64,000 bases of DNA from Prorocentrum cordatum (taxonomy: Eukaryota; Sar; Dinophyceae; Prorocentrales; Prorocentraceae): positions 923,151-987,150 of the forward strand of contig CAUYUJ010015282.1 in assembly GCA_963575745.1 (NCBI GenBank), read 5' to 3'. Numbering within the stretch: position 1 is the stretch's first letter; each line of letters starts with the position of its first letter. The translations under genes and the position numbers were made by a program. This document shows positions 1-64,000 of this stretch, in pieces. The notes under the pieces are model-generated. The model worked only from the letters and a program-made list of their open reading frames with translations. It was not told the DNA's origin and searched no databases.

Positions 1-256
1 CAAAGTTCCCTTGGGCTGGGCTCCTTCGGACCCTAAAGGAGGGCCCCCCAAGGGCCCCGTGGGGCGCATCGGCGATCTCATGGACGAATGGATCGACACA
101 TGGGCCCCGAAGAGTTGCTTCATGGACCTCTCGGGCCCCATCAGCCTCCTGACTGACACGCTCGCCGAGTCCACAGAGGAGCCCTTGGTCTTGGCCACGC
201 CCGATCAGATCCGAAAGTGCCCCAGCCCAGCAGGTGCATTGCCAGGGCGGCGATAG

Positions 257-1445
257 GTGCGGAGAGGACTCACCCCGGGGACTTCGGGATGCTCAGCGAC
301 TTTGCCCTGGAGTGTGTGGCTGCCCTCTGTTTTGGGATGGAGTCTCTTGGGAATATACCAGGTTCTGGCTACCATCATCCTGTCCATGATTGCCAAGGAC
401 GAGGAGGGGGGAGTTCGACCCATCGGTATTTTGTCTGGGATCATCAGGTGCATTGGCAAGTATTCCAGGATTCAAGCTGACAGATGGGAGCGGGCCCATG
501 ACCGGGCCCACCACTTTGGGAGCAAGGGGGGGGTCCTTCGAAAGAGCCGTCTGGGAACAGGCCATGAGGATGGAGCGCGCGTTCATTTTTGGTCACGCTG
601 CTGCGTCGGTGCTGGCCGATATGACCAAGTGATACGAAAAGGTGGTTCATCTACACTTGGCCCAGGCGGCCATCAGGCACGGCTTCCCACCCTACCGATT
701 GCGGTGCACCCTCTGCTTATACAGGGGCCAGAGGGCCCTGCAGGTCGGCTGCGTGTGCTCCGAGTTTGTCGCCTGTCTACAGGCGATCTTGGCATGGCGC
801 ACCTTCGCCACCACGTGGCTTAAGTGCCTCCTCCCCGACCCCCTTGACCATATCGTCGCGAAGTACCCTTCGGCCAGGTTGTGGAATGTGGTTGACGATA
901 TCACGTGCGGGGCTACGGGGAAAGCAAGGATGGCGGCTAGAACTGCGGCCGATGCTACGTACATGCTGTGTGCTAAGCTTGAAAAGCTCGGTTACCTGAT
1001 CTCCCCAACGAAAGGCTTGATCACGGCAGCGTCTTGGGACATCCAAGATCGGGTTAGAACCGAACTGTTGCGGTGGAAATTCCAGGTTGTTAAGACATTT
1101 CGCAACCTGGGGGTAGACTACACGGCAGGAAGAAGGCGAACTCCAGTCCAGGCGATGCGTTGGGGGAGTTTGGGCCCCCGAGCTCGACGGTTTAGAGGCG
1201 TGCGATCTGGCGAGTCTGGGATGTGCAGGGTGGTTAAGACGGGAGGTATTCCAGCTGCCTTTTACGGCACTTCGGTCATAGGCATGAACACGTCTAGCTT
1301 GATGAAGCTGCGCTCGGTCATTGGGCAGGCGGCATTTGGCAAATGCAGAGGACGTTCCAGGACCCTGCAGTTCCTCCTGAGCCCGTCCAAGGGCATGGAC
1401 CCGGTCTTCCAGGCTAGCTCTCCAGATGTGGCATCAAGCGGTTAA
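257..1445 (+). pseudogene. Reverse transcriptase domain remnants of the first LINE
   Basis: Three consecutive frames carry the RT. The first (257-823) reads RPIGILSGIIRCIGKY, the finger region of LINE RTs. The second (390-632) reads RMERAFIFGHAAASVLADMTK, where the Asp before MTK fits motif A; it ends at a TGA that interrupts the expected continuation YEKVVHLHLAQAA. The third (642-1445) resumes there and contains LWNVVDDITCG at about 888-905 (the F/YxDD motif C with Val at the second position) and LGYLISPTKG after it, as in RTs. The palm order A then C is right, and the B region lies between them. Function is lost through the stop and the frameshifts. Confidence 0.8.
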
Positions 1446-1730
1446 GCAGAAGTGGGTCCCTAAACACATCTTGAGGGCCTGTGTTAACTTTTACCGTGCG
1501 CCTTCCTCGAGGTCTTGGGGCAAGGTTCGGGGGCTGGCCTGAGCAGTTTGGGCGACTCTGAATCGTTTGGGGTGGAGGTTCACGAGATGAGATACTTGGG
1601 AGGCGCGCCGTGCGCCTTCTCTTGATCTCATTCTTTTTGGCAAGCAAACATTGACTAAGCTGATCGACTTCTCTACAAAAATGAAGCCCTTGGAACACGT
1701 GGGGTATCTGACCCCGAGGATCCTGGGCGC

Positions 1731-2400
1731 GTGGTTCCTCCCCTCCTGGGGCCCATAGTGGACGCCTTCATTTTTCATCGAGATTTCGACCTGCCTCAGT
1801 GCGTGAATTTAGGCAAGCAGTCCAGTGCCTACGATTTCTTGTCGACCAGGGCGTTGACGGTGGACCCAGGCTACGACTGGCCGAAGATCTCACCTGCTGG
1901 TGTTTGGATGTGGGATACAGCACCCAGCGGACGCTTCCTTGGTCCCCTGATCTGCATCGACGGCTCGGGATTCGATGGAGTGCCCACGTATGCCGCCCGT
2001 GCAGGTTGGGTTGTTGCCGCAATGGATCGGAGCAGCCATGCATCGGGAAGTGCATGCGGTCCGTTGCCGCACCCCGTCCAGGAAGTTGGAGCTGGAGAGT
2101 TGTATGCGTTGCTAATGGCGCTCAAGTTGATCGGCCCTTCCCTGAACGTCCAGATATACTCAGATTGCCAGGCTGTCTTGGACGTATGGGCCCGAGGGCC
2201 ATAGGTGGATTTGTCGGATGTTGCGTTCTCGGAGGTTTGGGAGCAGGTTCGGGAGCGAGTTCGCGATATTGGTCAAGATCTGATTTGCCTGCAACAAAGA
2301 AGAGCCACATGTCTTGGAGTAGGTGCTCTGAGACCTCGGAGGCCCCCCATTGGGCCTGGGTGGGTAATGACATAGCTGACCGTCATGCTAAGCGCGGGGC
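1731..2400 (+). pseudogene. RNase H domain remnant of the first LINE
   Basis: The frame 1731-2204 reads CIDGSGFDG (first catalytic Asp near 1959), AARAGWVVA, GAGELYALLMALK (catalytic Glu near 2090-2100) and IYSDCQAVLDVW (second Asp near 2160), then stops at 2202-2204. A second frame (1799-2653) takes over with HWAWVGNDIADRHAKRGA at about 2350-2400, which supplies the GNxxAD box with the fourth acidic residue. All four RNase H signature elements are thus visible, split over two frames. The domain sits downstream of the RT and would degrade the RNA strand of the cDNA hybrid. It is inactive here because of the frameshift. Confidence 0.8.
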
Positions 2401-2965
2401 CCAGGAACACCCTTGCAATCCTCGCCTCCGCGCCCTTCAGAAACAAGGGCGCTCTGAGGTGTCAGGCGTCAGTAAGCTTATAGCCTGTTTCGGGGAAGTG
2501 TTCAGTAGGCGTAATTACCCTGGTGTTCAGAAGTGCAAGGCCCCCCCCCCCCCCCCCGCCCACAAGCACGACCCACCCGAGTTGGTTTGTGACAGGAATG
2601 GCACGCCCTCCAAAGGATGGGGGCGAAGGGGAGAGGAACCATCAGATGTGTGAGATGCGGGGCCTCGGGATTTGGGGAATCTGCTGTGTGCGCTCTGGGG
2701 TGTGTTGGCATCCCGAGGTTGGCCTGGCTCGCCCACCCCAGCCAGAAGCTCTGGATTAATGGTGGGCGTGTGGTCTGGTGTAGAGAGCGCGCTGCTTTCG
2801 GGTCTGTGAAGCTGTGCCTGTTGGGGGGGAGGTGTCTTCAAGGGCCCCCCCAACAAGCCAGCGGTGAAGACACTGAAGCAGCTAAAGGAGGGGAAGGATC
2901 CGTCCTCTAAATCCTTCGTTGGTCGGCCTGTACCCCTCCATTTGCGGTCGGGGCCTTGGCGGTGA

Positions 2966-3169
2966 GGGATCGCTCGCCTGCTGGCCTTGGCCTCGTTTTT
3001 CGCGTCGCTCGTTCGTTACCCGCCTCCCTGCTCTTTCGTCTGAACGGATTCGGTTGCGCAAGGATCGACGGGATCGACAGGAAGAGGAGGAAGAGGCATA
3101 TGAAGGGGAGGGAGGATGTTTACAGCATCGTCTGAGGACGTTGAGGGGTGTCTACATGAAGCCCGTGGG
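2966..3169. other. Spacer after the LINE tail
   Basis: GC-rich unique-looking sequence between the LINE stop and the first purine tract. I see no gene, RNA or repeat in it. Confidence 0.5.
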
Positions 3170-3687
3170 ATGGAGAGAGGACAAGGAGGAGGAACAGGAA
3201 GAGGAGGAGGAGGAGGAGGAGGAGGAGGAGGAGGAGGAGGTGGAAGAGGAGAGGAATGGCAAGAGGAGACTTGGAGCAGCTTCTGAGGAGATCGATGGGG
3301 GGTCTACACGAGATCCCCCTGGGAAGGAGGGGGAGGAGGAGGAGGAGGAGGAGGAGGAGGAGGAGGAGGAGGAGAGGAGGAGGGAGGAGGAGGGGCATTT
3401 AGGAGGCCACTGTGCCCCGGGGATTCCCTCATCTTTGGGAGGGCCAAGGCCGATCCCTGTAGGCCCCTGTTGGCCTGGAGGCTGGAAGGCCGTCCTGCGC
3501 AGCGCAGCGCTGGCCGCGACGCCTCCAGGCTCCTCGAGGGCGACGTGGCCCTCGAGAGCCCCGAATGTGAGGAGGATGAGGAGGCGGAGGAGGAGGAGGA
3601 GAAGGAGGGGGAGGAGGAGGAGGAGCAGGAGGAGGAGGAGGAGGAGGAGGAGGAGGAGGAGGAGGAGGAGGAGGAGGAGTAGGGCGA

Positions 3688-3741
<54 letters not shown>

Positions 3742-3745
3742 TGAC
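3170..3745. repeat. (GAG)n and (GAC)n microsatellite block
   Basis: Purine-rich runs of GAG/GGA at about 3185-3245, 3331-3396 and 3585-3680 are followed by about 19 GAC units (3686-3740). Long translations here are Glu, Arg, Asp or Ser homopolymers, depending on frame, and are not evidence of genes. The strand bias (purines on plus) continues to 5520. Confidence 0.95.
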
Positions 3746-3950
3746 CACGACGACGAGGCCGAATGTAGAGCCAGGGGCCCCGTCGGAGGACACCTTGGTC
3801 GGAGGGCCCTCGGCATACGGGGTTCTTGGCGGCCGCGGGGGCCTGTTGCTTGTGCCAGGGCGGTTGGACGAAAAGCCGCATCCTTCCCCTTCCCCACCGC
3901 CTACTGGAAGCAGGAAAATGAGAAAATTAGCCTGGCGAAGAACCCAACAG
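3746..3950. other. Spacer between microsatellites and family A copy
   Basis: Short GC-rich stretch with no gene seen. Confidence 0.4.
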
Positions 3951-4330
3951 CCTATGGGGCCACGAAGCGTGTGAGGGGTGTGCCAAGATGTTTGCGGTGG
4001 CCGCATGCGAACGCTGGCATTTGGGCTTTCGGTGGGGCTCCGTGTGGGGCCACGAAACATGTGCGGGGTGTGCCAAAATTGGTGCGGTGTGGCCGCATGC
4101 GAACGCTGGCATTTAGGCCTTCGGTGGGGCTCCCTAAGGGGCCGCGGAACGTGTGAGGGGTGTGCCAAAATGGTTGACTGGTCCGGAGGGCAGAGGCAGG
4201 AATCGGAGAAGGAAGGGAAGGGAGGAGGAGAGGGGAGCGGGAGGAGGAGGAGTGAGAACGCGGGGCGTTGTTTTCAAAACGAGGACCCAACACAACAGGA
4301 TGGTTGGGAAAAAGGCAAGGGTTGTAGACA
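3951..4330 (-). repeat. Family A composite repeat, inverted copy (about 2.5 units plus head)
   Basis: Read on the minus strand, this holds a 55-60 bp head (CCAACCATCCTGTTGTGTTG and onward to CCCCGCGTTC), a pyrimidine tract, then about two and a half units of a ~90-bp repeat containing CACACCCCTCACACGTT. The same order, head then pyrimidines then 90-bp units, occurs on the plus strand at 9541-11180. Units here have diverged and vary in length (about 87-90 bp). Confidence 0.85.
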
Positions 4331-5160
4331 TGACTAAGGACGAGGAAGGAGAAGGCGGAGGGATGAATAGGAGGAAGAGAGAGGATGAGGGAGGATGAAT
4401 AAGGAGGATGAAAAGCGTAGGGGGCGGGGGGGAGCTTCGAGGAGGGGGGACAAAAAGAAGGAGGAAGATGGGAAGGAGACCGCAGGAGGAGGAGGAGGAG
4501 GAGGAGGAGGAGTTTGGATGAGTAGCAGGAGGAGGGAAGGAGGGGGAGGAGCGGAGATTGACATGGGAGGGGCAGATGGGGATGAGGGGGAAGAGGGGGA
4601 GAGGGAGGATCGAGAGGATCAGGAGGAGGGTGAACAGGAGAAAGACGAGAACAACGAGGCAGAAGACGAGGAGAAGGAGGAGGAGGAGGCAAGGAGGCGG
4701 AGGCAAGGAGGAGGATGACGACGAGACGAACGACGACGATGTCAACAGGAGGGAAATTGCTGAATGGATGGATGGATTAATGGACGGATGGATGGATTGA
4801 TGGATGATTGGTTGATGACGATGTTGAGGTGGTGATGTTGATGCTGATGCTGATGCTGATGAAGATGATGCTGATGCTGTTGATGATGTGTTTGCTGATG
4901 ATGGTTTGTGATGATGATGATGCTGATGGTGATGATGATGGCGATAAGAATGAAGATGCTGATAATGACGATGACGATGGCGATGCTGATGATGATGATG
5001 GTGATGATGCTGCTGATGATGATGGTGGTGGTGATGATGCTGATGATGATGCTGATGATGATGATGGCGGTGGTGATGCTGCTGCTGATGATGATGCTGC
5101 TGATGCTGATGATGATGATGACGAAGATGATGATGGTGATGATGATGACGAGGATGATGC

Positions 5161-5210
<50 letters not shown>

Positions 5211-5530
5211 GTGATGGTGATGGTGACGGTGGTGGTGGTGGTGGTGAAGAGGACGAAGACGAGCTGAGCATGAGGATTAGGATGAGGAGAAGGAGGAGGA
5301 CTAAATGGAGGAGGGCGACTACAAGTGAGGCAAGAGGAAGGGGGAAAGGAGAGAGTTAGAGAGGATGATGCCAGGTCGAGGAGGAGATGGTGGCTGAGGC
5401 GAAGGAGGAGGAGGAGGATGAGGAGGAGGAGTAGGGGGAGGAGAGGAGCAAGAGTGGAGAGGGGAGGAGTGGAGCGAGGAGGAGCGAGGAGGAGGAGGAG
5501 CGAGGAGGAGGAGGAGCAGAATTGGATTGG
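4331..5530. repeat. Purine-rich (GGA)n and imperfect (GAT)n tracts
   Basis: 4331-4735 is GGA/GAG-rich. 4765-4805 is ATGG/ATTG-rich. 4825-5250 is an imperfect (GAT)n with GCT and GGT interruptions, including a pure run near 5161-5210. 5285-5520 returns to GGA. Translations are poly-Asp, poly-Met or poly-Ser and are not genes. Confidence 0.95.
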
Positions 5531-6527
5531 ATTGGCCCCTTCGCGTTGCGAAATCACAACATCCTATGGCCGCCCCCTGAGCGCGAACAAGAAGAAGCCG
5601 AACCAGAGGACGAAGGACAGGAAATACAGGAGCCAGAGGAAGACGACCACTGCCGCGCGTACCCCTGATGAATCCCTCACCGCACACTGAGAACAAGAAC
5701 AGGCTAAACTGAGATGAAGTCGGCTCGATACGGCCCTGTCAATGATGAGCAAACACCACTGGTCACTGGGCAATTTTGTCCCCGAGTAAGCTCGCGAAAG
5801 CAGCACGGTTACTGAGCTCGCCTCCTCCACAGACAGCCTCGCCAAATACCCATACCCAAGGCGCAATTTCATTATTCCAAACCTGTCATTGCACAAGGAC
5901 TCACACACATTGCTATGGCACTGTGCACGGCCACTGGGAAAATTAAAACATGCCCAAGCACAAAGGGAGTACATGCCCAGCACCTGACAGGTCCAAAAGG
6001 CAAGGTATAGAACCAATGCGAGATCCACCAGCAACAAGCTGTAATACCCTCCCCTGGCGGCGATGGGGGACTCCAGCGCTGTAGCTGGCGAAACTCATAA
6101 TTCAAAGAAACTTATTCGAAGCCACCAGACACGACAACAGAAACGAACTGCAATACCCTCCCCAGGCGGAGACGGGAGATTCCAGAATGGTAGCTGATGG
6201 GGCCTGGCTCCTGCTGGGCGTGTAACACAAACAAGCCAACCCACTCCCCATGCGGCAGTGGGAGAAAGACGTTGACACTGAAGCTGACGAAACCGGATAA
6301 CAGCCCCAGCGCTGTAGTTGATCTCTTGACGCTAAGAGCTTGCACCCCTGACAGCGACAGGGTCTTCTGCCACTGTTTGCTACACTCTCTGACCGTAGCT
6401 GACTGTGAAATTCGCTTCCCTTCTTCACTAGGAAGGGCTGAAAGCTGCAACTGCGAGACAACAGCTCGCAACCACTGTCCAGCTGCCCTGGTGTCCCCCA
6501 AGCGCCGACGAGAAGGCCGGAAGCTGG
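5531..6527 (-). pseudogene. Retrocopy-like region downstream of a spliced-leader relic, product unknown
   Basis: On the minus strand this follows directly after a perfect leader relic. The frame through the leader (VAILAQASFRPSRRR) stays open to 6112; other minus frames are open at 6102-6461 and 5564-6037. The sequence carries two or three diverged copies of a ~100-bp motif: CAGCGCTG plus a gcGGGGAGGGTATT-like block near 6050 and 6150, and a weaker one near 6250-6320. No frame gives a protein I recognise. The relic implies that a mature trans-spliced mRNA was reverse transcribed and inserted here. The gene of origin cannot be named, and the coding frame is not established. Confidence 0.4.
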
Positions 6528-6549
6528 CTTGAGCCAAAATGGCTACGGA
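6528..6549 (-). other. Perfect dinoflagellate spliced-leader relic
   Basis: The minus strand reads T, CC, then GTAGCCATTTTGGCTCAAG. This is an exact match to the 22-nt dinoflagellate spliced leader, in which the first base may be A, G or T. The next bases are CCAGC, not GT, so this is not the exon of a spliced-leader RNA gene. It is a leader copied into DNA with a processed mRNA. A (CTC)n run lies immediately upstream on the same strand. Confidence 0.93.
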
Positions 6550-6860
6550 GGAGGAGGAGGAGGATGTTGTGGACGACGACAACGACGGCGGCGGCGGCGA
6601 TAACGAGGTGAAGGAGGGGGCGGGCGGCCCACGCCACTCAGGGTGGGCCCTCGCGGGCGCCCTGCTCGGCGCCGCGCGGCGCGCCGGTACCACCGCCTCC
6701 CGCCGCCTCAGACTCGGGGGGCAGGAGGAGGAGGAGGAGGAGGCAGGGGGAGGGGGAAATCTGGGAAGGAGGGGAGGAGGAAGGGGAGCAGGAGAGAGAT
6801 GGTGATTTGGAGGAGGAGGGAGGAGGAGGAGGAGGAGGAGGAGGAGGAGGAGGAGTGTCG
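6550..6860. repeat. GC-rich spacer and (GGA)n tract
   Basis: GAG/GAC/GGC runs at 6547-6605, then a GC-rich stretch, then GGA runs at 6720-6860. No gene is supported. Confidence 0.8.
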
Positions 6861-6877
6861 GCACGGGAAGGAGGCTT

Positions 6878-7300
6878 GATAAGGAGCCGCCCTCCACGCC
6901 TGTGGTTGTTGCGAGCGTTCAAAGCGATTTTGCGCGGCGCGATCGCGGGAGTACGGCGAGAGCCCAATATTGATTAGGAACCGTCCTCCACCCGCGTAAC
7001 TGGTGCCAGCTTTGAAAACCAATCTGCGCGGTGCGAAGGGGAGAACTTGATGTTGACAACCGCCCCCCACCCTTATGACCAGTGCGAGATGTTCAGGCCT
7101 ATGTGCCGGGCGCTAGTGCGAGAACCCTTTTGTCAAAACCCGCCCCTTCCATCCTTGTGATCGCTGCACGATGAGTATGCGCGGCGCTGGGGGGAGAGTC
7201 TCAGTTTGAAAAGGAACCGCCCTCTACCCTTGTAGCCGTTGGGACCGTTGGGAGCTTCTAAAGCGAACGTGCGTGGCGCTGAGGCGATATCCCCATGTTA
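6878..7300 (+). repeat. Family B-like degenerate array, about five units
   Basis: Diverged tandem units of about 75-95 bp share a core of AACCGCCCTCCACCC, a TTGTGACCGTTGCGAG-like stretch and a GCGCGGCGCT-like end followed by GCGAGA. They match the internal units of the two complete family B elements at 11845 and 34548, but lack that family's conserved tail. Confidence 0.7.
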
Positions 7301-7975
7301 GCCAGCGTGATCCACAAGCAGTGTGTCTTAGCCCTAGCATTCTCTGCAGGCGATGCAGCCTACGCAGTGTAACGTACGGAGTGCAACCCATGCGCTACCA
7401 GTCAATGCGGGGAAACATGTTCACAATACATTCGATGAGTTACAACTTTCAGTCGCACCATATTGGTTGCACCATGCTATAGCTGAGCTACTTCCTTCTG
7501 TGCGACGATATGCTAAAATAGGTCATGTGAAGCTGAGCTGGGATATGATATGCAATGCTGCGGTGAGCTGTGCTATGCGTGGCTATGCTATGCTATGCGA
7601 GTGGACAAGTGCGAGTGTGCGAGTGCAAGTGGTGGCGACAGGTCTCGACGGATGGTGACGAACCAGCCAGACTGGCACCAGGGCTCTGGGGCCCAGAGCA
7701 AGTGGCGGCGACGGACAGCGGCGACGGGCGGCGACGAGTTGGCCAGACCGGCGCCCGGGTCCAGTTACCTTAGGGCATAAGTGCGAGCATTGTTCGAGGA
7801 ATTTTGCAAAACAGTCGCCTGCGTTTATACTGTCGCAAATTCGCACAATGAATGTGCATGAGGCGATGGTCCTAACCCCATGCCCATGATAATAATGTTA
7901 CCCCCCCCTTAAGTCGTTAGAGTTTTTTATCGTCGACCAATAAGAGTTTGGTCGGGGGCGCGGGGGCGCGGAGGC
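7301..7975. other. No gene seen
   Basis: Mostly unique sequence. It contains a short TATGCTATGC-like run near 7560-7605 and two diverged copies of a GGCGACGA...CCAGACxGGC motif at about 7650-7760. ORFs are short and overlap on both strands. Confidence 0.4.
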
Positions 7976-8507
7976 CGAACTTCATTATCACGGGGAAAGT
8001 TCGCCATCGAAGTTACTTCCTTCTTATGTTGAGATAACAACACCAAGCGAAGCGAACACGTTGATTCAGGATGTCTCAAGCGAAACCAATGTCCTTCTGT
8101 CTCTTTGTAGTTCTTTCTGTCTCTCTTTCTTTCTTTCTCTGTCTCTCTTTCTCTCTCTCTCTGTCTCTCTATCTCTTTCTCCTTCCTGGCCTCTCTGTCT
8201 CTCTCTCTCTGTCTCTCTATCTCTTTCTCCTCCTCCTCCCCCTGGCGCCCTGAACTTGTTTATCGCTGGGGTTGATTATCCAGGGAAAACGAGGCACGTG
8301 AGCTACCCTACACGAGCACTTAAAAAATGTAATGTTCATAAAGCGCTTGTCAATAAGATTTAATACATTTGAATCCTCAGTTTTTTTGTTTTATCCTCCT
8401 TTCCTCTTCTCTTTATCCTTTTCATTTATTATTCTACTTTTCTTTTTAGATATATATTCTCTATTTAAGTCCTTCCTTTCTTTTTCTTTATGATGTATCT
8501 CTCTCTT

Positions 8508-8543
<36 letters not shown>

Positions 8544-8870
8544 CATGCCCCCCCTCTGAACTTTTTTATCCCTGGGGTTGATTATCCATGGAAAATGAAG
8601 CACATGAGCTACCCTACACGAGCACTTACAAATTTTAATGTTCATAAAGCGCTTGTAAATAAAATCTAATACATTTGAACTTGAGATGTTTCCTTCTCTT
8701 TCTCCTCCTCCTCTGTTTTCTTTTCTTTTTGATGTTTCCTGTTTCTGTTTCATTTCTTATTGTTTCTTTTTATTTTTGTTTGTGTATATCGCTTTCTCCA
8801 TTCCTCCGCCCGCCTGAACTTTATTATCGCCGCGGTTGATTATCCAGGGACACCGAGGCGGATGAGCTAT
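7976..8870 (+). repeat. Family F: ~300-bp tandem repeat with embedded (TCTC)n
   Basis: Blocks beginning GAACTT...TTATC and including GGTTGATTATCCA recur at about 8254, 8557 and 8815, with weaker starts at 7978 and 9219. The first two also share CTACCCTACACGAGCACTTA and CATAAAGCGCTTGT. Each is preceded by a (TCTC)n or T-rich pyrimidine tract (8100-8240, 8490-8540). The spacing is about 260-300 bp. Confidence 0.8.
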
Positions 8871-9130
8871 TCCGAGGATGTCTCAAGCGAAACAAGCATA
8901 TACTCGAGGATGTCTCAAGCGAAACAAGCATATACTGAAGGATGTCTCAAGCGAAACGATACGTTTCTTAAGCGAAATAAGCAATAGTTTGACGGTGTCT
9001 CAAGCGAAATAAGCAACAGTTTGTGGATGTCGCAAGCGAAACAAGGGATTTGTCGAGGATGTCTCCAGCGAGATAAGCCATTGTTGAGGATATTTCTATG
9101 AAGACTGAACGCCAAGGATGTCTCAAAACG
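8870..9130 (+). repeat. Short-period array with the GATGTCTCAAGCGAAAC core
   Basis: About seven copies of GGATGTCTCAAGCGAAAC or close variants at roughly 30-60 bp spacing. A single copy also occurs at 8068. The same core is the conserved part of the minisatellite at 37210-38000. Confidence 0.85.
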
Positions 9131-9540
9131 TGCTCGGCTTGGTCTCCTCTTGATCATTTCTTACTTCGAGATTATGCTGAGGTCTGTTGGGCTACTTTGA
9201 TTATCTCCCCCTGAACCCCGAACTTTATTATCCCCTAGTGTTTATGCTCACGGGTTAGCGGTTATTTTGACACCTCCACCTCCATCTTGATAGCTGTGGC
9301 AAGCTTGCAGACGAATGTGCAGCCGGATGTCTAGAGCCCCATTCCACCACCCTTCAATCGTTGTAGCCGTTGCACATGTCAAGTTTCAGGATGATGCGTG
9401 CTGATGAAGTCTCAAGCGACATGGCAAGCCCGCCCCACCGACCCGTATGGGGGGTACGCCAGAGAGGGTTGTATATAGGAGAAGGCATGGAGGAGCGGGG
9501 GAGTAATGAGGAGGCAGAGGAGGGAGGAGTCGAGGATCGA
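9131..9540. other. No gene seen
   Basis: Spacer with one degenerate core (AAGTCTCAAGCGACA near 9405) and a family F-like start at 9219. Confidence 0.4.
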
Positions 9541-9648
9541 CCATATATTTCCCAACCATCCTGTGGTGTTGGATCCTCGTTTTGAAGAGACGGTCCCCGC
9601 GTTCCTTCTCCTTCTCCTCCTCCTTCTCCTCGCCCTCCTCCCTCCAGG
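9541..9648 (+). repeat. Head of the family A composite repeat
   Basis: Contains CCAACCATCCTGTGGTGTTG, then TTTTGAAGAGACGG and CCCCGCGTTC, then a CTCCTT pyrimidine tract. The same head precedes the inverted family A copy at 3951-4330, so head and array move or spread as one unit. Confidence 0.85.
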
Positions 9649-11180
9649 GTTCGCATGCCTCCCCACCACCCATTTCGGCACACCCCTCACACGTTTCGTG
9701 GCCCCATAGGGAGCTCCACCGAAGGCCCCAGTGGCTGCGTTCGCATGCCTCCCCACCACCCATTTCGGCACACCCCTCACACGTTTCGTGGCCCCATAGG
9801 GAGCTCCACCGAAGGCCCCAGTGGCTGCGTTCGCATGCCTCCCCACCACCCATTTCGGCACACCCCTCACACGTTTCGTGGCCCCATAGGGAGCTCCACC
9901 GAAGGCCCCAGTGGCTGCGTTCGCATGCCTCCCCACCACCCATTTCGGCACACCCCTCACACGTTTCGTGGCCCCATAGGGAGCTCCACCGAAGGCCCCA
10001 GTGGCTGCGTTCGCATGCCTCCCCACCACCCATTTCGGCACACCCCTCACACGTTTCGTGGCCCCATAGGGAGCTCCACCGAAGGCCCCAGTGGCAGGGT
10101 TCGCATGCCTCCCCACCACCCATTTCGGCACACCCCTCACACGTTTCGTGGCCCCATAGGGAGCTCCACCGAAGGCCCCAGTGGCTGCGTTCGCATGCCT
10201 CCCCACCACCCATTTCGGCACACCCCTCACACGTTTCGTGGCCCCATAGGGAGCTCCACCGAAGGCCCCAGTGGCTGCGTTCGCATGCCTCCCCACCACC
10301 CATTTCGGCACACCCCTCACACGTTTCGTGGCCCCATAGGGAGCTCCACCGAAGGCCCCAGTGGCTGCGTTCGCATGCCTCCCCACCACCCATTTCGGCA
10401 CACCCCTCACACGTTTCGTGGCCCCATAGGGAGCTCCACCGAAGGCCCCAGTGGCTGCGTTCGCATGCCTCCCCACCACCCATTTCGGCACACCCCTCAC
10501 ACGTTTCGTGGCCCCATAGGGAGCTCCACCGAAGGCCCCAGTGGCTGCGTTCGCATGCACTCACACCCCCATAGGGAGCTCACCCAGTGGCTTCGCATGC
10601 ACCACCCATTTCGGCACACCCCTCACACGTTTCGTGGCCCCATAGGGAGCTCCACCGAAGGCCCAGTGGCCGCATGCTCCCCACCACCAATTTCGGCACA
10701 CCCCTCACACGTTTCGTGGCCCCATAGGGAGCTCCACCGAAGGCCCCAGTGCTGCGGCAAGGCCACCCATTCGGCACACCCCTCACACGTTTCGTGGCCC
10801 CATAGGGAGCTCCACCGAAGGCCCCAGTGGCTGCGTTCGCATGCCCACCCCCCATTTCGGCACACCCCTCACACGTTTCGTGGCCCAATAGGGAGCTCCA
10901 CCGAAGGCCCCAGTGGCTGCGTTCGCATGCCTCCCCACCACCCATTTCGGCACACCCCTCACACGTTTCGTGGCCCCACAGGGAGCTCCACCGAATGCCC
11001 CAGGGGGTGCGTTCGCATGCCGCCCCCACACCAACTTCGGCGCACCCCTCACACGTTTCGTGGCCCCATAAGGAGCTCCACCGAAGGCCCCAGTGGCAAC
11101 GTTCGCATGCCGCCCCCACACCCATGTCGGCACACCCCTCAAACGGTTCGTGGCCCCATAGGGAGATCCACCGAAGACGG
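9649..11180 (+). repeat. 90-bp tandem array (family A), ten near-identical then about seven degenerate units
   Basis: Units start GTTCGCATGCCTCCCCACCA and end CCCCAGTGGCTGC. The ten units from 9649 to 10548 are identical apart from a CTGC to CAGG change near 10097. From 10549 units are shortened or mutated (for example the ~45-bp remnant at 10549-10593 and variants to 11180). Since 90 bp is 30 codons, several frames stay open by arithmetic (330-540 aa); these are not taken as genes. The gradient from identical to degenerate units fits recent homogenisation of the left part. Confidence 0.97.
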
Positions 11181-11844
11181 TATTCACACCAACATTACTC
11201 ACAACTGCATATGGTTGGGTCCTTCGGCAGGCTATTTTTTTTGTCGGCTTGCGAGGGGGGTCGATGACCGAGGGTAATCATCGGTAGGAAGTGGGCGGAG
11301 AGGTGGAGGAGGAGGAGGAGGATGAGGAGGAGGACCAGTGTAAACCTAAGACTTATCAGCGATGTTGGAAAACACCCTCCCTCCAAGCTTCCTCTAAACG
11401 GGCCCCTACAAGTGTTCATTTCCACGGAGGGAATTGCCCATGTTGGGGGACAACCGTGTAAAACTCCTGCAGCGTGCCCAAACACCATTCTCAGGACTGC
11501 AGCGCCGACCTGGTTGTGACGGCTGATGGACAAAGTCCTGCACCACCCGCGCAACCGGGGCGACGGCGCAAACTTCCACGCGCCCCCGTGCCCCCGATTC
11601 AATGTTTATTGGCTGCGCCCGCGGGGTGCAGGTTTTAGGCCAGTCGGCCGATCGACAAATCTCAGCCTGTCAATATTACATTGGAAACGCGGGGGGCGAC
11701 AACACAATTCAGAAAAAGGTGCAGGATGCTGTCCATCAACCGGAGGTCTTGGCGATCCTGAATCGTGCCAGAGGTTCGTGGGACTTCAACACAGCGAATC
11801 ATCGTAACTGTTGCGCCCTGACAATCGTAAACCGGAGCCACCAC
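11181..11844. other. No gene seen
   Basis: Includes a short GGA run near 11305. ORFs of 60-140 aa overlap on both strands, with none recognisable. Confidence 0.4.
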
Positions 11845-12430
11845 ACCGTTGCTGGTACGGTAGCCATGAGAATTCGTGAAACTGTTGCGAACTGTTAGGA
11901 CGAATGTGGCGGCGCTAAGGCGAGAGGCACATGTTGAAAGGGAACTGCCCTCACATCGTGAAGCTCTTCAACAGTATAAGGCGAATCTGCGCGGCGCTAA
12001 GGCGAGAGTCACATTTTGAAAGCGAACGGCCCTCAATCCGTGACATTCTTGCGAATGTTTAAAGCGAGCGCGTGCTGCGCTAAGGCGAGAGCCGCATTTT
12101 GAAAACGACCCGCCTTCAGTTCGTGAAACTCTTGCGAATTGTTAAGACGAGTGTGCGCGGCTCTAAGGCGAGAGCCGCATTTTGACAACGGCCCGTCCTC
12201 AATCCGTCAAGCTCTTGCAGTTTTCAAGACGAATTTGCGCGGCGCTACGACGAGAGCCACAGTTTGAAAACCACCCGCCCTCCATCTGTGAAGCTGTTAC
12301 CAAGTTTAAGTTGTAGGGTCACACATAGTGACGAAGTGTCAGGCGAAACGCCTGGACCGCCCTTTCGACCGACCTCACGGTGCGACAGGGAGGAGTTATT
12401 CATAAGGAAAATGAGTGGAGGAGGAGAAGG
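11845..12430 (+). repeat. Family B composite repeat, copy 1
   Basis: Head GCTGGTACGGTAGCCATGAG, then five to six ~85-bp units (GCGCGGCGCTAAGGCGAGAG, CATTTTGAAAACG, CCGTGAAACTCTTGCGAA). It ends in a conserved tail with GTGTCAGGCGAAACGCC, CCGCCCTTTCGA, GGTGCGACAGGGAGGAGT and ATAAGGAAAA, running into (GGA)n. Copy 2 at 34548-35075 has the same head, units and tail in the same orientation. Confidence 0.85.
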
Positions 12431-13070
12431 AGAAAGAGAAGGGGAAGGGGCAATAGGAAGAGGAGGAGGAAGAGGAGGAGGAAGAGGAGGAGGAAGACGA
12501 GGTGGTTTATTGCTGTAGTCTTTCGAGCTCTCGGCTTCGCGAGCTGGGCAGAGGCTGAAGCCTCCGGCAAGCAAGCATATATGGCGGGTGCCAGGGTCAA
12601 GCATGTTGAAATTAAGGCCGAGCTCGATATAGCCTTGCGAGGGAGGGGGGTGGGCCATGCCAGCGCCCCCAGGCGAGTTAGTCGAGCACGTCTTGGGTCC
12701 AACAAACATGCACTCACTTGCCCCCCCCCGTTGTTCCTCTTCCGCGCCCCCTTTCTTGCCCTGGTTGGCCGCGGTCGGAGATGTGCCCTGGCCGAAAACC
12801 TTGACAGCTGGTCTTGAGCCCTCAGTCGCACATTGCGGGGCAGCAGAACAGGATGGGCACCGCGTTGGGCTCCAAAAGCAGGAACCTCCCAAGCCAGATG
12901 AGCGACGAAGGGAAACGGTCTCGTCTTCACCGACGTTGGCGCGTCAGCTGTCCGCGCAAGTAGCCCGCGTAAGGTCGTGCGTGAGCGCCATCGTTTCCAA
13001 TGCGGCATGCGACGCTGGCGGCCCGCATACGCCGCGGCGTAGGGTCGCCATGTCGTCTCGCGTAAGGCCC
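12431..13070. other. GGA tract then spacer, no confirmed gene
   Basis: GGA/GAAGA run at 12415-12505, then GC-rich sequence with ORFs open on both strands (12657-13463 plus, 12245-12892 minus). Neither is recognisable. Confidence 0.4.
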
Positions 13071-13076
13071 GTTTCT

Positions 13077-13170
13077 CCTCCCTCCCTCCCTCCCTCCCTC
13101 CCTCCCTCCTTCACCCCCCCACCCCTCCCCCCCTCCCTCCCTCCCTCCCTTCCTCCCTCCTTCCCTCCGT
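13077..13170. repeat. (CTCC)n microsatellite
   Basis: CTCC/CTTC repeats with short C runs. Confidence 0.95.
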
Positions 13171-14596
13171 TAATCGCGGACTCTGCAGTGTCGCGGGGGG
13201 CCCTGGGGCTCCTTCAGGGTGGACCGGGGCCTCGTCGGGGCCGCTCCCTCTCAAAAACCATGTCCGAAGTTGGATACCCCACATTTTTCTACAATTTCAA
13301 GCATGTCGGACTTTGCTTCGGATATAGTTTCGGGTGCATGACATCGCGATTTCGGGCCACTTCCCAAGGTCAACCTTTTTCAAATCATCGATTCGAGGTG
13401 GTCTCGCAGGTCGCTGTCGACCATCGCGGTCGTCACCCGAGCAACGAACCTACGCATCTGTGAGGCTTCCGAGTGCCACTCTTCAACCACATGAATGACG
13501 CACTTGTGGCTGCGTAGTCTGACCGGGCCACCGCTGTTCATGTTCGTGCGAAACGTGCTATTGCTTATCTTGTATACTAGATATATTCGCTCAGATGTGC
13601 TCCTTCACACGTGCAAAAGGTCGCTGGGCAAAGTCCTCGGGGCGATGGGCTCGGAGTCAACCACGCGCCCGTGGATTCGCGCGCGCCTGCAAAGCCCACG
13701 GGCGAGAACCACCATGAAGCTTACACTTGCAACGTACCAGCACCGAGAACTGGACAAACACACGTTCAGAACGTTCGGAGGCCGCTTAGTCCTCTCCATC
13801 TCTGACTGACTGGGAAAGGCCAAACGCGGGAGGGACCGCCCCGTACGGACCTCCGACGGATCTTCGTCCTGAGCGTCGGGAAGTCGGCGTCATAGCAGGA
13901 GCCATCATACAAAGTGACATTTGCAACAAGCACAAACTGGGGCTGGTTTCCTGCCCATCTGCAGTGCCAGCTCTTCTGGAACTCACGCGACTGACTGGAT
14001 CGGGCCCGAGTCGCATTCCATGCACCAGACATGGGTCGGGAGGAGGGAGGATGAGGTCGATGATCGCGGGTCGCGGATTCGGGGCGCCCTCGTGGCCGCA
14101 CCCCAGGAGGGGTACGGGAGTAGTCGTTGTAAGTACGAGAGCCTGGACCTCCAGACGTCGGCAAGCATCATGATTGCCAGTTACTGCAGGTTTGGGTTTG
14201 AGCGCTCTGGAGGCCCACGTCGCGAACAAAAAAAACGCGGCGCCGGGCGTCGCGGGAGGGAGGGAGGTGGGGAGGAGGGAGGGAAGGGGCACGGGGATAG
14301 AGGAGGGTGAGAGGGAGGAAGCGGGGCGGGGCGATAAAGCCACAGAGCTCTGGCGCTGCGATTGCGCGTCTCTTGCTCTGCCTGGGCTCCAGGGAACACC
14401 GCAGGACCTCAGGATCCGAGCCACGGCTGCCAGGGATCACGCGGCACACGACTCCACGCCACCGGATTTTCTTGCTCGTGCGCTGCGAGTGGCAGGCCCA
14501 GAGGGAGGACGCCCATGGTCTGGGGCCCCCTTGGGGAGACCCCTCTCGGTCAGGCCACTGCTGCGCGGCCCTTCCTGCACGGTCAGGAGATTTGGC
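13171..14596. other. No gene seen
   Basis: Overlapping ORFs on both strands up to about 210 aa, none with a recognisable motif. A purine-rich stretch lies near 14250-14330. Confidence 0.4.
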
Positions 14597-14757
14597 TTAG
14601 CGTGTCGCGCCGCCGGTTCTGGCCCACCGCGCTTCGGCGCGACACGCTAACCACGGCCCAGCTCCCGAGCCTTTTCCAGCTCCCCTCCCCGCGCAGCGGA
14701 GCGACACGCTATCCGCTCGCCGGGCATAGCGTGTCGCGGGGGCCGCCGCCGCGACAC
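14597..14757. repeat. Cluster of three hairpins sharing TAGCGTGTCGCG
   Basis: Stem 1 is TTAGCGTGTCGCGCCG (14597-14612) against 14635-14650, 16 bp perfect, 22-nt loop. Stem 2 is GCGACACGCTAT (14701-14712) against 14726-14737, 12 bp perfect. Stem 3 is GTGTCGCGG (14731-14739) against 14749-14757, sharing bases with stem 2 so that the two are alternatives. Confidence 0.9.
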
Positions 14758-15091
14758 GTCAAGCAACAAATCCCGACCGTGCCCCTCCTTCCTCTTCCTG
14801 CAGGTGTCCGAGCAGTGGCATCTCGGCGCGACTGTCCCTTCCCCGCCCCCTCCTCCCAAAGGCCTGCCACCGCAGCCATGTTGGCTCAGCCGGATTGTCT
14901 GCCCTGTGCAGCTCGGCACGCCCTGTGGGGCCCCGGCGCTCTTGGCGCTTGGCATGGCCGCGGCTGGCAGGGTTGTCCAGGGCAGTGTCGTGGAAGCCCA
15001 GGGCCCAAGATACGTCCAGGCGACGGTGGTCGGACCCGGGCAGCAGGCCCCTTCCCCCCATCCTCCTTCCCTCCTCGAAGAGCCAACCACG

Positions 15092-15255
15092 GCATACACA
15101 CAGTTTCTCCGAGCTCCGCGCGGATTTCTTGGATCGGCGCTGGGCCCCCTGGCGGCACCTGCGGCGCCTCCCCCAGCGCGCTCCGCGAACCAGGGAGGGG
15201 GGTCCAGCGCCGATCAAAGAAATCCGCGCGGAGCTCCGAGAAAGTGTGCTGATGC
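15092..15255. mobile_element. Foldback (MITE-like) element
   Basis: 15104-15143 and 15204-15243 are inverted copies matching at 38 of 40 positions (each contains GAGCTCCGCGCGGATTTCTT). Weaker complementarity extends outward to about 15092/15255 and inward (GGCCCCCTGG against CCAGGGAGGGGG). There is no room for coding. No clean target duplication is seen, so its mobility is inferred from structure only. Confidence 0.75.
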
Positions 15256-15533
15256 AATCGGTTCTTGCTCTATCCTCCCCTCCTCCTGCTGATCCTGCTG
15301 CTGTCCCCCCTCCTCCCTCTCGCTGCTCTCCTCCTCCTCCGCCGTGGAGGCAAAGGGGGCCCTCGGGCAAGGGTCCTTGATCCGAGGGCTCTCCCCAGGG
15401 CCGCTGATTCATCCCGAGCAGTTGTTCGACGGTCCCGCGGCGCGTGGAGGCCCCCGAGGGTCCAGGGAGACGGCGAAGAAGAGCGCCCACGGCCCCCTTG
15501 CCCCAGGACCTTCAATTCTTCATGCTGGACGTC

Positions 15534-15740
15534 CTCCTCCTCCTCCTCCTCCTCCTCCTCCTCCTCCTCCTCCTCCTCCTCCTCCTCCTCCCGACGCTGG
15601 CGATGCCGGCCGTGTCGTCACTGCCTCTTCTTTCTCCCCCGCCCCTCTCTCCTCCTTCCTGCCCCCCCCCCTCCCATCCCCTCCTCCTCCCCCTTCCCCT
15701 CTCTTCTTTGCTCCCGCCTCTCCTCCTCCCTGGTGGCAGG
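15534..15740. repeat. (CTC)n tract and pyrimidine-rich stretch
   Basis: About 19 CTC units at 15534-15592, then C/T-rich sequence to 15740. It ends in GGTGGCAG, so it could be the pyrimidine tract of a 3' splice site. Confidence 0.85.
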
Positions 15741-15742
15741 AC

Positions 15743-15846
15743 AGCCGATGGGCGCAACCCTACGAGGGCCCTGGCAGCCGGTGGGCGCAACCATACGAGG
15801 GCCCCGGCGGCATGCCCAACACGCCGCAGCCCTACGTGGCCGCAGG
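15743..15846 (+). CDS. Candidate exon, Pro/Tyr/Gly-rich peptide
   Basis: After a long pyrimidine tract and a CAG, one frame reads RWAQPYEGPG twice in tandem (a 30-bp duplication) and then NTPQPYVAAG. It ends at GCAG|GTCCCT, a plausible GT donor. The low-complexity PYEGPG motif recalls the Pro/Tyr/Gly-rich leaders of small membrane proteins. No start or stop codon is assigned and neighbouring exons are not proven. The other frames are also open, so this is only a candidate. Confidence 0.3.
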
Positions 15847-18095
15847 TCCCTCCTGCCTTCCTTCTCCATATATGTGGATTCCTTCTGTTGCTCTATATAT
15901 CTTTATATCTCTCATTCTCTCTATATGTATACATACATGTATTGCTATATCCATGTGCCGTATACATAGGTAGCATACATGTGTGTGCTTGAAGATGTAA
16001 CTGTACACAAACATACGTATCTCTCGCTCTCCCTCCGTCCCTCCCTCCCTCCTTCCCTCCTTATATCAATGTGTTATACATATATGTATAACTGGAGTCT
16101 CGCAAACTGGAGCCTCGCAAACTGGAGTCTCGGAACTGGAGTCTCGAACAAATTGCACTTCGCGCGCAGCTGCAAGGCCCTCGAGTTGACTTCAGAATGG
16201 ATGGAATTGCCTAACAGTGTCAGCTTCGCCTTCCTGGAACATCGCATCGGTGCTGCTGATGTGAGCCCTCAGCCTGGGCACTTCCGCTGCCAGCCAACTA
16301 CGATGCACCTCCATCGGGTGGTTCGTCTTTGGAAGCTAAGGGATAATGTGTGCTGTCGCTTGTTCGTATGGCCTCACTTGCAATATGCCATTCCGTGCAG
16401 ACGGTCATCACTTGAACATTGACATCTAGCACATTGACGTGCAAATACCTGTCAGTCTCCATTGCTAGCACGTCGGTTCCACGCACTCGGCGGAGTAGCA
16501 TCCGCAACCAAACCTGAAACACACCAAGTATGGTACGCAGGTAGAATGCCATGCCTGAATTTGATAGACTCCAGGACCTCACGTCGTCTTTGGATCAAAG
16601 CGTCCACTGTCCAGCATTGCGCAGTCTTGAGACAAAGATGAACCCGCAAGCAAACCAGTTCGGCTCTACCCAATGCCACTGCCAGTCAGAACCTGTCAGC
16701 AGGTTTCGTTCCCAAGCTTGTTGCTGAACACCCATTGGTTTCCCGGAGTGAAGAGCAACACACCTGGCAGCTACTGTGTTGGATGCGGTCAAACAGAGCG
16801 CGCATTGCACGCAATAAGAAAAACGCCCTCCCTTTCACATCAAAATCTGTGATGCCCAGCTTGGCAAGCCAAACATTTCATTGAAACCGCTTCGTACGGA
16901 TTTTTTCCGTAGGCGTGTGTGTGTTCTTCACCAAGCGCCCCAAGTGTTCGTACCATCCCACTGCCTAGCGAGAAAGGGCGGCTTCGCCGACTGTGGATCA
17001 AGCTTGGGGCGACCTCCCCATCTGGCTTGTGGGTCTGCATTGTTTACAACACCATTTTTACGATCGGCTTCCGGCACCCCGAAGAAGCAATGCGTATGCC
17101 GTCCGTTGACCGGAATGTGGGTCAACTGTTCCTTTATATCTGTCACTTTCTTCACGTAGGCTTCCACACAGACATCATTTGTTGGAGGGATTGTTGCCTG
17201 CAGACGCTGGTTGGTGCAACTTGGCCAGGATGAGGGCTGCCACCTCCTGTTCACGACCAAGCTGAAACCCCGCCCTTGTCCGTTTGCACTGCTGCTCCTC
17301 CCTTAGCCTCCAGCCATGTGCGAGCATGCCGGACTGCTCCACACATGTCACCATTTTCGGCCACCGGCAGTAGCATCCATTGTTTCCCGTATTTTTATTT
17401 CGACAGGCAGCATCGGCCAATATGTTTGCAAATTGCTCTTCGCTCTGGAGAACATCTTCCAAGAAACCAATTTGTTATATCATGTTTTCTTGTAATGGCT
17501 TAGAGTGTGGCGCGACCATGTAATGTCAAAGCTCCACAGAAATACCACCACTTGTTTTAAGTTATCCGAGGGTGTTGTTCTGCGAAGGTGCCAGCGAAGC
17601 ACCCTAGGGGACGACCCTTCGAGCACCGCCCAGCAGGCCGTCACATGCGACACCTCTCCTCTACGCTTGCTCTCATGGGGAAAGCTCGCGCTGCCTTGGC
17701 GTTGTCTTGGGCCCTTGTGGGGTAGTCTTAGGGTCCCCTGGGTTCTGGTTTGAGCGCGCCCAACTTGTCCTTCTGCCTCCTCTCCCTGTCTCTTCCCTCC
17801 CCCCCCGCCCTGTTCCCCCCCCCCGCCTCCAGGAGCGTGCGGTGCGCCGACTGTCATCGGCACGCCGATCGGCACCCAGCAAGTGGGCCTTGCCACCCAC
17901 GTGCGCGTCACCCCGCAGGCTCCTCCGCCTTCCCTCTCCCCGCCACCCGCCGACCCCCTCTCCCCTCCCTCTACCCTCCCTTCCCTTCCGTTCTCCTCAT
18001 ACGTTCTGTTCCCCCCCCCTCAGTCCTCGTAACTTTGGCTGCTACTCTTCTTCCCCCCTCCCTCCCGCCCTCCTTCCTCCTTCTGTCGCACCCTC
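15847..18095. other. No confirmed gene
   Basis: Contains TATA/CATA-rich sequence at 15885-16015, a CCCT run near 16030-16060, and tandem 17-18-bp CTGGAGTCTCG-like repeats at 16092-16150. Minus-strand ORFs at 16452-16679, 16928-17260 and 17175-17462 are unrecognised. A pyrimidine-rich segment follows at 17770-18095. Confidence 0.4.
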
Positions 18096-18245
18096 CTCCT
18101 CATCATCATCACCATCAGCATCAGCAGCATCATCATCAGCAGTATCATCGTCATCATCATCAACCTCACAAGACAAGACACATAGGGGCCCACGGCGCTG
18201 AATGCAAAAAAGCATCATCATCATCGTCGTCATCATCATCATTAT
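18096..18245. repeat. (ATC)n microsatellites
   Basis: ATC/AGC runs at 18099-18170 and 18210-18245. Confidence 0.95.
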
Positions 18246-18509
18246 CCCTCTTCCCTTCCCCTCTTCCCTCTCATCTTCCTTATCCCGAGCCCTCCTCCCT
18301 CTCCACTTCTTCATTATCCTGCATCTCTGTTCCGCCTCCCTCCTCTTTCCCTACGTCCTCCATCTCCCTCCACCTTGGTCAGGTGGAGATGGAGGAGTGG
18401 GAGGAGATAATAGAAGTGCGAGGAGTAACAGGGACAGATCAGAGTGAGGGGGCCGAACGGTCATTCACTGTCCCTGGGTGCGTGGCTGAAGTCGGATTCC
18501 GCGGTGCGG

Positions 18510-18639
18510 ATTCTTGTTGTTGATGTTGTTGTTTGTTGTTTGTTGGTTGTTGTTTGTTGTTTGTTGTTTGTTGTTTGTTGTTTGTTTGTTGTTGTTGTTG
18601 ATGTTGCTGTTACTGTTGCTGTTGCTGCTGTTGTGTTGG

Positions 18640-18680
<41 letters not shown>

Positions 18681-18692
18681 GAACTCTCATTC
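18510..18692. repeat. (TTG)n / TTTGTTG microsatellite
   Basis: Runs of TTGTTTG and GTT, ending in a pure (GTT)n. Confidence 0.95.
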
Positions 18693-18839
18693 TTGAAGAA
18701 TAATTATTGTTGATCCCCCCCCACCGGTGCACATTGATTTTTTTCAATTGAAGTGCCACCCCCGGGGCTCGCACCTTGTTTTTTCTCAAGGAAAGTCTTC
18801 CTGCTCAAACTGTGCCCCTGCCCCCCGGGCTACAACAAC

Positions 18840-19270
18840 AACGGCTCCCGCCTGAGACTTCCTCGATTTTTACTCAGGACCCCCGCTCCCGCCTGAGACT
18901 TCCGCGCAATTTACTCAGGAAAGGCGCTCCCGTCTGAGACTTCCTCGCAATGTAATCAAGACCCCCGCTCCCGCCTGAGACTTCCGTGCAATTTACGTGG
19001 GAACGGCGCTCCCGCCTGAGACTTCTTCGAATTTTACTCAGGACCCCCGCTCCTGCCTGACATTTCCGTGCAATTGACTCAGGAACGGCGCTCCCGCCTG
19101 AGACTTCCTCGCAATTTAGTGAGGACCCCCGCTCCCGCCTGAGACTTCCGTGCAATTTGCTCAGGAACGGCGCTCCCGCTTGAGACTTCCTCGCAACTTA
19201 GTCAGGGCCCCCGCTTCCGCCCGAGATTTCCTCACAATGTACTCAGGACTGCGCTCTCGCGTGCGACGTC
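18840..19270 (+). repeat. Family D: 41-bp units arranged as 82-bp dimers
   Basis: About ten units start CTCCCGCCTGAGACTTCC. Odd units continue CTCG and end ACTCAGGACCCCCG; even units continue GTGCAATTTACTCAGGAACG. The strict alternation makes an 82-bp higher-order repeat. Each unit holds CCTGAG and CTCAGG 16 bp apart, a potential hairpin. The unit start is the reverse complement of a GGAAGTCTCAGGCGGGAG core, related to GATGTCTCARGCGAAAC elsewhere. Confidence 0.92.
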
Positions 19271-19630
19271 CTCACAAATTATTCTGGAATTGCGTTTCGG
19301 CGCTCAGGAACCACGCGCGCGCCAAGGACGCCTTCACAACGTGGTATCTTCCCTCTTCCTTCGTCCTTCCCCCTCCCCTTCCTCCCACTCTCCCTCGTTC
19401 TTCCCCTCCTCCTCTTGCAGGGCCCGCGCCAATTCCAATGGCGGGCAGAGAGATGTACGCCCCCGAAGGATTGTCCGCCCGTTCCGGTTTGCCCGTACGT
19501 CTAAGCCCGCCGGCCCCAGCAAAGAGAAATAATCCCCCCGAAAGGGGTGTGATCGAAGACGAAGAGGGCGGGTATCGAGGGTGTAGGGTATACGTGTTGA
19601 ATGACTCGCGGGCAAGTAAGAGCGTACAGC
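19271..19630. other. No gene seen
   Basis: GC-rich spacer with a CTTCCTC-rich stretch at 19350-19415. Confidence 0.4.
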
Positions 19631-19635
19631 CTTAA

Positions 19636-19731
19636 AATGGTTGTTGTTGTTGTTGTTGGTGTTGGTGTTGGTGTTGTTGTTATTGGTGGTGGTGTTGGTG
19701 TTGTTGTTGTTGTTGCTGCTGCTGCTGCTGC

Positions 19732-19793
<62 letters not shown>

Positions 19794-19800
19794 GTTGTCG
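19636..19800. repeat. (GTT)n microsatellite
   Basis: GTT runs with GGT and GCT interruptions, pure near 19733-19790. Confidence 0.95.
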
Positions 19801-19802
19801 TC

Positions 19803-20120
19803 GTCCCACCCGCAACCCGCCCCGCGACCTACCCGCGACCCACCCCGCGACCCACCCCCCGACCCACCCCGCGACCCACCCGCGACCCACCCGCGACCCA
19901 CCCCGCGACCCACCCCGCGACCCACCCCGCGACCCACCCCGCGACCCACCCGCGACCCACCCCGCGACCCACCCCGCGGCCCACCCCGCGACCCACCCGC
20001 GACCCACCCGCGACCCACCCGCGACCCACCCCGCGACCCACCCCGCGACCCACCCACGCGACCCACCCGACCCACCCACCTCGACCCAAACCCACCCACC
20101 CGCGACCCACCCGCGACCCA
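19803..20120 (+). repeat. 10-12-bp satellite CCCACCCGCGA
   Basis: About 29 head-to-tail copies of CGACCCACCC(C)G. The unit length differs only by an extra C, and the array ends at CGACCCAAACCACG, which begins the next repeat type. Confidence 0.95.
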
Positions 20121-20560
20121 AACCACGTTTCAAGGTACAAACCACCATTTTCGGCGCTTGCGGCGGGTTTTTTGGGCATTCCTTCCAGGTGGAGAGCCCG
20201 CGACCCACCCCGCGACCAACTCGCGACCAACCCGCGACCCAAACCACGTTCAGGGTACAAATCAAATTTTTCGGCGCCTGCGGCGGGCATCTTTTGCATT
20301 CGTTCCCGGTGGAGAGCCCGCGGCCCACCCGCGACCACGTTCAGGTACAAACCAAATTTTTCAGCGCCTGCGGCGGGCATCTTTTGCATTCCTTCCAGGT
20401 GGAGAACCCGCGGCCCACCCGCGACCCAAACCACGTTCAGTGTACAAACCAAATGTTTCGGCGCCTGCGGCGGGCTGCTTTTGCATTCCTTCGAGGTGGA
20501 GATGGAGAGCCCGCGGCCCACCCGCGACCCAAACCACGTTTACTGAACAAACCAACGCCG
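20118..20560 (+). repeat. ~90-115-bp tandem repeat, four units, containing the CCCACCCGCGA motif
   Basis: Units run from AAACCACGTTCA through GGTACAAACCAAATTTTTC, GCGCCTGCGGCGGGC, TTTTGCATTCCTTCCAGGTG and GAGAGCCCGCGGCCCACCCG. Each ends in CCCACCCGCGACC. The adjacent 11-bp satellite is an expansion of that last motif. Confidence 0.92.
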
Positions 20561-21493
20561 CACAAGCGCGGCGGCGGATTTTTGCATGCGGTCTGAGCCC
20601 GCAACGACCTCTTCAAGCCCCGCGCATCCACACCAGCCCGTCCAGCAACTTTGCCCTGGCGAGTTGCCTTGATCAGAGAAGTCGGTGAGCATAAAGTGGG
20701 AAAAAGGATTGCGTTGCCGTTATCTTGGGAAAGGAGGGGGAGGCAGGAGGAGTAAACAGGGGACGAGGAGGACGCATAAGAAGAGAGGATGTAAGGAGAA
20801 CGTGGGGAAAGAGGAGGAGGAGGAGGAGGAGGAGGAGCAGGAGGACGAAGAGGGGGGAGAGGGGGAGGAGGAGGACGAGGAGGGGGAGGAGGGGGAGGAG
20901 GATGATGATGGACGACAATGGGAGGACGATGATGGAGGCCGATGAGGGGGAGGACGACAATGGGAGGACGATGATGAAAGGACGAGGGGGGGAGAGGGAG
21001 GACGAGGAAGAAGAGAGGAGGAGGACGAGGTGGAGGAGGAGGATGACGATGACGATGAGGACGAGGACGAGGAACGAGGAGAGGAGGAGGAGGAGGAGGA
21101 GGAGGAGGAGGAGGAGGAGGAGGAGAGCGCCATCGACAGGGAAGGTGGGGGCCACGAGGTCCGCCGGCTCGACGACGCCCGCGTTGCCCGCGCCCGCCCC
21201 CTCACTCTTATCCGCAATTGCGGGGTGCTACGTAATATTGGAGGCGAGGAGGAGCAAGACAAGGATGAGGAAGGCAAGGATGAGAAAGGCCAGAGGGGAA
21301 GGGGATTGGGCCAGGGCGACGTTGAGCTGGTCGAGAAGGTGGTTGGAGGGAATGAAGTGAGAGGGCGAGGGAGGATGATGGAGAAGGACGGATGCGGAGG
21401 ACTCGCTCTCCTCACCCGTCATCTTCCGTGCTCGTCTTCGTCCCCCATCCCGCTCCTCCTTCGCTTCATCCTCCTCATTCGCCCTCCTCCTCC
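20561..21493. repeat. Spacer then (GAG)n/(GAC)n purine tract and pyrimidine-rich 5' flank of the LINE
   Basis: GGA/GAG runs at 20805-20930 and 21070-21125, a short unique stretch near 21130-21250, then a CTC-rich segment to 21493 that abuts the leader relic. Confidence 0.8.
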
Positions 21494-21515
21494 TCCGTGG
21501 CCATTTTGGCTCAAG
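21494..21515 (+). other. Spliced-leader relic at the LINE 5' end
   Basis: T, CC, then GTGGCCATTTTGGCTCAAG: 21 of 22 positions match the dinoflagellate leader (A to G once). The next bases are GCTATG, not a GT donor. It lies 178 nt upstream of the first plausible ORF1 ATG (21693) and right after a (CTC)n run. Confidence 0.9.
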
Positions 21516-21692
21516 GCTATGAACCGTCCCGACGACCGCGAATCTTTCGGGGCGACCTCAGAGCGCGAGGGAGGTTCCGCTTTGAGGCCACTCACCAATC
21601 CAGTCTTCTGGCGCCTAGCTATCATTGTGTGCCTTCACCGCGGGAGTTGGGTCCCCGCCAAGTCTCTTCCCATTCCGTCTGTGCTGCTCGTG

Positions 21693-23051
21693 ATGGCTGA
21701 TGGCGCCCCTGCTGGGGAGTTCTCGGCCTCTCAGGCAGAACTGCTGGAGCTCGCACCGACCTTCCCGTCCTAAGAAGGCAAGGCGGGAAAGGGCAAGGGC
21801 TGCGTCCCCGCTGGTATCGCCAGTTGTGCTGCTCATGAGCGGCGTGCTCTTCCCCCTCATGGCCAGCCTGCGATTGCCGTCGAAGATGACGACATGCCGC
21901 CGCACCTTGACGATGACGACGACGCCTCGGAGGACTATATCAAGCAGTGCTGTGCCGACACGCTCGACAAGATGCGAGAAGAGCTGGCCACCGACATCAG
22001 CAAGTCTCTCACCGCCACTATCAAGCAGAATATTGAGGTCCAGAACAAACCAACTCTTGAGTTGCTGGACCAGCTCCGCGCGCAGCTGGTTCAGCCGCCC
22101 GCGGACCTCGACCAGAAGATCCTCTCGATCGTCCGCCCCCAGCTCGACTCCACCGCCCGCCGCACGCAGTCGCAGCTTGACGCCCAGCAGGTGCAGATAA
22201 ATGAAACAGACGGGCGCGTTGCGAATGTTGAGGCTCAGATGCTCGAAGTACAGGCCCACATGGGGGCACTCAAGAAGGAGCTCCACTTGGCTGAACAACG
22301 CCCCCGCGCTCCGCTCACTCAGCCGAAAGGTTTCGACAGGGAGGTGGGCGCCTCGCTGGTGGTGGCTATGGCCCAACGACCGACCACCACGCCTTGCGTC
22401 GAAGCTGAACTACGGCCTTGGATCGCGCCCCTCGGCCTTGCCGACGACCTCTACGACATTGTTCCCGTCGGCGCTGTGCCCGCCAAGAAGTTTCACATCC
22501 GCTTCAAAGGCCTCATCGCCGTCGCGCCTAGGATGGCGGCGAAGGTCATCGGCCCCACGCGCTCCGAGGGGGTCTGGGAGGAGTTCACGGCCGAGGTCCC
22601 AGGCAGCCCGCGCTGCCGCATCCACCTGGGCCCCGGCAAGTCGCCGCGCCAGATTCGCAGCGAAATCCTCCTGCGGGGGGCCCGTGGACTCACTGCTGAG
22701 CGCCATCCGAACCTTCGGTTGTTTACGGACAGAGAGCGTGCCACACTTTCCATCGGCTGGGATCGCATCATGCGCGTGGAGGTCCATCCTGGTAACAAAC
22801 CTGCGGAGTTCTACTGGGACTCTCAACAGCTGGCGAAGCACGATCTCGTCAACGCCGAGCTCGTGGCGCTGCTGGCCCCCTCGTCGAACCTGAGGCTGAA
22901 CCACAGTGGTGTCTTTGACGTATGGAAGCCATTCAAATGTACGTCGCCTTCGTCATCTTCCCTTGTGTGCTCCATGAGGGCTGTCACGTGGAATGCCCGT
23001 GCATTGCTCCAACACGCTGGCAAAAATGGCGCGCGGCAGCTTAGCAACTAA
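21693..23051 (+). pseudogene. LINE ORF1-like region and start of endonuclease
   Basis: Frame from ATG 21693 (MADGAPAGEF) meets a TAA at 21771, then is open to the TAA at 23049-23051. It begins with an acidic stretch (HLDDDDDASED). From about 21930 to 22330 comes a helical region rich in Glu, Gln, Lys and Leu (TLDKMREELATDISKSL, QMLEVQAHMGALKKEL) typical of a coiled coil. A globular part follows (22400-22900; IAPRMAAKVIGPTRSEGVW, FTDRERATL) that may bind nucleic acid, as ORF1 proteins do. Last comes the endonuclease start MRAVTWNARALL at 22974. ORF1 and EN-RT therefore share one frame here, as a fused polyprotein, apart from the stops. Confidence 0.7.
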
Positions 23052-23950
23052 CTCCGTCTTCAACCTGCCCGCTCTATCGTGTGCCTGCAGGAAGTCGGGC
23101 AAGACGAATTTCAACTTCGCGAGTTGCTGGGTCCGTTGGGGGAGTCGCTGGCGGTGCATACGTCGATTTGTGGTGACTCAGGTGCGGGCCGTATCCGTGG
23201 GGGTGTTGCCGTTCTTCTTCCTCAATGTTGCCGGGCAGCTGGGGGGCGCGTGCGAAGCCACGCTGTGGCTCTTGTACCTGGTCGGGTTCTGCATGTTACT
23301 GTCGAGTGTGGCTCGATATGCATGGGCATCTTTAACATTCACGATCCTGATCTGAAGAGAGTGCAGGTCAGAGAGATCGTCAGGATTATCCTCGAGGCTC
23401 GCGCTGCTGCGCTCCGCGCCCCCGCCCAGCGGCTCGCGCTGGTCGCGGGCGACTTCAATTTCGCTGCTGAAGAGGCAGTTGTTCTTCACATGCTTCAGGC
23501 CGCAGTACGTCGTGCTGCGAGGCAACATCATGGGCAGGCCCAAGTCTGGCGCCAGGCCCTCTCGCAGCTCGTCGAAGTGGAGTGCGATACGGGGTCGCAC
23601 TACGAGAAAAAGTCCAACCCGGAGGCCGCTATTGATCGTCTCTTCCTCTCTCTTCTTGGGTGGATGGTTCTTGCCGACATCGTCTTCAGGCAGCCGCCGT
23701 CGATTCCGCGGCATCCGCCTCGGACTCGGTCGTCTCGGACCACGCTGCCGTCGTGATCGCTATTGCCCCCCGTGCTGCTCATCCCCCTGCCGAACGCCCT
23801 CTCGCCAAACATCTCTTCCAGGACCCGAGGTGCCAGGAGCGCATTCGTGCAATGAATGAATGTGCTGACTGGGATAGTACGTCGCCTCCATATCGGTTAG
23901 AACACTATAAGTATCTCGTGGAAGAAGTTGCACGTGAAGCGCGTGATAAT
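23052..23950 (+). pseudogene. LINE endonuclease (EEP/APE-like) domain
   Basis: Continues in the same frame as ORF1 after the single TAA at 23049-23051. The frame reads SIVCLQEV near 23070-23093 (catalytic Glu of the exonuclease-endonuclease-phosphatase fold), GGVAVLLPQ, RLALVAGDFNF at about 23430-23461 (GDxN box) and EAAIDRLFLS near 23620-23650. A frameshift between about 23660 and 23740 moves the final SDHAAVVIAI (SDH catalytic box) into the frame 23660-24070. That frame continues through LEHYKYLVEEVAREA before the RT resumes in the original frame. The domain would nick target DNA for priming; this copy is interrupted. Confidence 0.8.
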
Positions 23951-26900
23951 GATTTCCGACGATGCCCCCACCACCCGTCCACCTTGCTCCAGCTTGCTCG
24001 CTCACTTGCCAGAGTGGTGCGATGTGAAGTTGGCCAGGAAGCTTCTGGAATCCCACCCCGTGTCGTCTGACTTCATTCGTGTCCGAGGTCCCGTGGTCGA
24101 GCCGTTGCATCCTGAGTCATTTCACGCTTGGTCTGACCGACTCCAGTGGGAGGCGGCGGAGCGTGCACGGGCTGAGCTGCAAAGAAGGAAGGACTCTCCT
24201 CAGGAAGTGCGTGCCACTCGATTGCAGCTGCGATCCCTGGAAAGGCGGGCTGGTCTGTGGTCCCCGTTAAATCGTCGCGCATGCCTGACGGCAGTCACCG
24301 ATGGGCACGGGCGTGCTGCGTGTGACCCCTCCGAACGCGTGGGCCTCCTGAAGAGCTACTGGGCCCCTGTGTTCTCCAAGAAGCCCTGGGGCCGCGACAG
24401 GGCGATCGAGTATGCCGCTCAATACTTACCTGCTGTTGATGAAGTGGTACTTCCTCCTCCTACCCCTCGCCTCCCACGCGCTGTGCTTGCGCGTGCCACC
24501 GACTCTGCGACTGGATGCGATGGGCTCTCTTATACGGCGTGGCGATCCGAGCCTTTTGGCGTGACCATCCTCTGGGGCTGTCTGGAGTGGGTGATGAGGG
24601 GCCAGGCATTGTTTGATTCGGCGAGCATTACGCTGCAGGTCTTTTTGCCCAAAAATGTTTCCGAAGACAAGGCCCGAGCCGGCCAGGTCGAGAGGGGGGC
24701 GGACAATGTGAGGGCGCTCGGTCTCCGCAATTGCGGCGGGAAGGTCCTCTCAGCCACCATGAATGCTGCCCTTCGCCCCATTCTTGAACGCGTCGCCCCC
24801 CCCTGTCAAAGGGGCTTTGTTCCAGGGCGGAACTTTGGCCTGAATGTGCTGGAGTTGGACGTGTCAAGCCGCCAGCTCTCGTGCACACCATACGGTTCGC
24901 GTGACTTACCGATTCTCTACAGTCTGGACTGGGGCCAGGCCTTCCCGTCCCTGAATCAGGAGTTCTTGCTGTTCATACTTGGGGCTCTTCGCCTTCCAGA
25001 GGCTATCCTGATGTTCGTTGGGTTCCTATATGAGGCCATCGAGGGTATCGCGATCTCCATGGGGCTCCGTGTTCACCTGTACTGGGTCCGTAGCGGGATC
25101 ATTCAGGGTTGTGCATTGTGGGGCTCGCTGTATGCTATAGCGTCGTCACCGTTCTTGCACCGCCTCGTCCGCGTGACCGAGGAAGCGGGCCGCGGGCTCG
25201 TGCGTGCGTGCGCCGACGACATCGGCGGCACTCTGGTGAGCATTGAGGACATGGCCTGGGTCGCCCTCGCGATGAGGGATGCGGAGTTGATGGCGAACCT
25301 TGTCTTGAAGATTCAGAAGTGCCAGGTGGTCCCTGTTTCAGCCTCCTTTAGTCCCGCCCTCGCTTTGGGGGCTCTGGGGGGGCTCTCCCAGGCAGTACCC
25401 CACTGGTCCTCCATGAAGATCGTCTCAGAGCTCCTTTACCTTGGGATTTGGCTTGGTCCCTCCGTGGACCCAGTGAGACCCTGGGCTGGCCCTCTTGCGA
25501 AGGCGCGGCTGCGGGCTCGAGCTGTTGGGCGAGGCGTCGCCCCGGCCAGCCTCTCATCCATCATCTACAATACGCGTATCCTCACCACACTCTCATACGT
25601 TAGCCAGTTCTTTTGGATGCCAAGAGCTGTACTCGCCTGCGAGCTAGGTGTGCTCGCGCGAGTCTACCGTGTCGCCCTGGGCACCTTCCCGCTGAACGCG
25701 CGGGCGCAGGTGGACCTCTGGCAAGGACCGCGAGTTCAGCGCTGGGCCCACCTCAACCTGGCCACCTTGGTGAGGTCGGCCGCCCACACTTTCCCCGAGC
25801 ACCAGCAGCTGTTGAACAGCATGCGGACCCACGCGGAGGCACTCACTGACTCCATGACGCTGGACATGGTCGGCACTGGCGCACCCTACCCTGGCTTCTG
25901 GCGGAGCCCTGCCATTGTCGAGAACCTCGCGCAGGCCCTGGGGGGTCCCGCGTCCGCGGGGCCCTGGGCCGCGCTTCTTCCCTGCGCTCGTGAGGCCCTT
26001 GCGAATGCTGCTGAAGTCCCGCCTGGCGTTCGGTCTCGACCTCCACGGACTGTCCATCGTGCTCTTCGTGATCTTGCGGCTCGGACAGCACCTCTTCGTG
26101 AGCTCCTACGCATGCGGCTTCAAAAGTTCTTCTTCCGACGGGATGGTACCCTACTCGACCAGCTCGACTGGCAGCAGATTGCTGCCACGCTCAGCCAATG
26201 CCTCTGCTCCTGGGCATGGGCGACGTTGAGGACCTGGTGCGATGGCTGGCTTACTTCCTCGCGTATTCTTCATCCTGCGGGTAGACGTGGATGTGCCTTT
26301 GGATGCCACAAATGCGCTGACTCACTCATCCACTACTCGCGGTGTGTACGTATGCATGCCGCGCTTCGTCGAGCCCTTGGGCATGGCTTCCCTATGGAGC
26401 TCGCTGAGAGGTGGGGTTTCGTGGCGCCCTCGACCTCCGCATATGGCTTCATGGCAGCAGCGGTGAGCATGTATAACACTGTCCGCCTGATCCCCGACTG
26501 GCCGATCTCCGAGCAGGATGCCTTTAGTGCCGCGCTGGCGGGAGTGAGGAGCATGCGAATGGCCACTACCTCTGCGCTTTCGGACGACTCGCCACCGCTG
26601 TGGCGCACCCGCTTTATGACTCCACGGAGACGTGGCACGTCTTCCTCTTCATCTGTCTCTTCGACGTCATCGTCTGCTCCGTCGTGTGGATGTGCGGGCG
26701 GCGCGGACTTAGACGGCGGCCTTGGCCTGACCCCGATGCTGATCCCCGAGCCGCATGACTTGGATGCCGATGAGGATGAACTGGTGTCGTTCGACTTCTG
26801 CTCGCGCGCACCACTGGCGACGCCTGGCACTCCTTCGACGGCTGTGGCCACTCCCGAACGCGTTGGCCCCCTGCACGCCCTGTATGACAGCGACTGGGTG

Positions 26901-27944
26901 CGACCGACCACTATTGATGTCAGAACGCAAAGTCCTGTCGGCGGGTGCTCCTCGAGCCCGTCTGGTCAGGCTGATGGAGTAAGTTGCGAGGGCGAGTCTC
27001 GATCGCGCACGGATGCCCCCCACCTGGCGCGCTCCGAAAGTGGCGAGGTCAGAACGCAAAGTCCTGACGGCGGGTGCTCCTCGAGCCCGTCGACTCAGGC
27101 GTCTGGAGTAAGTCGCGAGGATATGCCTGCAGTGGCATGCGGGTCTCTGCCAATTGAACCTTTGACGGTGGGAGGGATCAGAACGCAAAGTCCTGCGCGC
27201 GGGTGCTCCTCGAACCCAGTGCAGCAGGCTCATACAAATTGTGAGGAGGATGTCGCGGCTTCCGTACTGTCCAGGGCTGCCAGATGGTCGGGACGTTGTT
27301 GGATCTGGTCGACGACTCCACGGGAATTGGCACCGTGCTCGTGGACGCGGCCATCGCCGACCCAGAGTGCTACCGCGACCTCGTCGGCCCCGCCCCCGGC
27401 TGCGCCTGCCACCTCCTCGAGCTCGGGACCAGTCTATTATCAGATGCAGGCCTTCGCCATCGATGATGCGCATGACACCCCGCTTGAAGCCCCCTCGGAT
27501 CCGTGCCCTCCGAGTGATCCTGAGGCCACCTGTGTGCTCGCTCTGTCCGACTCTGTGCTGGGACCCATCGGACCTGCTGGGTGTCTGGCGGTCTCTCCCC
27601 ACCCTAGCAGTGCTTGCGCGCCTCTCGTCCGTGCTCCCGCCGCTCCCTCTCCTGCGCCGCTTGGCGGCCTGTTTGGGGTCCGCTTCGCGTGTGGCTTGGA
27701 GATCTCGGGTGAAGGAGTCCACCACCCGCCCGTGTCTGGAGCCAGTGGTTGGCGTCTTTTCGACGCAAATTGTCTGGCCTCTCGCCCGCCTTGCCTGTCC
27801 ATCTCTTCCCACCTCCCTGCGTTCGACCCTCCTGCTGCTGCCCCCCTCCGCCGAGAGCCTGTCCGCACCTCCGCGGTACATCCTGGCGCCGACCCAGGCG
27901 CGCCCGCCGCCCCGCTGCCGCCCGCGTCGTCGGGCGGGCCGTAG
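23928..27944 (+). CDS. LINE reverse transcriptase polyprotein part (RT, zinc knuckle, repetitive tail)
   Basis: Open for 1,338 codons. The listed Met is only the first in the open stretch; the natural protein starts upstream in ORF1/EN. RT landmarks are ATGCDGLSYTAW-like text near 24505-24540, LDWGQAFPSLN at 24924 (motif A Asp), SGIIQGCALWGSLY at 25093 (motif B) and RACADDIGG at 25206 (motif C, ADD). SELLYLGIWLG near 25425 is the thumb-side YLG box. A C-x2-C-x5-H-x3-C knuckle (CHKCADSL..HYSRC) lies at 26304-26344, as in many LINE C termini. From 26640 the protein is Ser/Pro/Ala-rich and has three ~130-bp repeats reading RTQSP..GCSS at about 26921, 27049 and 27179. The protein copies RNA into DNA at a nicked target. 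No RNase H is visible, unlike the LINE at 1-2965. Confidence 0.85.
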   Translation: MHVKRVIMISDDAPTTRPPCSSLLAHLPEWCDVKLARKLLESHPVSSDFIRVRGPVVEPLHPESFHAWSDRLQWEAAERARAELQRRKDSPQEVRATRLQLRSLERRAGLWSPLNRRACLTAVTDGHGRAACDPSERVGLLKSYWAPVFSKKPWGRDRAIEYAAQYLPAVDEVVLPPPTPRLPRAVLARATDSATGCDGLSYTAWRSEPFGVTILWGCLEWVMRGQALFDSASITLQVFLPKNVSEDKARAGQVERGADNVRALGLRNCGGKVLSATMNAALRPILERVAPPCQRGFVPGRNFGLNVLELDVSSRQLSCTPYGSRDLPILYSLDWGQAFPSLNQEFLLFILGALRLPEAILMFVGFLYEAIEGIAISMGLRVHLYWVRSGIIQGCALWGSLYAIASSPFLHRLVRVTEEAGRGLVRACADDIGGTLVSIEDMAWVALAMRDAELMANLVLKIQKCQVVPVSASFSPALALGALGGLSQAVPHWSSMKIVSELLYLGIWLGPSVDPVRPWAGPLAKARLRARAVGRGVAPASLSSIIYNTRILTTLSYVSQFFWMPRAVLACELGVLARVYRVALGTFPLNARAQVDLWQGPRVQRWAHLNLATLVRSAAHTFPEHQQLLNSMRTHAEALTDSMTLDMVGTGAPYPGFWRSPAIVENLAQALGGPASAGPWAALLPCAREALANAAEVPPGVRSRPPRTVHRALRDLAARTAPLRELLRMRLQKFFFRRDGTLLDQLDWQQIAATLSQCLCSWAWATLRTWCDGWLTSSRILHPAGRRGCAFGCHKCADSLIHYSRCVRMHAALRRALGHGFPMELAERWGFVAPSTSAYGFMAAAVSMYNTVRLIPDWPISEQDAFSAALAGVRSMRMATTSALSDDSPPLWRTRFMTPRRRGTSSSSSVSSTSSSAPSCGCAGGADLDGGLGLTPMLIPEPHDLDADEDELVSFDFCSRAPLATPGTPSTAVATPERVGPLHALYDSDWVRPTTIDVRTQSPVGGCSSSPSGQADGVSCEGESRSRTDAPHLARSESGEVRTQSPDGGCSSSPSTQASGVSREDMPAVACGSLPIEPLTVGGIRTQSPARGCSSNPVQQAHTNCEEDVAASVLSRAARWSGRCWIWSTTPRELAPCSWTRPSPTQSATATSSAPPPAAPATSSSSGPVYYQMQAFAIDDAHDTPLEAPSDPCPPSDPEATCVLALSDSVLGPIGPAGCLAVSPHPSSACAPLVRAPAAPSPAPLGGLFGVRFACGLEISGEGVHHPPVSGASGWRLFDANCLASRPPCLSISSHLPAFDPPAAAPLRREPVRTSAVHPGADPGAPAAPLPPASSGGP

Positions 27945-28181
27945 GTGGGATCTGGACTCTTCCCTCTACGGTCCGCTCCTCCTCCTCCTCCTCCTCCTCC
28001 TCCTCCTCCTCCTCCACCTCCTCCTCCTCCTCCTCCTCCTCCTCCTCCTCAAGCCTTTGCCTTCTCCATCCTGGCCCTCCATCCTCCATCCTCCGCCGCC
28101 GTCTCTTCCCTCACCTCCCTCTCCCTCGCCCTTCCCCCTCCTCCATCCTCTCCCGTGCCCCGTTCCCCCGAGCACTTTCAG
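27945..28181. repeat. (CTC)n tract and pyrimidine-rich segment
   Basis: About 25 CTC units with one CAC break at 27976-28050, then C/T-rich sequence ending CACTTTCAG, a good 3' splice-site shape. Confidence 0.85.
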
Positions 28182-28454
28182 GGCCTGGCTTACCCGCCGA
28201 CGCCTCACCGGCCGATGGGCATGGAGACCCACCAGCCCAACCCCTACGCGGGGGGCTCCGGGTACGTTCACGGCGCCTTCGACGAGCGGGCCGACCCGCC
28301 GATGTGCTTGGCCTTCCTGGCGTGCTTGTGCTGCTGCCCAATCGTGGGGCTTTGCGCGCTCATGAAGGCCCGGCGGTGGCCCCCGACGCCTCCCCCGGAG
28401 CGATCCAGGACAAGGCGTCGCCTTCGGCGCATCTCGCCCTCGGCGGAAGGCTAA
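28182..28454 (+). CDS. Candidate exon, Pro-rich protein with Cys-rich membrane segment
   Basis: Following a pyrimidine tract and CAG, one frame reads GLAYPPTPHRP, HQPNPYAGGSGYVHG, then CLAFLACLCCCPIVGLCAL and a basic MKARR, and stays open to TAA 28452. A Pro/Tyr/Gly-rich leader before one Cys-rich hydrophobic segment and basic residues is the layout of small membrane proteins of the CYSTM, BRI3 or CD225 type; I cannot say which, and all three are inferences. Exon 3' end options are the GC donor AAG|GCC at 28368 or read-through to 28452. It may belong with the PYEGPG exon at 15743, though a LINE lies between them. Confidence 0.4.
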   Translation, partial: GLAYPPTPHRPMGMETHQPNPYAGGSGYVHGAFDERADPPMCLAFLACLCCCPIVGLCALMKARRWPPTPPPERSRTRRRLRRISPSAEG

Positions 28455-29310
28455 CGAACCGGCGGAAGCGCAGCGAGGGCCTCTCCGCCGGCGGAAGGCG
28501 GCGGAAAAAATGTGTTCCCCGTTTGGATCCAGACTTTCCGGAGCTGTCGCCATCGTCTTCCAGGTTTGGGGCCCCCAGAGGCTCGCTTGTGGCGGGCCCC
28601 AGGGCCATCGAGGGCATTTGGCGAATGGCCGTTCCCCTGGGGCTGGGGTGGGGCCGAGAGGTCCTGGTCTGGGTGGGGGGGGCGCGACGTCGCGTGGATG
28701 TCGTGACATTGGAGATTGTGGGCCAGCCGCCCTTGCCAAGCAGGACCGGTCGGTGAGACAGCAATCGGGCAGGCAGTGCTTGAGGACCCGCCAAAGCATC
28801 CAAGCCCGGCTGGTTCCTCGTTGTCACGGCTGGACGCTGCTCGACATTTAGTCCAGGACGGACCCCGGGTGGGGTCCGAAAATCCGCTTCGATTAGATTT
28901 GGGCTGGCTGGCTGTCTGGCTGTTTCTGTGTGGCCCCCTTCTGTTGCCCCCCCTCCGCCGTCAGTTTGGCCGTTTGTTTGTTTCCATTTGGTTTGTGCCA
29001 GCGTAGGTCTGGCTGTTTCTGTTGGGCTTCTCAGGCCGCTGAGGTCTCCTCCGCGAACGCGAGGGGCGACTTCCAGCTCGGCCACATCAAGCGGAGGGAG
29101 GCCATGTTGTGGATCCAGCCGCGTTGCCGCGCGAATCCGCCGCCACGCAATTCTGGAAGTCTGAATCTGGCGCCCAGACTTACCTGGATGGCCGAAAAAC
29201 GTGGGGCCGATGTGCAAAACATGGGCGCGTGTTGGGCTCATTGGGCCGCTGGGCCCAATGTATGCCGCGCAAGAAGTGAAACTGACGAAAGCACAGAAAG
29301 TGCCGACACA
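28455..29310. other. No confirmed gene
   Basis: GC-rich spacer. A short hairpin (CGGACCCC, GGGT, GGGGTCCG) lies near 28858-28877, and TGGCTGG/TTTG-rich sequence follows to 29035. Confidence 0.4.
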
Positions 29311-29405
29311 CAGGCGCGCGGACACGCACACCCACACACACACACACATACGCACACACGCATACACACACGCACGCGTTCACACGTACACACGTACACA
29401 CACCA
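29311..29405. repeat. (CA)n microsatellite
   Basis: Imperfect CA/CACG run. Confidence 0.95.
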
Positions 29406-30631
29406 ACCGCTGCAAGCGGTGGCTGATTTACATGACTGTATGCATGGGCATGGCGTTCTACGTCGTAAACGTCGCCGTGGGCTCGCAGGGCTGATGCGCG
29501 TTGTGCTGGCGGCGGTCTCTGCGGGGCGTCTAGTGCGGCGTGCACTCGACTGCTGGCGCACAGCTTGCTCGGTGTCGGACAGGGAAGGAGTTGGAGAATG
29601 GGGTGGTATGAACACATTGCTGCACGCAGCTGGATTTTGCACCCAGTGCCCAGAACGTCTGCTCAGTATGTCAACTGCCGCGTTCGGTGCCCCAAGGGAG
29701 CTTGGAAAGCCAGCTGCATGTAGCTGATTCGCCCCCCCCCCCCTGCAAAAGTTTCGCAACGCTCCCGTTCGCCCCCCTCCCGAGATGATCAGCGCCAGCG
29801 CGTTTCTCACCGCAGCCTTCATGTCTCACCACGTCCGTGTGCCTGCTGCAGGTTAGCCGGCGCATTTTTCCTGGTATGCTTGCTGCGCTGTTGCGTAGAG
29901 CTCCTCTGTTTGGTCGTCATTCTCTTGCGGAGACAAAGCCCCAGCACATGGTTCGACCGAAATGCGACGGGGGCGCAGCCGCAAAAGCGGAAACAAAAAG
30001 TTAGAGTACCCATTTATATCGAGGAGGTGGGTGAGGTGCAGAAGGAAAAAATGGATGAGCCCCAAGGGAATTTAGGAGAGTGGATGGATCCTGACTATCT
30101 TTGACCGCCTCCTCAGCGCCCTCCTGCCATTCACTCTTCTTCTCATATTGAAATTTGACCTAGATCTGAGAAGGCAAGATATTAATATTACCCACCTTCT
30201 AAGGCGCGCCAGCATTCTTATCATCACCATCATCATCACCATCGCCATCATTATCATCAGCATCGTCTTCATCCCTCGTTATCCGTCATTCGCCTCGTCC
30301 ATCTCCTTCTAAGTGCCCTTGGCTCGGGCGCCATCTTACACACACGACAACGTAGCCTACCAGCCTTTCTGCAGTCAGTGTTGTGTCATGTTCTGCTCAG
30401 ATGGCAGTGCATCTCACCATTGCCTCTCTATTCTAGTTCGGCGGCTGCTGGCCGTATCCATGATGCAGCATGTCTGAGCCTTTCAAGACAATCCGCTTTC
30501 ATCTAGCCGCTTTACTAGACTGAATGTGATTTTTCTTCGCACAGGTAATCTGGATTTCGTGTGTCTGACTGCAACCACAGAATAGCGGCAGGGAGCTGAA
30601 GAGGCACATTGGCGTAGAGCAGGGCCATGCG
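29406..30631. other. No confirmed gene
   Basis: Short unrecognised ORFs on both strands. A small ATC-rich stretch lies near 30218-30265. Confidence 0.4.
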
Positions 30632-31705
30632 TTGGTGCTTCTATCATGGCTTGAAAGAGGGCCCTGCTGCAATAAGTTTGCAGGCTGCTCGATCACATTG
30701 GGCCTGCGCATTCCCAGAAGGAGCGTCGCCAACGTGGTGACCACTCGCCAGGTGGCGGCGAGACGAGGGCTGGCCATCCGGGCCAAGATCAAGCTGTTCG
30801 ACCTGGTTATCTGCAACTTGCGTTCACCTCCGCCACCTCATCATGCTCGACAGGTCCCTGCTTATCGACGTGCCTGCGGTGCATTGCTTAACTGGCTCCG
30901 GTTGCGGTCGATCTGGATTGCTCACAGTTGCATGCCAGTGGTCTGCCTGGACCTCAAATTTGGGTTCGGATTCTATCAGCATCATGGTCAAGAGGAGTGG
31001 CAACCGATAGCACCTCAATGCGTAGGAGCCCATGCGCCCTTAGTGCGTCAACGGCATGCAGTTGATGATCTACTTCGTTTTCTCGATCAATTTGATATGG
31101 TACTTGGCAACACGTTCAGATGTATTGGGCCAGTGGTACGAGCTCCCAACGTGATGTTGGAATACTTCCAAGATGCTGTCCGGCTTCAGTAAGAAATGCA
31201 GGACCTCTTCTGCGATTGGCCCCTGAGCTTCAAGTTATGTCGTCCAGAGACCACCGAGATGTGATTCCAGTCCATGTTCGCGTCGCCTTTACCATTCGCG
31301 CAACCCTTGGCGTACATGCTCGGTTGCAATCTTCGTTTCGCCATGGATTTGCACACCAGCCTATCGAATGGAACCGCGAGGCGCTCATGGACTCCCTCCC
31401 TGGAGGCACGCACAGAGCTAATTGTATGAATGCGGTGGCACATCGAAATTTTGCAAAATCTGATATACACCAGCAGGTACGACGCGAAAAGCATACGTAT
31501 CCCAGGCTGCGGTGCAAAAGGGGCAGTTTTTTCCTTTAGTAATGGAGCCCCCAGCAGGCTACAATCAACGAGCTGGCCACGTACTCCAGTTGCTTCAAGA
31601 AACGCATCAACTTCACATTCAACTTGCCGGCCGGCCTTCGACTGTGCATGGTGACGGCACCACAGAGCAGGAGATAACCATTCCACAGTAACTCAGTTTT
31701 TTTTT

Positions 31706-31736
<31 letters not shown>

Positions 31737-34000
31737 TTCGAGCTCAAAGACAGCAGCGGCGACAACGTCTTGTGGCATGACGGCAGGCAACTGCTCAAGA
31801 GCTCGCGCAAGCTCAACGCCAGGGACGCACAGCAGAGGAGGCACGGCTTTCGCGACTTCTCTCTGCCAGAGGGACGCGACCTCGCTTCCCTCGGGTGACG
31901 GCGGAATTGAAGCAGGTATCATTCCTAGCTTGGAACAACGCGTTGAACATTAAATTCTATGAGCAAGATGGCATTGAACATGAATATATCGTGGGGCCAT
32001 GGTCACACCGTGGATTGGATTGGGCACGTGACGCGTTGCAGCTCACCAGCGGACATTTTCGAGCCGCAGCACATACAGACAGCATCCCCACCATTTTCTC
32101 TCCCACTTGAACTCTGTTGGATGTTGCCGCACCCTCGCATGCGAACATCTGGCAACGTGGGCTTGGATATGAAGGGCTAGATTCTGACGCGCGCGCAACG
32201 CGCATTCTTCCAGAGTATGGTGCGCAAGGTATATCGCACAGGCGGCATGCCTTTATCATGGAATTCATTTGGCGGGGTGGCCATTGCGTGGAAGCGGGCC
32301 ATTCGCGTCCCATGTCCATGTGGGAACGCAGTCATCTCGACGTGCATTTGTTATTCGCAGCGCATCTTGGAGCCCAATTGTCCACGTGCATGCGCGGCCT
32401 TCCGCAGGGGAGCAACGCTCGCGACGGCGCGGCAATCGGTTGGGTGGAGATTCCGACGGTTGGGGCTCCAAGATATCCAAGGTAATAAGGTTTTCACGAG
32501 CGCTTTCGGGGGCTCTTCGTTCTCAGAACTTAACAGGGGCAACTCGACGACCATGCGAAGCCAGGATACGATATTTGGAAGACATCGCCGTTTACGCCCG
32601 GCAGAGTGTTTCCTGGGTTCTGAAGGAGTTCTGCTCGCGGAGCCCAACGTCAGCGCGCTGCAAGCAGACCCGTGGGCGGCCATGGTCATCGCCAGAGAGG
32701 TGGGCCAAGTATTTCAGGAGGTGCAGGACCAGTTCGCTGATGCGGGCGATGAGACAGCGCAGTGGCGCGCGGTAGATATGCCGACGGACAGCGACGACAT
32801 TGAACAGCCCGACCTCGCCTTCCACAGCTACGTTGGCGACGCCACTCGCAGGCATGTTTTGAATGGATCACGCGAGGATGTCGGGGTTGAATTGAGCCAA
32901 ACATCTTCGTCATGTAAAGGTGTCCGCAGCAATTGCAGGCAGAGTCGCAACTACCTCATCAACCTTTCCTGAAATTAGATTGTGGCGGCAGTAATTGGCC
33001 AGATTTCTCAACCCGTGCGTCGCCGATTTCGCGATGGGCTACTTCTGTTAGCGGGCCGGGGGCAGGGGCGCGCAAAAGTACTTGGGGGGAGTTATTCGTG
33101 CAGATGCTACGTTCATTAGCGAGGCCCCGCGTCGTTTGGGCGCAGTGGATGCTGGCTTGTGGGCCACGGGCCGACGCCGGCATCGAGAGCTCCCGTCGCG
33201 CGTCGAAAACATAACCGGCTTCCTCGGTCGCACCAGGGCCCCGGCAATGCCAGGCATGGGCGCGCGCGCACGCCCCGGCCCAGCTCGAGGAGATCTTGAT
33301 TCGCATGTTGGCTTATGCAGGGAAATCCACGCAGGGGGGGGGGGGCGATACTTCTTTAGTGGGCCCCATATGGTCTCCCCATATCGAACGTCGCTGTCTT
33401 TCGACGCGGGGCGATCGCGGCCGCATTAAATGGCGTCGCAGTATCGGGCGCGGCTGCTGCTTGAGAGGGGTCACTAGGCATTGCGAGGGTGGACAAGGAG
33501 CGGGGTCTCATCATCCTAAACGACATGGGCCAAGTTTCTGATTGCGCTTGCCCTTGGGCCAGGGCCAGGAGGTTCGTTGACGACGTTGTTCCTCTCTGGG
33601 GCGGGGGCGCTGAATATGCGATGGTTCAGGGGTTTAACCGCGCGCCCTTCAAGCTGTTCACATCCCCGGGCCCCCCTGAGTGGCTTGCCCAGCTGGGCCC
33701 CAGTATCCTCGGGGCAAAAAAACGAGGAGTATGTATTTCTTTCCCTGGATACCTCGCGTCGTCGCCCGACGGCAAGTCGGCCGAGCTTCGGGGGGGCCCC
33801 GACTTGACCGACTCCTGATGCGCAGTAGGTGGTTGCCTAAGAGTTTTTCGCTGAAAAACGACAGCTCCTGGCCCATCTCTCCAGCATCGCCGCGGTCGTC
33901 GCGCGGTCCTGGGCCAGGCTGCTTATTTCAATCAGCGCTTCGTCTGCCAGAGTATCTTCGCAAGCCGCAGTTCAGCGCGTCAGCGCGCCGCACTGAGCTT
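30632..34000 (+). pseudogene. Second decayed LINE: endonuclease and RT remnants
   Basis: 30632-31192 reads QEEWQPIAPQCVGAHAP...LLRFLDQFDMVLGNTF and then GPVVRAPN, which fits the middle of a LINE endonuclease. The next frame supplies SSRDHRDVIPVHVRVAF near 31240-31290, a damaged SDH box. 32217-32300 reads RTGGMPLSWNS, matching the RT finger region. HSYVGDAT at about 32825-32850 stands where YADD is expected, and KYLGGVIRADATFISEAPRRLGA at 33076-33145 is the post-palm YLG segment. The pieces are collinear but spread over all three frames with stops and a (TC)n insertion at 31705-31738. This is an old copy of a lineage distinct from the one at 21494. Confidence 0.6.
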
Positions 34001-34155
34001 CAAGGCAGGAGGGCGCGTCTATTCCAGGAACACTTCTTATCGGGCCACGTCGCAGACAGCATTAATTTGTCCGCGGCGCGGGGCTCAACAGTGCCCGACG
34101 GGAGAACCACTGACGCATATGCGTTCTCATTTTATTATCCTGCCAGCGGTGGGCG

Positions 34156-34590
34156 ATGGAGGCGGCGGCTGCTCCAGACTGGTTCAAGCCACCATCGGGA
34201 AAACGCAAGGTGAACGGAGCGGGGCCGGGCTCGCAGGACACCGAGCTGGCCAAGCTGCAGGAGGAGGTTCTCGAGGACAAGGAAGGAGCCTGAGGAGCAC
34301 CAGCGGTCCTCATCACCATCTGGCGCCGCCTGGCGCTACGCAGCAGCCGCGAGTTGGCGGGCCTTGTCGGCGCCAGCTTTGCCTGCTACTTGGCGCCGCC
34401 AACCGCAGGCGCGGCGACCGTCATCCAGCAGGCGGGCCAGGACTACAACAACAAGTGCAAGTCGGAGGGCGGGGGCCATGGTCTGAGCCCGCCGCGGCCG
34501 CGCACAGTTCTCGGTCTCTTATTATCGATGGCAAATCATGCTCTTAACCTGATTGCCATTGCTGGTGCGCTAACTATGAGAATTCGCTAA
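34156..34590 (+). pseudogene. Unrecognised ORF fragment broken by one stop
   Basis: ATG 34156 opens a frame (MEAAAAPDWFKPPSGKRK, then a Glu/Leu/Lys-rich ELAKLQEEVLEDKE likely to be helical). It meets a TGA at 34291-34293 and then continues in the same frame with ALRSSRELAGLVGASFACYL, AGQDYNNKCKSEG and GHGLSPP to 34590. The last residues come from the head of the family B repeat that starts at about 34548. The text resembles dinoflagellate-specific ORFs that precede LINE sequences, but I cannot name a family. One substitution separates it from an open frame. Confidence 0.45.
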
Positions 34591-35075
34591 GTTCTTGCGA
34601 GCTCTTAGACCGAATATGCGCAGCGCTACGGCGATAACCACACTTTGAAAATAAGCCGGCCTCAACCCGTTAAGCTTTTGACGCCTTTCAGACGACGGCG
34701 CGCGGCGCTGAGGGCAGAGTCACATTATGAAAACGAACCGCCTTCGATCCGTGAAACTTCTGGAAATGTTTAAGACGAACGTGCGTGGCGCTCATGCGAG
34801 AGCCGCATTCTGAAAACGGCCCGCCCCCAATGAGTGAAACTCTTACAGCGTTTTAGGACGAATTTGCGCGGCCCTACTGCGCGCGGCGTTGAGGCGAGAG
34901 TCACATTTTGAAAAACACCCGCCCTCCATGTGTGAAGTTGTTGTCCGTTTTTTGCGTCAGGGTCCTAAGTGGTGAGGAAGTCCCAGGCGAAACGCCCAGC
35001 CCGCCCTTTCGAGCGGTCTCGGGGTGCGACAGGGAGGAGTCATGTGTAAGGAAAAGATTTGGAGGAGGATCGGAT
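34548..35075 (+). repeat. Family B composite repeat, copy 2
   Basis: Head GCTGGTGCGCTAACTATGAG, five ~85-bp units, and the tail with AAGTCCCAGGCGAAACGCCC, CCGCCCTTTCGAGC, GGTGCGACAGGGAGGAGTCA and GTAAGGAAAA. Collinear with copy 1 (11845-12430) and in the same orientation. Confidence 0.85.
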
Positions 35076-36115
35076 GTACTGTTTTCCCTCAAGCGTCCCA
35101 CGGGGGTGGCGGGCTAGAGGCACGCCTAAGTATTCCAGGGGCGAAGAGGAAAGACATCTGAGCTGCCAGTATCTTTAAACGCGCACAACTCCGCGAACGC
35201 GCGCCACGGTCGGCACGAAACAGGAAGGGCGTTCATTTCAGCTGGGGAGGCTCACGAACTGCTCTCAGACATGCCACAAACCTCCGTGCACTGCGCGCCC
35301 AATCAGGAAGCACATATTTCGATCTGGACAGCTACAAAATTACATCAGTGTGGCAATCTGCGACCTGGTATGTGCCCTGGTGCTCGCTGTATCTGGCCGT
35401 GTGCGGGTCTGGTCTAGGAAGAGGGGGACGTCTCAGCGGACAGCCAGACAGCATGGCACGGCATGTTTTGCTGCGCATTGCCGAACCACGTGTGAGACAG
35501 ACCATCATGCATTGGGAGGGGCAAGAGGTGCATGAGTTCAAGTAAGGAAAAGCACGATGAGAACACGAGCAGAGTCATCAGCGAGAGGACGAGCACGGTG
35601 AGGAGGAACGAGAGGAGCTAAGTGAGGAGGGTAACCAGTCAGGTCTGCACCCGGACGTGGCAAGCTTCAATGCGTTCCTCGGGGCATGTTGGTTGCACGG
35701 TCGGTGGGCTTTGTCACACTTCGTGCTCGAAGACATGAGCTACTGGCAGGCACTACCAGACAGGTGCGATTTGCCACAATCCTTCGCTGTCGCTTGACTT
35801 GTCTGCTGCCGCATCCATCGCTCGGGTATGCCAACGTTAATGATGACCAGCACGCCAAATGTTAACACAGTTAGTTGTGACATAGCAGCTCGACAGCCTC
35901 CCTCGGACCAGTCCCTTTTGACCCCAGCAGGTCAATTGTCCATAAGAGACTTCCGTGTCTGGCTCACTGTTGAGTTCGGCTACCCCGCTTGCCTCAAGGA
36001 GGGCCGTATTCTCGGGTCTCGGAGGCGGGAGCCCTTCATGGAGTGCTCGATCACTCGTTTGGCCGTTGTTGTTCGTTGCCGTCTGTGATCCATGCGCGAC
36101 ACTGGTACCAAGCGT
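35076..36115. other. No confirmed gene
   Basis: Unique-looking sequence with short ORFs on both strands, none recognised. Confidence 0.4.
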
Positions 36116-36305
36116 ATGGCGTGTGTGTGTGTGTGTGCGTGTGTGTATGTGTGTGTGTGCGTGTATGTGCGCGCATGTGTCTGTGTGTGTTTGGATGCCT
36201 GTGTGTGTGCTGTGATTGTGATTTGCGTGTGTTGTGTGTGATGTGTGTGTGTGTGTTGTGTGTGTGTTTGTTGTGTATTTGTGCATGTGTGTGTTGTGTG
36301 GTTGC
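36116..36305. repeat. (TG)n microsatellite
   Basis: Imperfect TG/TGCG run of about 190 bp. Confidence 0.95.
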
Positions 36306-36359
36306 GTTTCTTTGGCAGTTGTTCATGCTTGCTCCATGACAGCAACCTGTTTCGGGCGA

Positions 36360-36511
36360 AGAGAACTATGCACATGCACCGGTCCTGGTCAGGCCCATCC
36401 TTGGCTCGAGGATCGGTGCATATGCCATCCTGGCCAATGCAGGAGGGCGTATGCACCGATCTTGGGATCAGGATGGACCTGGCCAAAATCGGTGTATGTG
36501 CATGGTTCTTT
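36360..36511. mobile_element. Nested foldback element
   Basis: 36366-36426 and 36446-36505 are inverted copies (about 80-85 % identical, 19-bp loop). Each arm is itself a foldback: TGCACCGGTCC pairs with GGATCGGTGCA in the left arm, and the same happens in the right arm. This gives potential stems within stems. It lies beside the (TG)n tract. No clear target duplication. Confidence 0.75.
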
Positions 36512-37209
36512 TTCCTCTACCTGTTGCCATATTGCACAGAATGCTTGATTGCTGTTGCCTCACGGTTTTCGCGAACAGGGCTCATTAAGCCAGCGACGAT
36601 ATATTGGATTGTGTGGTGTAGGGGTGCTACGTGGCAACCGTTTGTAGTTCATGAGTTCCCACAGGGTTGGCACGCATTGCTCTCTGCAGTGCTCCCGTGG
36701 ACTTAATGCTTATCAGTATTGTTCATATGTGCCCGAACATCAACGTGTGTTCAGTGCTTGACGCCTCTTTCCAGTCGTTCCGAAGGGAATCCTTTGGGGC
36801 GCTGACTGCAGCCTGCGCGAATGGCATAAGAATGCTTGGGGATCGATGGAAGCCGACCTTTGATCGCTGATCGCCAGGTGAAATCTCATGGTGGTGCACC
36901 GAAGTTGTGGAGCAAATCGCAAACGTGGGAGTGCGGGATCACGCTTGCGCGAGACCGTGTCATAGGCCAGATTCTTCCAATCGGAGGTTGATAAACCTCC
37001 TACCCTGACACGCCGATTAGCGAATTGGCCGTTTTGGGTTCGCGAGAGGGCGTCGCGGCCGTCATTTTTGCGGGTCCAGGTCCGTCGGTTTCGATCCCAG
37101 GCCGTTTTCACTAAAGGGAGGTTTACTAAAGGGAGGTTTGTCCACCGCCGATCTAATTATCCAGCTGCTTGCGGCAGGTCCCGCCACAGTGCCAGGTCAG
37201 CATTATGGG
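36512..37209. other. No confirmed gene
   Basis: Short ORFs only. Two adjacent copies of ACTAAAGGGAGGTTT occur at about 37110-37138. Confidence 0.4.
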
Positions 37210-38000
37210 TGGCGAACAGGCGAGACGGGCCAGACCATCTGGCGCGCGGCATCTCGGAGCTCAGAGTTGCAAACATGTTTCATGCGAAACGGGCCACACC
37301 ACCTCGCGCGCGGCATCGCAGAGCCCAGAGTTGCGAGGATGTCTCAGACGAGACGTTCTGGACCACTTTGCGTGCGGCATCTCTGAGCTGAGAGATGCGA
37401 GGATGTCTCATGCGAAACGCGCCGGACCACGCGCACGGCAACTCGACGCCCAGAGTCGGGTGGACGACGTCTCAGGCGAAACGGGCAGACCACCTCTCGC
37501 GCGGCATCGCGGAGCCCAGAGTTGCGAGGAGGGATGTCTCAGGCGAAACGGACTGGATCACCTCTCGTGCAGCATCTCATAGCCTAGAGTTGCGAGGATG
37601 TCTCAAGCGAAACGCGCCGAACGACCTCGCGCGCAGCAGCTCGGAGCGCAGAGTTGCGAGGATGTCTTTGGCGAATCGCGCTGGACGACCTCGCGCGCGG
37701 CCTCTCGGAGCTGAGAGTTGCGAGGATGTTTCATGCGAAACGGGCCAGACCACCTCGGAGCTCAGTTTTGTGCGGATGTCTCAGGCGAAACGCGCAGGAC
37801 CACCTCTCGCGCGGCATCTCGGAGCCTAGAGTTGGGTGGATGTCTCAGGCGAACCGCGCCCGACCACCTCTCGCGCAGCCCCTCGGAGCTCAGAGTTGCG
37901 AGAATGTCTCAGGCGAAACGCGCCAGACCACCTCTCTCGCGCGGCATCTCGGAGCTCAGAGTTCCGAAGATGTATCAGGCGAGACGGGCCAGACCACAAA
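37210..38000 (+). repeat. Family C minisatellite, about 12 units of ~64 bp
   Basis: Units run GAGGATGTCTCAGGCGAAAC, CGCGCCxGACCACCTCTCG, CGCGGCATCTCGGAGCTCAG, AGTTGC. The unit length varies between about 50 and 68 bp. Open frames of 100-200 aa here result from repetition. The core is shared with 8870-9130 and the tails of family B. Confidence 0.93.
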
Positions 38001-39948
38001 CATTTCTTGAAGATCTCTCTTGTCGCCCGTCCCTTGACCTGATCCAGCTTCTATCGCAACAGCACCCCGTTCAGCAAGCTGTTCGGGGAAAACGTGCGAG
38101 GGGGCACGGTTCCGGACCATTCGTGCTCCTCGGGGGGGCGCCGTGGCGCCCAGCTGAGCGGCGCAGGGATCGTGGGAGCCCATGCTGGGAGGCAGTTCTG
38201 TTTTTGTGCGCGCTTCCCGCGGGGTCATCGAATGCTGTTCACTGGGATTGTATGCGCGGCGCCTGTGACGCCATGTCGCTCATCGGAGTGGTGGTGCCAG
38301 TTCAGGAACAAGCGTGCGGCGGGCTGATAAGGTCTTGAACCAGCGGGCAGTGGAAACATCGGCGCGGATCTTGGTTGTGCGGGCGCTGGTGTAGGTTTAG
38401 TCGTGCTTTGGGGTGCAGTTGGGGATGGGCGACTTTCGAAGGCTACCTTTGCATCCCTGCCCCTTCGGCCCATCCTTGGCGACTTTCGCTGGCCAGCCTC
38501 GTTCGAAAATCGTTAACGTGGCTCTCCAAGGCCCTTGCATCCTTATCGCGCACCCTTGTTATACGGGTTGACTGTAGCTGGTTCCTCCTGGGAGCAAGGT
38601 TGCGTCCATGAAAAAGCGACTCATTACAATCCGATTCAGCGGAGAAGGATTGAGCCATTTGTGCAGGCATTCATTGATCGGGCAGCAAGTCTGTGATCCG
38701 CGGGTGTTCGTTTGGCAGGGTTTCGTCCTCCATGCGTTTCGAGGCTCAGGCAGTTGTCGGTGGGAGCAATGCTGTCCAGTGCCAAGTTTCATCGTTCGAT
38801 GTTACCGTCATGTCATTGATTGCGCGATCGGCAAGTCTTGTGCAAGTCATTCTGATCAGGTCGCCCTAAAACTATCAGACTGAGGCCAGCGCACAGCAGT
38901 GGCGCCTGGCGTTAACATGTCAGACCTCGGCGCGGGAACGCTGCGGTGGTTTGGACCCTCTGAGCTGTGCTTCAGCTGCACGCGCTTGCAGCAGCTCTGG
39001 TCAATGGAGGAGATTCGGACAGGGCACAACGAGATCTACGTATCCAAGAAAAAAACGGATGGTCAGAAACGAGACTGGGTATTGGTGCTGGGAGACATCG
39101 GTAGGTACCGGTATTTTGACGGATTGTGCTTCTGATGTTCACATTGGTTTGGGTATTGGTAGTTAGTACAGGTTCCATCTTCACAAGTCTTTGCGCTGGC
39201 ATTGATAATTGTGTGAGTTCTATTTCGCATTCTCACTAGCTCTCCGTACTGACTTGATACTAGTTGCGGGGCGTGGACGGGCGTTTACAGTTCTTAATAT
39301 CCAGGGTGCCCTGCGTTGGTCTGCGGGATGTGGTTTTGCTGGATGCCCTGCGCGAGCGAAGAACAAATGTTATATACTACAACGAGCCCTGACTTCTCTG
39401 TGTGCCCCCGTCCAGATGCGACGTTTCGAAATGGGCACCGACCTATAGAAATCTATAGAGCGCCATGGAAACGCATCGGAAGCCGGCAGAAGTCAGGCCA
39501 GACCCCCGAAAGGGGATCAGCGCTGGGACTGGGATGCCCAGGAATTCTGGAGTTGGCTGGATGGTATGTAATGGTGTGGTCGCCTCGTCTTCCTGCCACT
39601 CTTCGCCCCCCGTATGGGCTGCGTGCCTGACGAGGCTCCAATCGGACCGTGCAATTCGTGCTGCGAGGCCTTGAAGAGGGGCCTCCGCAGCCCGCGGTTT
39701 CGGCATCGAGGGAACTCGCTCAGAGGACAGCGCTGCTTTGTCGGATGCGCCCTGCAGGGCAGCCCGGACGGGGACCCCACGGAGATTCTGCTGCCCCGCC
39801 TCTGCTCCTGCCCTGGCTCCCCGTCCCGGAGGAGGCTGCGCGAGCTCCTGGCCCGGCTGCGGAGGGGGGGCGGGCGCGCCTGCCACGGGAGGCCGCGCTG
39901 GGGGCGGGGGGGCGTTGCGGCCGCGCGCTGACCGAGGGGCCCCAGGAC

Positions 39949-39950
<2 letters not shown>
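38001..39950. other. No confirmed gene
   Basis: Unique-looking sequence. ORFs overlap on both strands at 39443-40228 (minus) and 39649-40239 (plus); their length is inflated by the following GAG tract. Confidence 0.4.
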
Positions 39951-39981
<31 letters not shown>

Positions 39982-40600
39982 GAGGAGGAGGAGGAGGAGG
40001 AGGAGGAGGAGGAGGAGGAGGAGGAGGAGGAGGAGGAGAGGAGGAGGGAGGAGGAGGAGGAGGAGGAGGAGGAGGAGGAGGAGGAGGAGCGGGGGGGGCC
40101 CAGGGTGTGCCGAAGCGAGTGCCCGAGCGAGCTCCAAGAAGGCCAGGCGAGGGCACCGAGAGAGGAGCCGCACCCGCCGAGGCATCACGGTGCCACGGTG
40201 GCAAGAGGATGGTGCGGAAGAGCAGCATCAGGACCTTGATAAGCTGGAGGAAGAGGAGGAGGACTGGGGATCAGCAGTGAGCATGGGGAACAGCAGCAGG
40301 AGGAAGGAGCGGGAGGAGGAGCAGCAAGAGCAGGGAGAAGGATCAGAAGTAACATCAGCAGCAGGATAATGATCAGCGGCAAGAGGTAATGGAGACGAGC
40401 ACGAGCAGGATCATAATGAGCAGGAGGAGGAGGGGGTAGGACGGATGAGAAGAAAAACAAGAAGGAGCTGGAGGAGGAGGAGGAGGAGGAGGAGGAGGAA
40501 GAGGAGGGGGAGCAGGAGGAGTAAGAGGAGGTGGAGGAGAGGTGGTGGAGGACGAGGAGGAGGAGGAGGAGGAGGAGGAGGATGAGGAGGGGAAGGACTG
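39951..40600. repeat. (GAG)n tracts
   Basis: GAG runs at 39955-40090 and 40467-40590 with purine-rich sequence between them. Confidence 0.9.
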
Positions 40601-40669
40601 TCTATCCTTACCGCCTCAGCTGCGGCGCCCGCCAGGTAGTTACTTTTTGCGCCGAGTCGTCTACTTTTT

Positions 40670-42115
40670 CCCTACCTAGGCTCTGCCTAGAAGGGTTCTT
40701 ACTCTCTTAGCTAAAGGGGCTGGGCAATGGAAACCGCCCCGGGCGGTTCCCCCAGTCCCCGCCCCGCGGTTCCCCCAGTCCCCTGGGAGCTTTAGCCTTA
40801 GCTTTAGCTTTAGCTTAGCTTTAGCTTTAGCTTTAGCTTAGCTTTAGCTTAGTGTTAGCTTAGCTTTAGCGTAGCTTTAGCTTGGCTTTAGCTTAGCTTC
40901 AGCTTAGTGTTAGCTTAGCTTTAGCTTAGCTTTAGCTTAGCTTTAGCTTAGCTTTAGCTTAGCGTTAGCTTAGCTTTAGCTTAGCTTCAGCTGATTGTTA
41001 GTTTAGCTTTAGCTTAGTGTTAGCTTAGCTTTATATTAGCTTTAGCTTAGCTTTAGCTTAGCTTTAGCTTAGCTTCAGCTTAGCTTTAGCTTAGCGTTAG
41101 CTTAGCTTTAGCTTAGCTGTAGCTTAGCTTTAGCTTAGTGTTAGCTCAGCTTCAGCATAGCTGTAGCTTAGCTTCAGCTTAGCTTCAGTTTAGCTGTAGC
41201 TTAGCCTTAGCTTAGCGTTAGCTTAGCTTTAGCTTAGCTTTAGCTTAGCTTTAGCTTAGCTTTAGCTTTAGCTTTAGCTTTAGCTTAGATTTAGCTCAGA
41301 TTTAGCTTAGCGTTAGCTTAGCTTTAGCTTAGCTTCAGCTTAGCTTTAGCTTAGCTTTAGCTTTAGCTTTAGCTTAGCTTTAGCTTAGCGTTAGTTTAGC
41401 TTTAGCTTAGCCTCAGCTTAGTTTTAGCTTAGAGTTAGCTTAGTGTTAGCTTAGCGTTAGCTTAGATTTAGCTTAGCTTTAGCTTAGCTTTAGCTCAGCT
41501 TTAGCTTAGCTGTAGCTTAGCTTCAGCTTAGCGTTGGCTTAGCTTTAGCTTAGCTTTAGCTTAGCTTTATATTAGCTTTAGCTTAGTGTTAGCTTAGAGT
41601 TAGCTCAGTGTTAGCTCAGCGTTAGCTCAGATTTAGCTTAGCTTTAGCTTAGCTTTAGCTCAGATTTAGCTGAGCTGTAGCTTAGCTTTAGCTTAGCGTT
41701 GGCTTAGCCTTAGCTTAGCTTTAGCTTAGCTTAGCTTAGCTTTATATTAGCTTTAGCTTAGCTTTAGCTTAGCTTCAGCTTAGCTTTAGCTTAGCTTCAG
41801 CTTAGCTTTAGCTTAGTATTAGCTTAGCTTAGCGTTAGCTTAGCTTTCGTTTAGCTTCAGCTTAACGTTAGTTTAGCTTTAGCTTAGCTTTAGCTTAGCT
41901 TTAGCTTAGCTGTAGCTTTAGCTTTAGCTTAGCTGTAGCTTTAGCTTTATCTTAGCTTTAGCTTAGATTTAGCTTTAGCTTTAGCTTAGCTTTAGCTTAG
42001 TGTTAGCTTTAGCTTAGCTTTAGCTTAGCTTCAGCTTAGATTTAGCTTAGCTTTAGCTTAGCTTTACTGTTACTACAAATGCTGCTTTCCTAGGGGCTCC
42101 AACTCCTAGGTAGGG
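40670..42115. repeat. TTAGC/TTTAGC satellite bracketed by inverted CCCTACCTAGG
   Basis: 40792-42066 is built from 5-mers TTAGC and 6-mers TTTAGC, mostly alternating as an 11-bp unit, with scattered base changes. CCCTACCTAGG at 40670-40680 is exactly inverted at 42105-42115, and a weaker inner CCTAG pair follows on each side. The flanks between box and array are not repetitive. It has no ORF above 60 aa, unlike the rest of the window. Confidence 0.9.
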
Positions 42116-42179
42116 TCGCACTGGGATAATTTTTAGCCTCGCATCATGAACGCCACATGTGGACGCATAAGGCATGGGC

Positions 42180-42245
42180 AACTAAAGAGGAGGAGTAGGA
42201 GGAGGAGGAGGAAGAGGAGGAGGAGGAGGATGAGGAGGATGCGAC
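42180..42245. repeat. (GGA)n tract
   Basis: GAGGA-rich run. Confidence 0.9.
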
Positions 42246-42429
42246 ACTAGCTGGAGCGGGCGCGCGGTGCACTTCCCGACACAGCAAAGGAGACAGGGCC
42301 AGACACCCTGTCTCGGGGTATGTCAGTGGCGCGCCCCCCCACCCGAGGGATCGCGGGGAGAGCGCCCAGACCCATGAATGAAAAAGGGAAGGAACTGGGC
42401 TGGCGCAGGGAAGACGTCAGCCCAGAGCT

Positions 42430-42755
42430 CCAAACAGGTTTGCGGCATCAAGCGCTATGCCCTATCCTCCAGGCTGTGCCCCCCTCAAAGCGAGGGGAGT
42501 CCGCCCAAGCCGCTCCCTGGGAGCGGAGGTGTGTGGCGTCACCTGGGATCGCACAGCTCGTGCTATCCGCCAGGCCGTGCCTCCCGCAAGATGCAGGAAG
42601 TCCACCGAAGCCACTCCCTCGAGAAATGCCCTGAACCAGGTCTGCGGCATCACCTGGGACAGGACAGCGCGTGCTATCCGCCAGGCTGTGCCCCCCTCCG
42701 TGCGAGGGGAGACCACCGAAGCCACTCCCTGCTTGCTAGGGCTCCAGGCAAGCCG
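42430..42755 (+). repeat. ~105-bp tandem repeat, three units
   Basis: Units start near 42436, 42530 and 42640 (GTCTGCGGCATCACCTGGGA) and share GTGCTATCCGCCAGGCTGTG and CCACCGAAGCCACTCCCT. Confidence 0.85.
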
Positions 42756-42759
42756 CATT

Positions 42760-44160
42760 GGTCTGACCCGGTTGATTGTGAGAGGACGGGCACAGAATCT
42801 CGTCTAGGCTATCTGCCCGCAGCATATCAGAGATTATGGCCATCCCACCTTCATCAGAAGAGTGTGCAAAGATCCCGGTGAGCTCGTTCGCAGCCGCCGC
42901 CCACGCCGTCTCCAGGGCAGAGAAATCGAAGGGCGAGGAGGCTGCGGCCGAGATGCTGCCGCCAACCCCCACACCACCGTCGGGCTTGAAGACAGGAGGA
43001 GCTGCAGGGCCCTCGAGAGAATCCGTACGACCATGAAGATCCACATGACCAGGTAAATCGCCACGAAGGCGTCGGAGAACCGCACCACCAGGAAGACCCG
43101 CCAGGCCTCCGAAATGATCAGCACGACCACGAAGATTTGCAGGACAAGGAAGGATATCCGCACACACATGAACGTCAAGAGGATCCGAACCACAAGGAAG
43201 AACCGCAGGACCAGGAAGCTCGCCACGAACTGGTCGAAGATCCGCACAAACAGGAAGAGTAGCAAGGCCTCCGACAAGATCCGCAGGAACGGGAAGCGCC
43301 TCACGACCAGTAAGACCAGGAAGATCCGAAGGACCAAGTAGTTCGCCACGAAATGGCCGAAGAACCGCGCCTCCAGGAAGATCCGTCAGTCCTCCGAGGA
43401 ATTCAGCACGACCAGGAAGATCCGCAGGACAAGGAAGTAGATCCGCACACCCTTGAACGCCATCAGGACCAGGAAGATCGCCACGACCTGGTCGAAGAGC
43501 CGCACCAGCTGCAAGAACGCCCTTGAACACGCGCCCACGAGGCCCAGGCACAGGGCGAGGAAGCCTTTCATCACCCCCGCGACACGGACCGCGAAGCCCC
43601 CGATACGCTGGACCAGCTCCACCACGTAGCGAGACGGCGTCCGCATCACCACGGAGGCCCCGAGCAGCGCGGCGAGGATGAGCGTCTGGACCAGCAGCAG
43701 AAAGGCCATTGAACACGCGGTCCAGGTACAGGGCGAAGGAAGACACCGGTGCGACTGCAAGGATCGCAAGGCCCAGGAACACCACGACGAAGCGAAGCAC
43801 CAGCACGAGCAGCAGAGACTCCCAGAAACATGCGCCCGCGAGGCCCAGGAACAGGGCGAGAAACATGCTGCCAACAAGACGCTACACTGGCGGCTCCGTG
43901 AAGAACTCCCCCAGCGGCTGCCCGAGGGATGTGGCATGAGTGAGGGGCCGTGTGAGCCACGGACGCGTCGCCAAAGCAGTCCAGGATAACCCGGCCAGCC
44001 AACTGATCGCCATCCGCCGCCGACAGGTGGGCGATGCGCTCGATGGGCGGCTGCACCGTCCGCACGCAAGGCAACGTCCCGAGCATTGCGGTGAGCGCGC
44101 AGGCCGCCCGTCACGCATGTCGGACCGCGGCAATCGCAGCCCGCCGCCGCCTGCGGGCTG
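42760..44160 (-). CDS. Candidate gene region, hydrophobic repetitive protein
   Basis: On the minus strand, frames 43386-44315, 42834-43349 and 42736-43866 give long hydrophobic text: FLALFLGLAGACFWESLLLV, VMKGFLALCLGLVGACSRAF and many FLVVRILL-like steps. A soluble-looking end follows (FDFSALETAWAAAANELTG, SDMLRADSLDEIL) near 42800-42935. At the DNA level there is a degenerate short repeat plus a ~290-310-bp duplication (43081 against 43371; 43514 against 43824). If coding, it would be a multi-pass membrane protein whose segments arose by repeat expansion, with introns or frameshifts between frames. The plus-strand frames are highly basic and less convincing. No start or stop is fixed. Confidence 0.3.
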
Positions 44161-44320
44161 AGGGCGAGGTCGCGCCCACCTCGCGAGGCGGGGCGGCGCA
44201 AGCGCCCTTCATGAGGAGAGCGCCCGGGCCCAGCAGGAGGACGCCTGGCGACTGGGGGCTGAGCGAAAGTCGGGCCGTGCGAGGGAAACGCGAACGGTCT
44301 CGGCGCTGGAGCCACCTATA

Positions 44321-44477
44321 GGAGGAGGAGGAGGAGGAGGAGGAGGAGGAGGAGGAGGAGGAGGAGGAGGAGGAGGAGGAGGGAGGCGGAGGAGGAGGAG
44401 GAGGCGGAGGAGGAGGAGGAGAGGAGGAGGAGGAGGAGGAGGAGGAGGAGGAGGAGGAGGAGGAGGAGGAGGAGGAG

Positions 44478-44540
<63 letters not shown>

Positions 44541-44580
44541 CGCAGGAGGAGCAGGAGGAGCAGGAGCAGGGCGAGGAGCG
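44321..44580. repeat. (GAG)n then (GGAGCA)n
   Basis: GAG runs at 44321-44475 followed by about 13 copies of GGAGCA/GGAGCAGGAGCA to 44570. Confidence 0.95.
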
Positions 44581-45838
44581 CAGGCGGGAGGTACCATCAA
44601 GGGTGTCCCATAAATGGCCCTTTCGAGGGGTCGAGGGGCCGACTTCTCGCCTCGGCAGAAACCCGCGAGAGCAATACGAGGGCTTCTCTGCAGGCGGAGT
44701 CAAAATACCCCCCCCCTCCTAGAGATGCCGATGCCTCTCTGACTCAAGGCTTCCCGAGCACGGGCCACGCCGGGCCGTGACCTCTGGAGGCCGGGAGGGC
44801 GCCACGTGTGAACCCGATCCCTCGTGCAGAGGCGTTTGCACTTGGCTGGCTGCGGCGGGCCGGGCGCTCGCCTGCTCCCCGAACGTCGCCCTTCGCCTCG
44901 ATCCGCGCACCGCGCTTGCTCGAGGCCTTCGCGCGGTCTGCTGCGGCACACCAGCCTGCGCCTCGCAGCAGTGAGCGCGGGGCGCCCTCCTCGCCTCGCC
45001 CCGGCCCCGCCCCGCCCCCCTCCCGCCCTCCGCTCCCGGTGCCGCATAGGCGAACGCCCACGGCCAGCGCGGAGGCCGCTGGGGCGGCGCTGCTGCAGGC
45101 GCTTTCGGCGGGGCAGGGGGGGCGGAGTGCCGCGGGCACGCCAAGCAGGCTGCCCTCCCTCATGCGCGTGGCCCCCGTGAAGAGGAAGCCCTGGCGACGG
45201 CGCATCGGCGGGAGGGGGAGGGGGGAGGGGGGCGGGGGAAACGGATGTTGGAAGGGTGAGGGGGGGGGGAGGTGGTGAGCAGGTAGAGGGATTTGGGGGG
45301 GGGCCGGGAGGGGGGAGCGGATGATGATGAGGAGGAGGAGGCATGGGACGGTACGGTGAGAGTTGGAGTGCCCTGATGGCGGCGAGACGTCGGACCCCAA
45401 CCCCAAGGCCCGGGGGCCCCCCCTGATCGACGGGGTTGGGGACCCACTCGGGTGCCCCCGGGCCGCAGGAGGGAGGAGACAGGGGATGGCGAGAGGTGGA
45501 GGGGAGGGGGTGGGTGGGTGGGGGCAGAGTCTTGGGGACGGTGGGCCAAGCAGCACCGCCCGATCGAAGCCGGGTTAGGCATCGCTGGCCCCACCAATTC
45601 ACAAGACTGACGGTCGAGGCCGCTCCGTGGCCGAGCCAGGCTCTCTGGTTCGGCCCCCCGCCCTCACGCGAGGGGCAGACGCGTGGAGCGCTGGTGGGCC
45701 CCTGGTCCCAGCGCGGACGGAGCGCTGGCGCGGATCGGCGTGCTCATCGGCGCGGAGAGTTGGCGCGCCCGTCGCCCAGCGAGGAGCGCGCAGGCGTGAC
45801 CCCGCGGCCGACGTGGAGTTGGAGCGTCTGCGTCGGCC
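44581..45838. other. No confirmed gene
   Basis: Very GC-rich. ORFs overlap on both strands over 44700-45600, with no recognisable domain on either. Confidence 0.4.
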
Positions 45839-45840
45839 AG

Positions 45841-45873
45841 GGGGCGCGCCGACGTGCAGCGTCGGCGCGCCCC
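45841..45873. repeat. 14-bp perfect hairpin
   Basis: GGGGCGCGCCGACG (45841-45854), loop TGCAG, then the exact inverse at 45860-45873. Confidence 0.9.
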
Positions 45874-48150
45874 TCGGCGGCCTACGCGGGGTCCCGATCC
45901 AGAGGAGGCGATGCAGATCAGTGCAGCCCGATGTGCACACATATAAACCGAGGCAGAGCTGGAGGTACCCCGGGCACGCAGCGCCAGAGAACTCGCGGGA
46001 GATTCGGCGCGCGTCTCCGACTTCGGCGTCGGCAGCGGCCAGCTTTTAGCCGCCGAGGGATGGATGAGACCAGCACAGCCGGGGCAACTGCGTGGGAGGC
46101 AACACGCAGGGCCTCGGATTTCTTCTTGCTTCTTGCGGTAGTCCTGGTTTGGGACTCCGCCTCTGGTGTTGGTGCCGGGGAGCACGAGCGGAGAGCAGGA
46201 GCCCGCAAGCCACGAGCCCCCCCCGCCCCGCAGGGTCACGGCGCGCTGCCCGCCGCGGCCGAGAGGGCGTGTCGCCGTGGCTGTGCGGCGCCCTGGGCGG
46301 CGCTGCGGGGCGCGGCGGGTGCCGGCGCCGGAGCGCCCCTCGCCCCCTCTTCGCCCGTGCGGACGGCGGCGGCGACAGAGAAGACGGCCTGAGATAGTGA
46401 ATTTGAAATCACAGAAGTTCCCGCTTGTCTTGGATTGACTCTATGTCGACGACTGGCGCCCAATAGCTCTCAGTAGCGCCAAGTAGCGCCCAACAGCGCC
46501 CCGCAGCGCCGAATAGCGGTCATACAGCGCCCAATTATGCAGTGTGAGGGAGAAGCATGTTGTTCGTTTTGCGCCCGATTGGGCGCGCATTTGGGCGCTA
46601 CGGGGACGACCTGAAGCTTCCGAGACTTGCTTTCCAAGACGGCAGCGGCGAGGCGAGGCGACAGAGAGGCGTAGGCGAGGTGCGACTGCGGTGGCGGCGG
46701 GGCGACGACGGCGGCGACAGAGCAGACAGCGGTGAAGACAGAAAGCAGCGGCGACGCAGTGCGGCTGCGGGCACAACTCTATCCAGGCCGACTGGTAGTT
46801 CCCGCGTAGAGAAGTTTGGCGGCCAGTGGCATCGCTGGATCTCTCACTGCTCATCGCAGGGACGCGCTCGTGCAGCCATGCTCGTAGGATGGATATGAAG
46901 AGTTAGTAGGAGATAGTGGGTGCAATTAGTAAGGTGAGCCTTGGTGACAAGACCAAAAGAGGGGAAGCACTACCAGCTGCAGCATTACGAATGGGAGAGG
47001 ACGAGGAAGCACGAGGAAGAATAATAACAATAATAAGAAGAAGAAACGAGGAAGCAAGGAGGAAGAAGAGGAAGGGCGACGAACATGAGGAGGAAGCGAG
47101 TCACGTGTGTTTGCATTGGGGCCAGGGGGCTCCCGAGAGCGTCTCGGCGATACTAACTGGTCCGTGGCCCGCAGAGAATTGGGAAGAGGAGGGGGAGGAG
47201 GAACCGGGCTAGCTGCAGTCTGGGTGTCGGGTTGTTCGGGGGCCGTGGCCGCACGTCTCCCTGGCGCAGGGTCTTGGTGTGTGTGTGTGCATCAGTCGAG
47301 CGGCTTCCGCACGTTCCTCACCTGAGTCCGGCCATGTGTGATCTTAGCTTCCTGGTAGGATCTCCAGCCATGTGGTGATCTGCAGTGCTCAGATGTCGAG
47401 GTATTATCGTCGCCTGTGCGGGGGGGGGGGGGGGGGCAAAAACGCTTCCTGGTAGGACCACCGTGACGTCAAATGTGCGTTCTCGGGTGCTGAGGTGTGT
47501 GGTGGCACGCACGCACAATCTGCGCTGTCCGACCTCGCGGGCGCGCTGCTACTCTGCCACCATGATGCCCTGGGGCCGCCGAGGAGGTCTTGCCGCAACG
47601 CTGCCACAGACCATGTGTGACCTGGAGCCCTTTACGAAGGACGCGTCGCGCACTTAAGGGACGCAGAGCGTTCCAGGCCAAAGCCCAGGGCCGAGGTGGG
47701 CACCGATGCGGTACATCACCTTCTGTCAGCATCAATCGAGCTCGGAGATGATGCGTCGCTGTATACATTCTAAACGTCGCTTGCGAGCGGGTGCTTCTGC
47801 GCCAGGCGATCGTGGTTTGCATGGTTGTCTTGTCGGCGTTGACACTAGCATATGCTCGAAATTGAAGTTAACGATGCACCCGTGCATGCCCGTGCACGTC
47901 CCACCCGTGTTTTCGCGTGTGCGTTTGCGTGTGTGTGTGTATGTGTGTATGTATAGTGCCGTGTTGGTGTGATTGTGTGTGCTTGTCTATTTGTTTGCAT
48001 GCGTGTTGTGTGGGGTTTGCTTCGGTGTGTTTTTGTGTGTGTGAATGTTTGCGCGTACGTGCATAAGTGCGTGCTCGCCAGCTGTCTGTGTACGCTCTGC
48101 TTGGCTAGTCCGCTGAGCGGACTATTCTCTTTTGCTTTAGGGGATGCTCA
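45874..48150. other. No confirmed gene
   Basis: Includes TAGCGCC(C/G)AA-type short repeats at 46453-46535, a purine-rich stretch at 47000-47100, a G run near 47420 and a TG-rich run at 47915-48060. Confidence 0.4.
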
Positions 48151-48308
48151 GCCAAGCTAGACCAAGCTGTCATGGCTGAGGTTTGTCGTGGGTGTGCACT
48201 TGTTGCATGCAACCTCGTGCCGCTGCATGTCCTCATTGCGGCTCTCTCACGTCACGCTCTACCGTGCGGGTCTCCGCGTCATGATTTGATGCTTGTCACT
48301 AATATGCA

Positions 48309-48652
48309 GGTGCTCGACTTGCTCCCGAGTTTCCCCGCTGTGGCCTCCGAAGCTGAGGTTGCAGAGCTTGGACTGGTCGCCTGACGAGCAGGGCCAGCTG
48401 CCTTTCCCTCGAGACGGTGCCCTGTTCCGCGGCGCCTCCAGCACCAGAGTGCTGGCCGTGGTGCCCCGGGCCCTCGATCTGACGGCCAGGGCTGACTTCC
48501 TGCTGAGCGGCCGACCAGAGACGTGGGTGCTGCGTGGGCGACAATGGCATGGAGGCCCAGAGGGCCCCAGCGTTGGGGAGAGGCGCCGCGCGGCGCGAAA
48601 AAGGGAGCGATCGCGCTGCCGCAACTGGCGGCTCGGATGCAGCATTATGTGA
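48309..48652 (+). CDS. Candidate exon(s), unknown product
   Basis: After ATATGCAG at 48302-48309, one frame reads VLDLLPSFPAVASEAEVAELG. From near 48370 another frame reads LDWSPDEQGQLPFPRDGALF, RVLAVVPRALDLTARADFLL and GRPETWVLRGRQW. The amino-acid make-up is protein-like compared with the flanks, but there is a frame change and no recognised domain. Both the AG|GTGCTC boundary and a second TTGCAG at 48359-48364 could be acceptors. Confidence 0.25.
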
Positions 48653-49205
48653 GTTGTTGATGGGTTGCACATGGTTGAAGCAGTCTGCACACAGCGCTGG
48701 CACTTGAGGAACTTGTACTTTGGCAGGTTACTGTGCCGGCAGGGACCCGCCCAGTCTGTGCGTGGGAGGGGGAGAAGGAGAACGTCGGGCAGAGAGGAGG
48801 CAGGGGCCGCAGTACTTGGTGGACGGTTCCTACCCGCTTTTTGGAAGTTTGGTACCCCGCCTTTGTTGTTGGCTTCATGCCCGGCCCAGGATGCTCTGCC
48901 CTTGCCTCGAGCCGCGCTCCCGGGAAACAATCTACCACCTCGGTGTTGGCCACCATTTCATACCATGCCAGCTTGTAATCAATGTTCCTGCCCCAGTGTC
49001 GCTCCCGTCTCTTGTATCAGAAGTGCTCGTGCATCAATACGGGCCAGAACGGTGGTGCTCTCGCATTTGTCGTGGTGTTTCACGTGCTGATGGTGACGCC
49101 GCTCCAGCGTGCGCCACATCCCTAGCAGCCCAGTAGCCGTTGAAGTCGTACCAGCATTACAGATCGTATCAGCGATAGTTACAGTTGCAGCCGAAGCATC
49201 GTACA

Positions 49206-49275
49206 GCATAGTAGAGTAGAGTAGAGTAGAGTAGAGCAGAGCAGAGCAGAGCAGAGTAGAGTAGAGTAGAGTATG
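49206..49275. repeat. (AGTAG)n / (AGCAG)n microsatellite
   Basis: Fourteen or so pentamers of AGAGT/AGAGC. Confidence 0.95.
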
Positions 49276-50165
49276 TCGCAATACGTAAGTAGTACGCGCT
49301 GCGTGTGTACGAGCAATAACCCTAGTCGCAGCAGCGCAAGCAGGCGCGACGGCTAAAGTATTTGCAGTAGCAGCAGAACCAACATCGTCTGCAGTGGCAT
49401 AAGCAGCACGGCAACTGCAGTAGTGGTGGCAGCGTAGGTTCGAGTTTCTTGTGTTGCGCAGTTGCCTGCGGCAGACCTCGCCAGCGCGGCATCGAAATGC
49501 ATGCTCTCCTGAGAGTCCTGGTAGGGCCGTCTTGGGGCGGTCTGGACAGTAGCGCCACGACACGGCATTGGAGCGTGGCCGTGACGTTGCATGGCTGCAG
49601 CTTTGGCTCTTGAGGGTCTCTCAGAGGCCTCGCGGAGGCTTCGGGGGGGGACCTTTTGGGGGGCTTGGTGGAACCGTCTTGGGGGCGTCATGGCGGGTCG
49701 TTTGGCTGTATTGGAACCCTCTCTGGTTGTTTTTGGGGCCGTTTGGGGAGTGTGTCGTGCAGTCTTTGGGCCGTTCATATGGGCTTGCTGAGCTGGGGTC
49801 GTCTCGGGGCTCTCGAGGGATTTGTTGAGGTCGAGGGGGGCGGAAGGTCGTTGGCGACACAGACAACAATGATATGTCAATTCCTGGATTGATTATTGCA
49901 GTCTCTTGAGGCTTCGTGGGAGTACCTGGGGCCTCTCGGGACGCTTTACGCCGTCCTGAATCGGTGAGTGCGAGCACGGTCTGTCTTTGGATGATGGCCA
50001 TGAGTGCGACAAATCTGTTCGTAATTCTCGAGCTAGACTTGCTTATAGCGTCCCAACTCAATAGGGTGAACTGGCTGGAGTGCCCCCCTCTCCCCCACCT
50101 TTTTTGCCCCTGCACGATCCTGGGTATTTCAATGGTGGGTAATCCGCTGGACGCCAATGGTCTCC
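49276..50165. other. No confirmed gene
   Basis: Unrecognised ORFs on both strands, up to 188 aa (minus). Confidence 0.4.
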
Positions 50166-50480
50166 AATGGAGTCCAATGTAGGACACCAGTGTATTGTCG
50201 CATGTGCATTCGAAGCGAGTTCAATGGAGCCCAACGGAATCCGACGGAGACAAACAGGGTCATATGGGTATTCCAGTGGAGCCCAGTGAAGTCATATGGA
50301 GTCCTATGAGGGTCCAGTGGAGGGCAGCGGCCCCCGTTGGGTCCAACGGACTAATGGAGTCCATAGGTGGCCTCTGCAGCCCACTGGAGTACAATGACGG
50401 CCAATGTAGTCGTATCGAGTCGAATTGAGCCCTATGGAATCCAATGCCGTCCTATCATGATTCAATGGGGTCGGATGGAT
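50166..50480. repeat. Degenerate GGAGTCCAATGG repeat
   Basis: Many short copies of GGAGTCC/GGAGCCC separated by AATGG, AATG or ATATG. A related stretch occurs at 55120-55330. Confidence 0.75.
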
Positions 50481-50499
50481 TTAACATCCAAGTGGTCTT

Positions 50500-50720
50500 G
50501 TCCGAGGCAGTGGGTATTGGTTTGTCCTCCGCAGGAGGCATTGTATTGTCCCCCGCAAGGGGGTATTGTATTGTCCTCCAATGCGGGAATTGGTTTCTCC
50601 CTTGCAGGAGGTGTTGCACTGTCCCCCGCAGGGAGTATTGCACTGTCCCCTGCAGGGGGTATTGGCTTGTCCCCCGCAAGAGGTATTGCCTTGTTTCCGC
50701 AGGGGGTACTGCATGGTATT
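50500..50720 (+). repeat. ~27-bp minisatellite
   Basis: About eight copies of GGTATTGxxTTGTCCCCCGC(A)GG. Confidence 0.88.
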
Positions 50721-50917
50721 ATTTTGATATCTATGGTTTCCCAAGCAGTGCTTTCACTTGGGGGTGCTTACTTGTTTTCGAAGGAACTGGGCCTGCGTAC
50801 CGGTCTGGCAGCTATGTAGCCGCCGTCGCCGCCTCGGCGCCGCCCGTCGTCTGGGCCTGTGTGCCGGTCTGGCAGCTTTGTAGCCGCCGTCGCCGCCGTG
50901 TCGCCGCTCGTTGCGTT

Positions 50918-51080
50918 GCAGTGTTTTGCGTTGCGTTGATTTGCCTTGCTTTGCATTGCTTTGCATCGCGTTGCTTTTCATTGCTCTGCGTTGCATTGAT
51001 TTGCGTGACTTTGCATTGTGTTCAACGGATTTGCATTGCCTTATTTGTGCTACTTTGCACTGCTTGACATTGATTTGCAT
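50918..51080. repeat. Degenerate TTGCATTG/TTGCGTTG repeat
   Basis: Short TTGCATTG-like words repeated with TTGATT spacers. Confidence 0.8.
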
Positions 51081-51089
51081 TGTCTTCCG

Positions 51090-54000
51090 TGCGCGACATA
51101 GCTTACACCACCTATATTGTCCACATAAATTGCATCACATATATTCTCCTTTCTAAAAAGGAAATATATTCTACCACCCTCCCCCCCCCCCCCCGGGTTA
51201 AAGACCCCCCAGGAACCAGTACAAAACACAAAGGATTCTGACCCAATGTCCATCCTACTGTGAATTCATATTATTCCATCCAGGCCGGTATCGGCCCTCC
51301 CCGTCATCTTCTGCAACAGCTACTATGCGCGCACATTCGTTTATCAAAAATCAGAAGTTTTCAATAATATGTTGCAACAACTATGACGAAGTGCGCACGC
51401 ACGCGTCGTCGCGCGCGCATGCCGAAGTCCTTCAAAAGCCTTCAGCTTCGGAAGGATTTCAAAATCGAGTGTCCAAGAAACATATAAAAACGTATGGTTT
51501 CGTAATACGGATTTTCAAACACAAGCAAAAAAGACAAAACCAACAAAAAACGTGCGCGCGTTCTTGTGAAGTCTCAATAAAACCATGGTTGTTTTCAAAA
51601 CTGTTAAAAAGTACTCCCAAACGAGCGTCGCGCGCGCATGTCGAACTCGTTCGAACGCCCTTGCGCGCGTGCCGTCGCGAGAATCCTCTGCGAAAAAATG
51701 TGACGAAGTGCACACGCGCGCGCCTGCCACGCGCGCGTGCCGAAATCCTTCATACACCTTCGGTTTCGGACGGGTTTCAAATCGAGTGCCCCCAACATCA
51801 TACAAATACATAGGTTTCACAACACGGATTTTCAACGAAAGCGTGCGCGAGGTTTTGCGAAGTCTCAAGAAAACCATACGTGTTTGAATATTTTCATCAA
51901 ATGCTAGCACATGGGCTTCACGCGCGTGCGCATGTCGAAGTCGTTCGAACTTGCTTGCGCGCGTGCCAGGGTGGCACGATCCGTGTCAAACAATACAATG
52001 CGAGCCACTCTCGCGCGTCTGCCGCGCCTATTCCGAGGTCCTTCCAAAACTTGCATCACCGACGCGAAGACGCCGTCATCGTCGTCGGCGTGATCGGCTT
52101 CGGCGCCGCCATCGCCACTATTTTCATCATTGTGGCTACATTTGTCGTCACCAACATTGCCACAATCCTCGTCATCGTGTCTACACTTGTCGACGTTGCC
52201 ATGGGACCGCGCCCGCCCAAGCCTCCGATTCGCACCCAAGTGCCCGCTGGGATGCGCCGAGCGGCCAGCACCACCGCGACCTCGTCGGTCGGGGCAAGCT
52301 ACTTGGCCGCTGCGCGCGCATGCGCGGGCTGGCCCGGCCGCAGAGATGCACCAGCCAGCGCCAAGCACTCATCGCAATCGCCGCCGCATGAGGTTTGTAA
52401 ACCAAGTTGCGGGTGGGTGGGTGGGATGTTTGCGCGAGCAGTGGAGTGAGCAACCCACTGCGAGCAGCAATTCATTGCACCAAATATATTGCGCCACGTA
52501 GCGCGCAGCACATATATTGCAGTACGCAACCTGCTCCGCAGATATTGCGTCACATCGGTGGCACCACCTAGATTGCACAGCGTAGACTCCCTGTTCAAGA
52601 TATCGAATTACGACACATCCTCCTTCTGATTATCCGCGTATGTGGCCATTGCAGTTGGCCCATGTTTTTGCCCCATCGTCCACTCTAGAATCATGCCATC
52701 CCAGCCTGGCGGGTACCGACACCCCCTCATCCCGTTTATTTTTTTGGCGTGCGCATTCGTTGGACGAAGTGCACACGCGCGCGCCGTCGCGAGCGCATGC
52801 CCAAATTCTTCACAAGACCCCAGGTATCGCACGGAAGTAAAAGCCGAGTGCTCCGAAAACATGCAAAACACATGCAATTGCAACGTCAGTTTTCAACACA
52901 CACAAGGTTTGCTCTTGCGAATTCTGAATGGAAGCAAGAGGGCGTCATGATTCTCATCAGTGCGACCAAACGGGTCTTTCGCGTGCGCAGGTGGAACTTA
53001 TTCGAACATGTTTGCGCACGTGCTGGAGGGGCGCGACCCCTGTCAACAAATACCATGCGGGCCACTCGCGCCCGCCGGCCGCGCGCGCATGCCGATTTTT
53101 TTCAAAACCTACATCACCTACGCGTGGATACCATCATTGTCATCAGCGTGATCAGCATCGGCGCCGTCATTTGCCTTGCCGTCGTCATCGGCATCGTTCT
53201 CGCCATCATCGCTGAAATCATCATTATGTCTGCCGTTGTCGACGTCGCCACGATATCGCGCTCGCCCATGTCACTGCGTTGCACGGAAGCTCCTGCGCGT
53301 CAGCGCGGACTGTGCGACGCACTGGGGAGTTCCCAGCGGTCAGCGCCACCGCGGTCGCGTCGGTCGCGCCAAATAAGCCTGCCATCTTCAGCGAGAGAAT
53401 GCGCGGATTTGCGCGACCGCAAAGATGCGCCAGCCAGCACCGCGCGCTCATCGCAATCGCCGCCGCATGGGTTTTGCAAACCAAGTTGCGGGTGGGTGCG
53501 TGGGACGACGGCGTGGGCAGTGGAATTGGCAACTCCCATATTTTCAAACATTTGTTGTACCCCGTATATTGCACCATAAGGCTTGCACCCCGTATATTGC
53601 ACCACCTAAATTATCCTTTCCAAAAAAAGTATTAGGATCTACCCCTCCTGGACTCAACAGGACCCTTTTTTCGTACTGCATTTTCATACGCTTGTGCCTC
53701 TTCGTCCGTCCGAAATATGAATTCATTCCATCCCAGGCAAACCAGTGCCCCCCCCCCTCATCATCTTGAAGAAAAAACATTATGCGCGCGCATTCGTTCA
53801 TCGAGCAAAATGGGACGACGTGCGCACGCGCGCGTCGTCGCGAGCGCATGCCGGAATATTTCGCATGATTTCGTTCTCGTACGGATTGCAAGCTCGAGTA
53901 TTCCGAACATGTTTTTGCTTGAAACAACCAAAAAACATTTCGTTTCGCAACAAGAATGTTCAAACTAAGCTTGCGTTCTGGCTTTTGCGAATTTTGCAGA

Positions 54001-54840
54001 AAGCCATCGGTTCTTCAACCTTTTCATAACTTGCTACGAAGCGGGCCTCTCGCGGGCGCATGTCGAAAACGCTCGAACGCCTTTGCGCGAGTGTTGTCGC
54101 AAGAATCCCTTGCAGAAAATGACACGAAGTGCGCGCGCGTCGCGCGCGCGCATGCCGAAATTTTTCAAAAACCTTGGTAACCGTAAGGATTTCAAGATCG
54201 ATTGTCCCAGAGACAAGTAGAAGTAGCACATGGTTTTGTAGAAAGAAATAGGATTTGCAACTTGTTCACGAATTTCGACCGAGCCCGTCGCGCCGCACGT
54301 CGAAATCATTCGAACGCCACTGCGCGCGCGCGCTGGGGGTGCACGACCCGTGTCAAATATTTCCATGCGGGCCACTTTCGCGCGTCGGCCGCGCGCGCAT
54401 GTCGAACTCACCCCTAAAGCTTCATCACCGACGCGAGGGCGCCGTCATCGTCGTCGGCGTGAACAACATCGGCGCCGTCACTGCCTTTGCCGTCGTCGTT
54501 GCCACCCTCGTCGGCATTGCCACGATACCGCGCCCGCCCAAGTCGCCGAGCTTCACTGAAGTGCCCGGTGGGCAGTGCCCAGCGATAAGTGCCACCGCGA
54601 CCGTGTCGGTCGCGCCAAAGTATCTGGCCGCTGCGCGCGCGAGCATGCGCGGGCCAGCACGGCCGCAGAGGTGCACCAAACATTCATCGCAATCGCCGCC
54701 ACATGGCTCCTGCAAACCAAGTTGCGGGTGGGTGGGTGGGGCGATTGCGCGAGCAGTGGTGTGGACAACCGGTTGCGAACAGGAATTACTTGCACCACAT
54801 ATTGCGCACCATGTTGCACTTTAGAACGCTAGCAGATTAG
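51090..54840 (+). repeat. Three tandem copies of a 1.1-1.5 kb unit
   Basis: Copies span about 51090-52600, 52600-53640 and 53640-54840. Marker ACCAAGTTGCGGGTGGGTG lies at 52401, 53480 and 54716 (spacing 1,079 and 1,236 bp). All share a GACGAAGTGCxCACGCGCGCG region, a CATCACCxACGCG block and GCCAGC...TCATCGCAATCGCCGCC before the marker. Between copies is a GTATATTGCACCACC-type stretch with a poly-C run (51181, 53750). Copy 1 is longer, with an internal duplication (51637 against 51931). A frame ending SSQSPPHGxCKPSCGWV recurs in all three copies. Confidence 0.88.
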
Positions 54841-55340
54841 AACATTGTTTGGGATCGACGCGGGCTAACCCATTTTAGTGTCGGTGGTTGATCATGCAGA
54901 ACAGTTTTTCTCTGGCGCAATGGCGGCGCAATGCCTCCTTCATCTAGCGCTCTGGGGGCGCAGTACATCTCCCTTGTGGCCGTTTGAGGGTGCAGAACCC
55001 TCCCCGTATGCCCGCGCGTTGGTGCAGAACCCTCTTCCCCTGGCGCTGTGACGGCGCAAAACCCATTGTTTCCTGTTGGCCGCGTGGGTGTGTTGCCGTC
55101 TCTTTTGTTGGCCCTCTTAGAGCTAACGGAGTCCAGTAGGTGAGCCGAACCGAGTTCTACGAAGGCCAAGGGGGTCTTATAGAGCCCGAAGGAGTCCCAA
55201 GGAACCCATGGAGTCCATGAGGGCCAACTGGAGCCGAGTGGACACCACTGGAGTTCAATGGGGACTAAATGGTCACCTGTGGAGTCTAACGGAGTTCTTA
55301 CGTGCGCAATGGAGTCCTTCGAGTTGAGTCGACGGTTTTT
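54841..55340. repeat. Degenerate short repeats
   Basis: 54890-55090 has repeated GCGCA(A/G)xxCCTC-like motifs, and 55110-55330 GGAGTCC-like motifs as at 50166. No gene. Confidence 0.6.
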
Positions 55341-57240
55341 AATGTTCAGCCAGCGCTGGTAGACATTCGCGCTGGATTTATGATCGGTGACAATAAAGAA
55401 AACCAGCATAAGACTCGTTGAGTGCTGGGCCAAGAGACCACCGAAGAGTAGGATGGCATTCTAGTTTGCGCTGTCATCTCTTGAGATCTGAGGCTCACGC
55501 CCGAGGAATTCACAGCCTGACGGTCACACAACGAAGCCGTTTGTAGTGGCAGCGAAAGGTATTTACATATCTTTATGTATATACGTATATATGTATGTAT
55601 ACCGATGTTCGGGATGTGAACTCACATATTGAGGTATGGAGCGGCATGCCTAGCCATAAACATATTGGTTCGCAAGTCAGAGCGGCAAAGCGACATGCAT
55701 ACCTTTACTGGCGTACACAGAAGAAACACATAATATTGTTCGTGAGAGGGGCTTTGGCAACGACGGGCATGGCAATATCGAGGCAGGTGTATATTCGTTC
55801 GTTCGTGAACGCATATACAGATACATGACGGCCGAACGACTGTATACCGAGATAGGGCGCCCGCATTGCCCATTTGCATCGCACATACTTCTTGCCCGTC
55901 TGCTACTTGAACGCGATGGGGCTTGTAGGTGCCTGGAACGGTTTCCTCTGTGTCTGGGCTTGTCCAGGGGCACCTTTCGAGAAGCCCTGGACGGCGAAAG
56001 GGGCGATGCCCTCACCCCGCCATTCGCCGACAATCGAAGTGACCTGTGGTGCCAGGGTGGAGCAGCAGGCCAACGGTCTATCTGATATTTTTGATTTGGG
56101 ATCCCGCCTCGATGCTTTGCCATTAGAAGTTCTTTGTCCGAGCTTCCGACCGAGGTCCCAAAGTCAGCCCCCTTTGCCACGACAATTGTTCCCAAGGGGC
56201 CCTCCATATCATCCGTGGACTCTCTCCTGGGTAAAATTGCGCTTGCTTCGCCTTCCTCACGAGATTGCTTTGACTGATGTCTTGCCATCGTGATCCACTA
56301 GAGTTGCCCTCCAGAAGCAACCCCTTTGTGCTGGTCCCAACTTGATTGCGAGCTCTTTGTCTCACGCGGTCGCTTGAATTCCCGATGACGCCCCAGCGAG
56401 ATTGCGGCAACGCCAGGCTTTAGCCTCCAAGCTCACAACGAGCTCTGCCGCGAAACTCCAGCTGGACCCGTTGGTGTGACCCCTTGAGGCTTCCGCGACA
56501 GCTCGCCCAGGTCCTCAGCCATTCCCCCCCCACCCGACGCGAGGGGGGGGCCGGGCGCGACACTCAGCCTCCAAGGGGCCACGGCCAGCGCCCTCTGGCC
56601 CGGGAGCGCGGGGCGGCAGGCTGGGCCAGATGCTGGTCCTCGCCAGGGCGCCCGCCCCAGCGGCGCCGGCTCTCCTCCTCTCGACCCCTCGCGGGGCCTT
56701 TTTCCGAGGGGCCCAAGGGAGCCGGTTGGGGAGAGAGTGTCGGGTGCAGTTCGGGTGGTCGTGCCCGCGAGACTTGCAGGGTGCCCGCTTGTCAGGCCTC
56801 CAATTGCGGTCGGATCGCGCCGCTTTGACGCTGCGTCGGCCCCAGCGCGGGCGTTCAAGATTGAACGCCGCCAGTGGCATGGAATCGGCCCCCATCGAGC
56901 GATCCACGTCATCGGGAAGTCGCGATCGGTCAAGCTTGCACGGTTCACGTGGTGTCAGAAACCAACGCCGACGTCGTCGCGACGTGTCCCCGCCGTCGTG
57001 CCGTGGTGGTGCCTACCGCGGCACCTGCCCCGCCAGAACGGTCCGCCGTCCCAGCCCCCGAGACCACCCGCGGCGGCGGCATCCTTCGCCTCATTCCTCG
57101 TTCCTCCATTGCCCCCTCCCTTCTCCTCGCTCTTATCCTCCTTCCTCCTTGATGGTGCTGGCGCTTCTCCTTCCTCCTGATTGCTCCCCCCTCGTCCTTC
57201 CTCCTCCTCCTCCTCCTCCTCCTCCTCCTTCTCCCCACGT
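55341..57240. other. No confirmed gene
   Basis: Contains a TATGTATA-rich spot at 55570-55605. Plus ORF 55874-56293 and ORFs on both strands at 56433-57200 show no recognisable domain. A (CTC)n run lies at 57202-57230. Confidence 0.4.
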
Positions 57241-57508
57241 GGCCGTTTTGGCCCACGTGAGCCGCGCGGGGGAGGCCATTCAGATTGCCGAGGCTGGCGC
57301 GGAGCGCGTCGAGCACGGTGTGCAGCTCTCGGAGGTGGAGGCCCGCCCCCGCCGACACGACACCCGAGTGCGACGCTTGGCAGGTGTCCGTGGACAGCAC
57401 GTGCTGGCAGCATCCGAGCAGCTGCTGATGGCGGAGGTGAGCGAGGAGCGCGCCGAGGAGCTCTTGGAGGTCCAGGCCCGCCTCGCCGAGCTGAAGGTCG
57501 CGGCTTGA
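57241..57508 (+). pseudogene. Candidate retrocopy fragment behind a degenerate leader relic
   Basis: ACGTGGCCGTTTTGGCCCACG at 57238-57258 matches 16 of 21 leader positions and follows a (CTC)n run, like the two clear relics. The frame through it reads HVAVLAHVSRAGEAIQIAEA, then LAASEQLLMAEVSEERAEEL and LEVQARLAELK, and ends at TGA 57506-57508. The Ala/Glu/Leu-rich text looks helical. No family is recognised, and the leader match is weak enough to be chance. Confidence 0.3.
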
Positions 57509-59187
57509 CGTCTTTGCTGGTCAGGGCGTGATGTTTCTCGCTGGCCAAAGAGAGACGCCCTTCTCTGGCCAGGGGTGGATGCCCTTCGCAGCCGAAGCCA
57601 CTGCAGATGTCGCAGGCCAGGGAGCGGCCGTGCTGGGGAAGACGCATCGAGGCCTTGCGGCTTTGCACGCCTTTGCCAACGGCAGCGGCGACAAGACTAC
57701 CGCCTTGTCCAGGAGTCTCAATGACCGACGCTGGGCACGAAGACTTCTCACTTGAACGAGCCTTGAAATGGCTGCAGCGCCAGGCATGGTGGGCCTGTTT
57801 GCGCCGCTGTTGGATCCACGGATGCCGTCGCTGATGCGATATTCCTCTCCCTGCGTGCCGACGTTGGCAAAGTTCTTTTGGACGAGCGTACCAGCTTCAT
57901 AATGAAATTGTGACATATGTCGAGCTTGGCGATGACGTTTGGTGAGAGAACGGGCCTACGGCCTATATGTTGTGTATATGTAGACACTGCACTGAGTCTC
58001 CTTACCCTGGTTTCTACCGTGTCTTTCCTCCCGCATCCCCCATCCCCATCCGTTTTCCTGCTCTCTCCTTCTTCCTCCTTGTTTCTCACCCTCTCCTTTC
58101 TCCTTCGCTCCTTCCTCGTTCCTTCCCTATCCCCCCTCCCTCCATCCCTCCATCTCCTGCTTCTCCTCCAGGGGTGGCTCAGATCCGCTCAGGATCAGTT
58201 CGCAGACCCGTCCTAGGATACATCCTGGCCAGCTTCTCACCCCAGATCGACGTGTGACGGTCTTTGGGGGCCCGAAAACAGCCCACAGACGTGTAAAACA
58301 ACGAAAATCCCTTTCGAGCCCCCTTCGTCTGCAAAAAATCTAAAGATGGTCCCCGTAAGCTGACGTGTTTGATTATGGACCCTTTGTTAACCGCAACTGC
58401 CTAGCCTTCGCGCCGAAAACCGCCAGAGACCGTCAGAAAATCGCCAAAGACCGCCGCAGACCGCCCGAAGCCCGCCGAAGACCGCCCCAGGCTGGTGGCT
58501 GACAAGGGGGCCCGTCGTCGAAGACGTGACCTCCCCCCTGGGCCTGGCCAGGCCTGCAGCCTCGAGTCCGTGAGCGCGCTGGCTGGCGCCGCCGAGCCGG
58601 CCTGCGGGGATGCCGCGCCGGCGGAGGAGCACCGCGAGGTGGCGGAGGCGGGTGCGTCGCCGCCCTCGACGGCGGCGTGGCTCGGCGGGTGGGGCGGCGA
58701 GGGGGGGGTCGGAGTGGGGATGCGCCATGCGCAGGGCTGCGTGTCAAAAGTATTCGGCCGTCATTTTGATATTTCGATCAACCTTGACGGACCTTGACGT
58801 CAACCTTGACGGTTAGCGAGCCAACGTTTTAGTATTTCGCTAGGTGTAGACAGTGAAACATGACACACACGAGAATATAGGAGGATGACATTGGGAGCCA
58901 GGGAAACCATGAAAAATCAGAAACCCATGTGCGCAAAACCACAATAACCTAGATTTGCCGCTGGCATCCCGCATGCAATCGCGAAAGCGCACTCACTGAG
59001 CATTACCAGAAAGACCAGGCAATCAGTTTAAACAACAGAAACCATTGGTTTTTTTTTCCAAGAAAAATGAAAATCAAACGAAGCCAACGAGAAGAACAGG
59101 AAGATCATGATCGGAGACAGCTATTCTATACACAACTTTTTACGCCGACTGGCGTGGACAGGGCTGGTGGTAATGGTGGTGGAAGTG
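57509..59187. other. No confirmed gene
   Basis: A pyrimidine-rich stretch at 58025-58170, short repeats of ACCGCCxxAGACCG at 58418-58490, three CTTGACG words at 58780-58812 and an A-rich patch at 58850-59100. Confidence 0.4.
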
Positions 59188-59194
59188 GTGTTGG

Positions 59195-59227
<33 letters not shown>

Positions 59228-59320
59228 CGTTGGTGGTGGTGGTGGTGGTGGTTGCGTGTGTGTGTGTGTGTGTGTCTGTGTGTCTGTGTGTGTGTGTGTG
59301 CGTGGTGGTGGTGGTGGTGT
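59188..59320. repeat. (GTT)n, (GGT)n and (GT)n microsatellites
   Basis: GTT run, GGT run, then GT run in direct succession. Confidence 0.95.
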
Positions 59321-59544
59321 CTCTTGGGTCGTCTTGGGAGTCTCTTGGGCCGTCTTGTGGCCCTCTGGCGTCGTTTTGGGGCCCTCTTGGACACATGTTC
59401 GGCCATCTTGCGGCGTCCTTGGGGGCCTCGTGGGCCGCCTTGGCGCGTCGGGAAGCTGGGGGGGCGGGGGGGCAACCCACCGTACCATAACATTACTAGT
59501 AGATCGTATCTTGGCGCGCCCTACCAGGATGGAGCCCGCGAGAG

Positions 59545-59587
59545 TTTGTTTCCAGATTCCCTGGGGGAATCTGGTAACAAGCTCTTG
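59545..59587. repeat. Hairpin
   Basis: CCAGATTCCC, TGG loop, then the exact inverse. The stem extends outward over about 10 more bp with two mismatches. Confidence 0.85.
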
Positions 59588-60664
59588 TGGGCTGGATGGC
59601 CATTTGTGAAAAACCGCATCGTGTTTTCCCAAAACGTCCTTATAGTTTGACTTGACTTGCTCCCCGAAGAAATGCTGGCCCTCGCTTTCTCGCACTTCTG
59701 GTCCCGAAATCCAGATCTTCTTAGAGGGGGGGACTGGTCCTGGTCACAAACTCTTTTTGGGGTAATCTTGTTACAAACTCGTCTGAGGGGTCGGGTCGTC
59801 CTGCGTCCGTTTCGGGTTCGCCCCGTGATTGCCCTCAAGAGAGGGGGGGCGGGGGGGCGGGATGGGGGGTGGCGCGGCGGAAGGGGTAGGCAGGGGCACG
59901 TGGAGGAGGCGCACCACGGGGGCACCTCCAGCACGCCGGGCACAAAATCGCACCGACGCGCATAAACACGTGGAGCCACCTATGTGATTTGCACGCGACG
60001 TCTGCATGTTTTTGGTGTGTTGGCGGTGCTCGTTTCGCAGGTTAGCGCGGGGGAATTTGTTTTCAATTCCTTTTAAGGAAATTAACGTTTTCCCCCCAAG
60101 CCAGCCTGCAAAAGAAGCCCCGCCAGCACACCTGAATCATGAGGCACATCATGGGGGAGAGGACATAAAGTATGGGGGGTGGAATTGCGGTGGCAATTGG
60201 GGGGCGGATAGAGATGAGGAGGAAGGGGTCTCGTCGCCATGCCCGCCGCGGGCTGAGTCCGAACCCGAGCCCGAGCCCGAGCCAGAACAGTGACTTCAGG
60301 GATTTAGGGGGACACGGAGGGCAAGCAGGGGGGAGCAAGGGGAGGAGAAGGAGCAGGCGGAGGAGGAGGAGAGGGAGGCGAGCGATGACCGTTTATCTTA
60401 GGAGTCCGAAGTCTAGCCGCAGCTAGGGGCCAGGGCCATCGAGGCGCAGCGTGGGCGTGGGGTGCTGCAGCCTGCTTCACAAGAAACGCAGCGGCGCCGG
60501 GGAGGGATGAAGAAGAGGAGGGGGAGGAACAGGAGCAGGAGGAGAAGGAGAGGAGGGAGGAAATGGGGAGGAGGAGGAGGAGGACCTCGGACCCAGTAGC
60601 CCTACAGACAGCAACCAGGCGGTCGCAGTGAGTCCTCTTAGGCAGTCACGCCTTGAGCGTGCCC
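59588..60664. other. No confirmed gene
   Basis: GGA-rich tracts at 60330-60385 and 60505-60590. The rest is unique, with short overlapping ORFs. Confidence 0.4.
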
Positions 60665-60685
60665 CCGTAGCCATTGGGCTTCAGC
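60665..60685 (+). other. Possible degenerate spliced-leader relic before the start codon
   Basis: CCGTAGCCATT matches the first 11 leader bases exactly; the following GGGCTTCAGC matches only 4 of 10. It ends at the base before the ATG. It could mark a retroposed origin for the long intron-poor gene, or be chance. Confidence 0.3.
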
Positions 60686-63600
60686 ATGGATGTTTCTTTG
60701 TGGGCTCAGCTTAAGCGCAAGAGCTTAGTTCAGCGATTATCTGATGGTGGCGACCCGCCATTGTTTTCCAGAGATGCCTTGCTCAAGTGCGTGCAACAAT
60801 TATCGGCTCCTGGCTGTCCGCGGTGGTTTGCCACGAATCCTGATCGCATATTGGAGTATGAGTGCGTAGCACAGCTGTGGGTGAGCGGCTCTAGGACAGG
60901 GTATTCTGAGAGCGTGCTTGAACGTGTCATGGACATCGCTGGAATCGTGCACGCTGCCGCTCGCCCGCCAGCCCCCTCGAAGAATCAGAAACACAGACGG
61001 AAGCGAGGTCAACCGAAGAAGTACGCCAAAAAGGAAGCCAGAGACGAGATCACTCGATCAGTTGTGCTTAATCGCAGGGCCTTGACACGAGCACGTGAGA
61101 AAATAGCAGAGCTCAAGGATCTTGTCAAGAATTTGAAAGGCAGAATTTCAGAGTTGACTGGTCGATCGGGGCATTTCATCAGCCCGCCCGAAGGTATGGA
61201 TTTGGCTCTGCGTGCTGCGATGAGCAACCAGTCTGCAAACAGCATCGGCATGGGGCTGAAAATGGATTTAGCCAGCAAGACTTGCATTCGTTGGGAACTT
61301 CGCTGCCATGCCAGTTTGATTGCTTGTGTTCGGGGCTGCTATAAGATACTCCAGGACGTCAATTACTCAGGCCCAGAGGCGTCACTGTGCGCCCACGTCG
61401 TGTCCTGTGATGCCACGAACGCACTCGTGTGGCAGAACACAAAGCTTCACAATCTCAAAGTTCACAGCTTCTACCCGTTGCACGATTTGGCCGACAGTAC
61501 GTTTCAGGAAGTGTGCGACGGCATGGAGTGCGCAGCCATGGTAGCTGACATGAGACCGATGGTGAATGGAACGTCCGCCGAGCACCTGCACGGCACGATT
61601 CTCTCTCAACTGAGTTCAGTTGGGGCACCTACATGGAAGGATGATGCTCCGCCGAAGAGGGCGAACCACCTAGAAATTTGGATCATGAACTCGGACGCCG
61701 GTGGAGACATCGCAAAGTGTCGGAAGTGCGTGCAAGCAGAGGTTGCTGCAGACCCAGGAAAAGTATTCATTGGAGTGGATTGTATGATGCACCAATACCA
61801 CTTGATGGTCCGCAGCGACTTGGGTGTGATAGAGCACGCCGCCATTGAAGTATTCGGTCTTGACCCTGGGTATTGGAGCCGCTTGGCAAGCATCATGGTC
61901 TTGTGGCGGGACAAGGCTCGCAGCGTACACTCGGAACTTGTAGGTTTGCATGCTGGCAGCGCCATGGCGTCAACAAAGCTACCGCCGCGAGCTCTGGTTG
62001 GCCGCTGGGGGTCTGTGAGCGCATGCGAGGAGTATATTCTGGCATGTGATGAGACGGCTGTCAGAGAAGCACTTCGTCGAATTTGTGAAGCATCAGCCCC
62101 TCACAAGGCGAAGCGCAAGAAAGACGCCATCGATCAGGCGGCCGAGGATTCAGCCAAGGCTTTCACTGAGAAGATGAGCAAGGCCAGAGCCAGCGTGCTG
62201 ACAAGCTGTGCCAGCGACGCCATGTGGGCATTGATAAGGATTGCGCTGACAGCTCGGCAACCTCTGGACCACCTCTATCATTGGTTGATGAAAAAAGGCA
62301 ATGCGTTCCATGCTAAGGTTCTGAACTGGACTTCTTTTGGTGACGTTGAACGCGCAGCCGTTTGTGAGCTCGTTTGTGGTAAAGCAGAAGAGATCAACAC
62401 CGAGCTTGATGAATTGCTCTGCTTTGCTCGATTCAGACCGATTCTGGCCGATGCGTCTGGGCGCGACGCGCAGCTTCGCTTGGCGTGCTATGTATCTGCA
62501 GTGATCAACAACATCTCTTCGTTTCGGCACAGATTCTTGTGGCAATCCCAATCATATCCGCGACGGCTGTTCCTTCTCATCAAAGACCCACCACATGAGA
62601 AGAGCACGTTGAGAGCAAACGAGGCAGCAACGTTGCTGGACGTCACAGCCGATGATTTGGAACTCAACACGGCTAAGATTCGGCGAGCGCTTCTTCCGAG
62701 TATTACTGCTGCAGCGAGCGACGGCACGCTCAGCAAAGAAGCTTTCAATTTTCTGAGTGTACTCGCTGTGCTGATGACTGGGGACACGCAGGAGATCGAG
62801 GGGCTGAACAACGTATGCAAGGCTGTGGTGCGGAGTGGACCCAAAGCTGGCTTGAGCTTGGTTGCAGCTCGGTCAATTTTGCGCAAGTTGCTTGGCTTAG
62901 GCCGCAAAGATGCCAAGAGGAAATGGGCTAGCGTGGCAAATCGTTTCGAGGAGCTGAAGGCTGCCGCGGTCGAGTTCTATCCAGATGTACAAGCAGTGCT
63001 TGCAGACCCTGAACGCTTCGCGGCCGCGCCGCCAGTGGCATTCACAGCTCCGCCCGTGCCCGCGCGCCTCTTGACAGAATACAGGAGGACAAGCAATGTG
63101 GGCCGGAGAGCCAAGGCATGGAGCTTGGCACTTTACCGAGCAGTTGGCAAATCGAGAACAGCAACGTATTGTTTGTATGTGGCTGATTCGAAGGATTGCA
63201 TTCCGACTAACGTGTACTTGAACGCTGGTACTCTAGGCCTCCTAGATGGGGTCGGAGTAGATGGGGTCGGTAGATCGCGATCGCGCCGCATCGCCGATGC
63301 ATCGACGATGTGGCTCGACGTGGAGCCCGATTTTGTCCACGCCGACTTCGCCGGTGCATCGCCCACGTCGACGATGCATCGCACGTGCATCGCCCATGCA
63401 TCGCCGATGCATCGCCAACGTATCGCAAACGCTGCGCGATCCTCCGACCCCATCCACTCGGGCCCCATCTAGGATGCCTCTAGGTACTCATGGCTGTCTT
63501 GGTTTCCTCGCGCACTGCAGGGTATATAGTGGAGTGGCAATGCAAGATCCAAGCATGAGACTTCAACGACCTGTCCAAATTACAAACGCAGAAGATTTTT

Positions 63601-64000
63601 TTGAGACGTGTTCAGACTTGGGCGATGAGTTCCATGTGTTCAAATGCGAGATCGACTGGTCAACCGACCCTGATCAATTCGGTAGGGGTGCTCTGCTTCT
63701 GGCCACTGCAGAACATATATTTACTTTGAGCGACCCGCCTCCACCGAAGAAAACAACAGTTGACGTATCAACATCTCCACTTGAAGAGTTGCTTGATCTC
63801 GATCCGTTTGATCTCACTGAGGAGCAGTTCGAGCAGTTCAAGGCTCGGCTTGAACTCGAGGAGGATGGCTATGAGCTTCGCGCAGAGGATCCCGGAGACT
63901 GCGAGGAGACTCAGGAGACTGAGTCAATTGTCAAAGTCGCCAAGCACCTCAGCCAATCCGACTTGCCGAAGGATGATGAGCTCGCATTCGCAGCTGCATC
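60686..64000 (+). CDS. Uncharacterised large protein, two exons visible, 3' end beyond the window
   Basis: ATG 60686 is the first in frame, with a TAG 18 nt upstream (60668). Exon 1 (60686-63227) gives 847 residues; exon 2 (63484 to the end) adds at least 171. I recognise no family. Visible parts: a basic stretch KHRRKRGQPKKYAKKEARDE near residues 100-120, then a likely coiled coil (ALTRAREKIAELKDLVKNLK, about 130-155); NSDAGGDIAKCRKC (about 335-348) and GVDCMMHQYHLM (about 363-374), whose Asp and C/H spacing recall RNase H-fold transposases such as hAT; GDTQEIEGLNNVCK near 700-712; and an acidic tail (LDLDPFDLTEEQFEQF) in exon 2. A transposase-derived or mobile protein is possible but unproven. 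Codon pattern and an unbroken frame over 2.5 kb support a real gene. Without splicing the frame ends at TAG 63470-63472 inside the intron. Confidence 0.8.
63228..63483 (+). mobile_element. Introner-like intron (GT-AG, 256 nt) made by a TIR element
   Basis: The element 63234-63482 has terminal inverted repeats (63234-63279 and 63435-63482, about 47 bp). The left arm holds TCCTAGATGGGG and GATGGGGTCGG, and so does the inverse of the right arm. The 7-bp direct repeat GGTACTC flanks it (63227-63233, 63483-63489). The left duplicate supplies the GT donor (G|GTACTC), and element end A plus right duplicate G supply the AG acceptor (CTCTAG|GTACTC). Removing 63228-63483 restores the pre-insertion sequence exactly and joins two open frames. 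No ORF of its own, so it is non-autonomous. The interior is rich in GCATCG words. Confidence 0.85.

Follow-up and report, generated by a model that had tools for sequence, protein, structure and literature searches.

The locus considered here, which lies in a window of 64,000 nucleotides of Prorocentrum cordatum DNA (the whole stretch that was analysed), raises the question of whether a transposable element inserted in a long coding frame is removed as an intron and whether the family to which it belongs is made for that purpose. The issue at stake is whether introners are elements adapted to intron-making or ordinary MITEs filtered by selection. MITEs are short elements without evident coding capacity, which carry terminal inverted repeats (TIRs), generate a target duplication and reach thousands of copies. 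The insertion of a MITE into the coding frame is real at this site, and its parts are as follows.

63232..63482, forward strand: non-autonomous TIR element (MITE), TCTAGGCC...CCTCTA, 251 bp
Element termini: family ends TCTAGGCCTCC...GGAGGCCTCTA
63227..63231, forward strand: left copy of the 5-bp target duplication GGTAC; the TC of the element coincidentally extends the direct repeat to 7 bp
63483..63487, forward strand: right copy of the target duplication GGTAC
63235..63279, forward strand: left inverted arm, 45 nt, 87% complementary to the right arm
63435..63479, forward strand: right inverted arm, 45 nt, 87% complementary to the left arm
63288..63432, forward strand: degenerate 11-nt direct repeats of the GCATCGCC type, able to fold, in the element interior

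The borders were defined by a genome search whose query was the element with its flanks. Most of the 36 genome matches restricted to the element stop within about 3 bases of 63232 and 63482, and the full 251 bp were aligned in 20 of the 26 other fetched copies; the element is therefore 251 bp long and its duplication 5 bp (GGTAC). The first-pass annotation, which had described a 249-bp element with inverted repeats of about 47 bp and a GGTACTC target duplication, was right about the TIR element, and the 7-bp direct repeat is exact (63227-63233 and 63483-63489) with its duplication intact, but the size and the arms are those given above and two of the seven bases belong to the element. In the 64-kb window the arms are the second-longest among 26 inverted pairs. 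When the window was scanned for inverted ends bordered by direct repeats, the element came second of four places (score 27), the top score (31) being that of an inverted repeat at 15109-15240, and five third-order Markov windows used as nulls gave one hit altogether (score 15); when a 7-bp direct repeat was required, the best place was 15107-15240 (29), with nulls of at most 13. The RNA of the insert folds with a z of -9.5 relative to shuffles, and the element has no evident coding capacity.

The window's own assembly, of 4,128,499,153 bases (4.13 Gb), was searched for relatives. The exact 20-nt TIR core occurs 4,754 times (2,396 and 2,358 by strand; reversed control 0), a total that differs from the copy number, as one copy may carry two cores. 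The first-pass remark that the TIR family appears only once holds within the window but not genome-wide. The search with element and flanks started from 4,771 first-look candidates, and the best 40 were scored; four of these matched over the full 263 bases and the remaining 36 mostly over the element only. An exact 5-bp duplication was present at 13 of 26 distinct sites (focal site included), three others agreed at 4 of the 5 duplication positions and ten at no more than 3; among 650 mismatched pairings, only 2 gave an exact 5-bp match. Further genomic copies, for which the first-pass annotation proposed a search, do exist, in view of the thousands of TIR cores; the duplication is of 5 bp, not of the 7-8 bp given there. 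With its terminal inverted repeats, its constant-length target duplication and its many dispersed copies, the element is, judged from its sequence, a high-copy, non-autonomous cut-and-paste transposon (MITE), and the family shares with MITEs in general its size class, its TIRs, a target duplication and a high copy number.

The frame that received this element belongs to a gene with two exons in the predicted model:

60686..63227, forward strand: exon 1 of the host gene, 847 codons plus 1 nt
63484..64000, forward strand: exon 2 of the host gene, predicted; its stop codon starts at window-coordinate 64668, beyond the window

Without the insert, the host frame starts at the ATG at 60686, ends at the stop codon at 64668 and encodes 1,242 aa. 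Four database proteins (source ENA), 42-58% identical to the host, jointly cover residues 6-654, and none of the four extends to the junction at residue 848. The conserved part of the host protein has at least 150 matching places in the genome (1,020 first-look candidates), many with long open frames (the longest of 2,119 aa); none of the family members that were scanned showed a known domain. Given these matches, the host gene represents, by this measure, a real multi-copy protein family, and the long coding frame that was said to be interrupted by the element is borne out. In exon 2, the joined frame has the highest coding score of the six frames scored (0.108, just below the 99th percentile of random window pieces, 0.112); a run of 171 codons is open from 9% of start positions in window positions 1-60000 and in only 0.02% of exon 2 shuffles.

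The closest paralogue, on contig C1892, is 57% identical over residues 782-976 (195 residues), in an alignment that crosses the junction without a gap and in which NAG/THG faces DAG/AHG (the slash marks the junction). It has no intron at the insertion site, and the element was not found in the 9 kb read around it. This gap-free alignment with a copy lacking the element indicates that the joined frame is ancestral and the insert the derived state, in a comparison that rests on one paralogue, itself decayed by frame changes elsewhere. The comparison with an element-free locus that the first-pass annotation had proposed is thereby available, in a paralogue, not an ortholog, uninterrupted at the same codon; one outcome that it had set against its own reading, a family lacking further copies together with an ortholog that bears another, non-mobile intron, fails in its first part, TIR cores being counted in thousands.

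Candidate splice borders can be placed at the edges of the insert:

63228..63483, forward strand: predicted GT-AG intron, 256 nt, acceptor AG then G, from sequence only
63470..63472, forward strand: TAG, the stop codon met by the upstream frame in an RNA that keeps the insert

The candidate donor GT (63228-63229) lies inside the duplication, and the candidate acceptor AG (63482-63483) is composed of the element's last A and the first G of the duplication, both exactly as first claimed. After removal of 63228-63483 the joined frame runs to the window end, 1,024 codons in all, without a stop, again as claimed, so that the insert combines intron-like GT...AG borders with an open frame after removal. 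The accompanying argument, that 256 = 85x3+1 makes an open frame on both sides not automatic, agrees with an insertion into a coding frame but gives splicing no support, because removing an element with one duplication always restores the target. Frame restoration is accordingly uninformative on splicing, and it would equally be seen in a plain MITE insertion that is not spliced, whose transcripts, if any, stop at the TAG at 63470 to give a 928-aa product and whose GT-AG fit is luck. We consider this reading unlikely, if the most serious of the alternatives. In its favour, the exon-1 frame continues through 81 open codons of the insert, whose retention would add 81 foreign residues before the TAG. 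However, a scarless sense-strand GT-AG intron would result from only 4.1% of random 5-bp targets taken from window 5-mers (10.7% if GC and GA are admitted as donors), which makes the scarless fit unusual for a random insertion.

The focal acceptor, AG/G, is the majority form in P. cordatum and the focal donor GT a minority form, the figures given in the relevant section of PMC10666404 being 79.7% of introns with acceptor AG then G and only 24.7% with a GT donor. Fifteen donor/acceptor pairs around the insert, three of them with a GT donor, preserve the open frame, so the exact intron borders are not forced. Splicing at other borders, for example from GT 63214 to AG 63472 or from GT 63270 to AG 63483, would likewise keep the frame open while changing some codons, but removal of 63228-63483 restores a sequence that is gap-free against the paralogue, and we rate such borders as very improbable. 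All in all, the insert probably acts as an intron.

The same insertion is found in several places of the genome, where the host gene lies on a repeated unit:

58711..64000, forward strand: in-window part of a dispersed repeated unit with the host gene, the unit being longer than 11 kb
C14433:981861 onward (window copy), C2759, C13105 and C2803: copies of the dispersed unit
60665..60680, forward strand: degraded spliced-leader-like sequence just upstream of the ATG, suggestive only

The unit has a sharp left border at about 58711, common to the four copies; its right border was not found. Three further host copies are 99.76-99.94% identical to that of the window over 3,263 bp, all contain the insert, and the exon 1 and exon 2 frames are open in 4/4 host copies found. 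Over these 3,263 bp, the distinct differing positions are 2 in the intron, 5 in exons (3 of which alter the amino acid) and 2 past the stop codon, so that the copies are too alike for selection on the exons to be visible. The retention of the insert with both exons open in four unit copies speaks against a plain unspliced insertion; on the other side, a young dispersed repeat such as the one that carries the host gene may tolerate broken genes, and the open frame of the copies may reflect youth rather than function, given that the unit is an amplified repeat with nearly identical copies. The simplest inference for the four insert-bearing copies is DNA duplication after the insertion, the copying of unspliced RNA being an alternative. 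The score of the leader-like sequence at 60665..60680 was reached by 13 of 39,761 random 60-mers, and simulated whole windows attain a leader score of 11 to 12 somewhere; as a hint of an older retrogene origin of the host gene, it is suggestive only.

An old ordinary intron, a chance repeat or an assembly artefact was also considered. The TIR family and the empty paralogous site refute it, as do the thousands of TIR cores, the identical insertion in four contigs and the Markov nulls; no support for it was found, and its probability is negligible.

The dispersed unit holds other features. It includes a C5 cytosine methylase-like ORF (L062:1352-2863; PF00145, E 1.7e-4, 21.6 bits with a cut-off of 22), a block of tandem repeats and another long ORF of 632+ aa, which gave weak hits only, and a second degraded spliced-leader-like sequence lies at about L062 position 3254, near the start of its third ORF. 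Dinoflagellate retrotransposons carrying DNA methyltransferases have already been published (PMC5890265, in the part cited).

The preferred reading, a MITE inserted at GGTAC in the host coding frame and most likely removed as a 256-nt GT-AG intron, leaves the question of whether the family is aimed at splice-ready sites. In the whole genome, GG[T/C/A] follows the exact 14-nt element end in 312 of 5,812 cases (5.4%). The count is limited to a single register and a single strand, treats each 14-nt match as the end of a family member and does not include the focal copy, which has one deviating base in its end; reversed-pattern controls gave 2 and 6. The expectation from window trinucleotides is 5.9%, so that there is a slight deficit if anything (P 0.08; P 0.03 against independent bases). 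A hand count of 100 listed GG[T/C/A] ends gave 31 GT, 20 GC and 49 GA. The genome-wide end count thus bears no sign of splice-site targeting in the register counted, where the family looks like an ordinary MITE. The "introner family" implied by the first-pass annotation is weakened, as these ends precede GG[T/C/A] no more often than base composition predicts, and the missing family-wide excess in this register is also compatible with a plain, unspliced insertion.

A smaller sample gives a different picture. Among 36 distinct fetched sites, in a sample biased to such flanks because the query carried GGTACTC and only the best 40 of 4,771 matches were scored, the duplication was exact in 18, of which 10 were splice-ready on either strand against about 20% expected (P 0.001; P 0.003 without the focal site), and first-position G / last-position C was counted in 18 of 36 (P 0.007). 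These excesses would be expected of a dedicated introner family in which target choice or retention favours intron-making sites; in view of the bias of the sample, and since the genome count disfavours it for the whole family, we judge it improbable. At the other fetched sites with an exact duplication, the emptied frames across the junction reach at most 424 codons.

The events at the focal site can be pictured as follows. A cognate transposase encoded elsewhere would have recognised the TIRs and duplicated 5 bp, as is standard for such elements, and the MITE would have landed at a GGTAC within the frame of the host gene, which the dispersed repeated unit carries. The donor GT would then come from the duplication and the acceptor AG/G from the last A of the element together with the first G of the duplication, so that splicing would yield an mRNA identical to the pre-insertion sequence; the paired arms, to judge from the folding, would draw the two splice sites together. 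The fit would be due to this insertion meeting a GGT target, not to a visible aim of the family, and the insertion would have become an introner-type intron by luck or selection.

More generally, we suggest tentatively, as a proposal about which we remain somewhat doubtful, that introners here are not a special class of elements and that an untargeted MITE yields spliceable introns as a by-product of a few percent, kept by selection; such introns would arise wherever the A at the element's end comes to lie next to a GG[T/C/A] target within an exon. If this is true, the family supplies a null rate that has been measured, about 5% in the register counted, for testing intron gain by selective filtering, and an enrichment of splice-ready targets confined to copies inside genes, and absent from the family as a whole, would measure the filter directly. 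A single family offers for this a clean insertion that is present in four duplicated copies and absent from a paralogue, along with thousands of countable sister insertions.

Introner elements have already been described in P. cordatum itself, reportedly by Dougan et al. (2023). In the sections that concern us (PMC10666404), introner elements of this organism have inverted repeats at both intron ends, as has the focal insertion, and are linked to non-autonomous DNA transposons; they are defined there by a pattern (inverted repeats of 8-20 nt and direct repeats of 3-5 nt, at most 30 bases from the intron ends), whereas the focal element is defined by a sequence family. The focal insertion agrees with the inverted-repeat introns described in that study.

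Introners that use target duplications are known from dinoflagellates, as the first-pass annotation had stated: the cited parts of Gozashti et al. (2022, PMC9860276) describe TIRs and short target duplications in introners of Symbiodinium microadriaticum and other dinoflagellates, and the dinoflagellate introner work of Roy et al. (2023) is summarised in a passage of PMC11453091. According to the former text, these introners take, as predicted for the focal insert, the donor from the duplication and the acceptor from the element and leave the length of the spliced mRNA unchanged, and the focal insertion likely works in the same way. They differ by their 4-bp duplications, against 5 bp here, and by families defined as introns; in the focal case the predicted acceptor G is shared with the duplication, and the ends of the family stand before GG[T/C/A] no more often than chance. 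The introner elements of Amoebophrya, in the portion of Farhat et al. (2021, PMC7789003) used here, also have inverted and direct repeats and a predicted hairpin joining the exon borders, but are mostly non-canonical and described without family-specific inverted repeats, whereas the focal insert has canonical GT-AG borders and a clear TIR family. By analogy with these systems, the focal case would be an addition to an introner type already known from dinoflagellates.

The rest of the window contains several other elements. Its G+C content is 58.4%, the value stated for P. cordatum in the cited part of PMC10666404 being 59.7%. A perfect 21-nt dinoflagellate spliced-leader sequence (as given in excerpts of PMC6050394 and PMC12014239) lies at 6528-6548 on the minus strand, directly after a TCC-type repeat. 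A LINE-like element with endonuclease and reverse transcriptase ORFs occupies 21495-27944; its 5' end at 21495 is a 20/21 spliced-leader match, also directly after a TCC-type repeat, making it a retrotransposon tagged by the spliced leader, and eight of its nine database relatives are named Prorocentrum cordatum. A second MITE-like element of unrelated sequence (14577-14782), whose inverted ends are imperfect and whose interior contains GCGACACGCTA repeats, adjoins a splice-acceptor-like CTTCCTGCAG/G. Finally, the longest inverted repeat of the window is found at 15092-15255, with 58-nt arms that are 88% complementary and a 48-nt loop.
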